DNA of 64,000 nt, from assembly GCF_022662105.1 (NCBI RefSeq), contig NZ_JAKMCP010000009.1, positions 1-64,000 of the forward strand. Reading direction: 5' to 3'. Made by a program: the position numbers and the translations under genes. The notes beneath the pieces are model-generated. The model was given only the letters and a program-made list of their open reading frames with translations, had not been told where the DNA came from and searched no databases. Source of the DNA: Aestuariivivens sediminis (GTDB lineage Bacteria; Bacteroidota; Bacteroidia; Flavobacteriales; Flavobacteriaceae). The first letter of the stretch is position 1; the number at the start of each line of letters is the position of its first letter. Shown here in pieces: positions 1 through 64,000 of the stretch.

Positions 1-17
1 TTGCGGGACTAAGGCTT

Positions 18-122
<105 letters not shown>

Positions 123-127
123 TTTTG

Positions 128-162
128 AATCCCGATTCTAATTTAGAATCGGGATTTTTTTT
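128..162 (+). terminator. Rho-independent terminator of the rRNA operon
   Basis: A perfect 12-bp stem (128-139 with 145-156, AATCCCGATTCT/AGAATCGGGATT) with a 5-nt loop is followed by a run of T. It starts 5 nt after the 5S 3' end. Confidence 0.93.
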
Positions 163-176
163 ATACTAAATATAAT

Positions 177-209
177 AAAAAAGGCCCCTATTAAAATTAA
201 CAGGGACCT
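177..209 (-). terminator. Terminator of the porP operon
   Basis: On the minus strand, 182-209 folds into a 12-bp hairpin (AGGTCCCTGTTA with its complement, G-U pairs allowed) with a 4-nt loop, followed by a T-run. It lies 59 bp past the stop codon of the PorP/SprF gene and ends the beta-helix/type B/PorP operon. Confidence 0.85.
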
Positions 210-267
210 GTTAGGGTATTAAAATATAAAAGCCAAAACCTCAGCAAGACTTCATGTGATTCTAATT

Positions 268-1143
268 TTATAATTTAAATTGCACTAAAACTTCATGAGA
301 CCCCCTGCTATAATCTTTAACATCCGTCGTGGTGCCTTCATAGGCATATCCGATATGCACCCAATCGCCTAATTTGAACAGTAGGATAGCACTGAAGGAT
401 TCATCAAGTCTATGAGAAAGTCCCAAATCCAATACCCTGAAATCAACTACGGCTGTGAGGTCCATTGATATCGGAGCACCCACAACATACCGAGTCATCA
501 CTGAAGGCTTAAAGGTGATTTGATCACTCAACTGCCACAGGTAACCTGCACCAAAATACCCATGCAATTCATCGGTGGCATTGGTAACCTTATAGCCATC
601 CTTTTCGTATCGTTTACTTTTCAAAAGGGTAGGAGCCGATAGCGTAACATAATAAGATTCACCTTTTAACAGGAATCCGACACCCACATTGGGATTAAAC
701 TGATGGACATTTTCCATAAAAACGGGATCGTTGCTAATGCCCAACTTATCCAGATCAATATCAATAAGTGCGCCTCCAGCCTTAATTCCCATGTAAAGAT
801 CGGTCCTGTCGGATATTGGAATTCGATAGGAGAAGTCGGCATATACATCCGTTTCATTGAGTACAAAAATATTGTCGTTAATAATAGATAAACCCAGACC
901 AACTCTTCCCTTAGTTGGTATACTGAGTGTCAGGCTCTGTGTTTCAGGACTACCTTCCAGATTTATCCATTGACTTTTGAAATTGATATTCAATTGGGTC
1001 CTGTCATCAATACCGGCGTAGGCAGGATTGACGATGTTCATATTGTAATTGTAAAGTGTGAATGCCGGATCTTGTTGTGCATTAATTAATGATACCATAC
1101 TAAAGATCAACATTACTACTGTTTTGTTTATAATCTGTTTCAT
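268..1143 (-). CDS. PorP/SprF family type IX secretion-associated outer-membrane protein
   Basis: The 291-residue product has a signal peptide (MKQIINKTVVMLIF..., ending near NAQ) followed by the family signature QQDPAFTLYNYNMNIVNPAYAG. The rest is alternating beta strands ending in VLVQFKL, as expected for an outer-membrane barrel. PorP/SprF proteins are Bacteroidetes-specific. Those encoded next to a large secreted protein with a type B C-terminal domain are thought to act in that cargo's secretion or surface attachment. That is the arrangement here, since the gene starts 10 bp after the stop of the type B protein gene. The start at 1143 is preferred because the signal peptide begins there; the frame stays open 60 bp upstream, but that extension would overlap the upstream gene and mask the signal peptide. 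Confidence 0.9.
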   Translation of the reverse strand: MKQIINKTVVMLIFSMVSLINAQQDPAFTLYNYNMNIVNPAYAGIDDRTQLNINFKSQWINLEGSPETQSLTLSIPTKGRVGLGLSIINDNIFVLNETDVYADFSYRIPISDRTDLYMGIKAGGALIDIDLDKLGISNDPVFMENVHQFNPNVGVGFLLKGESYYVTLSAPTLLKSKRYEKDGYKVTNATDELHGYFGAGYLWQLSDQITFKPSVMTRYVVGAPISMDLTAVVDFRVLDLGLSHRLDESFSAILLFKLGDWVHIGYAYEGTTTDVKDYSRGSHEVLVQFKL

Positions 1144-1153
1144 CTTCTTAGTA

Positions 1154-4105
1154 TTAATAATTAATATAGATCCAACCTTGAACCGGACTAAATCCGGATT
1201 CATTTAACTCAATAATATACAAGTATGGTCCTACCGGTAATTTACCGGATCCGCCTTCTGTGGAGGCACCATTCCAATTATTTTGATAATTGTTAGTCTC
1301 AAAGACAAGATTGCCCCACCTGTTGAATACTTTAATATGGTTTTTGGAAAACGACGTAATGTTCTCAATGACCCAAGTGTCGTTAATACCATCTCCATTT
1401 GGAGAGAATCCATTGGGAACAATAATTCCCATAATGTCACAGGCGTCACCTATACCATCATTATCGGAATCTTTTTGGTCCGGGTTAGGCGTATCGATAC
1501 AGTTATCGACATTATCCAATATACCATCGTTATCGGCATCACCAATAATCAGATCGCTGCCATTGCAATCCTGATCAATCCCATCGTTTGGTATTTCTTC
1601 TGCACCGGGATAGATACTCGGGTCCGAATCGTCACAATCCGTGCTATCTGATACATATCCAGAGGGCTCACTACATGCAGAAGTGGTATTATCGGCATCG
1701 CCATATCCATCACCATCGGTATCGGCATACCAAGTACTGGCATCTGAAAGTGAATCGTCCTCTTCATCTACCAGACCATCACAATCGTTGTCAATTCCGT
1801 CACATATTTCTGTGTTTCCAGGATAATTATTAGGTTCGGTGTCATCGCAATCACTATTGTCAACAACATACCCCGTAGGGGGTGCGCATGCTTGAGCTGT
1901 GTTTGACGGATCGCCATATCCATCACCATCGGTATCGGCATAATAGGTGTTTTGGACGCCCTCATCAATATTGCCGTCACAGTTGTTGTCTATACCATCA
2001 CAGATTTCCGGGTTACCGGGATAGGCCAATGGTTCGGTATCATCACAATCGGTATTGTCTGATACGTACCCGGCCGGCGCAGAACAAGCTAATGTTGAAC
2101 TTGAAGGATCACCAAAACCATCGCCATCGGTATCGGCATAATAGGTGTTTTGAACGCCCTCATCTATGCTGCCGTCACAGTTGTTGTCTATACCATCACA
2201 GATTTCCGGGTTACCGGGATAGGCCAATGGTTCGGTATCATCACAATCGGTATTGTCTGATACGTACCCGGCCGGCGCAGAACAAGCTAGTGTTGAACTT
2301 GAAGGGTCACCAAAGCCATCACCATCGGTATCGGCATAATAGGTGTTTTGAACGCCCTCATCTATGCTGCCGTCACAGTTGTTGTCAATACCATCACAGA
2401 TTTCCGGGTTACCGGGATAGGCCAATGGTTCGGTATCATCACAATCGGTGTTGTCTGATACGTACCCGGCCGGCGCAGAACAAGCTAGTGTTGAACTTGA
2501 AGGGTCACCAAAGCCATCACCATCGGTATCGGCATAATAGGTGTTTTGAACGCCCTCATCTATGTTGCCATCACAGTTGTTGTCAATACCATCACAGATT
2601 TCCGGGTTACCGGGATAGGCCAATGGTTCGGTGTCATCACAATCGGTATTGTCGGCAACATAACCTGCTGGCACATTACAAGCAAGTATGACGCTATTGG
2701 GATCTCCAAAGTTATCCCCATCTGTATCGGCATACCAAGTGCTTTGACCTGAAACACCTTCAGGGTCATCGTCATCAACAAAACCATCACAATCGTTATC
2801 CTCATTATCACATATTTCAACGGCATTTGGATTAATGTTTGGGTTGGTATCGTCGCAATCGCAACCTTCAGGGAAACCGTCGTTATCGGCGTCTATAGTG
2901 TCATCAGAACCAGGGCAGACATCACAAACATTACCTACACCATCACCATCGTCATCAGCCTGGTCTGCATTTGCATTTTCCGGACAATTATCACAAACAT
3001 CTCCAATGGTATCGCTATCTATATCTGCTTGGTCGGCATTAGCAACATCAATACAATTGTCATCCACATCCAATACACCATCATTATCGGTATCCAGAGC
3101 ACCTACTGTGATTTCCTCTAATAGGTATAAGGACCAAGTCCCATTTTCGTCTTTTACACGAACATTGAGCATATAAATGCCTTCAGGCATATTGATATCT
3201 ATTGGAATAACCAATGTTTCATCTATAGAACTTCCTGGGGTAACAGGTAAAGTATTTCCTGTATTGCCAACACCCGGATCAGTATCGAAGAAATACTCGG
3301 CTTCAACAATATCATATTGGGGCGGATTTTGGTATTCGCTCGCTGCATTCACAAAAAAGTATTGACGTTCATATAAGCTCCATGTGCCGTTGGCATCCTT
3401 AGCTCTTATGTGCAGTACGTGTAATCCATCTGTTAGGCCGGTTGTAGAAATATTGAAAGATTCATCTATAGTACCTCCCTGTGTAACGGGTAAGGGATTA
3501 CCTGTATTGCCTACCCCGGGATCAGTGTCAAAGAAATATTCTGCTTCAACAATATCATATTGGGGTGGACTCTGGTATTGGCTCGTTGCATTCACAAAAA
3601 AGTATTGACGTTCATATAAGCTCCATGTACCGTTGGCATCCTTAGCTCTTATGTGCAGTACGTGCAATCCATCTGTTAGGCCGGTTGTAGAAATATTGAA
3701 AGATTCATCTATTGTACCTCCTAGTGTAACTGGTAAGGGATTGCCTGTATTACCCACACCAGGATCGGTATCGAAGAAATATTCTGCTTCAACGATATCA
3801 TTTTGGGGTGGACTTTGGTACTGGCTATTTGCATTTACAAAAAAGTATTGACGCTCATATAAGCTCCATGTACCATTAGCATCCTTAGCTCTTATATGCA
3901 GTACGTGCAATCCATCTGTCAGACCGGTTGTAGAAATATTGAAAGATTCATCTATAGTACCTCCTTGTGTAACTGGTAAGGGATTACCTGTATTACCTAC
4001 ACCAGGATCTGTATCGAAGAAATATTCAGCTTCTACTATATCTTGACCTAAACATAAATTGACACAAAAACCACATAAAAAGCTTATGAGTATTAGCTTT
4101 TTCAT
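1154..4105 (-). CDS. Large repeat-rich secreted protein with T9SS type B sorting domain
   Basis: The 983-residue product is built in blocks. Residues 1-21 are a signal peptide (…CLGQ). Four copies of an 81-residue unit starting DIVEAEYFFDTDPGVGNTG follow (about 22-345, the last one divergent). Next come thrombospondin type 3-like Asp-rich repeats (about 350-430) and MopE-like repeats of 66 residues (about 430-840) with the pattern YYADTDGDG…DCDD…PGNPEICDGIDNNCDG. A further TSP3-type segment precedes the C-terminal domain IIVPNGFSPNGDGIND…VFNRWGNLVFE (about 893-983). That domain is the gliding-motility-associated type B T9SS signal (CHU_C family). DxDxDG motifs point to calcium binding and Cys pairs to disulfides. 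It lies between a beta-helix protein gene (3-bp gap) and porP (10-bp gap), so the three probably form one operon. A surface adhesin or matrix role is inferred. Confidence 0.9.
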   Translation of the reverse strand: MKKLILISFLCGFCVNLCLGQDIVEAEYFFDTDPGVGNTGNPLPVTQGGTIDESFNISTTGLTDGLHVLHIRAKDANGTWSLYERQYFFVNANSQYQSPPQNDIVEAEYFFDTDPGVGNTGNPLPVTLGGTIDESFNISTTGLTDGLHVLHIRAKDANGTWSLYERQYFFVNATSQYQSPPQYDIVEAEYFFDTDPGVGNTGNPLPVTQGGTIDESFNISTTGLTDGLHVLHIRAKDANGTWSLYERQYFFVNAASEYQNPPQYDIVEAEYFFDTDPGVGNTGNTLPVTPGSSIDETLVIPIDINMPEGIYMLNVRVKDENGTWSLYLLEEITVGALDTDNDGVLDVDDNCIDVANADQADIDSDTIGDVCDNCPENANADQADDDGDGVGNVCDVCPGSDDTIDADNDGFPEGCDCDDTNPNINPNAVEICDNEDNDCDGFVDDDDPEGVSGQSTWYADTDGDNFGDPNSVILACNVPAGYVADNTDCDDTEPLAYPGNPEICDGIDNNCDGNIDEGVQNTYYADTDGDGFGDPSSSTLACSAPAGYVSDNTDCDDTEPLAYPGNPEICDGIDNNCDGSIDEGVQNTYYADTDGDGFGDPSSSTLACSAPAGYVSDNTDCDDTEPLAYPGNPEICDGIDNNCDGSIDEGVQNTYYADTDGDGFGDPSSSTLACSAPAGYVSDNTDCDDTEPLAYPGNPEICDGIDNNCDGNIDEGVQNTYYADTDGDGYGDPSNTAQACAPPTGYVVDNSDCDDTEPNNYPGNTEICDGIDNDCDGLVDEEDDSLSDASTWYADTDGDGYGDADNTTSACSEPSGYVSDSTDCDDSDPSIYPGAEEIPNDGIDQDCNGSDLIIGDADNDGILDNVDNCIDTPNPDQKDSDNDGIGDACDIMGIIVPNGFSPNGDGINDTWVIENITSFSKNHIKVFNRWGNLVFETNNYQNNWNGASTEGGSGKLPVGPYLYIIELNESGFSPVQGWIYINY
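1860..2660 (-). repeat. 198-bp tandem repeats (MopE-like units)
   Basis: Four copies of a 66-codon unit are in phase: the segment ggcataataggtgttttg begins at 1937, 2135, 2333 and 2531, exactly 198 bp apart. Several copies are almost identical at the DNA level, including at third codon positions, which indicates recent duplication or gene conversion. More divergent units flank the block near 1700 and 2720. Confidence 0.9.
3290..4050 (-). repeat. 243-bp tandem repeats (81-residue N-terminal units)
   Basis: The segment attgacgttcatataagctc (or near-identical) begins at 3361, 3604 and 3847, a 243-bp period encoding the 81-residue DIVEAEYFF… unit. Copies differ mainly by silent changes. Confidence 0.85.
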
Positions 4106-4108
4106 GGC

Positions 4109-5197
4109 TTAATTTTTTTGTGTGGCCTTAAACGTGACATTTAGGTCTTGTCCAGGTTGAACTACTGTATTTAAAATGGTCATTTCTGTGGGATAAGGCA
4201 TAGAGTGTGGCCTTCCAGAAGTGTCAAATGGAAAACCACGACCAAAAATACCAATGTCGCCTCCATCTGTTGCTGCTCCTATTGCTGCAGACCCTCCTTG
4301 CAAGGAATAATCATTGTTATAGAAATCATATAAGTTTGTTGGAATACTATTAAAAGAAGGGTCTGTGTTATCTAAATTTCCAGTGCCCGATAGTGCTGCT
4401 AAATCTGCTCCACCTAATTTCCATGTTAAACAATTGGTATATGTTACTGGAGTAGTTCCAGTGTTTGTAACTCCGGTTATATCTGGATCAGTGAAAACAA
4501 ACATGTTATTGGTAACGATGGGGCTGGTAATACTTGAAACATTGCTAAATATTTGAGCATCACCTGATGGAGCTGCGTGAATAAATAAATTATTGGTAAC
4601 TATATTGGTATGGTTTAAATTAATAATTCTTCCTTCAATAACATTGTTTTGTATTTTCATATTATTCGCTGCGTTTGCACTGATGCTCGATGCAGAATAT
4701 GGCGCATCAAAATAATTGCCTTCCACTATCCAATCATCGACTGTTCCTGAGTTGGCACCCAGACCACTGGTAACCCTGTTATTAATAAAATGTAAACCAG
4801 AAGCATCAATTAAACTGCTTGGTCCGCAGTAAAGAATGTTCATCCCGCTAATTACAGTATTTGGACTATTTCCGCCAAGGTACAGATAATTAATACTGGC
4901 TCTCAATCCGTTATAGTTTGCCGGATTATGTCCGGGACCAATAATAGTAATTGTTTTGTTTATTGTGGTATTTTCATAATTCGTTGGTGAGGGGTGTACA
5001 TATATAATGTCACCGGGACTTGCTGCTGCTACAGCTTGGTGAATTTGTTGGAATTGGGCACCAGATTCCGGTCGGTTGTCTACAGTATGAACTGTTTGGG
5101 CAGAAACGGTTAGCGTTAATAAAAATACAAAGCTCATCAAAATAATTTGAACTAAGCCTATTCCTTTTTTCTGATTCGTTGGTCGTGTTGATTCCAT
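4109..5197 (-). CDS. Secreted parallel beta-helix (pectate-lyase-like fold) protein
   Basis: This 362-residue protein has a hydrophobic N-terminal segment after a basic stretch (QKKGIGLVQIILMSFVFLLTLTVSAQ), consistent with a signal peptide. The body shows short repeated strands with Asn ladders (for example MKIQNNVIEG, IVTNNLFIH, IVTNNMFVF) typical of right-handed beta-helices. The opening FQQIHQAVAAASPGDIIYVHPS resembles the start of many pectate-lyase-like folds. No catalytic residues can be assigned, so it may be a structural or binding protein. It is the first gene of the operon with the type B protein and PorP. The double operator at 5375-5403 lies about 180 bp upstream of its start. The C-terminus carries no recognisable T9SS signal. 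Confidence 0.8.
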   Translation of the reverse strand: MESTRPTNQKKGIGLVQIILMSFVFLLTLTVSAQTVHTVDNRPESGAQFQQIHQAVAAASPGDIIYVHPSPTNYENTTINKTITIIGPGHNPANYNGLRASINYLYLGGNSPNTVISGMNILYCGPSSLIDASGLHFINNRVTSGLGANSGTVDDWIVEGNYFDAPYSASSISANAANNMKIQNNVIEGRIINLNHTNIVTNNLFIHAAPSGDAQIFSNVSSITSPIVTNNMFVFTDPDITGVTNTGTTPVTYTNCLTWKLGGADLAALSGTGNLDNTDPSFNSIPTNLYDFYNNDYSLQGGSAAIGAATDGGDIGIFGRGFPFDTSGRPHSMPYPTEMTILNTVVQPGQDLNVTFKATQKN

Positions 5198-5374
5198 CTC
5201 ATTTAATTTTAAATATTATACAATTATTAAAGTTTTGAACATTATAAAATGCACAAGGGATAATCATTAATTAAGAGATTGGAGGCAGTAGTTTTGTAAA
5301 AAAGTAGCGCTATAAATAGAAATCTGTGAGAATGTCACCTAAATTATATAATTTTAGGTATCATGCCCATTACA

Positions 5375-5403
5375 TATGTAACAATTGATAACACATATGT
5401 AAC
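5375..5403 (-). promoter_or_regulatory. Double operator, TATGTAAC direct repeat with 21-bp period
   Basis: TATGTAAC occurs at 5375-5382 and 5396-5403 on the plus strand (GTTACATA on the coding strand). The same arrangement, with 24 of 29 bases identical, occurs at 13402-13430 just past the HTCS gene. A 21-bp period is two helical turns and equals the spacing of AraC I1/I2 half-sites. On the minus strand, TAATTTAG at 5346-5339 could serve as a -7 element downstream of it. The role as HTCS target is inferred. Confidence 0.6.
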
Positions 5404-5427
5404 TTGGTAAATTAATATTCTATTCCG

Positions 5428-8400
5428 TTATTTTTTCACTATTTTCCTGAGTGTCTTATTCATAGTGCTTAAATCCGTTAATTCTAAGAAATAGAGTCCC
5501 GTTTTTAAGCCCTCTAAATCCGACACGGTAATTGTATTACCGGAATTATTAAACTTTTGCGTCCGAATTGTTTTACCCGAGATATCCATAATTCTAGACC
5601 GTAAACCACTGAAGGTGGCCCCCTGGTAATTCAGGATAAGGTGGTCCGTAAAAGGGTTGGGATAGATGGACAAGGTCTTCAAAGCAAATGCTTCGGTACT
5701 GAGTGTTGGTATTAAGTTTAAAGTATAATCTTCGACCTCTCCATAAAAGGAATTACCACAAGGTGTTCTATTTGATGTGACAGCCGGATATTGCAATCGA
5801 ATACGCATACGGGTTTCTCCTGTTAAGGCATCCGAGGGTATGGGGATATTGGCACTCACGACCGCATTAGTTAATGCTCTTAAGTCTAGTACTTTTTCAT
5901 TAGGGTCGGAAAAATCACCATCCTGATTAAAATCAATCCAGACGAAAATTTCATCATTTGTAAAGAAGTTATCATCAATGGTAACCTCTATAGGATAGGT
6001 GGCATCAAGACCGACTGAAGTACTCACCCCTGTAAAATCTTCATATCCGATGGTTGAATCAGAGTTATTGTCGATATTAATGAAGGATACATTCGCTATT
6101 TTCTCTGAGGAAGCGTTATCTGCCCCTGCTTCACAGTAATCTATAGTAAAGAGGAATGAACCCGAATACCCCGATGGTGTGCCTTCAGGACATGTACTCC
6201 GTACCTGTGCTTCATACTCGGTTTGAAAGACCAGATTTTCAAGGATTACAGAATTGTACAAATGATCTGTGATCTCTACCCATGTTATTGCTCCTGTTGG
6301 CCTATATCTGATATCATAGAGGGCCCCGGAGACCATATTCCAGCTTAAAACAGGGTCATTAAAGTCCAATCCGGATGGAACATCGGCTGTTGTGCACTCC
6401 AGGCCATTACCTAAATTAACGGTATAATCTTCGGTTTCTCCATTGCTATACAGGCTGCAGGCACTTGCTATATTACCCTGTCGGGCAACTATTCGAAGTC
6501 GCGTGGGGCCGGGAATAACACCATAGGGTACAGTGAAATTCGCATTAATGGGTGAACTGCTGGTAATCCCCGGTGTGAGTAACAATTCCTCAAATTGATC
6601 ATCGAAATCGCCATCGTAATTGTAATCTATCCACACGCCATAGCCTAAGCTATATTTATTATTTACGTCGGCCCAATCCGGTGTGATGGTCAGGGTGTAA
6701 CTGGTGTTTTGATCTAAATTGGTCGACATGGCGGTAAAATCGGAATAGCCACCATTCTCATTGGTCGTTGTATTATCAAGGGTGTTGAGTTGAACACGGG
6801 CAATATAGCTGTCGACGGCACTACTACTTGAAGACGCACAATAATTATAATCTCCCGTAGTGAATGGTAAAAGCGATGAATAATCGGTGACTGCAGGCGA
6901 GGCTGACCCACAAACGCTTCTAACCTGCACTTCGTAATCCGTTCTAACGTCTAAATTGGTGAGTGTATAAAAGGGATATACGATATTTGATACAAAGGTC
7001 CAACTGCCGGCCCCTACCTTACGGTATTCCAATTCGTAATAGTCTACCCCGGAATAGGGGTCCCAGGCAATCTCAACCTCAGTACCGTTATTTTCTGCAA
7101 CCATGAGATTCTGTGGGATGGACAAATTATTACAGGGGGTACCTTCACCTAATAATATGGTGTAGTCCTCCACTTCACCAAAATCAAAATAGCCACATGG
7201 GTTGGAACTTCCTCCGGATCCCGTATTGTAGGCCCGTAATCTCATGCGTTTTTGTCCGGATGAGACCCCAAGGGGAGCGGTAATATCAATGGCATATTGG
7301 GCCTGCCCGGGTAGAGAACTATATTCGAGTTCGGAGGCTTCAAAGGTTTTGTTATCATTCCAATCAATCCAAACGGAAAGATAGGAGGACCCCCCGGGAT
7401 TAAAGATATCTACGGTTATAGTTTGCGTATCGCCAGGGTCCATGCAGGTTCCCAGACCAGATAGGTCGGAATAAAAACTTTCTGCAGAACTATGGTTGAT
7501 ATCGCCCATCACGACATTCGAGATATAAAATGCACTTGGAATATTAACCCCCGCTAAACAATATTGAATGGCGTCACTATAACGGGACACCTCATGTTTG
7601 ACCTCACGGAGGGTACGGGCATTATCGGCTAGCGCGGCATCTCCGATAGGGTCTCCGGCGACATTCAAAGTAGGATCTGAAAGATAGGCGATCACGGGAT
7701 CCGGGAGCCCGTCTGAATAGGTCATAATCGTCCTAAAATCATTTCCGGTTTGATCGCGCCATCCGCTGGACCAATCATTGGCCGGCCAGTCGATCCAATC
7801 GGTCGGACCGGGAGCCTCTGACTGACTTCTGTAGTGATTGGCACCCATGGTATGGCCAATTTCATGCGCAAAAGTATAAATACTGTTGGCGTTGTTAACC
7901 TTCACATTCGAAAAAGCCTTCCCGGGATGGCCATAACGCGTGGTTAACAGGTTGGCGATACCGCCAATGCCATCACCTGTTAAATAAGTAAAAATAGACA
8001 CTAAATCGGCGTTGTGTGTTCTTCTCAGATCATGAATTTCATCCATTTCTCCATCGGTACTGTTTCTTAAGGCCTCCAAATCGGCCCCTGCGGAAACCTC
8101 GGTATAGCTCACCTTAGCTGTATGTACCGCGGTGAAATTGATGCCCAGTCCATTATTGGTGGATATTAGATTGGCATCTGCAAGTGCCGTAGCTATCGTG
8201 TTTTGAATATTACCATCATTGTCGTTGGCCCAGGTTTCTGCCGCATCCGTATAAACGATTAAAATATCGATATTGGCCATATCCGTATGGGCTGGCAGTG
8301 TGAGACAGGTTTCAGATGGATCTATGAGTTGATTGCCTGAAGAATATGGTTTGGAATTATTTAATTTTTGCTGACTGTTAACTTCATTTATTCCACATTT

Positions 8401-8892
8401 TGGCATTTCTTTTTCATCCAAATTGACCTCAATGAGATAGACTTCTTTTAAAGATCCTGGTGTTTTTGTGGTATAATATTCTTTGAGTTCGGGAATGTCC
8501 ACACGCAATAAATAGGATTCTTTTGATATGGACAAATAGGCGTAGGCGTATTTGAAATTATCGAGCTGTATTACGAGCGTTGTAACCTCGTTAATATCTG
8601 TTGTTTTACTTTTTATAATACCGGTAAACTGCTTGTCTTCAAACAAGGGCATCGCTATTTTATTTCCAACCAACAAGGCCGATGTATGCGTTAGTTCAGG
8701 ATTTAAGCGGAAGGTTCGTGCTCTCAGAGCTGAATCAAATACCGGATGGGTCACCTGTTTCGAACTGAGATCCATTTCCGGGGTGTTCTTTAAGGGACTG
8801 CTATTGAGCATATATCGTATTTGGGCTTCAGACTGAATTCCCATGAGACAAATGGTAAGAATTAAAAGGATTAAGAGGTACTTATTTTTCAT
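5428..8892 (-). CDS. Secreted reprolysin-like zinc metalloprotease with GEVED and FN3 domains, T9SS type A
   Basis: The product has 1154 residues. A signal peptide (MKNKYLLILLILTICLMG…EAQ) precedes a pro-region to about residue 205. The catalytic domain carries the zinc site H343-E344-x-x-H347-x-x-G-x-x-H353 (HEIGHTMGANH) and a Met-turn at M390 (TIMTYS), the metzincin signature of reprolysin-like M12B peptidases. Downstream are three GEVED-type beta modules (each ending G-E-[VT]-E-D-Y-T), with fibronectin type III-like domains between them. The last ~75 residues are a type A T9SS sorting domain (LSIYPNPFTDHLIL…GLKTGLYFLEL). It is therefore exported by T9SS and anchored or released at the cell surface, and probably degrades extracellular protein. 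It is monocistronic; the double operator lies 25 bp after its stop and belongs to the next gene. Confidence 0.92.
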   Translation of the reverse strand: MKNKYLLILLILTICLMGIQSEAQIRYMLNSSPLKNTPEMDLSSKQVTHPVFDSALRARTFRLNPELTHTSALLVGNKIAMPLFEDKQFTGIIKSKTTDINEVTTLVIQLDNFKYAYAYLSISKESYLLRVDIPELKEYYTTKTPGSLKEVYLIEVNLDEKEMPKCGINEVNSQQKLNNSKPYSSGNQLIDPSETCLTLPAHTDMANIDILIVYTDAAETWANDNDGNIQNTIATALADANLISTNNGLGINFTAVHTAKVSYTEVSAGADLEALRNSTDGEMDEIHDLRRTHNADLVSIFTYLTGDGIGGIANLLTTRYGHPGKAFSNVKVNNANSIYTFAHEIGHTMGANHYRSQSEAPGPTDWIDWPANDWSSGWRDQTGNDFRTIMTYSDGLPDPVIAYLSDPTLNVAGDPIGDAALADNARTLREVKHEVSRYSDAIQYCLAGVNIPSAFYISNVVMGDINHSSAESFYSDLSGLGTCMDPGDTQTITVDIFNPGGSSYLSVWIDWNDNKTFEASELEYSSLPGQAQYAIDITAPLGVSSGQKRMRLRAYNTGSGGSSNPCGYFDFGEVEDYTILLGEGTPCNNLSIPQNLMVAENNGTEVEIAWDPYSGVDYYELEYRKVGAGSWTFVSNIVYPFYTLTNLDVRTDYEVQVRSVCGSASPAVTDYSSLLPFTTGDYNYCASSSSSAVDSYIARVQLNTLDNTTTNENGGYSDFTAMSTNLDQNTSYTLTITPDWADVNNKYSLGYGVWIDYNYDGDFDDQFEELLLTPGITSSSPINANFTVPYGVIPGPTRLRIVARQGNIASACSLYSNGETEDYTVNLGNGLECTTADVPSGLDFNDPVLSWNMVSGALYDIRYRPTGAITWVEITDHLYNSVILENLVFQTEYEAQVRSTCPEGTPSGYSGSFLFTIDYCEAGADNASSEKIANVSFINIDNNSDSTIGYEDFTGVSTSVGLDATYPIEVTIDDNFFTNDEIFVWIDFNQDGDFSDPNEKVLDLRALTNAVVSANIPIPSDALTGETRMRIRLQYPAVTSNRTPCGNSFYGEVEDYTLNLIPTLSTEAFALKTLSIYPNPFTDHLILNYQGATFSGLRSRIMDISGKTIRTQKFNNSGNTITVSDLEGLKTGLYFLELTDLSTMNKTLRKIVKK

Positions 8893-9013
8893 AATTTAAA
8901 GATTTTAGTATTCATGGCCTATCCATAGGTAGCCATTTAGGTTCATTTTTTAATGGGTCACAACACGTGGCAGGAAAGCTGGTGTTGGTAGTTTGGGAAT
9001 AAGGTTTCGTACT

Positions 9014-9754
9014 TCAAAGTTTCTCACCAGGAGTAAAAATGTAATTGACGTCTTTTGGAAGTTTATCAATGGTGCTCATACGATACTTTAAGGGCCTTAC
9101 ATGGCCTTCTTGATCTGTATAAACCTCCTCTACTTCTATTTTAACGATGTTCCAACCTTTCTTTAAGTTAATATTATAATTGTGGGTCAGGTTGAATGTG
9201 TTTTTCATATCTAAAGTGTAGGTTTTTGTTTTACATATACCGTTCACCGAAGCCTCATTATTCACATAATAGAAATCAATGTAATAGCCTGTCTCAAAGT
9301 CCTTCTTGCCATAAGAAAAATAACTGTCACCAAACGCTTTTGAACTGGAAAGCCGCAATTTCCCTATTGGTTTTTTGTCTTTTATGATTCCTGCCAAAAC
9401 GTTTCCCTGTATGGTAAAGGACTCAATTATTTCCTCTCCATTTGAGGTTATGACATCTTCAGTATCACAGTAAAAAGCCCTTTTTACCGTTGTATTTCTA
9501 ACAGCCTTATCTCCACGTTCAGCTCTTAATTTGTCATTATCTTTATGGATTGCCTCAATTACACTTTCATTTAAATCAATGGTAAACTTTCCTTTTTTTG
9601 TTATTGAACCCAAGGCTATAGGATCTCTTACTGGCAAAATTATTTCTGCTTCACCACTGCTGTAATCTTTAATTTTGCCTGTTATTACACTATTTTGTGA
9701 TGGTATTAAATTGAGATTTGTAAAAAATAGAATTAAAGAGAGTATATATTTCAT
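9014..9754 (-). CDS. Hypothetical secreted protein (246 residues)
   Basis: I do not recognise a family. The N-terminus MKYILSLILFFTNLNLIPSQ is a signal peptide with cleavage likely before Q20. The next segment (SVITGKIKDYSSGEAEIILPVRDPIALGSITKKGKFTIDL) resembles a small beta-sandwich of the carboxypeptidase-regulatory type. The C-terminal half is beta-rich, with KKGWNIVKIEVEEVY near the end. It starts 4 bp after the stop of the DQYLPG-repeat protein gene, so the two are co-transcribed and may act together. No catalytic motif or sorting domain is visible. Confidence 0.7.
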   Translation of the reverse strand: MKYILSLILFFTNLNLIPSQNSVITGKIKDYSSGEAEIILPVRDPIALGSITKKGKFTIDLNESVIEAIHKDNDKLRAERGDKAVRNTTVKRAFYCDTEDVITSNGEEIIESFTIQGNVLAGIIKDKKPIGKLRLSSSKAFGDSYFSYGKKDFETGYYIDFYYVNNEASVNGICKTKTYTLDMKNTFNLTHNYNINLKKGWNIVKIEVEEVYTDQEGHVRPLKYRMSTIDKLPKDVNYIFTPGEKL

Positions 9755-9758
9755 TGTT

Positions 9759-10970
9759 TTATTGTTTGACGTTGTTATTTAGTACTTCAAGTAAAAGCAA
9801 TCCTTGTTCAGCTTCTAACACCTTTGTTTCAATAGCCGATAAGTTTAAAGTATTGCCCATTATATATTGGTCACCTGGAAGATATTGATCCCCTGGAAGC
9901 AGGTTTTTTATTGTTATATACTGATCTCCGGGTAAGTACTGGTCACCCGGTAAATATTGGTCACCCGGAAGATATTGATCCCTTGGCAAATACTGGTCAC
10001 CCGGTAAATACTGGTCACCCGGTAAATATTGGTCACCCGGTAAATATTGGTCACCCGGTAAATATTGGTCTCCCGGAAGATATTGATCCCCTGGCAGATA
10101 TTGGTCTTTAGCATTTATTGAAATTATAGAATGGTTTAGGGGCTGAAGCGAGTATCCGCCATAAAGTAATCCCTGATAGAAAACACTGTTTGGATATTTT
10201 TTGTTTACCAATGCAGCATCCTTCATGGTTTCGTATAACTCAATGTTTTGGATTTTTTGGGTCGTATTATCAACTATCAAAACTATTTTTGTGGCGTTAT
10301 TTTCTTTGCTTCCACTTTGACTATTTATCAGTTTAATATTCTTGATTGCTCTGATAAAATCATTTTCAAATTGAGTATAATTTGCCTCTATAGAGATCAT
10401 GGAAAGGGGGAAAGCTAATTTTGGGATATTTAGGATTTGGTCGTCGTCGATATAAAGTTTAAACTTACCGGAATCATAATCTATTTTTATATGTTTCCAT
10501 ACAGGTTCTTTTGTTCCTAATTCAGATTTGAAATTTTTATAAACGGACCTATTTTTCAATATTCGTTCTTCAAAATCGGCTCCATGCCTGTAAATTTTAA
10601 GAGGGTATAAATATACCAATCCCACTGTCCTTTCTGCCTTGGCAGTATTCGTGCCATCATAAAAACGAATATCGTAGTGTTGATACCTAACAGCCTTTTC
10701 AACGGTGTCAAAATAGGCGTCAAATTCAAAGGTAAAACTTTCACCAAGGTAATTTTTACTATCCATAATTGGCGTGATTATGGCGTTATTTCCAATACTA
10801 ATAACTTTTTCTCCTTGGAAGGAACTAATTTGAGCTGTTCCTTTAATTAAATCCCATTTTGAAGGAAATGCTCCATCAATTTCTTTACTAGGCTGGTCCT
10901 GAAAGTTTTGTGAATAAATTGAATTTATAGTTATTAAAATTATTAAAATTATAATATATCTAAGATTCAT
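9759..10970 (-). CDS. Secreted LamG-like protein with DQYLPG hexapeptide repeats
   Basis: The product has about 403 residues from the ATG at 10970, chosen because the signal peptide MNLRYIIILIILITINSIYS begins there; an in-frame ATG at 10994 is the alternative. Residues ~20-215 read as a concanavalin/LamG-like beta-sandwich (FTFEFDAYFDTVEKAVRYQHYD, WKHIKIDYDSGKFKLYIDD), a fold used for sugar or ligand binding. A linker is followed by about thirteen near-perfect copies of DQYLPG, interrupted once by DQYITIKNLLPG, and a short non-repeat tail. The repeat has alternating charged/polar, aromatic and Pro-Gly positions and could be a stalk or a beta-solenoid. It is followed 4 bp later by an unknown secreted protein gene. 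I do not know the repeat from a named family. Confidence 0.75.
   Translation of the reverse strand: MNLRYIIILIILITINSIYSQNFQDQPSKEIDGAFPSKWDLIKGTAQISSFQGEKVISIGNNAIITPIMDSKNYLGESFTFEFDAYFDTVEKAVRYQHYDIRFYDGTNTAKAERTVGLVYLYPLKIYRHGADFEERILKNRSVYKNFKSELGTKEPVWKHIKIDYDSGKFKLYIDDDQILNIPKLAFPLSMISIEANYTQFENDFIRAIKNIKLINSQSGSKENNATKIVLIVDNTTQKIQNIELYETMKDAALVNKKYPNSVFYQGLLYGGYSLQPLNHSIISINAKDQYLPGDQYLPGDQYLPGDQYLPGDQYLPGDQYLPGDQYLPRDQYLPGDQYLPGDQYLPGDQYITIKNLLPGDQYLPGDQYIMGNTLNLSAIETKVLEAEQGLLLLEVLNNNVKQ
9863..10110 (-). repeat. 18-bp tandem repeat encoding DQYLPG
   Basis: On the plus strand the unit reads tggtcacccggtaaatat, with two main variants (…ggtaaatat and …ggaagatat) interspersed. Copies are in register at 18-bp steps except for one insertion around 9900-9925. 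Such arrays are prone to slipped-strand copy-number change without breaking the frame. Confidence 0.9.
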
Positions 10971-11041
10971 ATTAATTATGTTAAGGTTCAACAAGTTTTA
11001 GTTTTATGTACCAAAAGTTTTCTGTTTGCTGATAAAAATGA

Positions 11042-11977
11042 TTAAATCCCCATACTCATAAACTGATAGTCTTTTTTGTGAAATACGGTTTTCTTTGGCT
11101 CCAGACTTATCGGGACCATTTTCATACTTTCGTTTTTCTTTTTGCTAATCATTTCCATCTCCATGAGTAAGGCCTCTTCTTTTAAAATATCGAAGAGCTG
11201 GGGGTCGCTGAACCCTTTGGGTGCCGCATCACTCGAAAAGGCGAAAAAGGCACTAAAGTTGACGGGGGCGTCCAGTGTGAAAAAAAGTTGCACTTTGTTT
11301 TCTTCATTCTCGACTTCCATTCCATAACATTCGTATCCCAAGATCGTTTTGGTCCCTATTTCCTTATAGGTGTAGTTACGATCTTTATCGGATACCTTTG
11401 TTTTAGCAGGATCTTTTAGTTTATTCACCATACCCATTTTTCGTCCGCCCTGGTTTGCGAACATGACCATATTTTCCGATTTGAAATCGAATATCATAAC
11501 GGCCTGTCCGCCCGAATTCAACATCTCCTCATTCTCCACATCCATACCATAATAATCCTTATTGGTATTCAGGAGGAAGTTCATCAGGGTCTCCGTATTT
11601 TTCGATTTCTTTTTACCTGTGATGATCATATTGGTCTTAAACTCCCAATCGAAGGCATAGGTGTCCAATATATTTTTCGCCGCATTTTTACCGGAGCCCA
11701 TCAACGGGTTCATACCCGGAGTCTGGGATAAATTGGTATCGCTGGTCGTATCGGGGGCTGTTGAAGTATTCTCCTCCTGGTCATCATCCGTATGACCTAC
11801 AACTACATCATCGATAGTCTTTTCGGTTTTATGGGTGACTAGTTCATCCGTTTTTTTTAATACGGTACGTTCGGCTGCCTGTTCGGCTTTCTTCTTTAAT
11901 TTTTTTAAAAATTGAGCTTCAGTAGTTTGACATAGTGCCAATAAAAAAATGCTTAAAAAAATGTACTTCGTTCTCAT
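11042..11977 (-). CDS. DUF4412 domain-containing periplasmic protein
   Basis: The 311-residue product has a signal peptide (MRTKYIFLSIFLLALCQTTEAQ), a basic amphipathic segment (FLKKLKKKAEQAAERTV) and an acidic low-complexity linker. The C-terminal domain of ~200 residues has the features of DUF4412: repeated YGMDVENE / YGMEVENEENKVQLFF strands and Met-rich loops. The function of DUF4412 is unknown. It is encoded 11 bp downstream of the companion gene at 11989-12885, whose product opens with a similar short Lys-rich helix after its signal peptide (LMDKLKQRAKERG), so the two are probably functionally linked. Confidence 0.75.
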   Translation of the reverse strand: MRTKYIFLSIFLLALCQTTEAQFLKKLKKKAEQAAERTVLKKTDELVTHKTEKTIDDVVVGHTDDDQEENTSTAPDTTSDTNLSQTPGMNPLMGSGKNAAKNILDTYAFDWEFKTNMIITGKKKSKNTETLMNFLLNTNKDYYGMDVENEEMLNSGGQAVMIFDFKSENMVMFANQGGRKMGMVNKLKDPAKTKVSDKDRNYTYKEIGTKTILGYECYGMEVENEENKVQLFFTLDAPVNFSAFFAFSSDAAPKGFSDPQLFDILKEEALLMEMEMISKKKNESMKMVPISLEPKKTVFHKKDYQFMSMGI

Positions 11978-11988
11978 GACGTGTTGTT

Positions 11989-12885
11989 TTATTCTTTGTC
12001 TTTCTTATTGTGTTTCCAAGGTTCCAATCCTTTTTCTAAAGGAAGAATTTTACCAAGTGGCCCGGGTACCAACGATTGTTCAACTGCATCCGGAAGTTCT
12101 ACGCTAACCGGTTCATAGCGAAATGAAAACCGACCGGAAGGGTTCTTATCGTCTCGAAGTTGTGGATTGGTTGAAATAATGTGCAACTCGTATAGTCTGT
12201 CCTGATCGTCAAACTGAATGTAGCTTCCCTGATATTCGACATCATTATAACTGTATCTCGTACAGGTCCGACCCTTACAGGGTTCGATGGATTTGATATA
12301 AAAAGCGTTGTTCTCGAAGTGTTCCGGTTTGTAAACAAAGGCCATTTCCAGAATAAGGAAGTTCATGGCAATATCCATTTTAGACAAGGCCTCGAAGGCC
12401 TGGAAATAGGGGGTTGGAGGAAGCTTATATACCTGGGTGGTCAGTCCTGCGGTCATAAACCCCATGGAGCTTCCCGGCAGTAGGACCATGGTTTTGTACC
12501 GGTCTATATCGGGGTCGTAGGCATAGAACTTGCCACTTCTGTCGTGATAAAGGGGTTTTGGATTGGCCTTCGACTCGGTTCGCATGGCAATGGTCTCCTT
12601 ATCGAAATATGAGGTTTGTACCAGGGCACCATTGGCATCATATAAAGCCATGACCACATCCATATTAAAAAATTCCTCAGGGGAGGTAATGACTAAACCC
12701 TCGAATTCATCGTCATCTTCAGAGGACATATTAGGATCATAGGCTGTGCTGTCGTAGGTCACCTCCGCACTGGTGGCTATACCCCGTTCTTTGGCGCGCT
12801 GCTTCAGTTTGTCCATGAGCTGGGCATTCATGGTGTAATACATCAGGCATACAACCCAGAATAAAATCAGTTGATGTCTATTCAT
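11989..12885 (-). CDS. Hypothetical secreted protein, partner of the DUF4412 protein
   Basis: The 298-residue product has a signal peptide (MNRHQLILFWVVCLMYYTMNAQ) followed by a basic helix, an acidic stretch (SSEDDDEFEG) and a globular domain with two Cys close together (EPCKGRTCTRYSYNDVEYQG). It ends in a charged tail (KHNKKDKE). I do not recognise a named family; organisation resembles the DUF4412 neighbour. It lies 10 bp downstream of a 51-codon ORF and 11 bp upstream of the DUF4412 gene, so all three look like one transcription unit. Confidence 0.7.
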   Translation of the reverse strand: MNRHQLILFWVVCLMYYTMNAQLMDKLKQRAKERGIATSAEVTYDSTAYDPNMSSEDDDEFEGLVITSPEEFFNMDVVMALYDANGALVQTSYFDKETIAMRTESKANPKPLYHDRSGKFYAYDPDIDRYKTMVLLPGSSMGFMTAGLTTQVYKLPPTPYFQAFEALSKMDIAMNFLILEMAFVYKPEHFENNAFYIKSIEPCKGRTCTRYSYNDVEYQGSYIQFDDQDRLYELHIISTNPQLRDDKNPSGRFSFRYEPVSVELPDAVEQSLVPGPLGKILPLEKGLEPWKHNKKDKE

Positions 12886-12895
12886 ATCTCATGTT

Positions 12896-13051
12896 TTAAT
12901 AGTGTTCTAAATCGATCCATTCAAATCCTTTCCCATGATGGTAGTTAGGAGCTTGAACAAATTCACAGTAGGGTAGTCCAGGAATATTGGAAGTTAGAGT
13001 GTCATCACCCAAGGGATCTTTTTCCCATGGGTAAATCCATAACCAGATCAT
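12896..13051 (-). CDS. Small protein of 51 residues, unknown
   Basis: An ATG at 13051 opens a 51-codon frame ending in TAA at 12898-12896, just 10 bp before the start of the next gene. The sequence MIWLWIYPWEKDPLGDD…GFEWIDLEHY has ordinary amino-acid usage, rich in W, Y, P and acidic residues and free of low complexity. Its N-terminal six residues are hydrophobic but too few for a signal peptide. The stretch also follows a hairpin terminator at 13094-13138. Its reality rests on protein-like composition and operon-like spacing only. Confidence 0.45.
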   Translation of the reverse strand: MIWLWIYPWEKDPLGDDTLTSNIPGLPYCEFVQAPNYHHGKGFEWIDLEHY

Positions 13052-13093
13052 TATGGTTCATACTCTATTTGTTGTTTGAGGCCAAGATTAAAT

Positions 13094-13138
13094 AAAAAAA
13101 GAGAGGAAACCAGTTTTTTTAGGCAACTCTCTTTTTTT
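13094..13138 (-). terminator. Hairpin terminator
   Basis: A 12-bp perfect stem (AAAAAAAGAGAG at 13094-13105 with CTCTCTTTTTTT at 13127-13138) encloses a 21-nt loop. The T-rich arm serves as the U-tract on either strand. It separates the short fragment after the HTCS gene from the 51-codon ORF. Confidence 0.6.
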
Positions 13139-13188
13139 CATCTCCCGATTAATAGCGTCTTTAATATCTTTGGTTTCGTATCTTTAAT

Positions 13189-13388
13189 TTATGGTCTTTT
13201 AAAAAATACGGATTTTATAACTTTTTGATTCAATGTAATCCTCAAATTATAAGATCCTTTTTTTAAATGATCCGTACTCAAATAGATTATATTCTTTTCG
13301 TTACTTTTTTTTTCTATAACATCATCTGGTATCACAGAGTCATTACTAAAGCATTAATTACGATGTAAAGGTATTTGTTAGCATCCAT
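13189..13388 (-). pseudogene. Fragment of a small secreted protein, frameshifted
   Basis: An ATG at 13388 starts MDANKYLYIVINALVMTL and stops. In another frame, open from 13353 to the TAA at 13189-13191, the reading continues as SVIPDDVIEKKS…IIYLSTDHLKKGSYNLRI…KSVFFKRP. The second part resembles the end of a T9SS-type or DUF3244-like beta domain (strand, L-K-K-G-x-Y, strand). Joining the frames would give a ~66-residue protein with a hydrophobic N-terminus. It may instead be a 48-residue ORF from GTG at 13335. The double operator at 13402-13430 lies 14 bp upstream of the ATG. Confidence 0.35.
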
Positions 13389-13401
13389 TTTCCATATAAA
13401 T

Positions 13402-13430
13402 TATGTAACAAAGGATGGAACATATGTAAC
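13402..13430 (-). promoter_or_regulatory. Double operator, second copy (TATGTAAC direct repeat, 21-bp period)
   Basis: TATGTAAC occurs at 13402-13409 and 13423-13430; the distal half-site extends to ACATATGTAAC exactly as at 5393-5403. It begins 14 bp after the HTCS stop codon, in the same orientation relative to the downstream minus-strand genes as the copy at 5375-5403. Confidence 0.6.
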
Positions 13431-13443
13431 AGGGAGAACGCAT

Positions 13444-16400
13444 TTAGTGCCTGGAGTAGTTGTTTGGTGTGGTATTGTAAGCCTCCTTGAAACATTTTAT
13501 AAAATAGGATACCGAATTGAAACCCACGTGGTAAGTCACTTCCGAAACGCTTAAATCGGTTTCCTGTAATAGCTTAATGGCCGATTTTAAACGTTGGGAC
13601 TTTATAAATTGTGTGGTCGATAACCCCGTAAGTGCCATTAGCTTTCGGTGTAATTGCATACGGCTCATTCTCATATGCATACTAAATTTTTGTGCATTGA
13701 AATCCGGTTCTGAAAGATGGGTTTTAAACACGCTTTCCACGTCATTTAAAAACCGTTCGTCCAGGTTGGAAATGGCAATATCTTTAGCGGCTAAAATGGA
13801 AAATTGTGTATAGCGTTTTTGCAGGGATTTGCTTAATTGGATAAAGTTTTCTATCCGTTTAATTAATATTTTTGAGTTAAAGGGTTTGGTTAAAAAATCA
13901 TCAGCTCCAACTTCCAGACCTTCCAGTTCATTGCGTTCGCCGGTTTTAGCGGTTAACAGTATGATAGGGATGTGACTCGTGAGCGTGTTATTTTTTAACG
14001 TATTACACAATTCGATACCGTCTGCTTTTGGCATCATAATATCAGAAATAATGATGTCCGGGATTTTTTTTAAGGCTTTTTCAATGCCTATTTTTCCATT
14101 GGCTGCCAGTATGACCTTATAGGCTGACTTTAGCATAGATTTCATGTATTGGCGCAACTGGAGGTTGTCTTCAACGACCAGAATAATCGGTCTTTTTTCA
14201 TCTGCCGGTATCGTGTCTTCTCTATTATAGCCATTGGTAACTGGAAGTTCTTTGGATACGGTGATTTCGCTTTTTGGGTTTTCGGCTACAATGCTATCAT
14301 TTTCGAAGGCTTCTTTTGTTATGGGTAAGGTAACGGTAAATTGAAGTTCATCCTTGTTTACCAAATTTGCTATGAGATGTCCTTTGGTTAAGGTTATTAA
14401 TTCTTTTACAAGGGCCAGGCCGATACCAACACCATCTGTATTGGGATTGACCTGGTAAAAGCGATTGAACAACTGATTGATGTCCTTGGGGTTAATGTGA
14501 CATCCATTGTTATGAATGGTAAACACCAGATACCCATCCTGATTTATGGCACTAAGGTTAATAAACCCCTTTTTTGGTGTATATTTTACCGCATTTGCAA
14601 TGAGGTTCACGATTATTTTTTCAATCACATCTTTGTCATACCATGCATTTTCCATCGTGGCGATATGTGTTTTAAGCTTAATCTTTTTTTGCTCTATTCT
14701 GTATTTGAAACTACTTGTAAGTTGACTTATTAACATGGATAAGTGTCCCTGCTCTATGTTTAATTTTAAGTAACCGGATTCCAGTTTTGCTAAATCTATG
14801 AGTTGATCCACTAAATTAAGCAGGCGTTTTGCATTGTGCTTTATAAGCGACAGTTCTTCCTTAGTTTCATCTGAAAGCCCGGGTCTGGACAATTGATTTT
14901 CGGCAGGGCCTAAGATTAAGGTCAATGGGGTCCTGAATTCATGGGAAATATTTGTAAATAGCCTGGTTTTGAATTCGTCTAAACTTTTAAGGCGTAAGGC
15001 TTCCGTGTTTTTAATTTTTAGTTGCGCCTGCATATGCCATTTCCATTTGAAGTAATGATAGATGCTCCATAATAAAAATGACATGAGAATAAGGTATATG
15101 ACAATGGCGGTTGTGGTCTTATACCAGGCCTGCTTGATGGTAAAGGTGTATTGTGCCGGGTTTTCATTCCACACCCCATCGTAATTACTTGAAATGACTT
15201 TAAAGGTGTAGGTGTTTGGGGGTAAATTACTGTAATTAACCATATTGTTATTGCCGGCGTCCACCCAATCCAAATCATGGTTTTCGAGCTTATATTTATA
15301 GGAATTTAAATTGGGTTGGGAATAATGTAAACTGGCAAATTTGAAGGCGATAGCGTTTTCCTTATGCGTAAACTCCCGGTTTGGTATCAGTTCTAATGGG
15401 GTATTAAACAATTGTATTTCAGTAATAATGGTCTTGGGCTTGACCTGATTTAGAGTCAGTTGTTCAGGCTGGAACCAATTAATTCCTTCTATGCCTCCGA
15501 AATAAAGATTATCATTATGGTCTTTGTAATAGGCACCGGTATTAAATTCAAAAGCCTGTAATCCGTCATATTTGTCATAATTAACGATGGTTGGGACGGA
15601 ATCCATTTCTTTAAACATAGAAATACCCCGATTCGAACTGAGCCACAGATTATTTTGGTTATCGGTTAAAAGACCATATATAACATTATTGGGCAATCCA
15701 TCCTTAGTGGTAAACGTTTTGGTTTCTTGAGTTTTTACATTAAACTTGATCAAACCATCACCGTTGGTTCCCACCCACAAGATATCATTGTCGCTTTCAT
15801 ATAGTAAAGATTTGATTTTTTTTGGAATACTTTTTATCCTGTATATTTCTTTTGTATTTGTATTTAAAACACAAACACCATTGTCTTCTGTACCGATCCA
15901 AATCTGATTCGTTTTTCCTTCGGTTATGGCTCTTATATTGTTACTGGAAATGGAGGCATTGTCGTACGGATTAAAGGTATAACTTTCGGTAATCCCATTA
16001 GTTTTGTCGAACCGAACTAATCCTCGACCACCTGTTCCCAACCAATTATGGCCTTTTCTGTCCTGGTAAATACACCAAACCGCGTTTGTATTGAGTTTTA
16101 CTTTGGTGTGATGGTTGTAATGTGTAATGCTGCCGTTAGGTTCTAAAATATCCAAACCCAGGTCCTGATAGCCTATCCATAAATCGTTGTTAATGTATCT
16201 GAGACTCATGATACGGTTTGAAGAAAACAACGAATTTTTGGTCGTATAGGTTTTATAGGTTTTGTGTTCTTGATCAATAATCGTGAGTCCCTTTCCTGAA
16301 GTCCCTACAATCAACCTGTTGTTTTTTGGATTTACACAAATGGCTCGCGTCACATCCACATTGATGTTTTGAGGCAGTTGATTATTTGTTAGGACGTTAA

Positions 16401-17544
16401 ATTTCAACAAATGTTCGTCGTAATAACTTAACCCGGCGCCATCTGTACCGACCCAAATGTTTCCGGTATTGTCCTTAAACAGGCATAAAATATCATTGTA
16501 GTGTAAGGCAAAGGGGTTACTGTTTTGAACGGTATAATTGTCGATTCTTTCATTATTAAAATCAATGACATATACGCCTTTACCGTAGGTGCCCACCCAT
16601 AATCTGTTATATTTGTCTAACAGGGTGGTTTCGATATTTAGGTCATCCGGGAAGGGATGTTCTTCAAATCCATGAAACTTGTTCAGGGTATTTTGTCTTA
16701 TAAAGTAGAGACCATGACCAAAACTGCCTACCCATACCTTATGGTCCGATGCTGTAATTATGGAACTGAAGTTCATGGACGTGTACCCATTAAGATCCAC
16801 CGTGGTATACCCGAAATTTTTTTTTGATATTTTAAAAATGGTATTTGCGGCGGTGACATAAATGGAGTCCCTATGTTCTAAAAAATGATATATAGGACCA
16901 TCCCTGTCTTTAGGATCTAAAATTGAAATGGTATCCTTTTGTGCGTTCACCACGTGAATGCCGTTATCGAATGTTCCAATATAGTAGTTGTGGTCTTGGT
17001 CCTGAATCAGGTTACTGACGTTTTTAATCGTGGTTATGTGTTCAAAATCATCTGTACCGGCATTGTATTTTTCCAGAATACCGGAATTGGTGATGATCCA
17101 CATGTGGTTCTGATGATCCATATAGATTTTACCCAGTTTGCTATGGGTGACCTTGGTCACATCCTCGAATTGCTTATTGTAATATGTAAAGGACTTACCA
17201 TCGTATTTATTCAATCCATCCTGTGTGGCAAACCATAAAAACCCAATACTGTCTTGCGCCATACTTATAACACTGTTTTGAGATAAACCATCTTCCACGG
17301 AGAGGTTGTGGAATGAGATTGGACTGAGATTATTTAATGGGACAGATCCTCCTTGATCCGGGTTTTGTGAAACACCTGTGACAGGAAAAACGAATAAAAA
17401 TAATATGATTTTATAGTTTAAAATAAAGCAAAGGTTTACATAAATATATAAAATAAGAATGAATGTCCTCGGTTGACGATGACCTATGTTTCTAATACAT
17501 ATTAAATTCCATAGATCTGCAGTGCCTTTAGCCAACCTGGTCAT
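13444..17544 (-). CDS. Hybrid two-component system (HTCS) sensor kinase/response regulator, AraC output
   Basis: A one-piece regulator of 1366 residues from the ATG at 17544 (a TTG at 17556 is the other option). After a membrane-inserting N-terminus come two Reg_prop beta-propellers (about 70-700; repeats such as LWVGTYGKGVYVIDF) and a Y_Y_Y domain (about 715-785). One transmembrane helix (AIVIYLILMSFLLWSIY) leads to a HisKA domain with phosphoacceptor H868 (NISHEFRTPL) and an HATPase domain (VDVVGIGLALVKEL region with G boxes). A receiver domain has D1168 (IISDIMMPKADG), and an AraC-type HTH ends the protein (…SVSEVTYHVGFNSVSYFIKCFKEAYNTTPNNY). HTCS proteins sense periplasmic ligands, often glycans, and activate nearby surface operons. 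No SusC/SusD pair adjoins it; the matching operators suggest it controls the operon at 268-5197. Confidence 0.95.
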   Translation of the reverse strand: MTRLAKGTADLWNLICIRNIGHRQPRTFILILYIYVNLCFILNYKIILFLFVFPVTGVSQNPDQGGSVPLNNLSPISFHNLSVEDGLSQNSVISMAQDSIGFLWFATQDGLNKYDGKSFTYYNKQFEDVTKVTHSKLGKIYMDHQNHMWIITNSGILEKYNAGTDDFEHITTIKNVSNLIQDQDHNYYIGTFDNGIHVVNAQKDTISILDPKDRDGPIYHFLEHRDSIYVTAANTIFKISKKNFGYTTVDLNGYTSMNFSSIITASDHKVWVGSFGHGLYFIRQNTLNKFHGFEEHPFPDDLNIETTLLDKYNRLWVGTYGKGVYVIDFNNERIDNYTVQNSNPFALHYNDILCLFKDNTGNIWVGTDGAGLSYYDEHLLKFNVLTNNQLPQNINVDVTRAICVNPKNNRLIVGTSGKGLTIIDQEHKTYKTYTTKNSLFSSNRIMSLRYINNDLWIGYQDLGLDILEPNGSITHYNHHTKVKLNTNAVWCIYQDRKGHNWLGTGGRGLVRFDKTNGITESYTFNPYDNASISSNNIRAITEGKTNQIWIGTEDNGVCVLNTNTKEIYRIKSIPKKIKSLLYESDNDILWVGTNGDGLIKFNVKTQETKTFTTKDGLPNNVIYGLLTDNQNNLWLSSNRGISMFKEMDSVPTIVNYDKYDGLQAFEFNTGAYYKDHNDNLYFGGIEGINWFQPEQLTLNQVKPKTIITEIQLFNTPLELIPNREFTHKENAIAFKFASLHYSQPNLNSYKYKLENHDLDWVDAGNNNMVNYSNLPPNTYTFKVISSNYDGVWNENPAQYTFTIKQAWYKTTTAIVIYLILMSFLLWSIYHYFKWKWHMQAQLKIKNTEALRLKSLDEFKTRLFTNISHEFRTPLTLILGPAENQLSRPGLSDETKEELSLIKHNAKRLLNLVDQLIDLAKLESGYLKLNIEQGHLSMLISQLTSSFKYRIEQKKIKLKTHIATMENAWYDKDVIEKIIVNLIANAVKYTPKKGFINLSAINQDGYLVFTIHNNGCHINPKDINQLFNRFYQVNPNTDGVGIGLALVKELITLTKGHLIANLVNKDELQFTVTLPITKEAFENDSIVAENPKSEITVSKELPVTNGYNREDTIPADEKRPIILVVEDNLQLRQYMKSMLKSAYKVILAANGKIGIEKALKKIPDIIISDIMMPKADGIELCNTLKNNTLTSHIPIILLTAKTGERNELEGLEVGADDFLTKPFNSKILIKRIENFIQLSKSLQKRYTQFSILAAKDIAISNLDERFLNDVESVFKTHLSEPDFNAQKFSMHMRMSRMQLHRKLMALTGLSTTQFIKSQRLKSAIKLLQETDLSVSEVTYHVGFNSVSYFIKCFKEAYNTTPNNYSRH

Positions 17545-17681
17545 TCCTTTTAACAACGGACGGTTTTGGCAGTGTAAGGCTTAGGTTGTACTATTAATTT
17601 TACTGACTCAACGTCACAATTACGGTTGATTAGCCCCTAAAAGGAACACCAATGTAAGTTTGTTTCTTTTTTTAGACTAAA

Positions 17682-17699
17682 TGCATAATTTTTTATGCA
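17682..17699. promoter_or_regulatory. Inverted repeat upstream of the DinB gene
   Basis: TGCATAA (17682-17688) and TTATGCA (17693-17699) form a perfect 7-bp palindrome separated by TTTT, 25 bp before the DinB start codon. It is too short and lacks a T-run for a terminator; an operator is possible. Confidence 0.4.
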
Positions 17700-17723
17700 A
17701 TAAAATTAGTATTTTAGTCTTCT

Positions 17724-18224
17724 ATGAACGGCATTCTCGAATCAACTTTAAAAACACTTCAGAAATCAGAACACCTATTGTCCAATTTAGATGATGCCAC
17801 CCTTTCCAATGTATCGGTATCTCCTTATTATTCCAGCATTGGGAGTCATCTGCGACATATTTTAGATTTTTACGATTGCATTTTAAATCCAGATGAGCAT
17901 AACAAAATTGATTTAACGGCCAGAAAGCGTAATAAAGACGTGGAAACCTGTTGTGAACAGGCCTCAAGCTATCTTAACCACATTATGGCTGCCTTAAAAC
18001 AACGGGGTACGGATTTAGAACGACAGGTTATGGTGATTGATGATCTCGGTATGGGAACGATTGAAATGCCCTATACGTATGCGGCCTTATTTGCGCAAGC
18101 CAATAGTCACACCATACATCATTATGCCATTATCAATTATATTTTAGACCGACTGGGGATTATTTTTAACGATTCTGTTTTTGGCTATAATCCCACCACA
18201 CCACGCGCGTCCAGTTTGAATTAA
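17724..18224 (+). CDS. DinB-family protein
   Basis: The 166-residue all-helical protein has His residues in the usual DinB positions: GSHLRHILDFYD near residue 40 and NSHTIHHYAIIN near 130. These form a metal site in the DinB/YfiT fold. Members act as metal-dependent thiol transferases or have unknown roles; the exact substrate is not evident. It is the only plus-strand gene in the 0-26 kb part of the window. Its stop overlaps the stop of the convergent DUF6095 gene by 4 bp. Confidence 0.8.
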   Translation: MNGILESTLKTLQKSEHLLSNLDDATLSNVSVSPYYSSIGSHLRHILDFYDCILNPDEHNKIDLTARKRNKDVETCCEQASSYLNHIMAALKQRGTDLERQVMVIDDLGMGTIEMPYTYAALFAQANSHTIHHYAIINYILDRLGIIFNDSVFGYNPTTPRASSLN

Positions 18225-18457
18225 CCTTTTTTAAACATGCTGTCCAAAATGGTATGGATCCCTTTAAAAGCCAAGTATATGGCGAAGCAGCAAATTACTA
18301 TGGATAACACCAGGACAACCGTATCTATCGGGCTATTTAATTTGGTTTGGGAGATGTAAATGAGGGTAGGTCCCAAAAACATGCAAATTAAGGAACCGCC
18401 CATTAGCTTGAGCCCTGTGATTAAAATTATTTTGTTGGTGTTTTTAGGCTTTGGCAT
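18221..18457 (-). CDS. DUF6095 family membrane protein
   Basis: A 78-residue protein with two transmembrane helices (GLKLMGGSLICMFLGPTLIYI and VVLVLSIVICCFAIYLAFKGIHTI) and short charged ends. This is the pattern of DUF6095, a small flavobacterial family regularly found after murQ. Its start overlaps the murQ end by 14 bp, so the two are translationally coupled. Function is unknown. Confidence 0.75.
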   Translation of the reverse strand: MPKPKNTNKIILITGLKLMGGSLICMFLGPTLIYISQTKLNSPIDTVVLVLSIVICCFAIYLAFKGIHTILDSMFKKG

Positions 18458-19262
18458 TATAGTTTTTTATCGCTGAGCGAACACTTCCGTATTGATCCAA
18501 TAATTTTTGGGCACTTTGTTCTGAAACGTGTAATTCCATCATCAGCATTTTAACCCCTCGGTCCACAAGCTTATTGTTACTGAGTTGCATGTCTACCATT
18601 TTGTTGCCTTTAATATGACCCAACTGAATCATGGTAGTGGTAGTAATCATGTTCAAGACCAATTTCTGAGCCGTACCCGCTTTCATTCTGGAACTTCCGG
18701 TTACAAATTCCGGTCCGACAATGACCTCAACAGGATATTGTGCGGTTTGGGACAAGGGACTGTTATGATTACAGGTGATACAACCAGTAGTAATGTTATT
18801 TTCATTGCAGCGTTGCAGCGCTCCTATAACGTAAGGGGTGGTCCCTGAGGCGGCAATTCCCACTACAACATCCTTGCTTGAAATATTAAGGGCGTTCAGG
18901 TCTTCCCAACCCTGTGTCGTGGAATCTTCTGCAAATTCTACGGCATTCCGTATAGCGATATCTCCACCGGCAATTAATCCAATAACCAAATCCGGAGACA
19001 CCCCATAGGTTGGGGGGCATTCTGAAGCATCCAAAATACCTAATCGGCCACTGGTGCCTGCACCTAAGTAAAATAAACGTCCTCCAATTTTTAAATGGTC
19101 GACCACTTGTTTAACTAATGCTTCAATTTGAGGAAGCGCTTTTTCAACAGCTAATGGAACAGTTTTGTCTTCCGTATTGATATGTTGCAGTAATTCTGCT
19201 ATCCCCATCTTTTCCAGATGGTTGTAATTGGAATCCTGCTCTGTTGTCTTAATAAAATCCAT
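18444..19262 (-). CDS. murQ: N-acetylmuramic acid 6-phosphate etherase
   Basis: The 272-residue product has the SIS-domain sugar-isomerase fold and the MurQ landmarks: RLFYLGAGTSGRLGILDASECPPTYG, VVGIAASGTTPYVIGAL, and GPEFVTGSSRMKAGTAQKLVLNMITT. MurQ cleaves the lactyl ether of MurNAc-6-P to GlcNAc-6-P and lactate in cell-wall recycling. Length is close to the family's usual ~300. No amgK/murU or permease gene is adjacent. Confidence 0.95.
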   Translation of the reverse strand: MDFIKTTEQDSNYNHLEKMGIAELLQHINTEDKTVPLAVEKALPQIEALVKQVVDHLKIGGRLFYLGAGTSGRLGILDASECPPTYGVSPDLVIGLIAGGDIAIRNAVEFAEDSTTQGWEDLNALNISSKDVVVGIAASGTTPYVIGALQRCNENNITTGCITCNHNSPLSQTAQYPVEVIVGPEFVTGSSRMKAGTAQKLVLNMITTTTMIQLGHIKGNKMVDMQLSNNKLVDRGVKMLMMELHVSEQSAQKLLDQYGSVRSAIKNYNAKA

Positions 19263-19309
19263 AGGTCAAAAATATACATTTTATGAATACCAGCTATAGT
19301 GGACCTGTG

Positions 19310-20125
19310 TTATTCTACCGTATAGCTGAAAATCGAAACTTCTGAGGCCCTAAAATATCCCAAGGGGTAATGAGACGGATTGGCTTCGTTGATGCAGTTG
19401 CCCCTCACTGTTGCAGGTTGCACTTCAAATGGATCGGCGGTTTCTTCATCGGTTTGTTGAAGTAAGATGTTCATATAGTCATAAAAGCGTTGTGTTATGC
19501 CATAGTTTCTGATCTCTAAAATAGCATTCGGGTTTAAGTTTTCATCGGAATGGAATGCAAAAATTTGATTGCCATCCGTGAATTCATCGTCATAGACTTC
19601 CAGGCTTTGAATGTTGGTTTCGGTATTGATGAATTCAAACAGATAGTAATTTTCGATATCGGCGGGATCGGTATAATAGGCTTTAATTTCGGTTTCATCA
19701 CCACTAAAACCACCACCATTATTTTGTTCCACAAATTCAATGGCGCTCACAGGCATTAATTGGGTTGTTGCGGTATAGACCTCGTTATTATAGATTACCG
19801 TCAAGTGATAAATGCCGTTAATTTCCGGGATAAAGGCATCATTGATGTACCTGCCGGTTTCATTTTCTTCTATAAAATTAAAGGTATTATCAAAGGCATC
19901 AGACACAAAAACGGTTGCACCGGATGCCGGCGGAATGTCATCGTTAAAAAATGGAGCGGTTAGCGAAAGTGTGATGCGTTGATAATTTCCAGTAGTGCCT
20001 TTTATCCAATTTAAGGGTGCATCAATGACCAATCTCGGTTCTGCAGTCTGTAACTCCACATCAATAACATCCTCACAGGACATCAGGCTTAGGCTTAATA
20101 TTAAAATGTATAAGAGGTGTTTCAT
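19310..20125 (-). CDS. DUF4249 lipoprotein, partner of TonB receptor
   Basis: The 271-residue protein has a lipoprotein signal (LILSLSLMSC, Cys at ~17) and the DUF4249 opening CEDVIDVELQTAEPRLVIDAPLNW. Beta-rich body follows. DUF4249 proteins are typically encoded right after a TonB-dependent receptor and are assumed to be its surface lipoprotein partner, analogous to SusD. Here it starts 3 bp after the receptor stop. Substrate is unknown. Confidence 0.88.
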   Translation of the reverse strand: MKHLLYILILSLSLMSCEDVIDVELQTAEPRLVIDAPLNWIKGTTGNYQRITLSLTAPFFNDDIPPASGATVFVSDAFDNTFNFIEENETGRYINDAFIPEINGIYHLTVIYNNEVYTATTQLMPVSAIEFVEQNNGGGFSGDETEIKAYYTDPADIENYYLFEFINTETNIQSLEVYDDEFTDGNQIFAFHSDENLNPNAILEIRNYGITQRFYDYMNILLQQTDEETADPFEVQPATVRGNCINEANPSHYPLGYFRASEVSIFSYTVE

Positions 20126-20128
20126 AAC

Positions 20129-22504
20129 CTAAAACTTAAAATTATAAGATATCGACGGGACAATCCCAAATATGGATAATCGCAAGGCTTCATTCATGCC
20201 ACTATCTTGATTTCGTCTAAATGAAATTGAAGCGGCATTACGTCTGTTATAAATATTATAAAGGCTAAAAACCCAATAATTTTGCCATCTTTTCGATTTA
20301 TTTTTTTTTGGTGCGTAGGTGGCCGACAGATCCAGGCGGTGATAGGAAGGCAATTGACTCGTGTTTCTGCCCCCATAGTTGGGAATGGTGACTCCATTGA
20401 ATTGGTACTGCCCATTTGGAAAGGTTGCGGGTTGTCCGGTCTGGAATAAAAAATTGGAGCTTAATTTCCATTTGTCACTAAGTTCCAGGCTTCCGGTTAA
20501 GGAAATATCATGGGTCTTATCGAATGGGGATTTATACCATTCCCCATTATTAATACCGGTTTCCCGGGGTGTCCTGCCTTTAGTTTGCTGTTCGGATTTG
20601 GAAAGGGTATAGGCCAACCACCCTTTAAGACGTCCTTTATTTTTGCGTATGAGTAATTCGGTACCATACGCTCTTGCTTTTCCATTTAAAACGACCTGTT
20701 CTATGGCATTGTTGGCCACTAAATCGGCACCATCAATGTAATCCATTCTATTCTTGACCTTTTTATAAAAGCTTTCCACCTCTAAAGCATAGGCGCTATT
20801 CTTAAAATTTTTAAAATACCCGACAGCGAATTGATCCAACAGCTGGGGCTTAACATATTTACCACTAGGCGTCCAAACATCAAGCGGTGTAGGGGAGTTT
20901 GTATTGGATAATAAATGGACATACTGACTCATTCTATTATAACTTGCTTTGACTGAACTTTCGGTATTGAGTTGGTAAGCGACAGAAATTCGAGGTTCGA
21001 TATTTGCGAATTTTGAAATGACATCACTCCGCTTATAGGTTCTCACGTCAACAGGTTGTGCTTTTTCATAAATTTGAAATTCTTCATTAAAGACAACGGG
21101 CAGGTCGTCCTCATAAATGTTCAATTCATTTTGTCCTAAACGATGAAACATACTCCAGCGTAAGCCGTAGGAAAGTGACAATTTATCCGATAACTTATGC
21201 TCCGCATCCACATACACGGCATTCTCAAGGGCATATTTGTCGGTGAGTTTAAACGGGTTGATGCCCGAAGTTTCAGTAGTTGGTCTAATATCGCCCGGAT
21301 TAAATTTGTAATAAATGGAATTCACGCCATATTGAAGTTTAAAGTTATTGCTGATATAGTGTTTGAAATCGTATTTTAAATTGAAATTCCTAATACCTGA
21401 AATCCAATCAAATTCAACAAAGCTGAGCTTTAAATCGTAGTCGTAGTTTGAAAATATCAAGGATAAGTTTGAAAACAGTTTATCGGAAAACAAATAATTC
21501 CATCTAAAATTGAAAACGGCATTGCCGTAGGAGTTTTCGAAGGAATCCTGAATTCTAAATACATCGCGTCCAAAATACCCGGAAAGAAAAAGGTTATGGC
21601 GATCATTGATTTTATAGCTCAGTTTGGTGTTCAGATCATAGAAATAGGCACTATTGTCTAAATCGAAAAGGGGGAAAAATAAATGGGCATAACTGGAACG
21701 CCCTCCAAACAAAAAGGAGCCTTTATCTTTTTTTAACGGCCCTTCAACAAGGAGTTTACTGGTAACCGAACCCAGGCCTCCATTCATATGAAAGGATTTG
21801 CTGTTTCCTTCCTTTTGATAAATATCCAGGACGGAAGATACCCGGCCACCGTAGCGGGATGGAATGCCTCCTTTGTACAGACGAAGGTCTTTGATGGCAT
21901 CCGGGTTAAAAACGGAAAAGAACCCGAATAAATGGGAAGAATTATAAATAATGGCCTCATCCAAAAGGATTAGGTTTTGATCTGCCGCACCTCCTCTAAC
22001 GTTAAATCCGGAACCACCCTCACCGGTAGAGGTAACTCCGGGCAGTAAGGTGATGGCCTTAACGATATCGGATTCCCCAAAAACCATGGGTATTTCCTTG
22101 ATCACAGAAGCAGATAATCTATTCACACTCATTTGAGGGGTCCTGATGTTGCGTTTATTCACGTCTTCCGTTATAATTACGGCATCCAGATTCTCTGTGA
22201 CTTCTGTCAAATTAAAATTTTTAACCAGGTCTTCAGATAAATTTATGGTTTCATAAATGGGATTGAACCCCAGGTAACTGATAATGAGTTTGTAAGGTCC
22301 TTTAGGGAGCGTAATCGAATAGAATCCGTACTCATTGGTAGTGGTTCCCGATTGAATTTCCGGCAGGATGATGTTCACCCCTATCAAGGTTTCGTTACTT
22401 CTCATTTCAGAAACAGTACCGCTTATGGTGAATTTTTCTTGAGCGTTTATGCGTAAACTATTAAAAATTAACAGGACAATAAACCAAAATGGGATTTTAG
22501 GCAT
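20129..22504 (-). CDS. TonB-dependent outer-membrane receptor with carboxypeptidase-like N-domain
   Basis: The 791-residue product has a signal peptide (…LRINAQ) and a carboxypeptidase-regulatory-like domain (FTISGTVSEMRSNETLIGVNI). A plug domain follows (SVIKEIPMVFGESDIVKAITLLPGV…GFNVRGGAADQNLILLDEAIIY), then a 22-strand barrel ending in Phe (ISYNFKF). It imports a large ligand using TonB energy. The DUF4249 partner rather than SusD suggests a non-SUS uptake pair. The gene is first in its operon. Confidence 0.93.
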   Translation of the reverse strand: MPKIPFWFIVLLIFNSLRINAQEKFTISGTVSEMRSNETLIGVNIILPEIQSGTTTNEYGFYSITLPKGPYKLIISYLGFNPIYETINLSEDLVKNFNLTEVTENLDAVIITEDVNKRNIRTPQMSVNRLSASVIKEIPMVFGESDIVKAITLLPGVTSTGEGGSGFNVRGGAADQNLILLDEAIIYNSSHLFGFFSVFNPDAIKDLRLYKGGIPSRYGGRVSSVLDIYQKEGNSKSFHMNGGLGSVTSKLLVEGPLKKDKGSFLFGGRSSYAHLFFPLFDLDNSAYFYDLNTKLSYKINDRHNLFLSGYFGRDVFRIQDSFENSYGNAVFNFRWNYLFSDKLFSNLSLIFSNYDYDLKLSFVEFDWISGIRNFNLKYDFKHYISNNFKLQYGVNSIYYKFNPGDIRPTTETSGINPFKLTDKYALENAVYVDAEHKLSDKLSLSYGLRWSMFHRLGQNELNIYEDDLPVVFNEEFQIYEKAQPVDVRTYKRSDVISKFANIEPRISVAYQLNTESSVKASYNRMSQYVHLLSNTNSPTPLDVWTPSGKYVKPQLLDQFAVGYFKNFKNSAYALEVESFYKKVKNRMDYIDGADLVANNAIEQVVLNGKARAYGTELLIRKNKGRLKGWLAYTLSKSEQQTKGRTPRETGINNGEWYKSPFDKTHDISLTGSLELSDKWKLSSNFLFQTGQPATFPNGQYQFNGVTIPNYGGRNTSQLPSYHRLDLSATYAPKKNKSKRWQNYWVFSLYNIYNRRNAASISFRRNQDSGMNEALRLSIFGIVPSISYNFKF

Positions 22505-22528
22505 GAAAAGGGTTTTGTTTATAAATAT

Positions 22529-22553
22529 AAAAAAAGCCCCTAAAAAGGAGCTT
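22529..22553 (-). terminator. Terminator of icd
   Basis: On the minus strand AAGCTCC (22553-22547), a 6-nt loop and GGGGCTT (22540-22534) form a 7-bp hairpin followed by TTTTT. It lies 20 bp past the icd stop. Confidence 0.8.
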
Positions 22554-22573
22554 ATCTCACAGATTTTAATTTT

Positions 22574-24799
<2,226 letters not shown>

Positions 24800-24984
24800 T
24801 TAAAAAATAGGGTCAATGAGGTGATTACAACCAGTGCCTTTTTTGGCGTTGCGAATATACAAAAAAATGGGAGTTATTAAGGTTGATTTTTAAATGAAAA
24901 CGCAATAAAACAAGCTTATTAACAGGAATACAAAAAAACTTAGGAATCAATAGGCCATCGATAAAAAATGCTTAGTTCAGGTAA

Positions 24985-25038
24985 TAAAAAAACAAAAGCC
25001 ATATCACTGTAGAAGTTCATCTACTCTGACATGGCTTT
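24985..25038 (-). terminator. Terminator of the structured RNA
   Basis: AAAGCCAT (25038-25031) pairs with ATGGCTTT (25002-24995). An inner GTAGA/TCTAC stem adds length, and the hairpin is followed on the minus strand by TTGTTTTTTT. Confidence 0.85.
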
Positions 25039-25480
25039 CTTTGAAATAACATTCCGTGACCTATTTGGCATTGCTGCCAAATCGATTTGAATTTTCATCA
25101 AATCTTTTCAATTCAAGTGCAGTTATTTCAATGAAGCATTCGTGCAATTTTCAAAATGTATTGACGTATTACTCTAAATGCTCCAGTTTAATTGTTTTTC
25201 TTGATGCTTATTCTACAATGCACTCGTTTGCACGTTTGTATTGATTGTAAGCATTGCTCATAGTACAGTACTACTGCTTTTCTGAGCTTTCAACCACACC
25301 AGTTGCCATTTGCTTGCGCACCTGGGACTTTTTGTGATATCATGGTTCTCTGCTCACCCACGCCTACACGCGGCACATCCGAACCTCAAAAAACAACTAG
25401 TTTTAAAGAACGTTACTTTAATTTAGAATCGCGGTAAATCCATTTTTTACGTGGAACCAAAACGAGTTTGTCCAAGATTC
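24990..25480 (-). ncRNA. Unidentified structured RNA (~490 nt) between rplS and icd
   Basis: No convincing ORF occupies this stretch. On the minus strand it has a TTG-N19-TATATTAG promoter (25515-25486) and ends in a strong terminator (25038-24995 plus T-run). Stems visible by eye, as plus-strand coordinates, are: 25041-25050 with 25122-25131 (10 bp, perfect) enclosing two hairpins, 25064-25083 (8 bp, GCAA tetraloop on the minus strand) and 25084-25104 (7 bp); 25204-25210 with 25248-25254 (7 bp); GCTCA 25257-25261 with TGAGC 25282-25286; GGTTC ~25344 with GAACC ~25380; and a TGC-GCAA-GCA mini-hairpin near 25315. GNRA loops on this strand only support the direction. I found no tmRNA tag, RNase P GAAAGTCC-type core, SRP or 6S feature. 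Confidence 0.6.
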
Positions 25481-25485
25481 TTCTG

Positions 25486-25515
25486 CTAATATAGAGCAAG
25501 AATTTAAATTTGCAA
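25486..25515 (-). promoter_or_regulatory. Promoter of the structured RNA
   Basis: On the minus strand: TTG (25515-25513), 19 bp, TATATTAG (25493-25486). This fits the Bacteroidetes consensus TTG-N19-TAnnTTTG with one mismatch. Expected transcription start is near 25480. Confidence 0.65.
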
Positions 25516-25574
25516 ATTTTTCACCTTCTTAAATATCAACCAGTTATGAACCATAGTTATTAACAATAGTTAAT

Positions 25575-25606
25575 AAAAAAAGAGCCTTAATGTTAAAGGC
25601 TCTTTT
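25575..25606 (-). terminator. Terminator of rplS
   Basis: AAAAGAGCCTT (minus strand, 25606-25596) pairs with AAGGCTCTTTT (25588-25578), 11 bp, followed by more T. It lies 26 bp past the rplS stop, so the RNA below is a separate transcript. Confidence 0.88.
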
Positions 25607-25631
25607 ATCATGTGTTGAGACTAAAAATGGT

Positions 25632-25982
25632 TTAGTGTCTACGTTCTTGAATTCTTGCTTTTTTACCGGTTAATCCTCTAAAATAGAAGATTCGTGCTCT
25701 GCGCACCTTACCACGTTTGTTTACTTCAATCTTTTGTAAAGCCGGTAAATTGATTGGAAAAATACGTTCTACACCAATAGAACCGGACATTTTTCTAATT
25801 GTAAACGTTTCTGAAGCACCGGATCCTCTTCTTTGAATTACGGTTCCTCTAAAAAACTGGGTACGGGTTTTATTGCCTTCCTTTATTTCGTAATACACCG
25901 TAATCGTATCACCAGCTCCAAATTCCGGCAAGTCTTTTTTGGTTACAAACTCGTCCTGAACATATTTTACTAAAGATTCCAT
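25632..25982 (-). CDS. rplS: 50S ribosomal protein L19
   Basis: The product is 116 residues from the ATG at 25982, the normal L19 length. Signature stretches are GDTITVYYEIKEGNKTRTQFFRGTVIQRRGSG, GVERIFPINLP and the C-terminal GKVRRARIFYFRGLTGKKARI. A 13-codon in-frame extension to 26021 exists but does not match L19 proteins. It is monocistronic, with a consensus promoter at 26055-26084. Confidence 0.96.
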   Translation of the reverse strand: MESLVKYVQDEFVTKKDLPEFGAGDTITVYYEIKEGNKTRTQFFRGTVIQRRGSGASETFTIRKMSGSIGVERIFPINLPALQKIEVNKRGKVRRARIFYFRGLTGKKARIQERRH

Positions 25983-26054
25983 ATCTTTAAATTTAAGTGA
26001 TTTATTCGAAACAACATGCACGATTTTCGCCAGAGGTTAATCCGAAATTGGGTG

Positions 26055-26084
26055 CAAAAATAATTATTAATTACCAATGTACAA
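26055..26084 (-). promoter_or_regulatory. Promoter of rplS
   Basis: On the minus strand: TTG (26084-26082), exactly 19 bp, TATTTTTG (26062-26055). A perfect match to the Bacteroidetes primary sigma consensus. The implied 5' UTR to the ATG at 25982 is about 65 nt. Confidence 0.85.
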
Positions 26085-26185
26085 CACTTTGTGTCAGTTT
26101 TTTTAATTCTTTTTCAGGATCTCAAATTTATGTAATCGGCAATTTTTCGTAATTTTAAAGCGGTTAATCTAAACTTGGATTTATT

Positions 26186-26560
26186 ATGAAAAACAACATG
26201 GTAGGCTGGTTTGAGATACCAGTTGATGATATGGATCGTGCGAAACAATTTTATGAAACCGTTTTTAATGTGGAAATAGAAATCCATAACTTTGGTGGCG
26301 TATTAATGGGTTGGTTCCCCGATAGAGGGGAAGCCCATGGTGCCCAGGGCACATTAATTAAGCAGGACTCTTATATCCCCAGTAAGGAAGGGGTTCTCAT
26401 TTATTTTATGAGTGATGATGTTCAGCATGAATTGGATAAAGTGGTGGCCTCCGGGGGTGAGATTTATCAGCCCAAAACACAGATTTCACCGGAATACGGT
26501 TACATGGCTGCTTTTATTGATAGTGAGGGCAATCGCATTGCATTACACTCAAAACACTAA
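26186..26560 (+). CDS. VOC (glyoxalase/bleomycin-resistance) superfamily protein
   Basis: The 124-residue single-domain protein has the vicinal-oxygen-chelate pattern: opening VGWFEIPVDDMDRAKQFYETVFN, a central beta strand set, and closing GYMAAFIDSEGNRIALHSKH. The terminal Glu/His positions of metal ligands are partly kept (GNRIALHS). Substrate cannot be inferred. It is transcribed divergently from rplS. Confidence 0.85.
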   Translation: MKNNMVGWFEIPVDDMDRAKQFYETVFNVEIEIHNFGGVLMGWFPDRGEAHGAQGTLIKQDSYIPSKEGVLIYFMSDDVQHELDKVVASGGEIYQPKTQISPEYGYMAAFIDSEGNRIALHSKH

Positions 26561-26641
26561 ACAAGGGACTAATCTATAATTGTAATACATGATAGTAACG
26601 GTTCTCCCGGGTTCAACCTGTGGTGTTATGATCCATAGTTT

Positions 26642-26649
26642 TACTTTTG
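26642..26649 (+). promoter_or_regulatory. -7 element of trmH, close to the start codon
   Basis: TACTTTTG fits TAnnTTTG. Transcription would begin around 26655-26657, coinciding with the start codons at 26654 and 26657, so the mRNA may be leaderless. The -33 region is weak (CTGTGG near 26619). Confidence 0.5.
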
Positions 26650-26653
26650 TACT

Positions 26654-27310
26654 ATGATGGATGTTGCATTATTAAACTATTTAGAGACCTATTTAACCGA
26701 ATCACGAAAAGAAAAATTCCTGAACGTCTTATCCCAACGTACCAAGCATTTTACGGTAGCTATTGAAGATGTATACCAACTGCACAATACAAGTGCGGTT
26801 ATGCGAAGTTGTGACGTATTTGGGATACAGGAACTGCATGTTATTGAGGAGCTTAATACCAAACAGATTGACAGGGAAATTGCCATGGGCTCCCAAAAAT
26901 GGGTAGACATAAACCGTTATCGTTCGGTTAAGGATTGTTTGGCGCATTTGCGAGGACAGGGCTATCGGATTGTGGCTACCTCGCCTCATGTGACCCATGG
27001 TGAATTAAAAGATTTTGACGTTACCCAAAAATCGTGCTTTTTCTTCGGTAAGGAAACCGAAGGTCTTTCGGACGACGTGCTGAATGCCGCTGATGGTTTT
27101 ATCAGGATTCCCATGGTGGGGTTTGCGGAGAGTTTAAATATTTCTGTTTCAGTGGCCATTATTTTGCACGATACCATGACCAGGCTGAAACAAACCACAA
27201 CTGAATGGCAACTCGGTGAAGCCGAAAAATTACAAAAACGAATGGACTGGTGTAAAACAACCATTAAAAGCTATCAAAGGATTATAGATCGGTATTACGA
27301 TGCTTTATAA
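26654..27310 (+). CDS. trmH: tRNA (guanosine-18-2'-O)-methyltransferase-type SpoU protein
   Basis: The 218-residue SPOUT-fold protein has motif 1 HNTSAVMRSCDVFGIQELHVIE, motif 2 FFFGKETEGLSDDVLNAADGFIRIPM, motif 3 GFAESLNISVSVAIILHDTMTRL, and the TrmH-type C-terminal extension (MDWCKTTIKSYQRIIDRYYD). TrmH methylates the 2'-OH of G18 in tRNA. Two ATG codons in tandem (26654, 26657) are possible starts. Confidence 0.88.
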   Translation: MMDVALLNYLETYLTESRKEKFLNVLSQRTKHFTVAIEDVYQLHNTSAVMRSCDVFGIQELHVIEELNTKQIDREIAMGSQKWVDINRYRSVKDCLAHLRGQGYRIVATSPHVTHGELKDFDVTQKSCFFFGKETEGLSDDVLNAADGFIRIPMVGFAESLNISVSVAIILHDTMTRLKQTTTEWQLGEAEKLQKRMDWCKTTIKSYQRIIDRYYDAL

Positions 27311-27333
27311 AAGGGTCATGCCCTCCCTAAAAC

Positions 27334-27374
27334 ATCAAGAGGCATATGCTGCATATACCTCTTGATTGTGTTTG
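27334..27374 (+). terminator. Terminator of trmH, probably bidirectional
   Basis: ATCAAGAGG (27334-27342) pairs with CCTCTTGAT (27358-27366), with an inner ATATG/CATAT extension, followed by TGTGTTTGTTTT. It lies between the convergent trmH and cytochrome c genes and can fold on both strands. Confidence 0.75.
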
Positions 27375-27391
27375 TTTTAATGGAATTGACG

Positions 27392-28879
27392 CTACAGGCA
27401 CATCATATAAGCGGTTAAGGCGTCCTTCTCTTTTTTATTCAATTGTAATTCTAATATCAAATTGAAAAACTCTACGGTATCATCGAGGGTCGGGAGTCGA
27501 CCATCATGAAAATATGGAGGAGAATCTTTAATCCCCCTTAACGGAAATGTTTTTATAGGGCCTTCTGGTCTTCCCTTATAAAAGCGCTCTACCTTGAGAT
27601 CGTGCAAATAGTCATCCACAAAGGCCGGTCCATAGTGGCATGAGGCACACTTCGCCTTCCCTTTAAATAACCGTTCGCCCAGTAATTCCTGCTCAGTAGA
27701 TTTGCTCGGTATTAAATTACTCATGGCATCCAATTTCGGTGCAGGAGGAAAATCGAGCATAGAATTAAAATCACCCATTCTATTCGATAAGGCCCTTTGT
27801 AAACCCCTTTGCCCGATATGTTGTTACATGCCCGGGTCTCCATCGAAATACTCTTCTACTTCGGCAAAATGGTCCATGCTACGAATGGAACGTTTGGACG
27901 CCAATTGCATGGCATTGAAATTACCGCGCATCGTTGGGGTATCTACCCGCAGTCGGGCTAAATTGGGCCGGCTGTCCGGGCCCAGTTCAATGGCGCCATT
28001 GGTATGGCCGTTAACATGACACGAGAAACAGGATACTCCCGCACTGGGTTCTAAGGTCACTCTGTGCGGCGTATGGTTAAACCAGGTTGTTGGAGTTGGT
28101 GTTAATAATTCATTTAAGCCTTCCATTTGTTCCGGTGTAAGCAAGCCATCAAAAATCTCATAGTAATTGGCCAGTGTTACTTCTCGTCCTTTGGTGACGT
28201 CCCCCAGCTCCTTGTGATTGGAGAGGAACATGGGTGGCGGAAATTCCGGCAGATAGTCATCCGGGAAATCATGATCCACATCTATCCTGGCATGCTCCGG
28301 GTGCACCTCATTCCAGGTGTCCGGAAATAACATATGTGCCGTGGTTTGTAAGGGATGCGCCAAAGGTTTATACGGGAACAGATCCTTGTTTTTAATGTCG
28401 TCTGCCGAATAGGCAGATAAGGCTTCAAAGGAAGAAATGCCGCGAGGGAGTCTGGCAATGGGGCCTTTCATTATAGGCTTTCTTCCGCCGGACATCACTT
28501 TGCCTTCATACACCTCACCGTTGAAGTCGTAACGTGAATTCATATAGGTTCTAACATCGGCCATTAACTCCGGCTTCTGTTTTTTGTGGAAGGCTACCCA
28601 TTCGTCCCAGCTCATGGGTAATTCTGGTGTGGTAAAGGAGCTTTTTCCCTTTCCACCATAGCGCCATAAATCAAAAGGGGTCCGTTCTCCCTTTTTTAAA
28701 TTAGGGTAAGGCAGCAGGGAATCGATATGCCCGGCCCCCAAACCATAATCGGGTTCTTCATAATCTTCAATAACGGCACCCGGTGATTGTAAGAGATGTA
28801 ATTTGTTATTGATGATCTGGAAACTTAAAAGTAAAATGCTTCCAATGGCTATCATAAATGGAATTCGAATCTTTTTCAT
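27392..28879 (-). pseudogene. Di-haem cytochrome c (MauG/peroxidase-like), interrupted by an in-frame TAA
   Basis: Two open segments, 28879-27824 (351 residues) and 27823-27392, are in the same frame and separated only by one TAA at 27826-27824. Reading continues smoothly as EYFDGDPGM-stop-QHIGQRGLQRALSNRMGDFN. Together they would make a ~495-residue protein with an N-terminal membrane anchor/signal (IRIPFMIAIGSILLLSFQI) and two haem motifs, CFSCH in the first part and CASCH in the second. Homologues of this periplasmic family oxidise small molecules or reduce peroxide; substrate unknown. A CAA-to-TAA change would explain the stop. An ATG at 27778 could restart translation of the second half, giving a 128-residue single-haem fragment. 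A Crp-type palindrome lies 54 bp upstream. Confidence 0.8.
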
Positions 28880-28932
28880 GGGATTTTAATCATTTTGATT
28901 AGTATTCAGTGATCTTAACAAATGTAACTTTT

Positions 28933-28948
28933 TGTGAATGACATCACA
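28933..28948 (-). promoter_or_regulatory. Crp/Fnr-type palindrome upstream of the cytochrome c gene
   Basis: TGTGA-ATGACA-TCACA is a perfect TGTGA-N6-TCACA site. The palindrome extends through flanking T/A runs on both sides (TTTT…AAAA). Its centre is about 62 bp before the start codon at 28879. Confidence 0.65.
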
Positions 28949-29013
28949 AAAATTTATGGGATAAGTCAATAAAAAAAATGAGATGAAAAGTGCCACGCTA
29001 TAAGCCATAGCGT

Positions 29014-29646
29014 TTAGGCATTCTTTCTTGCGGTCAAAATGGTGTGTAATTCGAATTCACTTTCCGATATGTTGTAGGCCACTTGGGAGGTTTTGATTTC
29101 GGAAAATTTCATCTGAACCAATGGTTTCATTAGGTCCTTTAATTGGTGATAATAAAAAAATACCCGACCGGAATGGCCTTCTTTAAAACCCGATTTATCA
29201 GGGTCACCTTCTACAAAACTTAAGTAGATTATGCCCCTTTCATTCAATAACTGGTAGGCATTGGAAATAAGATCTTTGCATTCCTTTAGTGATAAATAGG
29301 GTACACAAAACCCACCAATAATGGCATCAAACTTACTTTTAAGTCCCTTAATATTTGTAATATTCATTACCTGAAAATGAGCAGTTGGGTTATTCTTTCG
29401 GGCAAGCTCGATCATATCTGGGGCCATGTCAATGCCTAAAACTTTAAAGTCGGGTCTTTTCGATAATACATATTTTGAGATGTTTCCCGGACCACAGCCT
29501 ATATCCAGTATTGTCGCGTTGCGTTTCTCAAGGGCTTTACAAATTGCGTCGTAGGTATCATTATAGAGGTCAAAATCCATAAACTTGTTCTCGTAGATTT
29601 TGGCTATGGCATTCCAGGTCTGTAATGTTTCTTTATGTGTCGTCAT
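29014..29646 (-). CDS. Class I SAM-dependent methyltransferase
   Basis: The 210-residue protein has the Rossmann methyltransferase motifs: motif I ATILDIGCGPGNISKYVL, acidic residue motif KVLGIDMAPDMIELARKNN, and the post-II stretch FDAIIGGFCVPYLSL. The closest general match is the methyltransferase 25/11 group; the substrate cannot be deduced. It is transcribed alone. Confidence 0.85.
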   Translation of the reverse strand: MTTHKETLQTWNAIAKIYENKFMDFDLYNDTYDAICKALEKRNATILDIGCGPGNISKYVLSKRPDFKVLGIDMAPDMIELARKNNPTAHFQVMNITNIKGLKSKFDAIIGGFCVPYLSLKECKDLISNAYQLLNERGIIYLSFVEGDPDKSGFKEGHSGRVFFYYHQLKDLMKPLVQMKFSEIKTSQVAYNISESEFELHTILTARKNA

Positions 29647-29734
29647 AGTTGTGGATGGACGGACAATTTTAGATTTTGCAGAATAGTGAAACCTCAGAAT
29701 GCATTAAAAAATATAGGAAGGTCTCCTATGGTAT

Positions 29735-30511
29735 CTACAGCCGCTTACTTCTTCCACGACTAAGTACCTTATATTCTTCGTAGCATTCACTTATGGCATC
29801 GAGTATTTGTAAGTCGTTGGCCGATTGTATGAAGCCTTTGGAGTAATTGCACTGGCTTACGATTTCGTCCAGATCAACCCGATCTACCTGGAGTAAAACC
29901 GTTAACATTTCCCGGTCAAAGCGGGTGGCCAGCAAATTCCGAATTTCATCATCCTCCTTCATCTTTTTTAGCTTGCGCATCTCATTCGGTTTTTTTCCAA
30001 ACATGCGATGCAAGAAATCGGCCGGATTAAAAATGGACCCCAGAATTTTGTTTACACCCGTAGGTTTTCTGGCCTCATACCCTGTACTGGGCAAACCGGA
30101 AATACTGTATCGGTAATTTTCGTTTATGATAGGGACTTGTTTGATATCTACTTCCAGGTACCCCGTAAGTTTTAGTTGATTTACGACGACTTCCTCCAGA
30201 GCCAATGCCAATTCAGTCAGTTCAATTTTCGCATTTCCAAATTTCAACCAGTCGTTGGTCACCCGCACTTTTATGGATTTAAAACCCAAATAGGAAAAGT
30301 GCAGGGTATCGTTAACCTGAGCCACAATATCGAATTCACCATTAATATTGGACGATGTCCCAATAACCTGGTTTAAGTTTACGATATTGACATTTTCAAG
30401 TGGAACCCCATCGGCAGCATTGGTGACCACTCCAATTGCTTTACCCACTTCCTGAGCCATACTGAAGGCAGAAGCGATGCAAAAGGCAAAAAGAAGTAGG
30501 CGTTTTTTCAT
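29735..30511 (-). CDS. Carboxypeptidase-regulatory-like domain periplasmic protein
   Basis: The 258-residue product has a signal peptide (MKKRLLLFAFCIASAFSMAQ) and a carboxypeptidase-like regulatory domain (about 25-110; GVVTNAADGVPLENVNIVN…TLHFSYLGFKSIKVRV). A helical, basic C-terminal domain of unknown function follows (…GKKPNEMRKLKKMKEDDEIRNLLATRFDREML). There is no plug or barrel, so it is not a TonB receptor. Such proteins are common in Flavobacteriaceae and uncharacterised. Confidence 0.8.
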   Translation of the reverse strand: MKKRLLLFAFCIASAFSMAQEVGKAIGVVTNAADGVPLENVNIVNLNQVIGTSSNINGEFDIVAQVNDTLHFSYLGFKSIKVRVTNDWLKFGNAKIELTELALALEEVVVNQLKLTGYLEVDIKQVPIINENYRYSISGLPSTGYEARKPTGVNKILGSIFNPADFLHRMFGKKPNEMRKLKKMKEDDEIRNLLATRFDREMLTVLLQVDRVDLDEIVSQCNYSKGFIQSANDLQILDAISECYEEYKVLSRGRSKRL

Positions 30512-30612
30512 GGTTTAAGCTAAAACTGATATTCTGATATAAAAATACTAAAGAAAAAATTAGTAATCCCGTTGTGATTTTATTTTGACTTAAAATTAAC
30601 AAAAAAGTTTAA

Positions 30613-32373
30613 CTATCTGCGAGAACGCCTGGGTCTTGAAGCGGCGAAGTCATTCGATTTTGAACGTCTTGGTTTTGATTTTCCGGATGTCGATCTTCTT
30701 TCTGTTCTGTTTTTAGAATCATTTTGTTTGAAGTTTCTGTTACTTCCATTTCGTTTTCTGTCCCTTCTCTTACCGTTACCGCGGTTTTCAGACACTTCCA
30801 CGTTTACAAATCGACCATTGTATTTAAAGTCCGTAAAGAAATTTAAGACTTTATCCTTAACCGCATTTTCCGTATTGAAAAATGAAAAACTGTCTTTGGT
30901 CTCGACCTTAAAGACGTCTTCTTTACCAAGTTCCAAAATTTCCCTCAAGAAGTCTTTTAGGCTCATCCAATCGAAGCCGTCCTTTTTTCCGACATTGATA
31001 AAATATCGCGTGGAGTCGCCCCTGTCCTTATCATCACTACCGGAACTTTCTATGGTGTTCAAATCTGGTGTTTTTTGATAATAATTGTAAAAACGGGTGA
31101 ACTCTACGGAAAAGAATTTTTTAATCAATTCATCTTTAGTGGTGTCTGAAAAAAGTGTATTGATTTTTCCTAAATAATTATCTATATCGTGATTGACCTC
31201 GGTATTGTGGACTTTATTCGCCAGGGACATCAATTGCACTTCACAAATTTCCATGCCGTTTGGAATAGTTTTCCTCTCGAATTGCTTTTTAATAATGCGC
31301 TCAATGCTTTTGATTTTACGCACTTCACTTTTTGAAACGATGACCATGGACACCCCGGTTTTACCGGCACGCCCCGTACGCCCTGAACGATGGGTATAGG
31401 TCTCTATTTCATCAGGTAATTGGTAGTTAATCACATGGGTGATATCTTCAACGTCAATGCCACGAGCTGCCACATCGGTCGCTACCAGCATTTGAATCTG
31501 GTTATTTCGAAAGGCCTTCATTACCAGGTCACGTTGATTCTGACTTAAGTCACCATGCAGGGCTCCGGCATTGTATCCATCTTCTATTAATTTTTCTGCA
31601 ACCTTTTGGGTATCGCGTTTGGTCCTGCAGAATACGACAGAAAAGATATCCGGATTGGCATCGGCCAATCGTTTTAAGGTGAGATATCGATCCCGTGAAT
31701 TCACCAAATAATATTCGTGCGACACCTGATTGGTACTTTCATTTTTGTTGCCCACGGTAATTTCCTGTGGTTGGTGCATGAAATGCTTCGCAATGGAAGC
31801 CACCTCACTGGGCATGGTAGCCGAAAACAGCCAGGTATTTTTGTCTTTGGGGGTATGGGATAAAATATCTGTAATATCTTCCTTAAAGCCCATGTTTAAC
31901 ATTTCGTCGGCTTCGTCTAAAACACTGTATTCTATTTTAGATATATCCACCAAATTACGGCTAATCATATCTTTCATTCTACCGGGTGTAGCCACTATAA
32001 TTTGTGCCCCGCGTTTTACGTCACGAGCTTGTTCGGTAATGCTTGCACCACCATAAATTGCCACAACGTTCAATCCTTTACAATATTTACCGTAAAGCTT
32101 CATTTCATTGGTTATCTGTAAACAAAGTTCACGTGTAGGCGATAGGATAAGTCCCTGTGTGGTTCGGCTATCGACATTAATTTTTTGTAGCATGGGAAAA
32201 CCGAACGCAGCCGTTTTTCCGGTCCCTGTTTGGGCCAGGGCCACTAAATCGGTATCAGCGTGTAATAAAACGGGAATGGCTTTTTCCTGTACCTCACTCG
32301 GTGTAGAAAACCCTAAATCATTAATAGCTTGTAATAGGTCGTCATTGAGACCTAAGTTTTGGAAAGTACTCAT
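30613..32373 (-). CDS. deaD: DEAD-box ATP-dependent RNA helicase (DeaD/CsdA type)
   Basis: The 586-residue product has all helicase motifs: Q motif (GFSTPSEVQEKAIP), motif I AQTGTGKTAAFGF, motif II DEAD, motif III SAT, and motif VI HRSGRTGRAG. A DbpA-type RNA-binding domain follows (about 445-535; YFINVGKKDGFDWMSLKDFLREIL). The tail (535-586) is Arg/Lys/Ser-rich. It acts in ribosome assembly and mRNA unwinding, often in the cold. A -7 element at 32485-32492 implies a ~105-nt 5' UTR, which would suit post-transcriptional control. Confidence 0.93.
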   Translation of the reverse strand: MSTFQNLGLNDDLLQAINDLGFSTPSEVQEKAIPVLLHADTDLVALAQTGTGKTAAFGFPMLQKINVDSRTTQGLILSPTRELCLQITNEMKLYGKYCKGLNVVAIYGGASITEQARDVKRGAQIIVATPGRMKDMISRNLVDISKIEYSVLDEADEMLNMGFKEDITDILSHTPKDKNTWLFSATMPSEVASIAKHFMHQPQEITVGNKNESTNQVSHEYYLVNSRDRYLTLKRLADANPDIFSVVFCRTKRDTQKVAEKLIEDGYNAGALHGDLSQNQRDLVMKAFRNNQIQMLVATDVAARGIDVEDITHVINYQLPDEIETYTHRSGRTGRAGKTGVSMVIVSKSEVRKIKSIERIIKKQFERKTIPNGMEICEVQLMSLANKVHNTEVNHDIDNYLGKINTLFSDTTKDELIKKFFSVEFTRFYNYYQKTPDLNTIESSGSDDKDRGDSTRYFINVGKKDGFDWMSLKDFLREILELGKEDVFKVETKDSFSFFNTENAVKDKVLNFFTDFKYNGRFVNVEVSENRGNGKRRDRKRNGSNRNFKQNDSKNRTERRSTSGKSKPRRSKSNDFAASRPRRSRR

Positions 32374-32484
32374 TCTTTTGTATAAGTATTCGATTATGTT
32401 ATGTGGTGTTACATAAGAAGCGAATCGACATACTTAAACCTAAAACTTCCGGCAACACATCCTCACCCTGAGGAATTTAAGCGG

Positions 32485-32492
32485 CAAAGATA
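32485..32492 (-). promoter_or_regulatory. -7 element of the deaD-like gene
   Basis: TATCTTTG on the minus strand fits TAnnTTTG. The 5' UTR that follows contains a small CCTCA-GGG-TGAGG hairpin near 32461-32473. Confidence 0.5.
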
Positions 32493-32566
32493 CATTTTTA
32501 TTTGGATATAAGGTTCACGAACACGAATATTACATCCTATCTTAAGAATTCCCTATTCAACGGCTT

Positions 32567-33799
32567 TCAAGTCCTCAAATTTTTTATCCGTTGCAGCAAG
32601 GTTGGATGTGAATAGTGCATAAAAACATATGCCGGATGTGGGGTTAGATTGCTTAAGCTGTTTTTTGAAAGTTTTTTAAGAGCGCTAATTAAGGGTTCGG
32701 CTTTATAGGTTGTTTTAGCATAATTATCGGCCTCATATTCAAAGGCCCTGGACAACATATTCATCCCCAGGCCTGTGATTTCAGAAATGGGAGAATACAA
32801 AAGTGCAAAAGCAATCAATCCGATATGAAAACTAGCTGTTTTCACCCCCAGTGCATGGGATAACAAAGGATTTGAGATAAACAAAGACAGGATATATAAC
32901 ATGACACCTGTCAATAGGATGGAGGCAAAGAGGTTAAAAATAATGTGCCTCCTTTTATAATGACCTACCTCATGTGCCAAAACCGCAACAATTTCTTCAT
33001 CCTCCAAATCGTTAATCAGGGTATCAAATAAGGTCACTCTTTTTTCATTTCCAAATCCCGAAAAATAGGCATTGGCTTTAGTGCTGCGTTTAGAGCCGTC
33101 AATCACAAAAATCTTATCAAGCTTAAATCCAACGGTTTTGGCATAGGCTGAAATTTTATCCATCAAGGATCCTGCTTCTAAAGGGGTTTGCTTGTTGAAC
33201 AAGGGCACGATGAGTTTGGAGTAAAACATATTCATAAAAATGGTGAACAGTGCCACCAGGGCCCACGCATACAACCAAAAATTTGGTCCTGTAGCCTGAT
33301 AAGACCACAGTATGAGCGTTAAAAGACCACCACCAATAAGGGCCATCATGAACCAGCCTTTTATCTTGTCGAGAACGAATGTTTTTACAGTAGTTTTATT
33401 GAACCCAAATTTCTCCTCGATTACAAAAGTACTGTAATAGGAAAACGGCAAGGTTATTAGATCACTCCCCAACATGATGATACCGAAAAAAAGTAAAGCA
33501 ATGAGAATAGGATTATCCGTGATGCTTCTTGCTAAATTGTCGACTATCTCAAAGCCATCTAACCCAAGAAACCCCAGTGTTAGCAATAGGGAAAATGTAG
33601 AGGTGATAATACCGAACCTATAGTTTGTGGCTTTATACCGTTGCGATTTTTTGTATTCTTCCTGATCATAAACGTCATGTAACTCCTGGGGAAGGTCATC
33701 CTTATAATGTTTTGCGTTTAGGGCATCAATAATTTTATCGATTAAAAAATTGATAATCAATAATGCAATAATGATATAAAATAGCGTGTTTGCCGTCAT
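32567..33799 (-). CDS. M48-family membrane zinc metallopeptidase (Ste24-like)
   Basis: A 410-residue multi-pass membrane protein with the zinc motif H276-E277-V-G-H280 in LAHEVGHYKRRH and the downstream EYEAD glutamate (SRAFEYEADNYA). The layout, with about six transmembrane helices and an N-terminal helix pair before the catalytic loop, matches the CAAX-protease-like Ste24/M48A group. In bacteria it is thought to process or degrade membrane proteins. It is 94 bp downstream of the SpoU methyltransferase gene start region's end and may be transcribed alone. Confidence 0.92.
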   Translation of the reverse strand: MTANTLFYIIIALLIINFLIDKIIDALNAKHYKDDLPQELHDVYDQEEYKKSQRYKATNYRFGIITSTFSLLLTLGFLGLDGFEIVDNLARSITDNPILIALLFFGIIMLGSDLITLPFSYYSTFVIEEKFGFNKTTVKTFVLDKIKGWFMMALIGGGLLTLILWSYQATGPNFWLYAWALVALFTIFMNMFYSKLIVPLFNKQTPLEAGSLMDKISAYAKTVGFKLDKIFVIDGSKRSTKANAYFSGFGNEKRVTLFDTLINDLEDEEIVAVLAHEVGHYKRRHIIFNLFASILLTGVMLYILSLFISNPLLSHALGVKTASFHIGLIAFALLYSPISEITGLGMNMLSRAFEYEADNYAKTTYKAEPLISALKKLSKNSLSNLTPHPAYVFMHYSHPTLLQRIKNLRT

Positions 33800-33893
33800 A
33801 GGTTTAGTCTGATATCATGGTCGGGAGTACAGAGCCCCGGCAATCTTACAATGAGCCGCGATTACTTTGGTTATGCTTCCTTCACCTTGATAG

Positions 33894-34691
33894 TTATTCA
33901 AAATTCCGTTGTTTTTTGGCTTCAAAAATAAGAATTCCTGCGGCAACCGAAACATTTAAGGAATCAATTTCACCTTTCATGGGGATCATAATGTTTTGAA
34001 ATGAATTTTCAAGCCATTCATTACTTAATCCGGTTGCCTCGGTACCGACTACAATAGCAGTTGGTTTGGTATAATCCTGAGTGTGATAATGCACGGATTC
34101 TTGCAATGCTGCACAGTATATCACCATCTTCTTTGCTTTCAAGAAAGCAATGATTTCAGTAGTATTGCCAGTGGCAATTGCGTTGGTAAAAAGGCATCCC
34201 ACACTGGATCTGATTATGTTAGGGTTGTAGATATCGGTTCTTGGGTTGGCAATAATTACCGCATCCACGTTGGCCGCATCGGCAGTGCGTAACAGGGCAC
34301 CAATATTACCCGGTTTTTCCGGAGCTTCGGCGACTAAGATGATTGGGGCCTGATGTTGAAACCTTAATGTTGATAAGTTATGATTTTTAGCCTGGGCAAC
34401 AGCAAGTATGCCTTCAGTGGTATCACGATAGGCTAATTTTTGATAGACCTCTTTGGATATTGTAATAGCAGGGCTATGTTGGTTCATTAAAGCATCTAAT
34501 TGTTCAATAGGAAAAAGATCAGGGTAAACCAATACGTTTTCCAATTTGTAACCCCCTTTCAAGGCCAGTAGTATTTCACGTTTGCCTTCAATTAAAAATA
34601 AGCCACTTTTTTTACGTTCCCGGGATTTGTCTCTTAATTGCACCAAATGCTTGATATAGCTGTTTTGGATACTTGTAATTTCCTTAACCAT
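33894..34691 (-). CDS. SpoU-type RNA 2'-O-methyltransferase
   Basis: The 265-residue product has an N-terminal substrate-binding domain (ITSIQNSYIKHLVQLRDKSRERKKSGLFLIEG) and the SPOUT catalytic motifs: motif 1 KPGNIGALLRTADAANVDAVII, motif 2 AIVVGTEATGLSNEWLENSFQNIMIPM, motif 3 IDSLNVSVAAGILIFEA. It methylates rRNA or tRNA ribose; the target (for example 23S G2251-like or another site) cannot be settled from sequence. Confidence 0.9.
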   Translation of the reverse strand: MVKEITSIQNSYIKHLVQLRDKSRERKKSGLFLIEGKREILLALKGGYKLENVLVYPDLFPIEQLDALMNQHSPAITISKEVYQKLAYRDTTEGILAVAQAKNHNLSTLRFQHQAPIILVAEAPEKPGNIGALLRTADAANVDAVIIANPRTDIYNPNIIRSSVGCLFTNAIATGNTTEIIAFLKAKKMVIYCAALQESVHYHTQDYTKPTAIVVGTEATGLSNEWLENSFQNIMIPMKGEIDSLNVSVAAGILIFEAKKQRNFE

Positions 34692-34720
34692 AATGCATCT
34701 AAAGATAGGTTTTAAAAGTA

Positions 34721-35791
34721 TTACTGCATTTCATTAATTTCAAAATAGTTAACTAACAGGGCTACCACATAGCTATAGCTTTCCATACCTTTGTGTTGAT
34801 TGTTTGCCTTTAAAAAATTGCCGTAAAAGATTTTGAAGAAAGGTTCCAGAGGATTTTCATGTGCTTCCCAGAATTCCCTTGTTTCTTTATAATTTTTTAA
34901 GATGCCCTGGTTTACATCGGCGATCATATCCTCGAAAAGACATTCGTCCCGCATGTAAATTTCATTAAGGCAAAAGCGCAGGCCAAAGGCATAGCCACAA
35001 TATTTAAAATAGACATCATCATGATTTGAAGCAGCCATAAAACCAATAAAATTGGCTTCGTTTTCTGCTGCATAACCTAATTGATGCGCAATCTCATGAG
35101 TTGTTGTGGTTGGGAATTTAAAAATTGGGATGATGCCATCAACCTGAGATTCATTGGTGAAAGGATTCAAGTAACCACTAAAACCCATATACGTGAGGGG
35201 GTAACTATACAATGATTTTTTTATGCTGCTCGGGTAATATTCCAAATGTGGAAATAGCTTTTTTAAATTTTGATAACCCATGGGTGCTAGAGATATAACC
35301 TCACTTTTACTGTAGGGCAAATCAATTTTAAGCGTGTCGTTCTGAGTGATTTTTGAGTGCAGGTGGTTTGTTTTCTGAATGAGTTTCTCGGTAACCCGTA
35401 TGAGCTTCTCCTCGGTGTAATCCGCATTCAAATTTAAATTTTTGTGGAGTGGAAGCCGATAATAGTTGATACCCCATAATATATGAAAAGCAAAATAAAA
35501 AATGGAAACCGTGGCAAGTAGGTCGATTATCCAGTTTTTGGTGTCCTTTCGTAATCGACGACGATTTTTATAAAACCATCTTAAGGCATAAATGGTCATA
35601 CCGGTATAAATTACATCTCCAAAGGAAAAAGGCAACCAGCCCAAAATGTATCTAAAGCATGCTGATATAATGGGATAAATACCATTGCTGTAATAGTGCT
35701 CAACAAATTCAGGAAACCGGGACAATATTCTAACTAAAATATATTGTGGTATAAGCCCGAGGGCCATTAATAGTTTTGTGTTTTTCAGCAT
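34721..35791 (-). CDS. DUF3810 membrane protein with zincin-like HEIAHQ motif
   Basis: The 356-residue protein has two or three N-terminal transmembrane helices (ALGLIPQYILVRIL…, FGDVIYTGMTIYAL…, DLLATVSIFYFAFHIL) and a large external domain. It contains H232-E-I-A-H236 in THEIAHQLGYAAENEANFIGF, consistent with a gluzincin with the Glu in ENEANF. This is the DUF3810 family of Bacteroidetes; peptidase activity is inferred from the motif only. It is divergent from pepD. Confidence 0.85.
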   Translation of the reverse strand: MLKNTKLLMALGLIPQYILVRILSRFPEFVEHYYSNGIYPIISACFRYILGWLPFSFGDVIYTGMTIYALRWFYKNRRRLRKDTKNWIIDLLATVSIFYFAFHILWGINYYRLPLHKNLNLNADYTEEKLIRVTEKLIQKTNHLHSKITQNDTLKIDLPYSKSEVISLAPMGYQNLKKLFPHLEYYPSSIKKSLYSYPLTYMGFSGYLNPFTNESQVDGIIPIFKFPTTTTHEIAHQLGYAAENEANFIGFMAASNHDDVYFKYCGYAFGLRFCLNEIYMRDECLFEDMIADVNQGILKNYKETREFWEAHENPLEPFFKIFYGNFLKANNQHKGMESYSYVVALLVNYFEINEMQ

Positions 35792-35835
35792 AAATCAAAA
35801 ATAGGAAACAATTTATAATTCCTATAGAGAATATG

Positions 35836-35843
35836 TACCTTTG
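35836..35843 (+). promoter_or_regulatory. -7 element of pepD
   Basis: TACCTTTG fits TAnnTTTG and lies 22 bp before the ATG at 35865; it rules out the upstream TTG at 35841 as a start because that codon lies inside the promoter. Confidence 0.6.
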
Positions 35844-35864
35844 TACATTGTAAATACAAATAGG

Positions 35865-37334
35865 ATGAATTCAGAAATAAGATTACTGGAACCCAGAGCA
35901 CTTTGGAATAAATTCGCTGATTTAAATGCTGTACCGCGCCCTTCAAAAAAAGAAGATCGTGTTATTGCTTTTATGAAAACCTTTGGTGAAAAATTAGGAC
36001 TGGAGACCCTGGTGGATGAGGTTGGGAATGTCATTATTAAAAAACCTGCAACCCAGGGAATGGAAACCAAGACCACTGTTGTTATGCAATCGCATTTGGA
36101 TATGGTACACCAAAAAAACAATGATACCGTTTTTGATTTTGAATCTCAGGGCATTGACATGGTGGTACAGGGAGATTGGGTAAAAGCCAGGGGAACAACC
36201 TTAGGTGCGGACAACGGTATTGGTGTTGCTACTATTATGGCTGTTTTGGAGAGTAATGCCATACAACACCCTGCTATTGAAGCCTTGTTTACCATTGATG
36301 AAGAAACAGGTATGACCGGAGCCATGGGTTTAAAGGAAGGCTTACTTACAGGTGGGATTTTACTGAATTTGGATACTGAGGAAGATGATGAAATCGGTGT
36401 TGGCTGTGCTGGAGGAATAGATGTCACAGCGACAAAACCCTACGAGGAAGAGGATATTTCAAATAATAAGGTGGGGTATCAAATTAAGGTAAAAGGGTTG
36501 CAAGGGGGGCATTCGGGAATGCAAATTCATGAGGGGCTGGGAAATGCCAATAAGATTATGAATAGACTTTTATTTGAGGGTTATGACCATTTTGGATTGC
36601 GAATTTCAGAAATTAATGGCGGAGGTCTTCGAAATGCCATTCCCAGAGAAAGTGTTGCAATAGTAGTTATTGATGCCATTCATGACAATGCCTTTTTAGG
36701 GGAAATGGATTCGCGCACCAAAGCCATTAAAACGGAATTAAAAACTATGGAACCTGATTTAAACATAGAGGTAACCAGGTGCGATATGCCAAAAAGGATA
36801 ATGGCATTAGGCGTTCAAGAGGATTTGATCCGGGCGTTATATACGGCTTGGAATGGCGTTTATAGAATGAGTGCCGATATACCCAATCTTGTGGAAACCT
36901 CCAATAATATTGCAAAAGTTGAGGTTAAGGAGGGGCATATTCATATTGCCTGTTTAACCCGTTCTTCGGTTGAAAGCTCAAAAATGGATCTGGCCAATGC
37001 CCTTCGTGCTGCATTTGAGTTAATGGGCTGTGAGGTAAAATTTTCTGGTGATTATCCCGGGTGGCAACCTAATATGGATTCATCCATTTTGAAAGTGATG
37101 CGGAATCTTTATACCAATTTATATGGCGAAAAACCGCATGTGGCTGCCTGCCACGCCGGACTGGAATGTGGTATACTGGGACAGAATTACCCGGATATGG
37201 ATATGGTTAGTTTTGGACCGACAATTAGAGGGGCCCATTCACCAGATGAGCGTGTCCAAATCTCCTCAGTGCAAAAATATTGGACCTTTGTCTTGGAAAT
37301 TTTGAAGCATATTCCCGAGAAAGCACCCCATTAA
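35865..37334 (+). CDS. pepD: Aminoacyl-histidine dipeptidase (M20C)
   Basis: The 489-residue product has M20 metal ligands in order: QSHLDMVHQ, the dinuclear-bridging GADNGIGVATIMA, the catalytic EET in TIDEETGMTGA, LDTEEDDEIGVGCAGG, and the distal HxG region HAGLECGIL. It cleaves Xaa-His and other dipeptides in the cytoplasm, consistent with a peptide-consuming lifestyle. Start at 35865 (MNSEIRLLEP) is chosen from homologous N-termini and promoter position. Confidence 0.94.
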   Translation: MNSEIRLLEPRALWNKFADLNAVPRPSKKEDRVIAFMKTFGEKLGLETLVDEVGNVIIKKPATQGMETKTTVVMQSHLDMVHQKNNDTVFDFESQGIDMVVQGDWVKARGTTLGADNGIGVATIMAVLESNAIQHPAIEALFTIDEETGMTGAMGLKEGLLTGGILLNLDTEEDDEIGVGCAGGIDVTATKPYEEEDISNNKVGYQIKVKGLQGGHSGMQIHEGLGNANKIMNRLLFEGYDHFGLRISEINGGGLRNAIPRESVAIVVIDAIHDNAFLGEMDSRTKAIKTELKTMEPDLNIEVTRCDMPKRIMALGVQEDLIRALYTAWNGVYRMSADIPNLVETSNNIAKVEVKEGHIHIACLTRSSVESSKMDLANALRAAFELMGCEVKFSGDYPGWQPNMDSSILKVMRNLYTNLYGEKPHVAACHAGLECGILGQNYPDMDMVSFGPTIRGAHSPDERVQISSVQKYWTFVLEILKHIPEKAPH

Positions 37335-37355
37335 ATAACATTTTATCGAAATAAT

Positions 37356-37385
37356 TTGCTTTTAAACGATAAATTTGTATATTTG
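37356..37385 (+). promoter_or_regulatory. Consensus promoter with no ORF downstream
   Basis: TTG (37356-37358), exactly 19 bp, TATATTTG (37378-37385): a perfect fit to the Bacteroidetes consensus on the plus strand. Transcription would start near 37392, 22 bp after the pepD stop, and run toward the convergent yidD. Confidence 0.65.
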
Positions 37386-37391
37386 ATAAGC

Positions 37392-37540
37392 AATTAATGC
37401 CAAAAGCATTTTTTGAATGAAACATAAAGTAAGCACCCCAATCTGCCTCTAAAAAGAAACATTCGAATCATGCTTTTTCTTCGTTATATGTTACAATGTT
37501 ATCCTTGTGGATTCATGTAACAAATACAGCGGTCCTTTTT
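37392..37540 (+). ncRNA. Candidate small RNA between pepD and yidD
   Basis: No ORF above 11 codons follows the promoter (MPKAFFE and MKHKVSTPICL are the only ATG frames near the 5' end). A long interrupted hairpin occupies 37489-37522: TGTTACA pairs with TGTAACA, ATG with CAT, and ATCC with GGAT around a TTGT loop. A T-run follows 13 nt later. A weaker AATGC-CAAAA-GCATT hairpin with TTTT at ~37399-37413 could be an early attenuator. The 3' end is a guess. Confidence 0.4.
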
Positions 37541-37633
37541 TAAAACGGATTTTAGCTTTATTCTGTATTAAGCTGCCGGGGGCGCATTTGAAACATGGCC
37601 ATTTTTGGCGTAATGGCGCCATTCTTATGGCGA

Positions 37634-37855
37634 TTAAGGGACGGGATCATGGCCAGAACCTCCCCAGGGATGACAACTAATAATCCGTTTAAAAGCTAAC
37701 CACCCCCCCTTAAGCAATCCGTATTTTTCCAGTGCTTCTTTTGAATATTGCGAACATGTAGGGGTATATCTGCACGTTGAAGGCGTCATTGGGGATATTA
37801 GGGTTTGGTATATCCTGATTAAAAACAAAAACGGAGCAATTAGAAGTTTTTTCAT
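37634..37855 (-). CDS. yidD: Membrane protein insertion efficiency factor
   Basis: A 73-residue protein with the YidD pattern: an N-terminal amphipathic/hydrophobic segment ([22 protein letters not shown]), the motif [19 protein letters not shown], and a C-terminal [17 protein letters not shown]. YidD assists YidC-mediated insertion of membrane proteins. Length is normal. The usual rnpA/yidC neighbours are absent, as in many Bacteroidetes. Confidence 0.95.
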
Positions 37856-37980
37856 GTTATGTTATTCCACAAGAGTAGAAATCCTATTACATACAAGTGA
37901 TGTACTATTGCATTTCAACGAACCGGGGAATACGAAAGCATTGAATTGTAGCATAAGACATTTCCCGGTTTGGCGCCGAT

Positions 37981-39462
37981 TTAGTTAAGGCTAAATGTCG
38001 TTCCATCCTTCCCGTCTTTAAGTTGGATTCCAATTTCGGCCAATTCATCTCTAATTTTATCAGATAGGGCAAAGTCTTTATTCGCCCTGGCTTCCTGTCT
38101 TATTTTTATGAGTACGTCAATTGCGCCTGCCAATTTATCACTTCCTGCAGCTGTTCCGGAACTGTTCTCCAAACCTAAAACATCAAAAATAAAGATGTTC
38201 ATGGTTTCTTTTAAAAGGTTCAAATCTTCAGAAGAAATGGATGCTTTACCTTCTTTAATTTGATGGATATATTTTACGGCTTCAAATAATTGTGCAATTA
38301 ATATGGGGGAGTTAAAATCATCGTTCATCGCATCATAACATTTCTGTTTCCATGCTCCTATAGCTACAGACGAGGTATTTGAGGCCTTTAGGTCGTTCAG
38401 AATACTTAGGGCGTCCATGAGGCGATTAAAACCTTTTTCACTGGCTAAAAGCCCGTCGTCAGTAAAGTCTAAAATACTTCTGTAATGTGCTTGTAGCATA
38501 AAAAATCGTGCGACACTGGGTAAATACGATTTTGAAATATGGGGATTCTCTCCCGTAAAAATTTCACCCGGCAAAATATAATTACCAGTTGATTTTGCCA
38601 TTTTTTTACCATTCATAATCAACATATTGGCGTGCATCCAATAATTTACCGGCGTTTGGCCTTTGGCTGCCTCGCTTTGTGCGATTTCACACTCATGATG
38701 GGGAAACTTCAAATCCATACCACCACCATGAATATCGAAGTGTTCGCCCAAATATTTGGTGCTCATGGCCGTACACTCCAAATGCCAGCCGGGAAAACCA
38801 TCACTCCAGGGTGACGGCCAGCGCATGATGTGCTGTGGTTCGGCACGTTTCCATAGGGCAAAATCCTGTGGGTTCTTTTTATCACTTTGTCCATCCAATT
38901 CACGGGTGTTATGAATCAAATCTTCCAATTTGCGCTTGCTTAATTTGCCATAATCGTTCGTTTCGTTGAACTTATGGACATCAAAATATACCGAGCCGTT
39001 TACCACGTAAGCAAAACCATTGTCAACGATATTTTTAATCAACTCAATTTGCTCGATAATATGTCCCGTTGCCGTAGGCTCAATACTGGGCGGTAAAAAA
39101 TTAAAGGCATTGAGAATATTATGAAAGTCGACCGTATAGCGCTGAACCACTTCCATTGGTTCTATTTCCTCAATCCGAGCCTTTTTAGCAATACGATCTT
39201 CACCGGTATCGGCATCATTTTCTAAATGACCGGCATCGGTTATATTCCGCACATAACGTACTTTATAGCCCAAATGTTTTAAGTATCTGAAGATAACATC
39301 AAAAGACATAAAAGTTCTCACATTGCCCAAATGAACATTGCTGTAAACAGTTGGGCCACAGACATACATCCCTATATGGCCTGCATTAATAGGTTTTAAG
39401 GTTTCTTTTTGTCCGGAAAGGGAGTTATAAATTTTTATACTTTGGGATGGGTATAGTAACAT
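37981..39462 (-). CDS. cysS: Cysteinyl-tRNA synthetase
   Basis: The 493-residue class I synthetase has the HIGH-type motif [11 protein letters not shown], zinc ligands ([26 protein letters not shown]), and the KMSKS-type KKMAKSTGN. The ATG at 39462 ([15 protein letters not shown]) matches the usual N-terminus; the frame extends seven codons upstream. It lies 37 bp downstream of folE and is probably co-transcribed. Confidence 0.97.
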
Positions 39463-39499
39463 GGGTGTTCTATAAATTGGCAAATGGATAGCGAGTGAT

Positions 39500-40177
39500 T
39501 TAAAATTTTGTATCCAATTTAATATAATCTAAAAACTCTTGTCTTGTGGCTTTATCCTTAAACCGCCCACCGAATTCTGAAGTGACGGTACTACTTTCTA
39601 CATCTCTAATGCCTCTGGAATTCACACATAAATGTTTTGCATCTATAACACATGCCACATCCTTGGTTTCCAGAACTTTCTGTAATTCCCTTACAATCTG
39701 AATCGTTAAACGTTCTTGTACTTGAGGACGCTTTGCAAAATAATCAACGATCCGGTTCATTTTAGAAAGTCCAACGACCGTTCCGTTTGAAATATAAGCT
39801 ATATGGGCTTTACCCACAATAGGCAACAAATGGTGTTCGCATGTGGAATATACTGTAACATTTTTTTCAACAAGCATTTCACCATACTTGTATTTGTTCT
39901 CAAATGTGGAAGCACTTGGTTTTTTTTCCGGATCCAGACCGCCAAATAATTCCTTGACAAACATTTTGGCCACACGCAAAGGGGTCCCACTTAAGCTGTC
40001 ATCACTTAAGTCCAATCCCAATGTTTCCATTATGTGACGAACATCATCCTTTATGATATCTATTTTTTCATCTTTCGATAATATGAAGGCATCACTTCTA
40101 AGGGGCGTATCCTGGGATGTCCCAATATGATCATTACCTAAAGCATCAAACTCTTCGAAGTCGTTATTAAGTTTCAC
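39500..40177 (-). CDS. folE: GTP cyclohydrolase I
   Basis: The 225-residue product has the FolE core: [18 protein letters not shown] with zinc ligands, [23 protein letters not shown], and [32 protein letters not shown]. It forms 7,8-dihydroneopterin triphosphate for folate synthesis, the pathway of folP at 52.3-53.1 kb. A TATCTTTG -7 element lies on the minus strand at 40236-40229. Confidence 0.97.
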
Positions 40178-40320
40178 GTGTCTAAATTTTTTATTGATAC
40201 TTCTTAAAATTAATTAAGATTTAGTTTGCAAAGATAAACATTTCACTTTTTAATGGTTAGTCTTTAACTAACATTTAATTTTCGAGCTATGGGCCTCGGT
40301 AAAAGCCTTTGAATCACTCC

Positions 40321-40356
40321 AAAAAAAAGAGCCTGAATACCCGAATTCAAGCTCTT
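40321..40356 (-). terminator. Terminator of the FadL-type porin gene
   Basis: A 12-bp hairpin (40356-40345 with 40338-40327, one G-U) has a short loop and is followed on the minus strand by eight T. It lies 22 bp past the stop. Confidence 0.9.
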
Positions 40357-40378
40357 ATTTATGGGGATAAAAGGTGTT

Positions 40379-41893
40379 TTATATATTAAAACTCAATGAA
40401 AGTGCTATATTAGAATTGGTTTTGTCTATGGAAACCGGATCGGTTAATCCCACATTATACATTGGTGTTTCAAAACTTCGGTTCGACTGGTCGAATGTAA
40501 TATCCAATTTGGTATTGCCAAAATTGTAGCCGATACCTAATGAAAAGCCATCCAAGTCGCCCACGGTAACTCCATCTTTATACGGGCTTTCCTCAAAGCG
40601 ATATCCGCCCCTAAAACTAAATTCTTTGTATTTGTACTCACCACCCAATCGATATGTGGCAGCACGTGCAAAGGCATCATTAATATCGGCATTAAGCCCT
40701 GTATAATCTGTTTCAGGTTTAAATTTCGTTTTACCGTAATCTTTCAGGGAATAGTCGAAACTAATCAACCCTTGTTGCCCAAAAACGTAAGCCAAACTGC
40801 CTGTTATTTTAGACGGGGTCTGAATTTTATATTCGGGATACACATTTATAATATCTGAGACAAAAACAATGTCCGGATCCGCGAGGTTCGAATCAATAAG
40901 TTGGGTTGTTTCTTCTTCGATGGTATACCAAATAGGGGAATCGTAAGTTAATCCGGCCCTGAATTCTGGAGATAATTTAAGGATAGCACCCAACTGAAAG
41001 GAAAACCCACTGCCTCTTGTTGACAGGGTGTTGTCGAATCTGATAAAATTGAGATCAGGATCTGTATTTGGAGGTGTGTTGGCGTTGGTTTCTTCCAGTG
41101 ATGTGGTTCTTTGGTAATCTATAAAGTGAGAGTTAAGGTTTAATCCCAGGTAAAGATTATCTTGATATTGCGTTGCAAAATTGAATGCGACTTTACCGTT
41201 ATAGCCGGAGCTTGTATAGATGTAATCATGGTTAAAAGTACCGTCGTATAGATTCGAAAAGTAGGATGTATTGTTATCATTATCCACATCAGGTTCCAAT
41301 ATGTATGACTGATAACCTAAAAACGCTTGCTGATGGGCAAATCCAAATATATTCCCAATATCGTTGTAGGCTTCCTCAATAAATTCACCATCCAATAACG
41401 ATATATCCCCCAATCTCACGCCATCGGCATAGTTTAGAAAATACAGATCAATGGATTGATTGTTCGTATTTGTTCCACGAGCAACCCAGGCGTTATCATA
41501 ATTATTGGTTCTGTCGTAGGCAATACCTATGGAGAATTTACGCCAGGGAGAATCATTCCTGCTGGCAAAAACGAAGGCCGCCCCGCCTTGGTGAATATCA
41601 AAATTGGAATCGTTGGTTGAGCCCGAACCATTAAAATAGCGGGTATCATTGGTAATATCGGCATTCGACAAACTTAACGACGCATGGCTTTGACTAAAAA
41701 CTGCTGAACTTGCAGGGTTAATGCTTACAGCACTCATATCGCCACCGAGGGCACCAAAAGCACCACTTAATGCCCGAAATCGAGCTGTTCCTTGAATTTC
41801 ATCCTGAGAATATCGTAAAGCATCACTTAAGTCTTGTGCATTTAAGGCAGAAACAAAAATTAAGCTTAACAGCAATAGGTTTAACTTTTTCAT
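40379..41893 (-). CDS. OmpP1/FadL/TodX-family outer-membrane transporter
   Basis: The 504-residue product has a signal peptide (MKKLNLLLLSLIFVSALNAQ) and the family's N-terminal hatch region (SQDEIQGTARFRALSGAFGALGGDMSAVSINPASSAVF). A beta-barrel follows with ordered Tyr/Gly strands, ending ALSLSFNI. FadL-type channels take up hydrophobic molecules such as fatty acids or aromatics. It is likely in a unit with the SR/WN-rich lipoprotein upstream (81-bp gap). Confidence 0.88.
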   Translation of the reverse strand: MKKLNLLLLSLIFVSALNAQDLSDALRYSQDEIQGTARFRALSGAFGALGGDMSAVSINPASSAVFSQSHASLSLSNADITNDTRYFNGSGSTNDSNFDIHQGGAAFVFASRNDSPWRKFSIGIAYDRTNNYDNAWVARGTNTNNQSIDLYFLNYADGVRLGDISLLDGEFIEEAYNDIGNIFGFAHQQAFLGYQSYILEPDVDNDNNTSYFSNLYDGTFNHDYIYTSSGYNGKVAFNFATQYQDNLYLGLNLNSHFIDYQRTTSLEETNANTPPNTDPDLNFIRFDNTLSTRGSGFSFQLGAILKLSPEFRAGLTYDSPIWYTIEEETTQLIDSNLADPDIVFVSDIINVYPEYKIQTPSKITGSLAYVFGQQGLISFDYSLKDYGKTKFKPETDYTGLNADINDAFARAATYRLGGEYKYKEFSFRGGYRFEESPYKDGVTVGDLDGFSLGIGYNFGNTKLDITFDQSNRSFETPMYNVGLTDPVSIDKTNSNIALSLSFNI

Positions 41894-41974
41894 AAATAGG
41901 TGTGTTTAAAATAATGGATGTAATCATCCTCTTATCAATATTAATGATATTAAAATTACGGAAATGATTTCATA

Positions 41975-43150
41975 TTAACGCCTTCTGCCGCCACCGCTAC
42001 TTCTGGATGATCCAGAACTCCTGCCACTACTACTGCTACTACTGCTTGGTCTAGAGTAAGAACTTGAAGATCTTGAGCTACTGCGACTACTGTTGTAACT
42101 ATTGTTATTTGACGACGAATTGCTTCTTCTGCTGTAATTAGAGCTATTGCTCCTGGAAAAAGAAGGGGACGAACGGTAAACAGTACTCGAACTTCTTCTC
42201 ACATTTGAAGATGAGGAGCGTCTCGTAGAATTCGTCGAAGGGGTTAAGGATTGACTTCTTCTTATGGTTGAAGACGATGAACTTCTAGGACTTGAGGTGT
42301 AGGTTCTAGTTGCATTACCGGATGATCTTCGGACGGTATTTGATCTAATATCCGAACTGGATCTACGATTGTTCAATGATGCCACACTGCCACGCCTTGA
42401 GGTGTAGTATTTTGAATTTGCCAGATTTGAAGCACTGCTGGTTCTTCTACTAGTCGCATAGCTGCCGCGTCTGCTTGCACTGTAGGAGACTCTTGGACTA
42501 TAGTAGTTACCATAACCATAATAACGGGATCTATAAGGCCGGTTATAACCATAATAGCCATAAGGATAACCATATCTGTACGGACTGTTAAAAGCCCAGC
42601 CGCCATAAAATCCGCCGTAAAAAGGAGAACACCAGAAGGGGTCATAAAAGCCCCAACTGTTCCAGCCCCAGTTATTCCAACTGTTCCAGCCCCAGTTATT
42701 CCAACGGTTCCATCTCCAGCTATTCCAGCCCCAACCAAAGCCTCCATACCAGCCCCAGTTATTCCAACCATTATCTATGTAGTTTATGGTAACACTTTGA
42801 CTATCTTGTCCCCAACCAGCATAGCCTTGATAATCATTGGTCAGGGAATCATTTTCCACAAAATTGTCACTTGCGTAGGAGTCTATATCAGTAAAAATAG
42901 CGTCATCGGCGGTTATTAGTTCGGCTTCCAGAGATTTGTTCCTAAAGTAGTTTTTGTAGTAATTACTATTGGATTGATTGGGTATTTCAACAACAGTTTC
43001 CCCGTATTGGACAGGTCGTTCATCGGTATTGTAGATACCATCATTGTCAACTCCAACATACTGATATGAACCGCACGATGTCAAACCAATAACTAGCCCT
43101 AAAATGGCTAATATTGGCATTTTTCTTAATAGGTAGTTATTTGATTGCAT
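41975..43150 (-). CDS. Low-complexity lipoprotein: W/N/G/Y-rich centre and Arg-Ser-rich tail
   Basis: The 391-residue product has a lipobox (LGLVIGLTSC, Cys ~26). Residues ~125-175 are built on WNxWGWNSW-type repeats, followed by a Tyr/Gly/Arg-rich part (YGYPYGYYGYNRPYRSRYYG). Residues ~215-391 are dominated by Ser and Arg (RRSSS, SSSSSR), ending GGGRRR. The tail would be highly basic and unfolded on the cell surface or in the periplasm, perhaps binding polyanions such as DNA, LPS or peptidoglycan; this is inference. It is divergent from proS. Homologues of this composition are common in Flavobacteriaceae and sometimes mislabelled vitellogenin-like. Confidence 0.75.
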   Translation of the reverse strand: MQSNNYLLRKMPILAILGLVIGLTSCGSYQYVGVDNDGIYNTDERPVQYGETVVEIPNQSNSNYYKNYFRNKSLEAELITADDAIFTDIDSYASDNFVENDSLTNDYQGYAGWGQDSQSVTINYIDNGWNNWGWYGGFGWGWNSWRWNRWNNWGWNSWNNWGWNSWGFYDPFWCSPFYGGFYGGWAFNSPYRYGYPYGYYGYNRPYRSRYYGYGNYYSPRVSYSASRRGSYATSRRTSSASNLANSKYYTSRRGSVASLNNRRSSSDIRSNTVRRSSGNATRTYTSSPRSSSSSTIRRSQSLTPSTNSTRRSSSSNVRRSSSTVYRSSPSFSRSNSSNYSRRSNSSSNNNSYNSSRSSSRSSSSYSRPSSSSSSSGRSSGSSRSSGGGRRR

Positions 43151-43249
43151 ATCTCTAGAATTTTATTGTTGAACATCACAAAAATAGTTAGTTTTGCCAA
43201 ACTATTTCTTTATTACAAATAATCACAATATTTGTGCCAAAACACTAGT

Positions 43250-44728
43250 ATGAGCAAAAAACTTACAAGTAGAGCTGAAGATTACTCCAAATGGTATAAC
43301 GAATTGGTTGTTAGGGCAGACCTTGCAGAAAATTCGGCGGTTAGAGGTTGTATGGTCATAAAACCTTACGGTTATGCGATATGGGAAAAAATGCAAGCAG
43401 AATTGGATAGAATGTTCAAGGAAACAGGACATCAAAACGCCTATTTTCCACTTTTTGTTCCCAAAAGTTTGTTTGAGGCCGAAGAAAAAAATGCGGAGGG
43501 TTTTGCAAAGGAATGTGCCGTTGTAACCCATTACCGTTTGCAGAACGATCCGGAACATCCTGGCAAGTTACGTGTGGATCCCGAAGCGAAACTCGAAGAG
43601 GAGTTAGTGGTTCGGCCTACCAGCGAAGCTATAATATGGAGTACTTATAGAAACTGGATTCAATCCTACAGGGATTTACCCATTCTGGTAAATCAATGGG
43701 CCAATGTGGTACGGTGGGAAATGCGTACACGTTTGTTTTTACGGACGGCCGAATTTTTATGGCAGGAAGGGCATACCGCACATGCCACTGAAGTTGAGGC
43801 TATGGATGAGGCCAAATTAATGAACAATGTATACGCCACCTTTGCGGAGAAATTTATGGCGATTCCGGTAATTCAAGGTGTAAAAACAGAAAATGAACGA
43901 TTTGCCGGTGCCGAAGAAACGTTTTGCATTGAAGCATTAATGCAGGATGGTAAGGCATTGCAAGCCGGAACCTCCCATTTTCTTGCACAGAATTTTGCAA
44001 AGGCTTTTGATGTTAAATTTGTGAATAAGGACGGTAAGCAAGATTATGTTTGGGCGACCTCATGGGGGGTGTCTACTAGATTGATGGGAGCCCTGATTAT
44101 GACCCATAGCGATGATGACGGATTAGTTCTCCCGCCAAGCTTAGCCCCGAACCAGGTGGTTATAGTCCCTATTTATAAAGGGGAAGAACAGCTAAAAACC
44201 ATTTCAGATGTTGTACACAGCATTAGGCAGGATTTAATTAAAAACAATATTTCGGTTAAATATGACGACCGAGATACGCTTAGACCAGGTGCGAAATTTG
44301 CACAACACGAATTGCAGGGGGTGCCCATTCGTATAGCCATTGGACCAAAAGATTTGGATAATGGTACGGTAGAATTGGCTAGACGTGATACCCGTACCAA
44401 AGAAGTTATTGCTTTGGACACTGTGGTTGAAAGGGTAGGACAACTGTTACATGAAATTCAGGATTCCTTGTTTCATAAAGCTCTGGAATTTAGAAATTCC
44501 CACATTACAGAAGTCGATCACTTTGATGACTTCAAGACCGTTCTGGAACATAAAGGCGGGTTTATTTCGGCTCATTGGGATGGCACCAATGAAACCGAAG
44601 ATAAAATTAAGGAGTTGACAAAAGCTACCATTCGTTGCATTCCTTTGGATATGGTAGCGGAGGAAGGGGTTTGTGTATATAGTGGAAAACCTTCTAAAGG
44701 CAGGGTATTGTTCGCTAAAGCGTATTAA
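43250..44728 (+). CDS. proS: Prolyl-tRNA synthetase, archaeal/eukaryote-like type
   Basis: The 492-residue class II synthetase has motif 2-type [32 protein letters not shown], motif 3 [30 protein letters not shown], an anticodon-binding domain, and a C-terminal zinc-like extension ending VLFAKAY. The absence of the ~180-residue bacterial editing insert and the short length mark the eukaryote-like type used in Bacteroidetes. The ATG at 43250 ([20 protein letters not shown]) is the natural start; an upstream in-frame codon at 43232 overlaps the likely -7 element (AATATTTG, 43227-43234). Confidence 0.96.
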
Positions 44729-44759
44729 AGTAAAAAAAATAAAAAAAATTATTTAGGGC

Positions 44760-44789
44760 TTGCAGCATTTAAAAATAGTTGTATTTTTG
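44760..44789 (+). promoter_or_regulatory. Promoter of tRNA-Glu-rpsT
   Basis: TTG (44760-44762), exactly 19 bp, TATTTTTG (44782-44789). Perfect Bacteroidetes consensus; start expected near 44796, 80 nt before the tRNA. Confidence 0.85.
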
Positions 44790-44874
44790 CATCCGCAATG
44801 GAAACGTTGTAGGTTATTTGAAAAATTTTGTGGAAGCAGATATTAAATTTATATTTGCCTTCTCATTACCGAAT

Positions 44875-44946
44875 GGCCCGTTCGTCTATCGGCTAGGACG
44901 CCAGGTTTTCATCCTGGTAAGAGGGGTTCGATTCCCCTACGGGCTA
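44875..44946 (+). tRNA. tRNA-Glu (anticodon TTC)
   Basis: A 72-nt cloverleaf: acceptor GGCCCGT pairs with ACGGGCT (first pair G-U), anticodon stem CCAGG/CCTGG around TTTTCAT, T-arm AGGGG-TTCGATT-CCCCT, discriminator A. No CCA is encoded. It lies 28 bp before rpsT. Confidence 0.96.
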
Positions 44947-44973
44947 CAATATTTTAATAAGTAAAAAAATAAA

Positions 44974-45225
44974 ATGGCAAATCATAAGTCAGCATTAAAA
45001 AGAATAAGAAGTAGTGAAGCTAAACGCTTGACGAACAGGTATCAACATAAAACCACACGTACTGCTATTAAAAAATTACGTGAATTGACGGATAAAAAAG
45101 AAGCTGAGGCCATGTATCCATCGGTGGCATCCATGTTGGATAAACTAGCAAAGAAAAATGTAATTCACGCCAATAAAGCTGCTAACCTAAAGTCTGGTTT
45201 AGCGAAGTACGTCGCTGCTCTTTAA
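44974..45225 (+). CDS. rpsT: 30S ribosomal protein S20
   Basis: An 83-residue basic, helical protein with the S20 signature [22 protein letters not shown] and the C-terminal [22 protein letters not shown]. It follows tRNA-Glu in the same transcript and is followed by a terminator. Confidence 0.97.
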
Positions 45226-45249
45226 TAAATTAAGGATTACAAAACATAT

Positions 45250-45279
45250 AAAGCCTTTCAGAAATGAAAGGCTTTTTTG
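45250..45279 (+). terminator. Terminator of rpsT
   Basis: AAAGCCTTTCA (45250-45260), loop GAAA, TGAAAGGCTTT (45265-45275), then TTTT. Perfect 11-bp stem. Confidence 0.93.
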
Positions 45280-45322
45280 CTTATCTGTAATACCATTGGA
45301 CTGGTCAGATGACATCAAAGTT

Positions 45323-45355
45323 AAAAAAAGCCTTGAATGGTATTTTCAAGGCTTT
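45323..45355 (-). terminator. Terminator of rho
   Basis: Minus strand AAAGCCTTGAA (45355-45345) pairs with TTCAAGGCTTT (45337-45327), 7-nt loop, followed by TTTT. It lies 26 bp past the rho stop. Confidence 0.9.
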
Positions 45356-45380
45356 CACAGAACATTATTTTTAAAATCTT

Positions 45381-46973
45381 TTAACCATTCATTGAAATTA
45401 AAAACTCTTCATTATTTCTGGTTTGCTTAAAGCGCTCGTTAATAAATTCCATGGCTTCAACCGGATTCATATCGGCCAGGTACTTGCGCATAACCCACAT
45501 GCGTTGAATGGTGTTGTCATCCAGGAGTAAATCGTCTCGACGCGTACTTGAAGAGGTCAGGTCTATAGCAGGGAAAATTCTACGGTTGGATATTTTTCTA
45601 TCCAACTGCAGTTCCATATTACCTGTTCCTTTAAATTCCTCAAAAATCACTTCATCCATTTTCGAACCGGTTTCAGTAAGTGCAGTGGCGATAATGGAAA
45701 GTGAGCCGCCGTTTTCAATATTTCTAGCGGCACCAAAGAAACGTTTTGGCTTATGCAACGCATTGGCGTCTACACCACCACTCAATATTTTACCTGATGC
45801 CGGTTGCACCGTATTATAGGCTCTGGCTAATCGGGTAATAGAATCGAGCAAGATTACCACATCGTGTCCACACTCCACTAAACGTTTTGCTTTTTCAAGA
45901 ACAATATCCGCAATCTTTACATGCTCATGGGCTTCTTTGTCAAATGTGGATGATATCACTTCACCTCTAACATTTCGTTGCATGTCTGTCACTTCTTCCG
46001 GGCGTTCATCGATTAATAAAATCATAAGATAAACTTCCGGGTGATTGGCGGCGATCGCATTGGCCACATCTTTTAGAAGCATCGTTTTACCTGTTTTAGG
46101 CTGGGACACAATCATGCCTCGTTGTCCTTTCCCAATAGGGGAAAATAAATCCATTATCCTCGTGGAAATGGTACTTTGCCTTTCGGCAATATTAAATTTT
46201 TCCTTAGGGAATAAGGGTGTTAAATGCTCAAAAGCTACCCGGTCTCTAACAACTTCAGGTTTTTGGCCATTTATTTTGGTCACCTTTATTAAAGGAAAAT
46301 ATTTTTCACCTTCCTTTGGCGGACGTACCTGACCCAAAACGGTATCCCCTTTTTTCAATCCAAACAATCGTATTTGGGATTGAGAGACATAGATATCGTC
46401 CGGAGAAGACAGGTAGTTATAATCCGAAGATCGCAAGAAACCGTAACCGTCCTGCATGATATCCAAAACACCTTCACTTTCTATAATGGCATCAAACTCA
46501 TAATCCGGTTCACGATAGCGGTTTCTGTTATCCTTGTTCCCATTGTTATGGGGGCTTTTTTGATTTTTGTTCTTATGCGGTTGATTTTGTTCCTTCTTTG
46601 GTGGGGTATGCTGCTTGTCTTTAGCACCGACATGGTCTTCCTTCTGCTTTTTATCGTCCATATTTTTAGTAGAACCGGACTCATTTTGACTCTCTTGTTT
46701 TGGTTCAGGTTTGGGAGTATTCTCTTTCTGCATTCGCTTTCGTGGTCTTCGAGTGTCAGGTTTATCTTTTTGTTGGGTGCCAGAATTATCTTTTTGTTCC
46801 TGGGCGGGTTTGGCAATCTCTTTGGCAGTCTTTGGATCTGCCGCCTGTACATCCAAAATTTGATATACTAAATCTAACTTTTTAAGAGAGCGGTACTTAG
46901 GAACGCGTAATTGTTTTGCAATCTCTTGTAGATCAGAGAGCTTCTTTGCTTTTAATTGTGAAATTTCAAACAT
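45381..46973 (-). CDS. rho: Transcription termination factor Rho with long disordered insertion
   Basis: The 530-residue product has the Rho N-terminal helix bundle (1-45, [35 protein letters not shown]). A ~105-residue Lys/Gln/Asn/Pro/Glu-rich insertion follows, then the cold-shock-like RNA-binding domain ([22 protein letters not shown]). The RecA-type ATPase has Walker [13 protein letters not shown], Walker [17 protein letters not shown], and Q/R-loop sequences. Standard Rho is ~420 residues; the extra length is the insertion, a known feature of Bacteroidetes Rho proteins, where such disordered regions are linked to condensate formation. Confidence 0.97.
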
Positions 46974-47139
46974 TTATGTTTAATTGAAAATTTTTTTACT
47001 TTTATTTTTGAGTTATTCTGAAAAAAATGATTTTTTATTCTGAAGAATTAACAATCTGCAATTGTGATGGTTGAGAATTGTTAATGCAATTATACAACTT
47101 TATTTTAATTTTTACTGCTTAAATTATAAAAGAAACTAT

Positions 47140-47147
47140 TATTTTTG
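47140..47147 (+). promoter_or_regulatory. -7 element of the DUF4293 gene
   Basis: TATTTTTG fits TAnnTTTG; ATG is 21 bp downstream. The -33 TTG is not well placed. Confidence 0.5.
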
Positions 47148-47167
47148 CGTTCCATATTAAAAATTAC

Positions 47168-47584
47168 ATGTTACAACGCATACAAACCATATATCTATTA
47201 TTAGCCGCAATAACCTCTTCGGGGTTAATATTTGTGTTTCCTTTATTCCAGATTACCGGTAATGAAGGCGTATGGGTATTTGCTGAGGATCAGGTGGTGA
47301 CCTTGAGTATGTTTTTGGGCTCGGCATTGTTATCCTTGATTTCAATTTTCAAATATAAAAACAGGAAGTCTCAATTTATCCTGGGGCGCCTTAATATCAT
47401 ATTAAACTTTTTTTTACTAGGATTTTTTGTATATCAATCTCTAAATGTATCTGGAGAAACGTTAGTTTCCAAGAAGGGTATTGGGATGCTTCTTCCTATT
47501 GTTTCTATCGTGTTTTTGGTTTTAGCCAATAAAGCCATTAAAAAGGATGAAGATCTTGTAAAATCTGTAGATCGATTGCGATAA
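47168..47584 (+). CDS. DUF4293 membrane protein
   Basis: A 138-residue protein with four transmembrane helices: IYLLLAAITSSGLIFVFPLF, MFLGSALLSLISIF, LNIILNFFLLGFFVYQSL, and MLLPIVSIVFLVLANKAI. It opens MLQRIQTIYLLLAAI, typical of DUF4293, a Bacteroidetes family usually next to rho. Function unknown. Confidence 0.88.
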   Translation: MLQRIQTIYLLLAAITSSGLIFVFPLFQITGNEGVWVFAEDQVVTLSMFLGSALLSLISIFKYKNRKSQFILGRLNIILNFFLLGFFVYQSLNVSGETLVSKKGIGMLLPIVSIVFLVLANKAIKKDEDLVKSVDRLR

Positions 47585-47613
47585 ACCTAATATCTTAGTA
47601 GTATTAGTGCGTT

Positions 47614-47643
47614 AAACCCAGAGTGAAAACTTTGGGTTTTTTA
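47614..47643 (+). terminator. Terminator of the DUF4293 gene
   Basis: AAACCCAGAG (47614-47623), loop TGAAAA, CTTTGGGTTT (47630-47639), then T. The T-run abuts the convergent phosphoesterase stop codon at 47641. Confidence 0.85.
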
Positions 47644-48135
47644 TCTTTTATTGAATTCGATAACTTCCAAATTATCTATTTTTTTGTGGTCAATGGTAAA
47701 TCGAAGCATGGTACGGGTTTTATGAAATCCATATTTACCTATTGCACCGGGATTCATGTGTATCAGGTTTAACTTTTTATCGGGCATTACTTTTAGAATA
47801 TGGGAATGGCCACTAATGAATAGTTGAGGAGGATTTTTTCTAATCGCATCGCGGACGCTCACGTTATAGGCACCGGGGTAACCACCAATATGGGTTATCC
47901 AAACATCCACAGCTTCACATAAAAAACGATGGTGTTCCGGGAATTCCTGTCTTATAGAGGCATCATCAATATTACCGAAAACCGCTTTCAATGGTTTTAA
48001 GGCCTTTATGGCATCGGTAACCCTGGCGTGACCGATATCACCGGCATGCCAAACCTCATCAACCTGTTTTACATATTTTAATATGTCGTTATCTATATAG
48101 CCATGAGTATCTGAAAGCAACAGTATTTTGGTCAT
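47641..48135 (-). CDS. YfcE/MJ0936-type metallophosphoesterase
   Basis: The 164-residue product has the calcineurin-like metal motifs in order: LLSDTHGYID (D-x-H), DEVWHAGDIGH (GD), AVFGNIDD (GN[HD], here GNID), THIGGYPG (H), and FISGHSHILKV (GHSH). Members hydrolyse phosphodiesters or nucleotides. Substrate is not evident. It is convergent to DUF4293. Confidence 0.92.
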   Translation of the reverse strand: MTKILLLSDTHGYIDNDILKYVKQVDEVWHAGDIGHARVTDAIKALKPLKAVFGNIDDASIRQEFPEHHRFLCEAVDVWITHIGGYPGAYNVSVRDAIRKNPPQLFISGHSHILKVMPDKKLNLIHMNPGAIGKYGFHKTRTMLRFTIDHKKIDNLEVIEFNKR

Positions 48136-48190
48136 ATTAATTTTAATATATAATTAAGAGTTCCACTAATGCGAAAATTGTAAAACTGTA

Positions 48191-48198
48191 TATCTTTG
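48191..48198 (+). promoter_or_regulatory. -7 element of truA
   Basis: TATCTTTG fits TAnnTTTG. The in-frame TTG at 48196 lies inside it, so that codon cannot be the translation start. Confidence 0.6.
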
Positions 48199-48225
48199 TC
48201 TTGTGGACAAAAATATAAAAAGCAT

Positions 48226-48969
48226 TTGAGGTATTTTATTGAACTTTCTTATAACGGCCGCGATTATCATGGTTGGCAAAGCCAGCCTAATGCCCTTTCG
48301 GTACAGGAAGTCATAGAGAAGTCCCTTTCCACCCTTTTGGGAACACCGATATCCCTAACAGGCGCAGGACGAACAGATGCCGGAGTGCATGCCAAACAAA
48401 TGTTTGCACATTTTGATACAGGAATCGCTTTAGTGGAAACCGACGTGGTGTATAAACTGAATGCCTTCTTACCAAAAGATATAGCCATTCACAACCTTTT
48501 TCAGGTAAAAGCTAATGCTCATGCGCGATTTGACGCTATAAGCAGAACCTATTTATATAGAATAGCCTTAAAAAAAAATGCCTTCACCGGTAGGGAGGCC
48601 TATTACGTAAAGCAGCAACTGAATATTTCAAAAATGCAGGAAGCTTCAAAAATACTATTTGACTATAAAGATTTTAAATGCTTTTCAAAAAGTAATACCG
48701 ATGTAAAAACGTATCATTGCACTGTGATGGCCTGTGATTGGGTTTTAAAGGAAGATGAGTTGCAGTTATGGATTACGGCTGACCGGTTTTTAAGAAATAT
48801 GGTTAGAGCGATTGTTGGCACCATGATTGGTATTGGAACTGGGAAAATAATGGTTGAGGATTTACATCATATCATACAGTCTAAAGATAGGAGTGAGGCC
48901 GGATATTCGGTTCCCGCACATGCATTGTATTTAACAGCCGTCGCATATCCGGACGACATCAAACTTTAA
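48226..48969 (+). CDS. truA: tRNA pseudouridine(38-40) synthase
   Basis: The product is ~247 residues. RYFIELSYNGRDYHGWQSQPNALSVQEVIE opens the fold, catalytic Asp lies in GAGRTDAGVHAKQM, and RTYLYRI and DRFLRNMVRAIVGTMIGIGTGKI follow. Start chosen at the TTG at 48226 (MRYFIEL…), since homologues begin there and no ATG precedes it; the open frame reaches back to 48196. The ABC gene starts on the next base after its stop, so they are co-transcribed. Confidence 0.93.
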   Translation: MRYFIELSYNGRDYHGWQSQPNALSVQEVIEKSLSTLLGTPISLTGAGRTDAGVHAKQMFAHFDTGIALVETDVVYKLNAFLPKDIAIHNLFQVKANAHARFDAISRTYLYRIALKKNAFTGREAYYVKQQLNISKMQEASKILFDYKDFKCFSKSNTDVKTYHCTVMACDWVLKEDELQLWITADRFLRNMVRAIVGTMIGIGTGKIMVEDLHHIIQSKDRSEAGYSVPAHALYLTAVAYPDDIKL

Positions 48970-50739
48970 ATGAAAGCAAAAAAAGAACATATTTTCGATT
49001 TTCAACTATTTAAGCGCCTGTTCCAATATATCAGGCCTTATAAAATGGTCTTTATCGCATTGGTACTCCTGGTTATTCTTTTAGCAGTAGTGAGTGCGGC
49101 GACCCCTAAGATAACCGAATATGCCATTGATAATAGTATTGCTACGAAGGAAAAGGAGGATTTTTCGTTCTATATTGTCTTGATGCTGGGCGTGTTGTTT
49201 TTGCAGACCATATTTCAATTATTATTTATTTACTATGCATCCTGGTTGGGGCAAAATTTAGTCATGGATGTGCGTGTCAAGCTTTTTGATCATTTGCTTA
49301 AGTTTAAAATGAAATATTTTGATAACTCCTCTGTGGGCGTCCTTATTACCCGTGCAGTTACAGATATGGAGCGCATCGCGGATATTTTTGGTCAAGGGCT
49401 GTTTATGATCATTAGAGATTTACTGACCATGACCGTGGTGTTTACTTTTATGCTTTATTCTAATTTAAAGTTGAGTTTAATCGTCTTTATCATGCTACCG
49501 GTATTAATCTATGCTACCCGAATTTTTCAAAAATATATGAAAAGGGCTTTTGAGGAGGTGCGTACCGAAGTGTCCAATTTGAATTCATTTGTCCAGGAAC
49601 GTTTAACCGGAATGAAAATTCTGCAGTTATTCACCCGAGAAGATATTGAGTACAAAAAATTTAAAGCCATAAATGAACGTCATAAAAAGGGCTGGTTGAA
49701 AACCGTTTGGTATAACTCCTTCTTTTTTCCCATTGCAGATTTAGCGTCTTCAGTTACCATAGGTTTGGTAGCCTGGTATGGTGGATTAAATGTGGTTTTG
49801 GACACTAATGTGACACAAGGTGTGCTGATCGCTTTTATTATGTATATCCCTATGCTGTTCAGGCCATTACGTCAAATAGCCGATAAATTTAACACCTTGC
49901 AAATGGGCATGGTTGCGGCCAATAGGGTGTTTAAGGTATTGGACACCACTTCACAAATTGATGATGCGGGAACCTATGTAGCACAGCACTTTGAAGGTAC
50001 GATTCGATTTGAAAAGGTGCGATTTAGTTATGTGGAACATGAGGAAGTCCTTAAAGGGGTTTCTTTTCAAGTAAATGCAGGTGAAACAGTGGCTATTGTT
50101 GGTGCTACTGGAGCTGGAAAGTCCACTATTATTAATTTATTGAATCGTTTTTATGAAATTCATGATGGTCTTATTACCATCGATGGCATGAATATAAAAG
50201 AAGTGACTTTAGCCTCCTTACGCAACCAAATTGCAGTGGTGTTACAGGATGTGTTTTTGTTTGCCGACACTATTTTAAATAATATTACCCTTAACCATCC
50301 GGAAATTTCAGAAGCTGAAGTCATCGAGGCTGCTAAAGCCATAGGTGTTCATGAATTCATAAGCAGTTTACCCGGCGGATATCATTATAACGTTAAAGAG
50401 CGAGGGGCCATGCTGTCTTCAGGTCAAAGACAGCTCATATCTTTCCTGAGAGCTTATGTAACGAACCCAAGTATTTTAGTATTGGATGAAGCGACATCCT
50501 CCGTTGATTCGTATTCCGAACAGCTCATTCAAAATGCTACTGACAAGATTACTAAGGGCAGAACATCCATAATTATTGCCCATCGCTTAGCCACTGTAAA
50601 AAAAGCAGACAAAATTTTAGTGATGGAATCGGGAAGGCTTGTTGAGCAAGGTACTCATAAGGAATTGCTTAAAAAGAAAGACGGGTATTACAAACACCTT
50701 TATCAGGTACAATTTCTGCAAAAAGAAGAAGTGTTTTAG
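48970..50739 (+). CDS. ABC exporter, fused membrane and ATPase domains (MsbA-like)
   Basis: The 589-residue half-transporter has six transmembrane helices (about 20-310) and an ATPase domain with Walker A VGATGAGKSTI, Q-loop AVVLQDVFLFAD, signature LSSGQRQLISFLRAY, Walker B ILVLDEATSSVD, and H-loop IIIAHRLATVKKADKI. It forms a homo- or heterodimer exporting lipid, peptide or drug. The position after truA is common in flavobacteria but gives no substrate. Confidence 0.93.
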   Translation: MKAKKEHIFDFQLFKRLFQYIRPYKMVFIALVLLVILLAVVSAATPKITEYAIDNSIATKEKEDFSFYIVLMLGVLFLQTIFQLLFIYYASWLGQNLVMDVRVKLFDHLLKFKMKYFDNSSVGVLITRAVTDMERIADIFGQGLFMIIRDLLTMTVVFTFMLYSNLKLSLIVFIMLPVLIYATRIFQKYMKRAFEEVRTEVSNLNSFVQERLTGMKILQLFTREDIEYKKFKAINERHKKGWLKTVWYNSFFFPIADLASSVTIGLVAWYGGLNVVLDTNVTQGVLIAFIMYIPMLFRPLRQIADKFNTLQMGMVAANRVFKVLDTTSQIDDAGTYVAQHFEGTIRFEKVRFSYVEHEEVLKGVSFQVNAGETVAIVGATGAGKSTIINLLNRFYEIHDGLITIDGMNIKEVTLASLRNQIAVVLQDVFLFADTILNNITLNHPEISEAEVIEAAKAIGVHEFISSLPGGYHYNVKERGAMLSSGQRQLISFLRAYVTNPSILVLDEATSSVDSYSEQLIQNATDKITKGRTSIIIAHRLATVKKADKILVMESGRLVEQGTHKELLKKKDGYYKHLYQVQFLQKEEVF

Positions 50740-50761
50740 GTCTTCCTTTACTACCTGTGAA

Positions 50762-51547
50762 TTAAACTAAATCGTTTTTAATAATTTTAATCAATTCATC
50801 CGTATTCTCAAAAATTACAAACTCACCATCCTTAAAATAGGATATATGGCCTGTTTCTTCACTAACGACCAGGGCCAGAGCATCGGTTTTCTCTGTAACA
50901 CCAATGGCAGCACGATGACGCAGTCCAAAACGTTGTGGGATTGATTTTTCATTATTTACCGGGAGAATTACTCGGGTGGCTTTTACAATATTGTTGCTGA
51001 CAATAATGGCACCATCGTGCAACGGACTGTTTTTAAAGAAAATACTTTCAATAATGGGTTGGGTGATTTTAATATTCATTTCATCACCAGAAGCCAATAA
51101 AAAATCAAGGTTGTTGTTACGTTCCAACACGATTAAAGCTCCGGTTTTAGTCATGGCCATTTTATTACAGGCGGAAACTATAGCTTCGACATCGGTTGTG
51201 TCTGTAGCCTCAGTTTTTAAAAATTTGAATTGTTTTATGAATTTACCACGTTTTCCAAAGTTAGTAGAACCCACCATGAGCAAAAACTTTCTAATTTCAG
51301 GCTGAAAGACTACAATTAAGGCTATAATTCCAACCTTCATAAAACCACCAAAAATACCGTTTAACAATTCCATGTTAAGGAAGTCGGTTAATTGCCAGGC
51401 GCCATATATGATGATAATACCAATAAATATATTAATAGCAACGGTACCTTTAACCAATTTATAGAGATAGTAGAGGAGTAGGGCAACCAGTATAACGTCT
51501 ATAACGTCTACAACCGTAAATTTTAAAAGATCTTTAAAGATATCCAA
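50762..51547 (-). CDS. cdaA: Diadenylate cyclase (c-di-AMP synthase)
   Basis: The 261-residue product has three N-terminal transmembrane helices (VVDVIDVILVALLLYYLYKL, VAINIFIGIIIIYGAWQL, FMKVGIIALIVVFQPEI) and a DAC domain with the two catalytic motifs DGA (SPLHDGAIIVSNN) and RHR (GLRHRAAIGVTE). It makes c-di-AMP, which controls osmolyte and cell-wall homeostasis. It is last in the folP-lipoprotein-cdaA unit. Confidence 0.95.
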   Translation of the reverse strand: MDIFKDLLKFTVVDVIDVILVALLLYYLYKLVKGTVAINIFIGIIIIYGAWQLTDFLNMELLNGIFGGFMKVGIIALIVVFQPEIRKFLLMVGSTNFGKRGKFIKQFKFLKTEATDTTDVEAIVSACNKMAMTKTGALIVLERNNNLDFLLASGDEMNIKITQPIIESIFFKNSPLHDGAIIVSNNIVKATRVILPVNNEKSIPQRFGLRHRAAIGVTEKTDALALVVSEETGHISYFKDGEFVIFENTDELIKIIKNDLV

Positions 51548-51582
51548 AGGTTGGTGATTTTGGTAAATTTAGTAAAATATGG

Positions 51583-52266
51583 TTAATTAAGAATGTATTC
51601 CGTATTTGATATTACAACATTTTCCATTTCAATATTTGATAACACAGATTTTATAGTTACATAATCTTGAAAACTCATTTTATTATCGAAGCTCAGAATA
51701 ATTTTTGTGTATTTATTGTCCTGAGGCCAAAGCGATGTCATGTCATTTTTCAAATTTTCAATAGTTGACCATTTAAAGGCCAAGGTATCAAAAAAGCATG
51801 TTATTTGGATTTGTGATAATGAACCGACACGGATATGGATGACATGGGATCTTTCGGCTTCGTTCAAAAAGACTTGATCGGACACCTCATCTTCAAATTT
51901 TGTGTTAGTAAACTCCAGGAAACCCAAATTGTTTCTACTGGTATCATGACAAGTAAAATAATTTTTAGCATTCGGGTTATGGTGCCCTGCCTGTTGTTTT
52001 TTATCCTGCACAAATTTGATATGGGGGATAACTTGTTTTAAGGTTAAACGCTTATCGACATTAACCAGCCAGTTGGTAGTGCTAATACTATTTTTTCTGT
52101 TGAGTCTCACACTGTCTATTTGGGTTTCATCATAAAATAAATATACAGCGGACACCTCCCTGATTTGATTTATTTTAGAATGATCAATTTCAGCTAACTG
52201 AATGATTGTTTTGTTATTGCAGGAAAGGATTAATAGCGTCCAAGCCAATAGCAACGTATATTTCAT
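51583..52266 (-). CDS. Hypothetical lipoprotein between folP and cdaA
   Basis: The 227-residue product has a lipobox (LAWTLLILSC, Cys 16). The C-terminal part (YTKIILSFDNKMSFQDYVTIKSVLSNIE) loosely resembles the periplasmic ExbD/TolR-type fold, but the match is weak and there is no membrane helix. It sits 5 bp downstream of folP and 35 bp upstream of cdaA. I do not recognise a named family. Confidence 0.65.
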   Translation of the reverse strand: MKYTLLLAWTLLILSCNNKTIIQLAEIDHSKINQIREVSAVYLFYDETQIDSVRLNRKNSISTTNWLVNVDKRLTLKQVIPHIKFVQDKKQQAGHHNPNAKNYFTCHDTSRNNLGFLEFTNTKFEDEVSDQVFLNEAERSHVIHIRVGSLSQIQITCFFDTLAFKWSTIENLKNDMTSLWPQDNKYTKIILSFDNKMSFQDYVTIKSVLSNIEMENVVISNTEYILN

Positions 52267-52271
52267 AACTT

Positions 52272-53102
52272 CTAACTTCTAACTTTTAACTGTTGGACTA
52301 AGGTCATACACTCCATGGCCTCCTTGACGTCATGAACACGCAAAATTGAAGCTCCTTTTAGTAAGGCTATGGTATTTAAAACGATGGTACCGTTTAATGC
52401 TTCCTGCGCTGAGGTTTTTAAAGTTTTATAAATCATAGATTTTCTGGATAACCCGACTACTATCGGTTTTTCAATGAGCTGAAATAATTCCAATTGGTTT
52501 AACAACTGAAAATTCTGCTCTGATGTTTTGGCAAAACCAAATCCGGGATCAACCAACACATCAATAATACCTAACGCTTTTGCAGCAGCAATGCGTTCAG
52601 AGAAATAGAATAAAATGTCCTTCACTAAATGGTCGTAATGCGTATGCTGTTTCATAGTCTGGGGGGTACCACGCATGTGCATCATGATGTAAGGGACCTT
52701 TAAATCGGCAATGGTAGGCAACATGTTGTCGTCCAACTTTCCCGCAGAAATATCATTTATCAAAACAGCCCCGGCTTCAATGCACTGCCTGGCAATTTGA
52801 CTTCGAAATGTATCCACAGAAAGTAATATTTCCGGAAAACGTTTTAAAATGGAAGTAATAACAGGTAGAAGGCGTTTTTGTTCTTCACCTTCAGTCACGA
52901 CATCGGCATTTGGTCGGGAGCTATATGCACCAACATCAATAAAAGTGGCCCCTTCATGAAGCATTTTTTCAACCTGATTTAAAATGGCTGTGTCACTGTT
53001 GTAAGTTCCACCATCGTAAAATGAATCTGGAGTGACATTTAAAATTCCCATTATTTTAGGAATTGATAAATCGATGAGCTGGCCTTTACAGTTTATAGTC
53101 AT
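52272..53102 (-). CDS. folP: Dihydropteroate synthase
   Basis: The 276-residue TIM-barrel enzyme has IMGILNVTPDSFYDGG, FIDVGAYSSRPNADVV, LLSVDTFRSQIARQCIEAGAVLINDISAG, VLVDPGFGFAKTSEQNFQLL and VVGLSRKSMIY. It joins p-aminobenzoate with dihydropterin pyrophosphate, later in the folate route begun by folE here. Confidence 0.96.
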   Translation of the reverse strand: MTINCKGQLIDLSIPKIMGILNVTPDSFYDGGTYNSDTAILNQVEKMLHEGATFIDVGAYSSRPNADVVTEGEEQKRLLPVITSILKRFPEILLSVDTFRSQIARQCIEAGAVLINDISAGKLDDNMLPTIADLKVPYIMMHMRGTPQTMKQHTHYDHLVKDILFYFSERIAAAKALGIIDVLVDPGFGFAKTSEQNFQLLNQLELFQLIEKPIVVGLSRKSMIYKTLKTSAQEALNGTIVLNTIALLKGASILRVHDVKEAMECMTLVQQLKVRS

Positions 53103-53292
53103 GTTTTATGTTTTAATCACGAATACACAAATTGTCTGGTAAAAATATAACACTTTAGTGGTATAACAGACTTTTAAAACAATTATTGGTGCATTCAATA
53201 TGCTGTTTGTATAAGTAACTTGAAAGTTTATAAATGAAACTTTGAACTTTCTAATAATTTATGCGAAATTTACCCCAAATTGATTTTTATTT

Positions 53293-53832
53293 ATGCAAGA
53301 CACCTTAAAACAATATGATGCGGTCATAGAGACCTGTAAAAATCTATTTGTAAAAAAAATGGGGGATTACGGCAGTGCATGGCGGATTTTACGTTTACCG
53401 TCATTGACGGACCAAATATTTATAAAAGCCCAACGCATACGCAGTTTACAACAAAATGAAGTGCGAAAGGTAGATGAAGGTGAGGAAAGTGAATTTATAG
53501 GTATTATTAATTACTGTATAATGGCTTTAATTCAGTTAGAAAAAGGAATAGCCGAACATCCTGATTTAAGCACCAAAGAAGCTGCCGAGTTGTATGATAA
53601 GCAAATTGCTATTACCAAAACATTAATGGAAGATAAAAACCATGATTATGGTGAAGCCTGGCGAGATATGCGGGTTAGCAGTTTAACCGATTTGATCTTG
53701 CAAAAGGTTTTGCGCGTTAAACAAATTGAAAATAATAAAGGTAAAACAGTGGTTAGTGAAGGCATAGATGCCAATTATCAGGATATGATCAATTATGCCG
53801 TTTTTGCTTTAATACATTTAAATGAAGAATAG
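53293..53832 (+). CDS. DUF1599 protein (duplicated MazG-like helical domain)
   Basis: The 179-residue protein is two copies of one ~85-residue unit: CKNLFVKKMGDYGSAWRILRLPSLTDQIFIKAQRIRSLQ and TKTLMEDKNHDYGEAWRDMRVSSLTDLILQKVLRVKQIE, each ending in a helix IINYCIMALIQL / MINYAVFALIHL. This is the DUF1599 layout, seen throughout Bacteroidetes beside folP and DoxX-like genes. A role in nucleotide metabolism is only suggested by the fold. Confidence 0.88.
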   Translation: MQDTLKQYDAVIETCKNLFVKKMGDYGSAWRILRLPSLTDQIFIKAQRIRSLQQNEVRKVDEGEESEFIGIINYCIMALIQLEKGIAEHPDLSTKEAAELYDKQIAITKTLMEDKNHDYGEAWRDMRVSSLTDLILQKVLRVKQIENNKGKTVVSEGIDANYQDMINYAVFALIHLNEE

Positions 53833-53925
53833 AAATGGGCATTCCTTTAAGGACAGCACTCACGTCTTTATTAAACACCATGTTTCAATTAAAATGATAC
53901 CTGCTTTGGCAGGACAAAAAGAATT

Positions 53926-55020
53926 ATGAAGATATTAGTATTGATTTCTCGAATATTTGTAGGGGTTTTATTTATCATTTCCGGATTAATAAAACTGAAT
54001 GATCCCCTGGGATTTTCTTATAAATTGCAGGAGTATTTTAGTGTAGACGTTTTAAATATGCCTTTTTTAGAACCTTATGCTTTGGGAATTTCTGTATTTG
54101 TGGTTGTTTTCGAGGTGATTTTAGGGGTCTTTCTGTTAATTGGCTACAAACCAAAATTTACGATATGGAGTTTATTGGCAATGATCGTATTCTTTACCTT
54201 TTTAACCTTTTATTCGGCGTATTTTGATAAGGTAAAAGATTGTGGTTGTTTTGGCGATGCTTTAAAATTGACCCCCTGGGAAAGTTTTACTAAAGACCTC
54301 GTTTTATTACTTTTAATTTTAGTCTTATTTTTTGGAAGGAAATACGTAAAACCAATATTTAAGACGTTAACGCTATCGGTTGTAGCTTTATTAAGCTTTA
54401 TTTTTTGTTTATGGTTTGGATATCATGTTTTAATGCATTTACCAACTATAGATTTTAGAGCATATAAAATAGGGAATAACATAAAAGAAGGCATGGACAC
54501 TCCTGAAGATGCTCCAAAACCGGTATTGGAGTACACGTGGACGTTCAGGGTTAATGGTAAAGAACAGGTTATTGTTACTGATGGATCTTATCCATCCATT
54601 GAGGGAGAATTTGTAGGAGTGGATACCAAGGTTATCAAGGAAGGGTATATGCCTCCCATTGTTGATTTTTCTATTGAAAGTGAAGACGAGGATTTAACCG
54701 ATACGTTTTTAAATGAGGAACATTTAATACTTGTCATATCATACAGTCTTGAGACCATTGAAAGTGGCGGTGTCGTGAAACTTAAAGCCTTACAGGAGAG
54801 GGCTCTTAATAATGGGTATAATATCATTGGTTTAACCGCTTCCGGTCCTGAAACTAAAAAGATTATAAGTGATGCTTATGATATTGATTTTGAATGGTAT
54901 TTGTGCGATGAAAAGGCTTTAAAAACGGTAGTTCGATCAAATCCTGGAGTTTTGAAGTTGCATAAAGGGACGATCAAACAAAAAGTACATTGGAATGATA
55001 TTGAAGATTTGGATTTTTAA
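53926..55020 (+). CDS. DoxX-like membrane protein (BT_3928 family)
   Basis: The 364-residue product has an N-terminal DoxX-like four-helix membrane domain (about 1-165; RIFVGVLFIISGLIKLNDPLGFSYKLQEYF, with the conserved DCGCFGDAL loop). A C-terminal extracytoplasmic thioredoxin-like domain (about 255-360) follows, without an obvious CxxC. The combination is the BT_3928 family. DCGCFG suggests methylamine-utilisation MauE-like thiol chemistry. Confidence 0.85.
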   Translation: MKILVLISRIFVGVLFIISGLIKLNDPLGFSYKLQEYFSVDVLNMPFLEPYALGISVFVVVFEVILGVFLLIGYKPKFTIWSLLAMIVFFTFLTFYSAYFDKVKDCGCFGDALKLTPWESFTKDLVLLLLILVLFFGRKYVKPIFKTLTLSVVALLSFIFCLWFGYHVLMHLPTIDFRAYKIGNNIKEGMDTPEDAPKPVLEYTWTFRVNGKEQVIVTDGSYPSIEGEFVGVDTKVIKEGYMPPIVDFSIESEDEDLTDTFLNEEHLILVISYSLETIESGGVVKLKALQERALNNGYNIIGLTASGPETKKIISDAYDIDFEWYLCDEKALKTVVRSNPGVLKLHKGTIKQKVHWNDIEDLDF

Positions 55021-55089
55021 CATTTTATAACGCGTCCTATACAACTGCTAAACTATTTTTTAAATAAAATTACTTACGCGATACTCACT

Positions 55090-56121
55090 TTGTTTGGAGT
55101 GATAACGGTTATATTTTTTTTATTTAATGTTCTTCCAGGTGACCCGGCACAAATGATGATGGGGCAAAATGACGACAGTGAACAATTAACTTTGGTAAGA
55201 CAAAAATATGGATTTGATCAACCGGTAAGTATACAGTATTTATACTATCTAAACGATTTATCCCCTTTATCCTTGCATTCTCAAAGGCCAGAAGATTATA
55301 CCTTTTTAAGGGATGGTAAATATCGTGCCCTGGTATTGTTTTCTTTTGGGAACATTAATGCCGTTTTAAAAACACCCTATTTGCGTGAATCCTTTACCAA
55401 ACAGGGTAAAAAAGTCACAAAAGTGTTAGCTGAAACCTTGCCCAATACTGTTATTTTGGCCATATCGGCCATTATCATTGCTATAGTTATCGGACTTCTT
55501 TTAGGAATAATTTCGGCCTTGTTTAAAGATCAATGGTTGGATAAATCCATACAGGTGTTGAGCACAATGGGTATGAGTGTACCTTCATTTTTTAGTGCGA
55601 TACTATTTGCGTGGGTATTCGGGTTTGTGCTCCATGAGTATACCCATTTAGAAATGACAGGGAGCTTATATGAATTGGATGACTTTGGAGAAGCCATGCA
55701 TATTAAATGGAAAAACATCCTATTACCATCGGTGGTATTAGGTATTCGTCCTTTGGCGGTGGTTGTTCAATTGATGAGAAATTCTTTGTTAGAAGTCTTA
55801 AGTCAAGACTATATCCGAACCGCACGTGCGAAAGGGCTAAGTGAATTTCAAATCATAAAAAGGCATGCGGTAAAAAATGCTTTGAATCCTGTTGTTACGG
55901 CCATTTCGGGATGGTTTGCATCCATGTTGGCAGGGGCAGTCTTTGTGGAGTATATTTTTGGTTGGAATGGTTTGGGTAAGGAGATCGTAAATGCCCTTAA
56001 TACTTTGGATCTACCCGTAATTATGGGAGCGGTCCTGGTCGTTGCCACGGTATTTGTAATGATTAATATTTTAGTCGACTTAATTTATGTATGGTTAGAT
56101 CCCAAAGTAAAATTACAATAA
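55090..56121 (+). CDS. OppB/DppB-type ABC transporter permease; true start probably upstream
   Basis: At least 343 residues with the binding-protein-dependent permease features: FNVLPGDPAQMMMGQ near the N-terminus, six membrane helices, the EAA-type loop YIRTARAKGLSEFQIIKRHAVKNALNPVVTAISGWFASMLAGAVFVEYIFGW. The TTG at 55090 would cut the first helix short. The same frame continues upstream without a stop as QLLNYFLNKITYAILT-, matching the usual N-terminus, but contains no ATG, GTG or TTG back to the preceding stop. A rare start (CTG 55045, or ATA) is likely. Directly follows the DoxX-like gene; no ATPase or binding protein gene is near. Confidence 0.85.
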   Translation: MFGVITVIFFLFNVLPGDPAQMMMGQNDDSEQLTLVRQKYGFDQPVSIQYLYYLNDLSPLSLHSQRPEDYTFLRDGKYRALVLFSFGNINAVLKTPYLRESFTKQGKKVTKVLAETLPNTVILAISAIIIAIVIGLLLGIISALFKDQWLDKSIQVLSTMGMSVPSFFSAILFAWVFGFVLHEYTHLEMTGSLYELDDFGEAMHIKWKNILLPSVVLGIRPLAVVVQLMRNSLLEVLSQDYIRTARAKGLSEFQIIKRHAVKNALNPVVTAISGWFASMLAGAVFVEYIFGWNGLGKEIVNALNTLDLPVIMGAVLVVATVFVMINILVDLIYVWLDPKVKLQ

Positions 56122-56123
56122 AT

Positions 56124-56615
56124 ATGAAGAAAAAAACCTCCCTATTATTACTGTTAATCTGTTTTTATAGTTGTGATTTTGTAAACAAGAAAAAGTTTAA
56201 TAAAGCAACTCTGGAGGACACATTTACGACTTTAGATGGTGGAACAAGAGATTTAGAAGCCATTTTACAGCCCCATAAAGGGAAAACCATTTTAATCGAT
56301 ATTTGGGCATCGTGGTGTAAGGACTGTTTAGTTGGGTTACCCCTGGTAAAAGATCTGCAATCCCGTTATAAAGATGTGGTCTACATCTTTTTGTCACTGG
56401 ACCGAAGTGAAGAGGCCTGGAAAAAAGGGATTGAAAGGCATGGAGTGCAAGGGGAACATTACTTTATGTTTAAAGGGAAACAGGGACCTTTTGCCGATTT
56501 TGTAAAAATCGATTGGATTCCGAGATATATGGTAATAAATAAAGCGGGAAAAATAGAAATATTTAAAGCCATAAAAGCCGATGACAATAAGTTGTTAAAG
56601 GCGTTAAAAAAATAG
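56124..56615 (+). CDS. TlpA-like thioredoxin-fold lipoprotein
   Basis: The 163-residue product has a lipobox (LLLLICFYSC) and a TlpA-type domain with active site WASWCKDC (C-K-D-C) and the cis-Pro stretch VKIDWIPRYMVI. It would reduce or isomerise periplasmic disulfides, perhaps together with the DoxX-like protein two genes upstream. The ATG at 56124 starts the signal peptide; an open extension to 56091 overlaps the permease gene. Confidence 0.88.
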   Translation: MKKKTSLLLLLICFYSCDFVNKKKFNKATLEDTFTTLDGGTRDLEAILQPHKGKTILIDIWASWCKDCLVGLPLVKDLQSRYKDVVYIFLSLDRSEEAWKKGIERHGVQGEHYFMFKGKQGPFADFVKIDWIPRYMVINKAGKIEIFKAIKADDNKLLKALKK

Positions 56616-56623
56616 TATTTTTG
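56592..56623 (+). promoter_or_regulatory. Promoter of tpiA
   Basis: TTG (56592-56594), 21 bp, TATTTTTG (56616-56623). Close to consensus with slightly long spacing; lies across the end of the preceding gene. Implied 5' UTR ~55 nt. Confidence 0.55.
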
Positions 56624-56682
56624 ACAAATCATCATTAGATATAATAAAATAACCTTTACGCAAAGAGTCTAAGTTCATTATT

Positions 56683-57432
56683 ATGAGAAAACAAATTGTT
56701 GCAGGAAACTGGAAAATGAATAACGATTTAGTTCAAACTGAAGCGTTGTTGATCAATTTAAAAAAACAAATACAAACGTCGAGTGCAGAAGTAATGGTAG
56801 CTCCAGCCTTTACCAATCTATACCATGCTTTTGAGTCTTTAAAAGGATTAAATATTGAAGTCATTGCACAGAACATGCATTATGCAGAAAATGGAGCATT
56901 CACTGGTGAAATAAGTGCGGGGATGTTAAAAAGTATTGGAGTGAATACGGTTATTTTGGGTCATAGTGAACGACGCGAGTATTTTAATGAAACGGATGAG
57001 GCGCTTGCCAAAAAAGTAGATACCGCATTAGACCACGATATGCGCATTATTTTTTGTTTTGGTGAAGAGTTGGCCGATAGGAAATCGGGAAATGAGGAAA
57101 TGGTTGTGGCAAGTCAAATAAAAAATGCCCTATTCCACTTGCCGGGATGGAAATTTAAGGATATTATTCTCGCCTATGAACCTGTTTGGGCCATTGGTAC
57201 CGGGGAAACTGCAACTCCTGAACAAGCACAGGACATGCATGCATTTATAAGAAAAACCTTGGCCAATCAGTTTGGATATGATATTGCCAATAGAGTTTCC
57301 ATACTCTATGGTGGTAGTTGTAAACCAAGCAATGCTAAGGAACTTTTTACCAAACCGGATGTCGATGGCGGTTTAATAGGAGGTGCTTCATTAAATGCCG
57401 AAGATTTTTTTGCTATCGTCAATGCCTTTTAA
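56683..57432 (+). CDS. tpiA: Triosephosphate isomerase
   Basis: The 249-residue product has QIVAGNWKMNND, the catalytic His in VILGHSERREYF, the catalytic Glu in LAYEPVWAIGTGE, and the phosphate loop VSILYGGSCKPSNAKELFTKPDVDGGLIGGASL. It interconverts DHAP and glyceraldehyde-3-P in glycolysis. Confidence 0.97.
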   Translation: MRKQIVAGNWKMNNDLVQTEALLINLKKQIQTSSAEVMVAPAFTNLYHAFESLKGLNIEVIAQNMHYAENGAFTGEISAGMLKSIGVNTVILGHSERREYFNETDEALAKKVDTALDHDMRIIFCFGEELADRKSGNEEMVVASQIKNALFHLPGWKFKDIILAYEPVWAIGTGETATPEQAQDMHAFIRKTLANQFGYDIANRVSILYGGSCKPSNAKELFTKPDVDGGLIGGASLNAEDFFAIVNAF

Positions 57433-57592
57433 ATTTTAAGAGGCTAAGGGTAGTCAGGCCCACACCGTCTCCGCGTTCATCAGTTCATTCCAATATTCTC
57501 CTAACAGGAGTAAATGGTACTGGATTCAGGTCAAATGATTTGTCTCTGCCTGTATTTGATTACCATTCCATAAGAGCGAAAAATTGTTAGAA

Positions 57593-58429
57593 ATGTCAAA
57601 CGAAATCTATCTTGGATACCATTTTAAAGTGATGCCGCTGCAACCTGCGGTTGATATTTTGATTGCAGAATTGGGATCTGCCGGTTTTGAAAGCTTTGTT
57701 GAGACAGATACAGGTCTTACGGCTTATATTCAAAAGAAGGTCTTTTTTGAATCCATTTTGGAGGACATACACATTTTGAAATCGGACGAATTTGAAATAA
57801 CTTACACTTTCGAAGAGATTGAACAGACGAATTGGAATGCCCAATGGGAAAAGAATTTCAATCCCATAGTTGTCGATGATGTGTGTACTGTCCGTGCACC
57901 TTTTCACGCCATACCAAACACGCCTTACGATATTATTATTGAACCTAAAATGAGCTTTGGAACAGGGCATCACGAAACGACCCACCTGATGATTCAGCAT
58001 ATTTTAAATAATAATTTTAAGAATAAGTCATTATTGGATATGGGTTGTGGAACTGGGGTTTTAGCCATTTTGGCTGAAAAAAAGGGAGCTAAACCTATAG
58101 ACGCTGTAGATTATGATCATTGGTGCTACCTGAACAGTATTGAAAATGTTGAGCGTAACGACTGTAAGGCCATAACCGTAATTGAGGGTGATGCCTCTGT
58201 ATTGAAACCTAAGACATACGATATCATTCTAGCCAATATCAATAGGAATATTTTGCTTCAGGACATGGCAACATACGTATCCTGTTTAAATCCTAAAGGA
58301 ATGTTGTTTGTAAGTGGGTTTTATAATGAGGATCTTCCTGCTGTGCAAGCGGAATGCGAAAAGCATTTGTTAAAGTTTGAAGAAAAATTGGAACGGAACA
58401 ATTGGGTTTCTTTAAAATTTTTAAATTAG
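57593..58429 (+). CDS. prmA: Ribosomal protein L11 methyltransferase
   Basis: The 278-residue product has an N-terminal ferredoxin-like domain with WNAQWEKNFNPIVVDD, then MSFGTGHHETTHLMIQ and the SAM motif LLDMGCGTGVLAILAEKKGA, and post motif ILANINRNILLQDM. It trimethylates L11. The ATG at 57593 is chosen over the TTG at 57584. Confidence 0.95.
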   Translation: MSNEIYLGYHFKVMPLQPAVDILIAELGSAGFESFVETDTGLTAYIQKKVFFESILEDIHILKSDEFEITYTFEEIEQTNWNAQWEKNFNPIVVDDVCTVRAPFHAIPNTPYDIIIEPKMSFGTGHHETTHLMIQHILNNNFKNKSLLDMGCGTGVLAILAEKKGAKPIDAVDYDHWCYLNSIENVERNDCKAITVIEGDASVLKPKTYDIILANINRNILLQDMATYVSCLNPKGMLFVSGFYNEDLPAVQAECEKHLLKFEEKLERNNWVSLKFLN

Positions 58430-58461
58430 TAATGATAAATGTCTGAAAATGAAATAAAATC

Positions 58462-58737
58462 ATGAGTTCAAAAGAAAAAACGTTAGAAGATATATTACTC
58501 AAAGAGAAGGTTGGTACGCAGAATGAGATTGTCCTATATAACGACGATGTTAATACCTTTGATCATGTTATTGAGACCCTTATTTATGCTTGTGACCATA
58601 CAGCAGAACAGGCTGAACAATGTTCTATAATTGTACATTATAAGGGTAAATGCACGGTTAAGACCGGATCCTATAATGATTTAAAGCCCCGTTGTACCAT
58701 GCTATTGGATGCGGGATTGAGCGCAGAAATTATTTGA
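58462..58737 (+). CDS. clpS: ATP-dependent Clp protease adaptor ClpS
   Basis: The 91-residue product has the ClpS core IVLYNDDVNTFDHVIETLIYACDHTAEQAEQCSIIVHYKGKCTVKTG, including the N-degron pocket (NDDVNTFD…H). It delivers N-end-rule substrates to ClpAP/ClpCP. It lies 32 bp after prmA, likely one operon. Confidence 0.95.
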   Translation: MSSKEKTLEDILLKEKVGTQNEIVLYNDDVNTFDHVIETLIYACDHTAEQAEQCSIIVHYKGKCTVKTGSYNDLKPRCTMLLDAGLSAEII

Positions 58738-58836
58738 TGTTCTTATCGAAGGACAATACATCATGGAAGCAGGTTGTTCATTAATCCTCATTGACGAGAT
58801 ACCTGAATATGGGTCATAACGGCATACCTTATAACT

Positions 58837-60249
58837 TTATTCCAGCGTTGAGGGGCAAACATAATTGGTTTTAGGTAAATTGGTTTTTTTCAACGCGTCA
58901 AAGCCACCGGCAATATCAATAACGTCAAAACCTCGGGCTTTTAAAATGGAAGCGGCAATTACAGATCGATATCCTCCGGCACAATGCACGTAATAGGTTT
59001 TGTCTTTATCAATGGCACTCATATTGTCATTAATAAAATCAAGAGCAAAATGTTGTACATGTTTGCCTTTTAAATGTTCGGATTGGTATTCGCCATCTTT
59101 TCTAACATCCAGGGTATAATCTGCTCCATGTTTTATACGTTCTACATACGCATTGGCAGAAATGGACTCTATATGTTCAATGTCCTTACCAGCATTGATC
59201 CATGCCTGAATGCCTCCATCCAAATACCCTAAGGTGTTGTCATAGCCTACACGCGATAAGCGCGTAACCGTTTCTTTTTCCTTACCTTCTGGTGTTACCA
59301 ATAAAATAGGTTGTTTCAGGTCCGTAATCAAGGCCCCGACCCATGGCGCAAAACTACCATGAAGTCCAATAGAAATGGAGTTGGGTATATGAGCCTGAAC
59401 AAATTCCTTTTCAGATCTAACATCGAGAACCAAAGCTCCTTCCTGGTTTGCTATTGCTTCGAAAATTTCAGGATCCAAAGGCGTGTCCCCTTTTTTGAGA
59501 ACGGTTTCAAATTCATCATAACCTGATTTATTCATCATGGCATTTTTGGCAAAATACTGAGGTGGGGGTAAGATGCCATTTAAGACTTCATCGATAAATT
59601 CCTCGCGAGTCATATCGGCCCGTAAAGCATAATTTGTTTTCTTTTGCTCGCCTAAAATACCAACGGTTTCCTTACTTAAATTTTTACCACAAGCGGAACC
59701 AGCACCATGAGCCGGATATACAATAACATCATCTGGCAATGGCATAATCTTAGTTCTCAATGAGTCGAATAACATTCCTGCCAAATCTTCTTTGGTTAAA
59801 TCAGACTTGATGGCTAAATCGGGACGACCAACATCCCCCAGGAATAAGGTGTCCCCGGAAAAAATGGCATGTTCCTTACCTTGCTCATCAAATAAAAGAA
59901 AAGTTGATGATTCTAAGGTGTGTCCCGGGGTGTGCAGTACTTTAATACGGACATCGCCTAACTTAAACACTTCGTTATCCTTTGCTTCATGAATGTCATA
60001 ATTTGTTTTGGCACCGGGACCATAAATAATAGTTGCTCCAGTTTTTTTAGCTAAATCCACATGCCCGGATACAAAGTCGGCATGAAAGTGAGTTTCAAAA
60101 ATATATTTAATTTTTGCATGTTCCTTTTTCGCTTTATCCACATATTGCTGGGTCTCTCTAAGTGGATCCACTATAGCCACTTCGCCATTTGATTCGATAT
60201 AATAGGCCCCCTGGGCTAAGCAACCGGTGTATATTTGTTCTATTTTCAT
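58837..60249 (-). CDS. Persulfide dioxygenase-like MBL hydrolase fused to two rhodanese domains
   Basis: The 470-residue product has a metallo-beta-lactamase domain (1-245; THFHADFVSGH, HTPGHTLESS, FSGDTLFLGDVGRPDL, YPAHGAGS) of the ETHE1/persulfide dioxygenase class. Rhodanese 1 (~265-365; LDVRSEKEFVQAHIPNS) lacks the catalytic Cys (LLVTPEGKEKE). Rhodanese 2 (~370-460; LDVRKDGEYQSEHL) has it in VHCAGGYRS. It would oxidise glutathione- or other persulfides and pass sulfane sulfur. It is last in the sulfur unit with YeeE/YedE and TauE genes. A perfect Crp-type palindrome lies 62 bp upstream. Confidence 0.92.
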   Translation of the reverse strand: MKIEQIYTGCLAQGAYYIESNGEVAIVDPLRETQQYVDKAKKEHAKIKYIFETHFHADFVSGHVDLAKKTGATIIYGPGAKTNYDIHEAKDNEVFKLGDVRIKVLHTPGHTLESSTFLLFDEQGKEHAIFSGDTLFLGDVGRPDLAIKSDLTKEDLAGMLFDSLRTKIMPLPDDVIVYPAHGAGSACGKNLSKETVGILGEQKKTNYALRADMTREEFIDEVLNGILPPPQYFAKNAMMNKSGYDEFETVLKKGDTPLDPEIFEAIANQEGALVLDVRSEKEFVQAHIPNSISIGLHGSFAPWVGALITDLKQPILLVTPEGKEKETVTRLSRVGYDNTLGYLDGGIQAWINAGKDIEHIESISANAYVERIKHGADYTLDVRKDGEYQSEHLKGKHVQHFALDFINDNMSAIDKDKTYYVHCAGGYRSVIAASILKARGFDVIDIAGGFDALKKTNLPKTNYVCPSTLE

Positions 60250-60310
60250 AATTAGTTTTTTATATTCAAACCATTTGCCTTCAAAAATAATTGAATCGCA
60301 TGCAATGTTT

Positions 60311-60326
60311 TGTGACCTTTGTCACA
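60311..60326 (-). promoter_or_regulatory. Crp/Fnr-type palindrome upstream of the persulfide dioxygenase gene
   Basis: TGTGA-CCTTTG-TCACA, a perfect TGTGA-N6-TCACA site centred ~69 bp before the start at 60249. The linked Crp/Fnr gene at 62186-62818 is the obvious candidate binder; its recognition helix (TSRVVISRLLKQLE) keeps the Arg residues equivalent to CRP R180 and R185. Confidence 0.7.
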
Positions 60327-60332
60327 TAGGTT

Positions 60333-61124
60333 TTAGTTTATCTCTTTGTAAATAATATATATTGCCATTAGCAAGGTAAAAAGACCAAATCCTTTTTTTA
60401 ATTTTTCTCCACTAATAAATTTAGAAAGAAATCCCCCTAATAAAATACCCATAATAGAAATTAATGTAAATATAAGAAGGAAAAGCCATTCAATTTCTAA
60501 GGTTTGTATATCTCCTGAAAATCCTATTAAAGAATTAATGGTAACTATTACCAAGGAGGTACCCACAGCTTTCTTCATGGGGATATTGGCCCAAAGCACC
60601 AGGGCAGGGACGTATAAAAATCCACCTCCTGCACCAATTACTCCAGTTATAGTTCCAATAATTACACCTTGAAGAAATGTTTTATAATAGCTTTGCTTTT
60701 TCTTTTTCAAATCTGTTATGGCCGTTGTTTTAATCATGGAAACAGAAGCAATGAGCATAATGAGAGAAAAGAATATCATTATAGCCATATCCTTTGTGAA
60801 GTCATAATGGCCAATTGTAAAGAGGGTTTCAGGAATATTATGTACCAAATATCGTCTCGACAAGTAAACGGCCAAAAAGGAAGGAAAGGAAAAGGCGAGG
60901 CCGACTTTAAAGTCTACTAACTTTTTTTTATGTTTTTGATAGGTACCAACTAATGAGGTTGTGCCGACCACAAAAAGAGAGTATGCTGTGGCCGTAACCG
61001 GATTATATCCCAAAAGGTAAACCAACAGCGGTACGGTTAGAATAGAGCCTCCACCACCGATTAGACCCAGAACCAGACCAACAATAAGCGCACCGATATA
61101 GCCTAAAAGATGGTTGCTATCCAT
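60333..61124 (-). CDS. TauE/SafE-family anion (sulfite) exporter
   Basis: The 263-residue protein has about eight membrane helices with paired glycine-rich repeats GLIGGGGSILTVPLLVYLLGYNPVTATAYSLFVVG and GVIGAGGGFLYVPALVLWANIPMKKAVGTSLVIVTINSLIGF, the TauE/SafE signature. It probably exports sulfite made by the downstream dioxygenase. Its ATG shares one base with the stop of the preceding YeeE-like gene. Confidence 0.92.
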   Translation of the reverse strand: MDSNHLLGYIGALIVGLVLGLIGGGGSILTVPLLVYLLGYNPVTATAYSLFVVGTTSLVGTYQKHKKKLVDFKVGLAFSFPSFLAVYLSRRYLVHNIPETLFTIGHYDFTKDMAIMIFFSLIMLIASVSMIKTTAITDLKKKKQSYYKTFLQGVIIGTITGVIGAGGGFLYVPALVLWANIPMKKAVGTSLVIVTINSLIGFSGDIQTLEIEWLFLLIFTLISIMGILLGGFLSKFISGEKLKKGFGLFTLLMAIYIIYKEIN

Positions 61125-61537
61125 TAGTGAGGTAATTTATCTTTTAAAATACCATATAAAAAGGTTCCTAAAACGGCAGCAGCAATAACAATGAGCATAC
61201 TGAACACACCTGTACCAAGTAAGATATACATAGGCCCGGGGCAAGCCCCAATTAATGCCCAGCCCAACCCAAAAATGCTACCGCCTACAAGGGTTCTAAT
61301 AAATCCTTCTTCCTTTTTTGGAACAAAGAGATCTACGCCCTCCAGGTTTTTTAAATGAGCTTTTTTTGAAAGTTGCAAAAACAGGATTCCCGATGCAATG
61401 GCAGTTCCGATAATGCCATACATATGTATGGATTGAAACCGAAACATCTCGTAAATGCGGTACCAGGAAACGGCTTCAGATTTGACCAAAACGATTCCAA
61501 AGAATATACCAACCAATAAAAATTTTGAATATTTCAC
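61124..61537 (-). CDS. YeeE/YedE-like (DUF6691) membrane protein, C-terminal-type half
   Basis: The 137-residue protein has four membrane helices with the transport motif GSIFGLGWALIGACPGPMYILLGTG containing the conserved Cys of YeeE/YedE sulfur transporters. It pairs with the 187-residue protein encoded just upstream; in Bacteroidetes the two halves are separate genes. Likely substrate is thiosulfate or another sulfur compound. Confidence 0.88.
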   Translation of the reverse strand: MKYSKFLLVGIFFGIVLVKSEAVSWYRIYEMFRFQSIHMYGIIGTAIASGILFLQLSKKAHLKNLEGVDLFVPKKEEGFIRTLVGGSIFGLGWALIGACPGPMYILLGTGVFSMLIVIAAAVLGTFLYGILKDKLPH

Positions 61538-61555
61538 TTTTATAAATTTATGTCG

Positions 61556-62119
61556 TTAGGAGTTGAAGATTAGTGGCAAGATAACATTGGCCATGATTAG
61601 ACCACCTATAAAGAAACCAATAACAGCCAATAAGGATGGTTTCTGTAAACTGCTTAAACCGGTAATAGCATGACCGGAAGTACAACCACCTGCATAGCGT
61701 GTTCCAAAGCCCACCAGGAATCCGCCAATAATGAGCAATAAAAGACCTTTAGTAGTACTTACAGCTTCCCAGTTATACATTTCGTTAGGTACCAGATTGG
61801 CCCCTGAATTGGAAAACCCCATGGTTTTAAGTTCTTCAATCGTAATGGGATTCAAATCTGTTTTACTGTCGTTCGATAAATATTGTGTCGCGATAAATCC
61901 ACCAATAACAGCGCCGATAACCACTGTTAAATTCCAGGATTGATCCTTCCAATTGAACCTAAAAAAGTTGGAAAATTTTCCAGCTCCACCAATTGCGCAG
62001 AACGTTCTCAAGTTTGTGGACATTCCAAAGGTTTTTCCGAAATAGAGCAGTAAAGCCATTACAAGGGCAATTAGAGGGCCAGAAATGAACCAGGGCCAGG
62101 GATTTAATATGAATTCCAT
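61556..62119 (-). CDS. YeeE/YedE-like membrane protein, first half
   Basis: The 187-residue protein has four to five membrane helices, TNLRTFCAIGGAGKFSNF near the N-terminus and the conserved LVGFGTRYAGGCTSGHAITGLSSLQKPSLLAV motif with Cys (GGCTSGH). First gene of the sulfur unit, downstream of the Crp/Fnr gene on the same strand (66-bp gap). Confidence 0.9.
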   Translation of the reverse strand: MEFILNPWPWFISGPLIALVMALLLYFGKTFGMSTNLRTFCAIGGAGKFSNFFRFNWKDQSWNLTVVIGAVIGGFIATQYLSNDSKTDLNPITIEELKTMGFSNSGANLVPNEMYNWEAVSTTKGLLLLIIGGFLVGFGTRYAGGCTSGHAITGLSSLQKPSLLAVIGFFIGGLIMANVILPLIFNS

Positions 62120-62185
62120 AAAACGTTGTTATTTAGTTTTTTTTAAAAAATCAATTTTTTATTTGGTAAAGTGCGATACGTTAGG

Positions 62186-62818
62186 TTATAATAATAATTC
62201 AATTTTATTTCTACTTAATTTAATCTTATGCTCATTTTCCAATTGTTTCAACAATCTGGAGATGACAACCCTTGAGGTATGCAAATCTTCGGCAATATCT
62301 TGATGTTTTACGATGATGCTCTTTGAATTATTTAGCTGGGATTTATTCCGTAAATACTTATACAGACGTTCATCCATTTTCATGAATGCAATATTGTCAA
62401 TAGCATCCAACATTTCATCAAAGCGCATTTGATAGCTTTCCAGAATGAAAATCCTCCAACTTTCATTATTATTAAACCATTCCAGCATATTTTGGACAGG
62501 AACCATTATCAAAGTGGACTCTTTTTCTGCTACAGCCCTTATTTTACTTTTTGATGTTCCCATGCAGCAGGTCAGTGACATGGTACATGTTTCTCCAGCT
62601 TCCAAAAAATAAATGAGTAACTCATTACCTTCATTATCCTCTCTGAGTATTTTAATATGTCCGGAAAGTAAAAGCGGTATAAATTTAAGGGTTTCGCCAA
62701 TATCTATTATAATGTCGTTCTTTTCAAAAGATTGTAAAAGGCCAATTTTAGAGATCTCCTCAATCAGGTTTTCGTCCAGGATATGACCGTATTTTTCTAA
62801 TAATAATGCTTTATCCAT
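62186..62818 (-). CDS. Crp/Fnr-family transcriptional regulator with Cys-rich sensor
   Basis: The 210-residue product has a cyclic-nucleotide-binding-like domain (about 15-130) with GETCTMSLTCCMGTSKSKIRAVA, three Cys close together, and a C-terminal HTH (about 145-205; KHQDIAEDLHTSRVVISRLLKQLENE). The Cys cluster suggests redox or persulfide sensing instead of cAMP, but no Fe-S pattern of classical FNR is present. The start at 62818 is chosen because the 25-codon extension would overlap the divergent tRNA promoter. On the minus strand, TATTTTTG at 62829-62822 sits only 3 bp before the ATG, so the mRNA may be leaderless. It precedes the sulfur genes it probably controls. Confidence 0.9.
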   Translation of the reverse strand: MDKALLLEKYGHILDENLIEEISKIGLLQSFEKNDIIIDIGETLKFIPLLLSGHIKILREDNEGNELLIYFLEAGETCTMSLTCCMGTSKSKIRAVAEKESTLIMVPVQNMLEWFNNNESWRIFILESYQMRFDEMLDAIDNIAFMKMDERLYKYLRNKSQLNNSKSIIVKHQDIAEDLHTSRVVISRLLKQLENEHKIKLSRNKIELLL

Positions 62819-62854
62819 ATTCAAAAATAATGAATTGAAATTTGAAATAATTAT

Positions 62855-62886
62855 TTGGAGAAGTTTTAATAAATATACTATATTTG
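62855..62886 (+). promoter_or_regulatory. Promoter of tRNA-Arg
   Basis: TTG (62855-62857), 21 bp, TATATTTG (62879-62886), 14 bp before the tRNA 5' end. Confidence 0.7.
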
Positions 62887-62900
62887 CACCCACTTTAAAA

Positions 62901-62974
62901 GGCCACGTGGCGCAACTGAATAGCGCACTTGATTACGGCTCAAGAGGTTCCAGGTTTGAATCCTGGCGTGGTCA
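62901..62974 (+). tRNA. tRNA-Arg (anticodon ACG)
   Basis: A 74-nt cloverleaf: acceptor GGCCACG/CGTGGTC, anticodon stem CTTGA/TCAAG around TTACGGC, T-arm CCAGG-TTTGAAT-CCTGG, discriminator A. No CCA is encoded. Confidence 0.95.
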
Positions 62975-62983
62975 CGAATAAAT

Positions 62984-63036
62984 AAAAAACCAAACGTTAA
63001 ATTAAGCTTTCTTGAATTTATAAGTTTGGTTTTTTT
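62984..63036 (+). terminator. Terminator of tRNA-Arg
   Basis: AAAAAACCAAAC (62984-62995) pairs perfectly with GTTTGGTTTTTT (63024-63035). The 28-nt loop can itself pair (AAATT…AATTT). Confidence 0.75.
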
Positions 63037-63073
63037 ATTTTCAAAGCGGAGCTTTTCAGGATGTATCAAAACA

Positions 63074-63090
63074 AATCCTGGCGTGGTCAC
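63074..63090 (+). repeat. Second copy of the tRNA-Arg 3' end (17 bp)
   Basis: AATCCTGGCGTGGTCAC is identical to 62959-62975 at the 3' end of tRNA-Arg, 115 bp away in direct orientation. tRNA 3' ends are common integration sites; this could be an old attachment site left by an excised or decayed element. Confidence 0.7.
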
Positions 63091-63098
63091 AAATGAGT

Positions 63099-63130
63099 AA
63101 AGACTTTCAAGAGATTGAAGGTCTTTTTTG
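63099..63130 (+). terminator. Second terminator after the duplicated tRNA end
   Basis: AAAGACTTTCAA (63099-63110), loop GAGA, TTGAAGGTCTTT (63115-63126), then TTT. Twelve pairs with one G-U. It lies 8 bp past the duplicated tRNA segment, as if a whole tRNA-end-plus-terminator had been duplicated or brought in. Confidence 0.8.
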
Positions 63131-63772
63131 AATGAACGACACATGTATATAGAAACTAGTCCAATGCATTTTTCGTTACGAAATACCGCCACCCTATAAT
63201 AGCTAATTGTAATTTGCTTGCTTTTGCTAAATCTAAATGCTTTTTTGAATAACTTGGGAGTATAGCTTTATTAAACTTTGCCAAAATTTTAAATACTTGC
63301 CTTTTCATGTATTAAAACTTTCTTTTAGAAAGTAAAAATAGTAAAACTTATTCTAGACTAAGCTTTACTTTTTTTTAGATAATAATCGATAGGATAAAAT
63401 CAATTATTATTTCGGCAAGTGTGATCATAAGGTTTTGTTTTAAGGTTAATAAAATATACTTTGCTTCTTGATTGAGTTTTCAATATATATTTTATTTGCC
63501 CCTTATTCCTAATGATCTAACGGAAATTAATGGATTTGAATACAGATCTGTAAGTAAAAATGCGAGATAAGCTTTAATAAATAAATTGTCGTCTACGATA
63601 AAGTTTTAAATCGTAATTAAAAATGAATCTTATAATTATAATTTGAAATAATTGTAGGCGATTTTTAGACTAAATTTTTAAAGCTCAGGTTGATTTTATC
63701 GAAAAAAAGCCATATTCCGGTGATTTCATCTTTCGTTTAAATTTTAACTTTACATTAAGTAGTCCTTTAAAG
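63131..63772. other. AT-rich stretch without a recognisable gene
   Basis: About 640 bp of low-GC sequence. I see no ORF with protein-like composition on either strand, no tRNA, and only short local hairpins. Together with the duplicated tRNA-Arg end it may be degenerate mobile DNA. Confidence 0.5.
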
Positions 63773-64000
63773 CTATTTTTTTGAAGTGGCGACAATAGCA
63801 CCATCTTTGGCTTTGTCTCCATAAATACTCATGGCAATGTTTGGGCTTAACGTTTCTACGTCTTCCAATTGATCTGTTTCGGCTAAATTATTAAGTGTTT
63901 CAAAATTGCTTTCCTTCCCGTTTATGATAATGAGTTTATCCAAATCAGGGTTATCAATAAACTTATATTTAGAACGCTTTGGGATAACCGTATTAAAGCC
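63773..64000 (-). CDS. C-terminal part of a protein with a TonB-plug-like domain (partial)
   Basis: The frame is open from the window edge (64000) to TAG at 63775-63773, 75 residues: …KLIIINGKES…DVETLSPNIAMSIYGDKAKDGAIVATSKK. The pattern I-x-N-G-K-E … Y-G-D-K-A-K-D-G-x-I-x-x-x-T-K-K matches the short plug-like domain found at the C-terminus of Bacteroidetes M56-type (BlaR1-like) peptidases and related signalling proteins. The N-terminal part lies outside the window, so the full identity is open. Confidence 0.7.
   Translation of the reverse strand, partial: GFNTVIPKRSKYKFIDNPDLDKLIIINGKESNFETLNNLAETDQLEDVETLSPNIAMSIYGDKAKDGAIVATSKK

Follow-up and report, generated by a model that had tools for sequence, protein, structure and literature searches.

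Results

A unit with its own end signals between rplS and icd

The window, a 64,000-nt stretch of contig NZ_JAKMCP010000009.1 of Aestuariivivens sediminis, holds the RNA gene on its minus strand, between the genes for ribosomal protein L19 (rplS) and NADP-isocitrate dehydrogenase (icd). Read along that strand, the order is rplS, its terminator, a promoter, a body of ~440 nt, a strong terminator and icd. The features of the locus are:

26012-26039, minus strand: L19-Flavobacteria ribosomal protein leader (RF03130), a known element ahead of rplS (Rfam, 44.2 bits)
25632-26021, minus strand: rplS, the upstream anchor gene (open reading frame; relatives anchored by tblastn)
25575-25606, minus strand: rplS terminator (sequence)
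25486-25515, minus strand: promoter of the RNA gene, TTG-N19-TATATTAG, with the TTG at 25513-25515 and TATATTAG at 25486-25493 (sequence)
24986-25479, minus strand: predicted transcript of ~490 nt (sequence and folding), its start placed ~7 nt past the -10 box
24986-25038, minus strand: terminator of the RNA gene, the most widely conserved stretch (sequence and relatives)
22574-24784, minus strand: icd, the downstream neighbour (open reading frame; tblastn; named in the original prediction)

The name rplS was based on the original prediction and on the match to the L19-Flavobacteria leader, a motif reportedly described in a 2017 paper; the icd product is presumably of the monomeric type, judged by its 736 aa. 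Divergent from rplS, the plus strand of the window encodes what by eye are a VOC/glyoxalase-like protein (26186-26560) and an RNA-methyltransferase-like protein (26654-27310).

A minus-strand promoter of the form TTG-N19-TATATTAG and separate terminators for rplS and for the unit below it had been predicted, and all of these signals are present. The position of the promoter was assessed in 134 distinct copies, chosen by the terminator pattern of the RNA gene with rplS 300-800 nt ahead, after removal of duplicates (copies identical over the last 350 nt). A promoter-like site ending 120-165 nt past the rplS match was found in 100 of the 134, and the same search at six control offsets returned 2, 5, 16, 4, 27 and 12 per 134 homologues. 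The consensus of the main sigma factor of Flavobacterium psychrophilum is reported as TAnnTTTG (PMC9723704). From these signals we infer that the RNA would be transcribed from a promoter of its own and stop at its own terminator.

The RNA is kept at the same site in relatives

At the DNA level, 13 of 59 other genomes in a 60-genome set matched the RNA gene at E <1e-15. The three genomes of the same genus all matched, at 84-85% identity, and none of 23 genomes of other families did so at E <1e-15 (best E 0.003). With tblastn anchors, rplS and icd were both found in 23 of 31 tested loci, and the terminator lay between them in 23/23. The terminator pattern occurred in 146 of 299 family genomes, with 0 matches to a backward control pattern in the rows listed; in 30/30 loci fetched from this search, rplS lay ahead of the terminator. 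In one family sample of good-quality genomes the pattern was present in 121 of 236 genera. A scan of contigs for the same pattern gave at least 118 stretches; 105 of the 118 matches listed had rplS and/or icd on the available stretch (both in 76), and the remaining 13 include chance matches in Clostridium, Corynebacterium and Butyrivibrio. The terminator was located 413-748 nt past the end of the rplS match (143 measurements). Carriers among named cultured genera include Zobellia, Maribacter, Polaribacter, Winogradskyella and Tenacibaculum.

We further analyzed genomes without the exact pattern: 73 were searched for rplS, 70 loci were viewed (66 from family genomes, each of a different genus, and 4 from other families) and 3 were left out. 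A hairpin like the rplS terminator was mostly found 23-42 nt past rplS at these loci. A variant terminator 393-737 nt past rplS was present in 34 of the 66 family genomes, under the rule of a stem of at least 10 with one mismatch allowed and a start of GCCAT, TCCAT or CCCAT, 380-760 nt past rplS; L223 and L283 are doubtful members of the 34, and L206, L207, L210 and L290 are carrier-like loci outside it. L223 has a long non-coding stretch past rplS with promoter-like and terminator-like ends and a different terminator sequence, possibly a far-diverged form of the RNA. The rplS-icd gap was just 181-291 nt in 10 of the 66, and other genes follow rplS in some others. The RNA was absent past rplS in the 4 genomes of other families. 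It was also absent from L256 (genome G153), where the rplS-icd gap is 291 nt; this genome belongs to the genus commonest among the matches listed, which from listing frequency alone we guess might be Flavobacterium. Since the gene is missing at the site in many genera, it is not essential family-wide.

Two contigs titled as other lineages, L097 (Chlorobiota) and L132 (Candidatus Rokubacteria), carry rplS, the RNA and icd in the flavobacterial order and are probably misassigned in those bins. A gene that by eye is pentapeptide-repeat-like is inserted in the rplS-icd interval of L010, L013, L014, L197 and L225; at L225 the RNA is not recognisable there.

Two groups of copies were aligned. Group A comprises 58 copies obtained via the motif TCAATACAT.TTGAA from the Algibacter-Winogradskyella side and includes the window copy; its alignment holds 57 sequences, with L147 omitted. 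Group B comprises 19 copies obtained via CAATCAATGG from the Maribacter-Zobellia side, extended to 34 by nhmmer. Because the groups were chosen by those motifs, invariance of the motif columns is circular.

Predicted fold of the window copy

The predicted structure of the window copy, from the 5' to the 3' end on the minus strand, consists of a 5' hairpin, a multibranch domain, an arm and a junction domain ahead of the terminator:

25404-25420, minus strand: 5' hairpin H1, UAAAG UAACGUU CUUUA (conservation and sequence)
25405-25411, minus strand: GUUCUUU element inside H1
25192-25396, minus strand: 5' multibranch domain, closed by long-range helix P1 (helix counts, 57 sequences)
25388-25396/25192-25200, minus strand: P1
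25381-25385/25344-25348, minus strand: P2
25368-25372/25359-25363, minus strand: P3
25334-25338/25293-25297, minus strand: P4
25318-25325/25306-25313, minus strand: P5, with a GCAA loop at 25314-25317
25284-25287/25256-25259, minus strand: P6
25248-25254/25204-25210, minus strand: P8
25232-25234/25225-25227, minus strand: P9
25133-25184, minus strand: arm P10/P11/P12 with the hexaloop UACAUU
25180-25184/25133-25137, minus strand: P10
25168-25172/25144-25148, minus strand: P11
25161-25164/25151-25154, minus strand: P12, invariant in an alignment whose rows were selected by that motif
25041-25131, minus strand: 3' junction domain, to which the group-B three-way junction corresponds
25122-25131/25041-25050, minus strand: P13, the 10-bp perfect closing stem
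25084-25104, minus strand: inner hairpin of the 3' domain
25064-25081, minus strand: inner hairpin of the 3' domain with a GCAA loop

The elements read from the single sequence in the original prediction recur in this fold. The 10-bp stem 25041-25050/25122-25131 enclosing two hairpins was found at those positions, the further stems correspond to conserved helices (25204-25254 to P8, 25256-25287 to P6 and 25344-25385 to P2/P3), and the two GCAA loops said to form on the minus strand lie in the hairpin 25064-25081 and in P5. The minimum free energy of 24985-25485 on the minus strand was -144 kcal/mol (z = -5.35), a value reached in 0 of 100 shuffles. Folded without the terminator, the window copy (L001) gave z = -2.6, and z was below -2 in 28/28 copies picked for diversity (mean -3.9; 24 shuffles each). 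The fold of the RNA region is beyond chance.

Compensatory changes within groups

In group A, 94.3% of cells in the 3' half were paired and 30 of 40 pairs were altered on both sides; in the 3' domain of group B, aligned separately, the corresponding values were 93.2% and 18 of 26. Relative to shuffled alignments, covariation was higher in group A (0.348 versus 0.199; slid structures, at most 0.084) and in group B (0.395 versus 0.225; slid, at most 0.122); none of 500 shuffles reached the observed value in either group. The scored structures were derived from the same alignments and so are favoured over the shuffled and slid controls. Compensatory change thus exceeds both kinds of control in groups A and B, the behaviour looked for in a structured non-coding RNA. 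The 5'-domain helices of group A were 88-99% paired, with double changes in every helix (57 sequences). The 11 top-scoring column pairs of group A are all base pairs: helices of the 57-sequence model contain 10 of them or are directly extended by them, and the remaining one belongs to helix P7 of a 14-sequence model; one of the 11 is paired in just 38 of 52 rows, and non-pairing column pairs appear too below the eleventh rank. Under a strict phylogeny-aware, parsimony-based null, only 3 pairs pass at E <=0.05 (57 sequences). Compensatory changes are seen in nearly every helix.

Architecture persists while the body diverges

Groups A and B have in common H1, P1, an arm, the terminator and the junction with two hairpins, together with the closing stem GAAAUAG/CUAUUUC. 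A model of group B, R1, found 0 of 5 group-A loci, and its sole match among 77 loci was L210, which was absent from model building and was recognised at the three-way junction (E 8.9e-5); L210 is the short form of one genus, with the second terminator just 239 nt past rplS. A model of group A, R2, found 0 of 7 group-B loci. Among 79 loci, R2 matched 24 further copies at the site that belong to neither group, 19 with E <1e-4; since it also gave 4 opposite-strand matches (E 0.31-0.61), its 5 weakest site matches (E 0.0044-0.052) are soft. When the order was searched under strict filters, R2 matched 11 of 395 genomes, each of them in the same family; R1 also matched 11 of 395, ten within that family and one outside it at E 0.042. 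Each matched genome had a single match in this 395-genome search, and the window's own genome likewise gave one strong match.

Because the models do not cross between the groups, the kinship of A and B rests on architecture, short shared sequence, position, promoter and terminator. For the Aquimarina, Aequorivita and Gilvibacter types, the link rests on position, promoter, 5' element and terminator. The promoter, 5' hairpin, 3' junction and terminator are retained although the body diverges widely.

Screening against known RNA families

Positions 23000-27500 were scanned with Rfam 15 at E up to 5, and the only match above cut-off was the L19-Flavobacteria leader. Within the RNA stretch itself there was just a sub-threshold match to a plant microRNA on the opposite strand; weak matches to rimP, MIR396, RT-14 and others were below their cut-offs. 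When 20 homologous loci were compared with Rfam at E up to 1, nothing in the RNA exceeded the cut-off.

The original prediction could not match the RNA to tmRNA, RNase P, SRP or 6S RNA, and the scan agrees. RNase P RNA (RF00010) and tmRNA (RF00023) have no covariance match here; the genome's copies are at C10:172576-172895 and C5:223603-224000, and 6S-Flavo RNA (RF01685) is a separate gene at G000:C7:40241-40367. These three identities were rejected because the genome encodes each elsewhere. 6S RNA (RF00013) gave no match across the window's genome, and SRP RNA no covariance match in this stretch.

Discussion

Our best reading is that the rplS-icd interval holds a new RNA family of Flavobacteriaceae with no Rfam match above cut-off: a stand-alone, single-copy, structured non-coding RNA gene of ~490 nt, which in our sampling is confined to Flavobacteriaceae. 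The original prediction had likewise proposed a large non-coding RNA of this family, possibly undescribed, and the Rfam result, the conservation at the site, the covariation and the lack of a conserved open reading frame in the relatives compared support it. That the structured RNA gene is real we regard as close to certain. That its product is a folded, protein-binding RNA acting in trans has, in our estimate, about an even chance; the two statements taken jointly are the reading towards which we lean. That the gene is single-copy and changes fast in sequence under a shared architecture suggests a folded RNA with protein partners in trans. In the proposed mechanism, the RNA made between its own promoter and terminator would work in trans as a folded molecule, most likely as a regulatory RNA that binds protein or as an RNP scaffold. 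Its functional core is likely the 3' three-way junction, since the group-B model still recognises the junction in the short form L210; the remainder outside the junction varies fast in sequence.

A base-pairing regulatory sRNA, whose exposed loops (the UACAUU hexaloop and the H1 loop) would pair with mRNAs, is a possible but doubtful alternative. The UACAUU hexaloop of arm P12 is a candidate base-pairing contact, and its motif, UCAAUACAUNUUGAA, recurs exactly in 7 of 9 group-A-type loci not picked by it directly, although these are R2 matches and R2 contains the motif. Regulation of protease mRNAs by an sRNA has been reported in the family, and mRNA pairing has been predicted for Rfp18 of F. 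psychrophilum (PMC9723704). Against this, the RNA is ~490 nt long versus a median of 176 bp for the independent transcripts described in that report, the UACAUU loop is clade-specific and absent from the group-B consensus, and perfect complements to 16S rRNA are at most 7 nt (5 segments, 3 genomes). It is fairly improbable that the unit is a Nus-factor element, in which the 5' GUUCUUU would be a boxA that binds NusB/S10 and either shields the long untranslated transcript from Rho or, as a decoy, draws these factors off the rRNA operons. GUUCUUU resembles boxA of E. coli and is the most conserved part of the 5' element, its successive bases being kept in 135, 148, 148, 137, 150, 146 and 139 of 152 best matches, counts that are inflated because each row was picked as the best match to the element. 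The window's own assembly, G000, rated 99.96% complete, gave no match to 16S rRNA, and rRNA leaders were therefore taken from 9 relatives; by eye, 19 leaders hold a similar, GTTCATTAACATATTG-like sequence. However, 150 of the 152 best matches have U as the fifth base, where the 19 leaders have A (they read GTTCAT there), and GUUCUUU is part of a hairpin whose stem changes in sequence but remains paired. Four leaders of one relative (G017) additionally hold GTTCTTTACA, which lies 292-293 nt before 16S, upstream of the apparent promoter.

Size and GNRA-type loops would also suit a homo-oligomeric ornate RNA like OLE, ROOL or GOLLD, as would AACGUU, a self-complementary sequence that many copies carry in the H1 loop. 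The Rfam result speaks against this reading, which we consider quite improbable, and a kissing-loop role of AACGUU is weakened because some members of the family have a different loop there yet retain GUUCUUU. The position of the RNA between icd and rplS on the same strand would fit a cis-acting icd leader or rplS trailer. The RNA has its own promoter-like site and terminator, and icd starts >500 nt past the terminator at 14 of 125 loci while the RNA still adjoins rplS; both observations argue against leader function and make this reading very unlikely. An mRNA for a small protein is less credible still: sense open reading frames reach 28 aa in the window copy, but none of at least 12 aa has both its start and its stop preserved across the 6 relatives compared, in line with the earlier view that the unit holds no convincing open reading frame, and a coding role was rejected.

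Having weighed these explanations, we return to the folded, protein-binding RNA acting in trans. As a tentative extension, which we think rather unlikely in its full form, the RNA may represent a new trans-acting class that dates from the ancestor of Flavobacteriaceae and has a small three-way-junction core, with several hundred flanking nucleotides rewritten from genus to genus while the overall architecture is kept; it might act on the transcription or translation machinery via the 5' GUUCUUU hairpin, and would have been lost in some genera, perhaps Flavobacterium. Large RNAs with strong covariation tend toward specific functions. To our knowledge few RNAs of Bacteroidota are understood, so that a widespread orphan RNA is a direct entry to RNA biology there. 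Since carriers include cultured genera, the RNA is open to testing in them, and its quick sequence turnover under a common architecture makes it a good case for the evolution of RNA structure.

Comparison with known systems

At the same locus, the L19-Flavobacteria leader lies at the opposite end of rplS and is an unrelated cis leader of 29 positions. 6S-Flavo is likewise a Bacteroidetes-specific non-coding RNA, but a separate gene of 108 model positions. OLE, ROOL and GOLLD, which are lineage-limited and without assigned function, are large structured bacterial RNAs, as is the RNA described here; they differ in that their models, presumably included in Rfam, gave no covariance match in the window stretch at E up to 5 or in the 20 loci at E up to 1. 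Ornate RNAs such as these are reported to form homo-oligomers (PMC12286853). We found no published description of an RNA between rplS and icd in the literature covered, supplements aside, and the main text of the F. psychrophilum report mentions neither rplS nor icd (PMC9723704). Rfp18 and other independent transcripts described there are, like the present RNA, newly described, structured and conserved in Flavobacteriaceae (PMC9723704). An RNA restricted to Thioalkalivibrio, according to its source text, differs in that lineage, and resembles the RNA described here in being longer than 350 nt, confined to one lineage and without assigned function, with a complex covarying structure.
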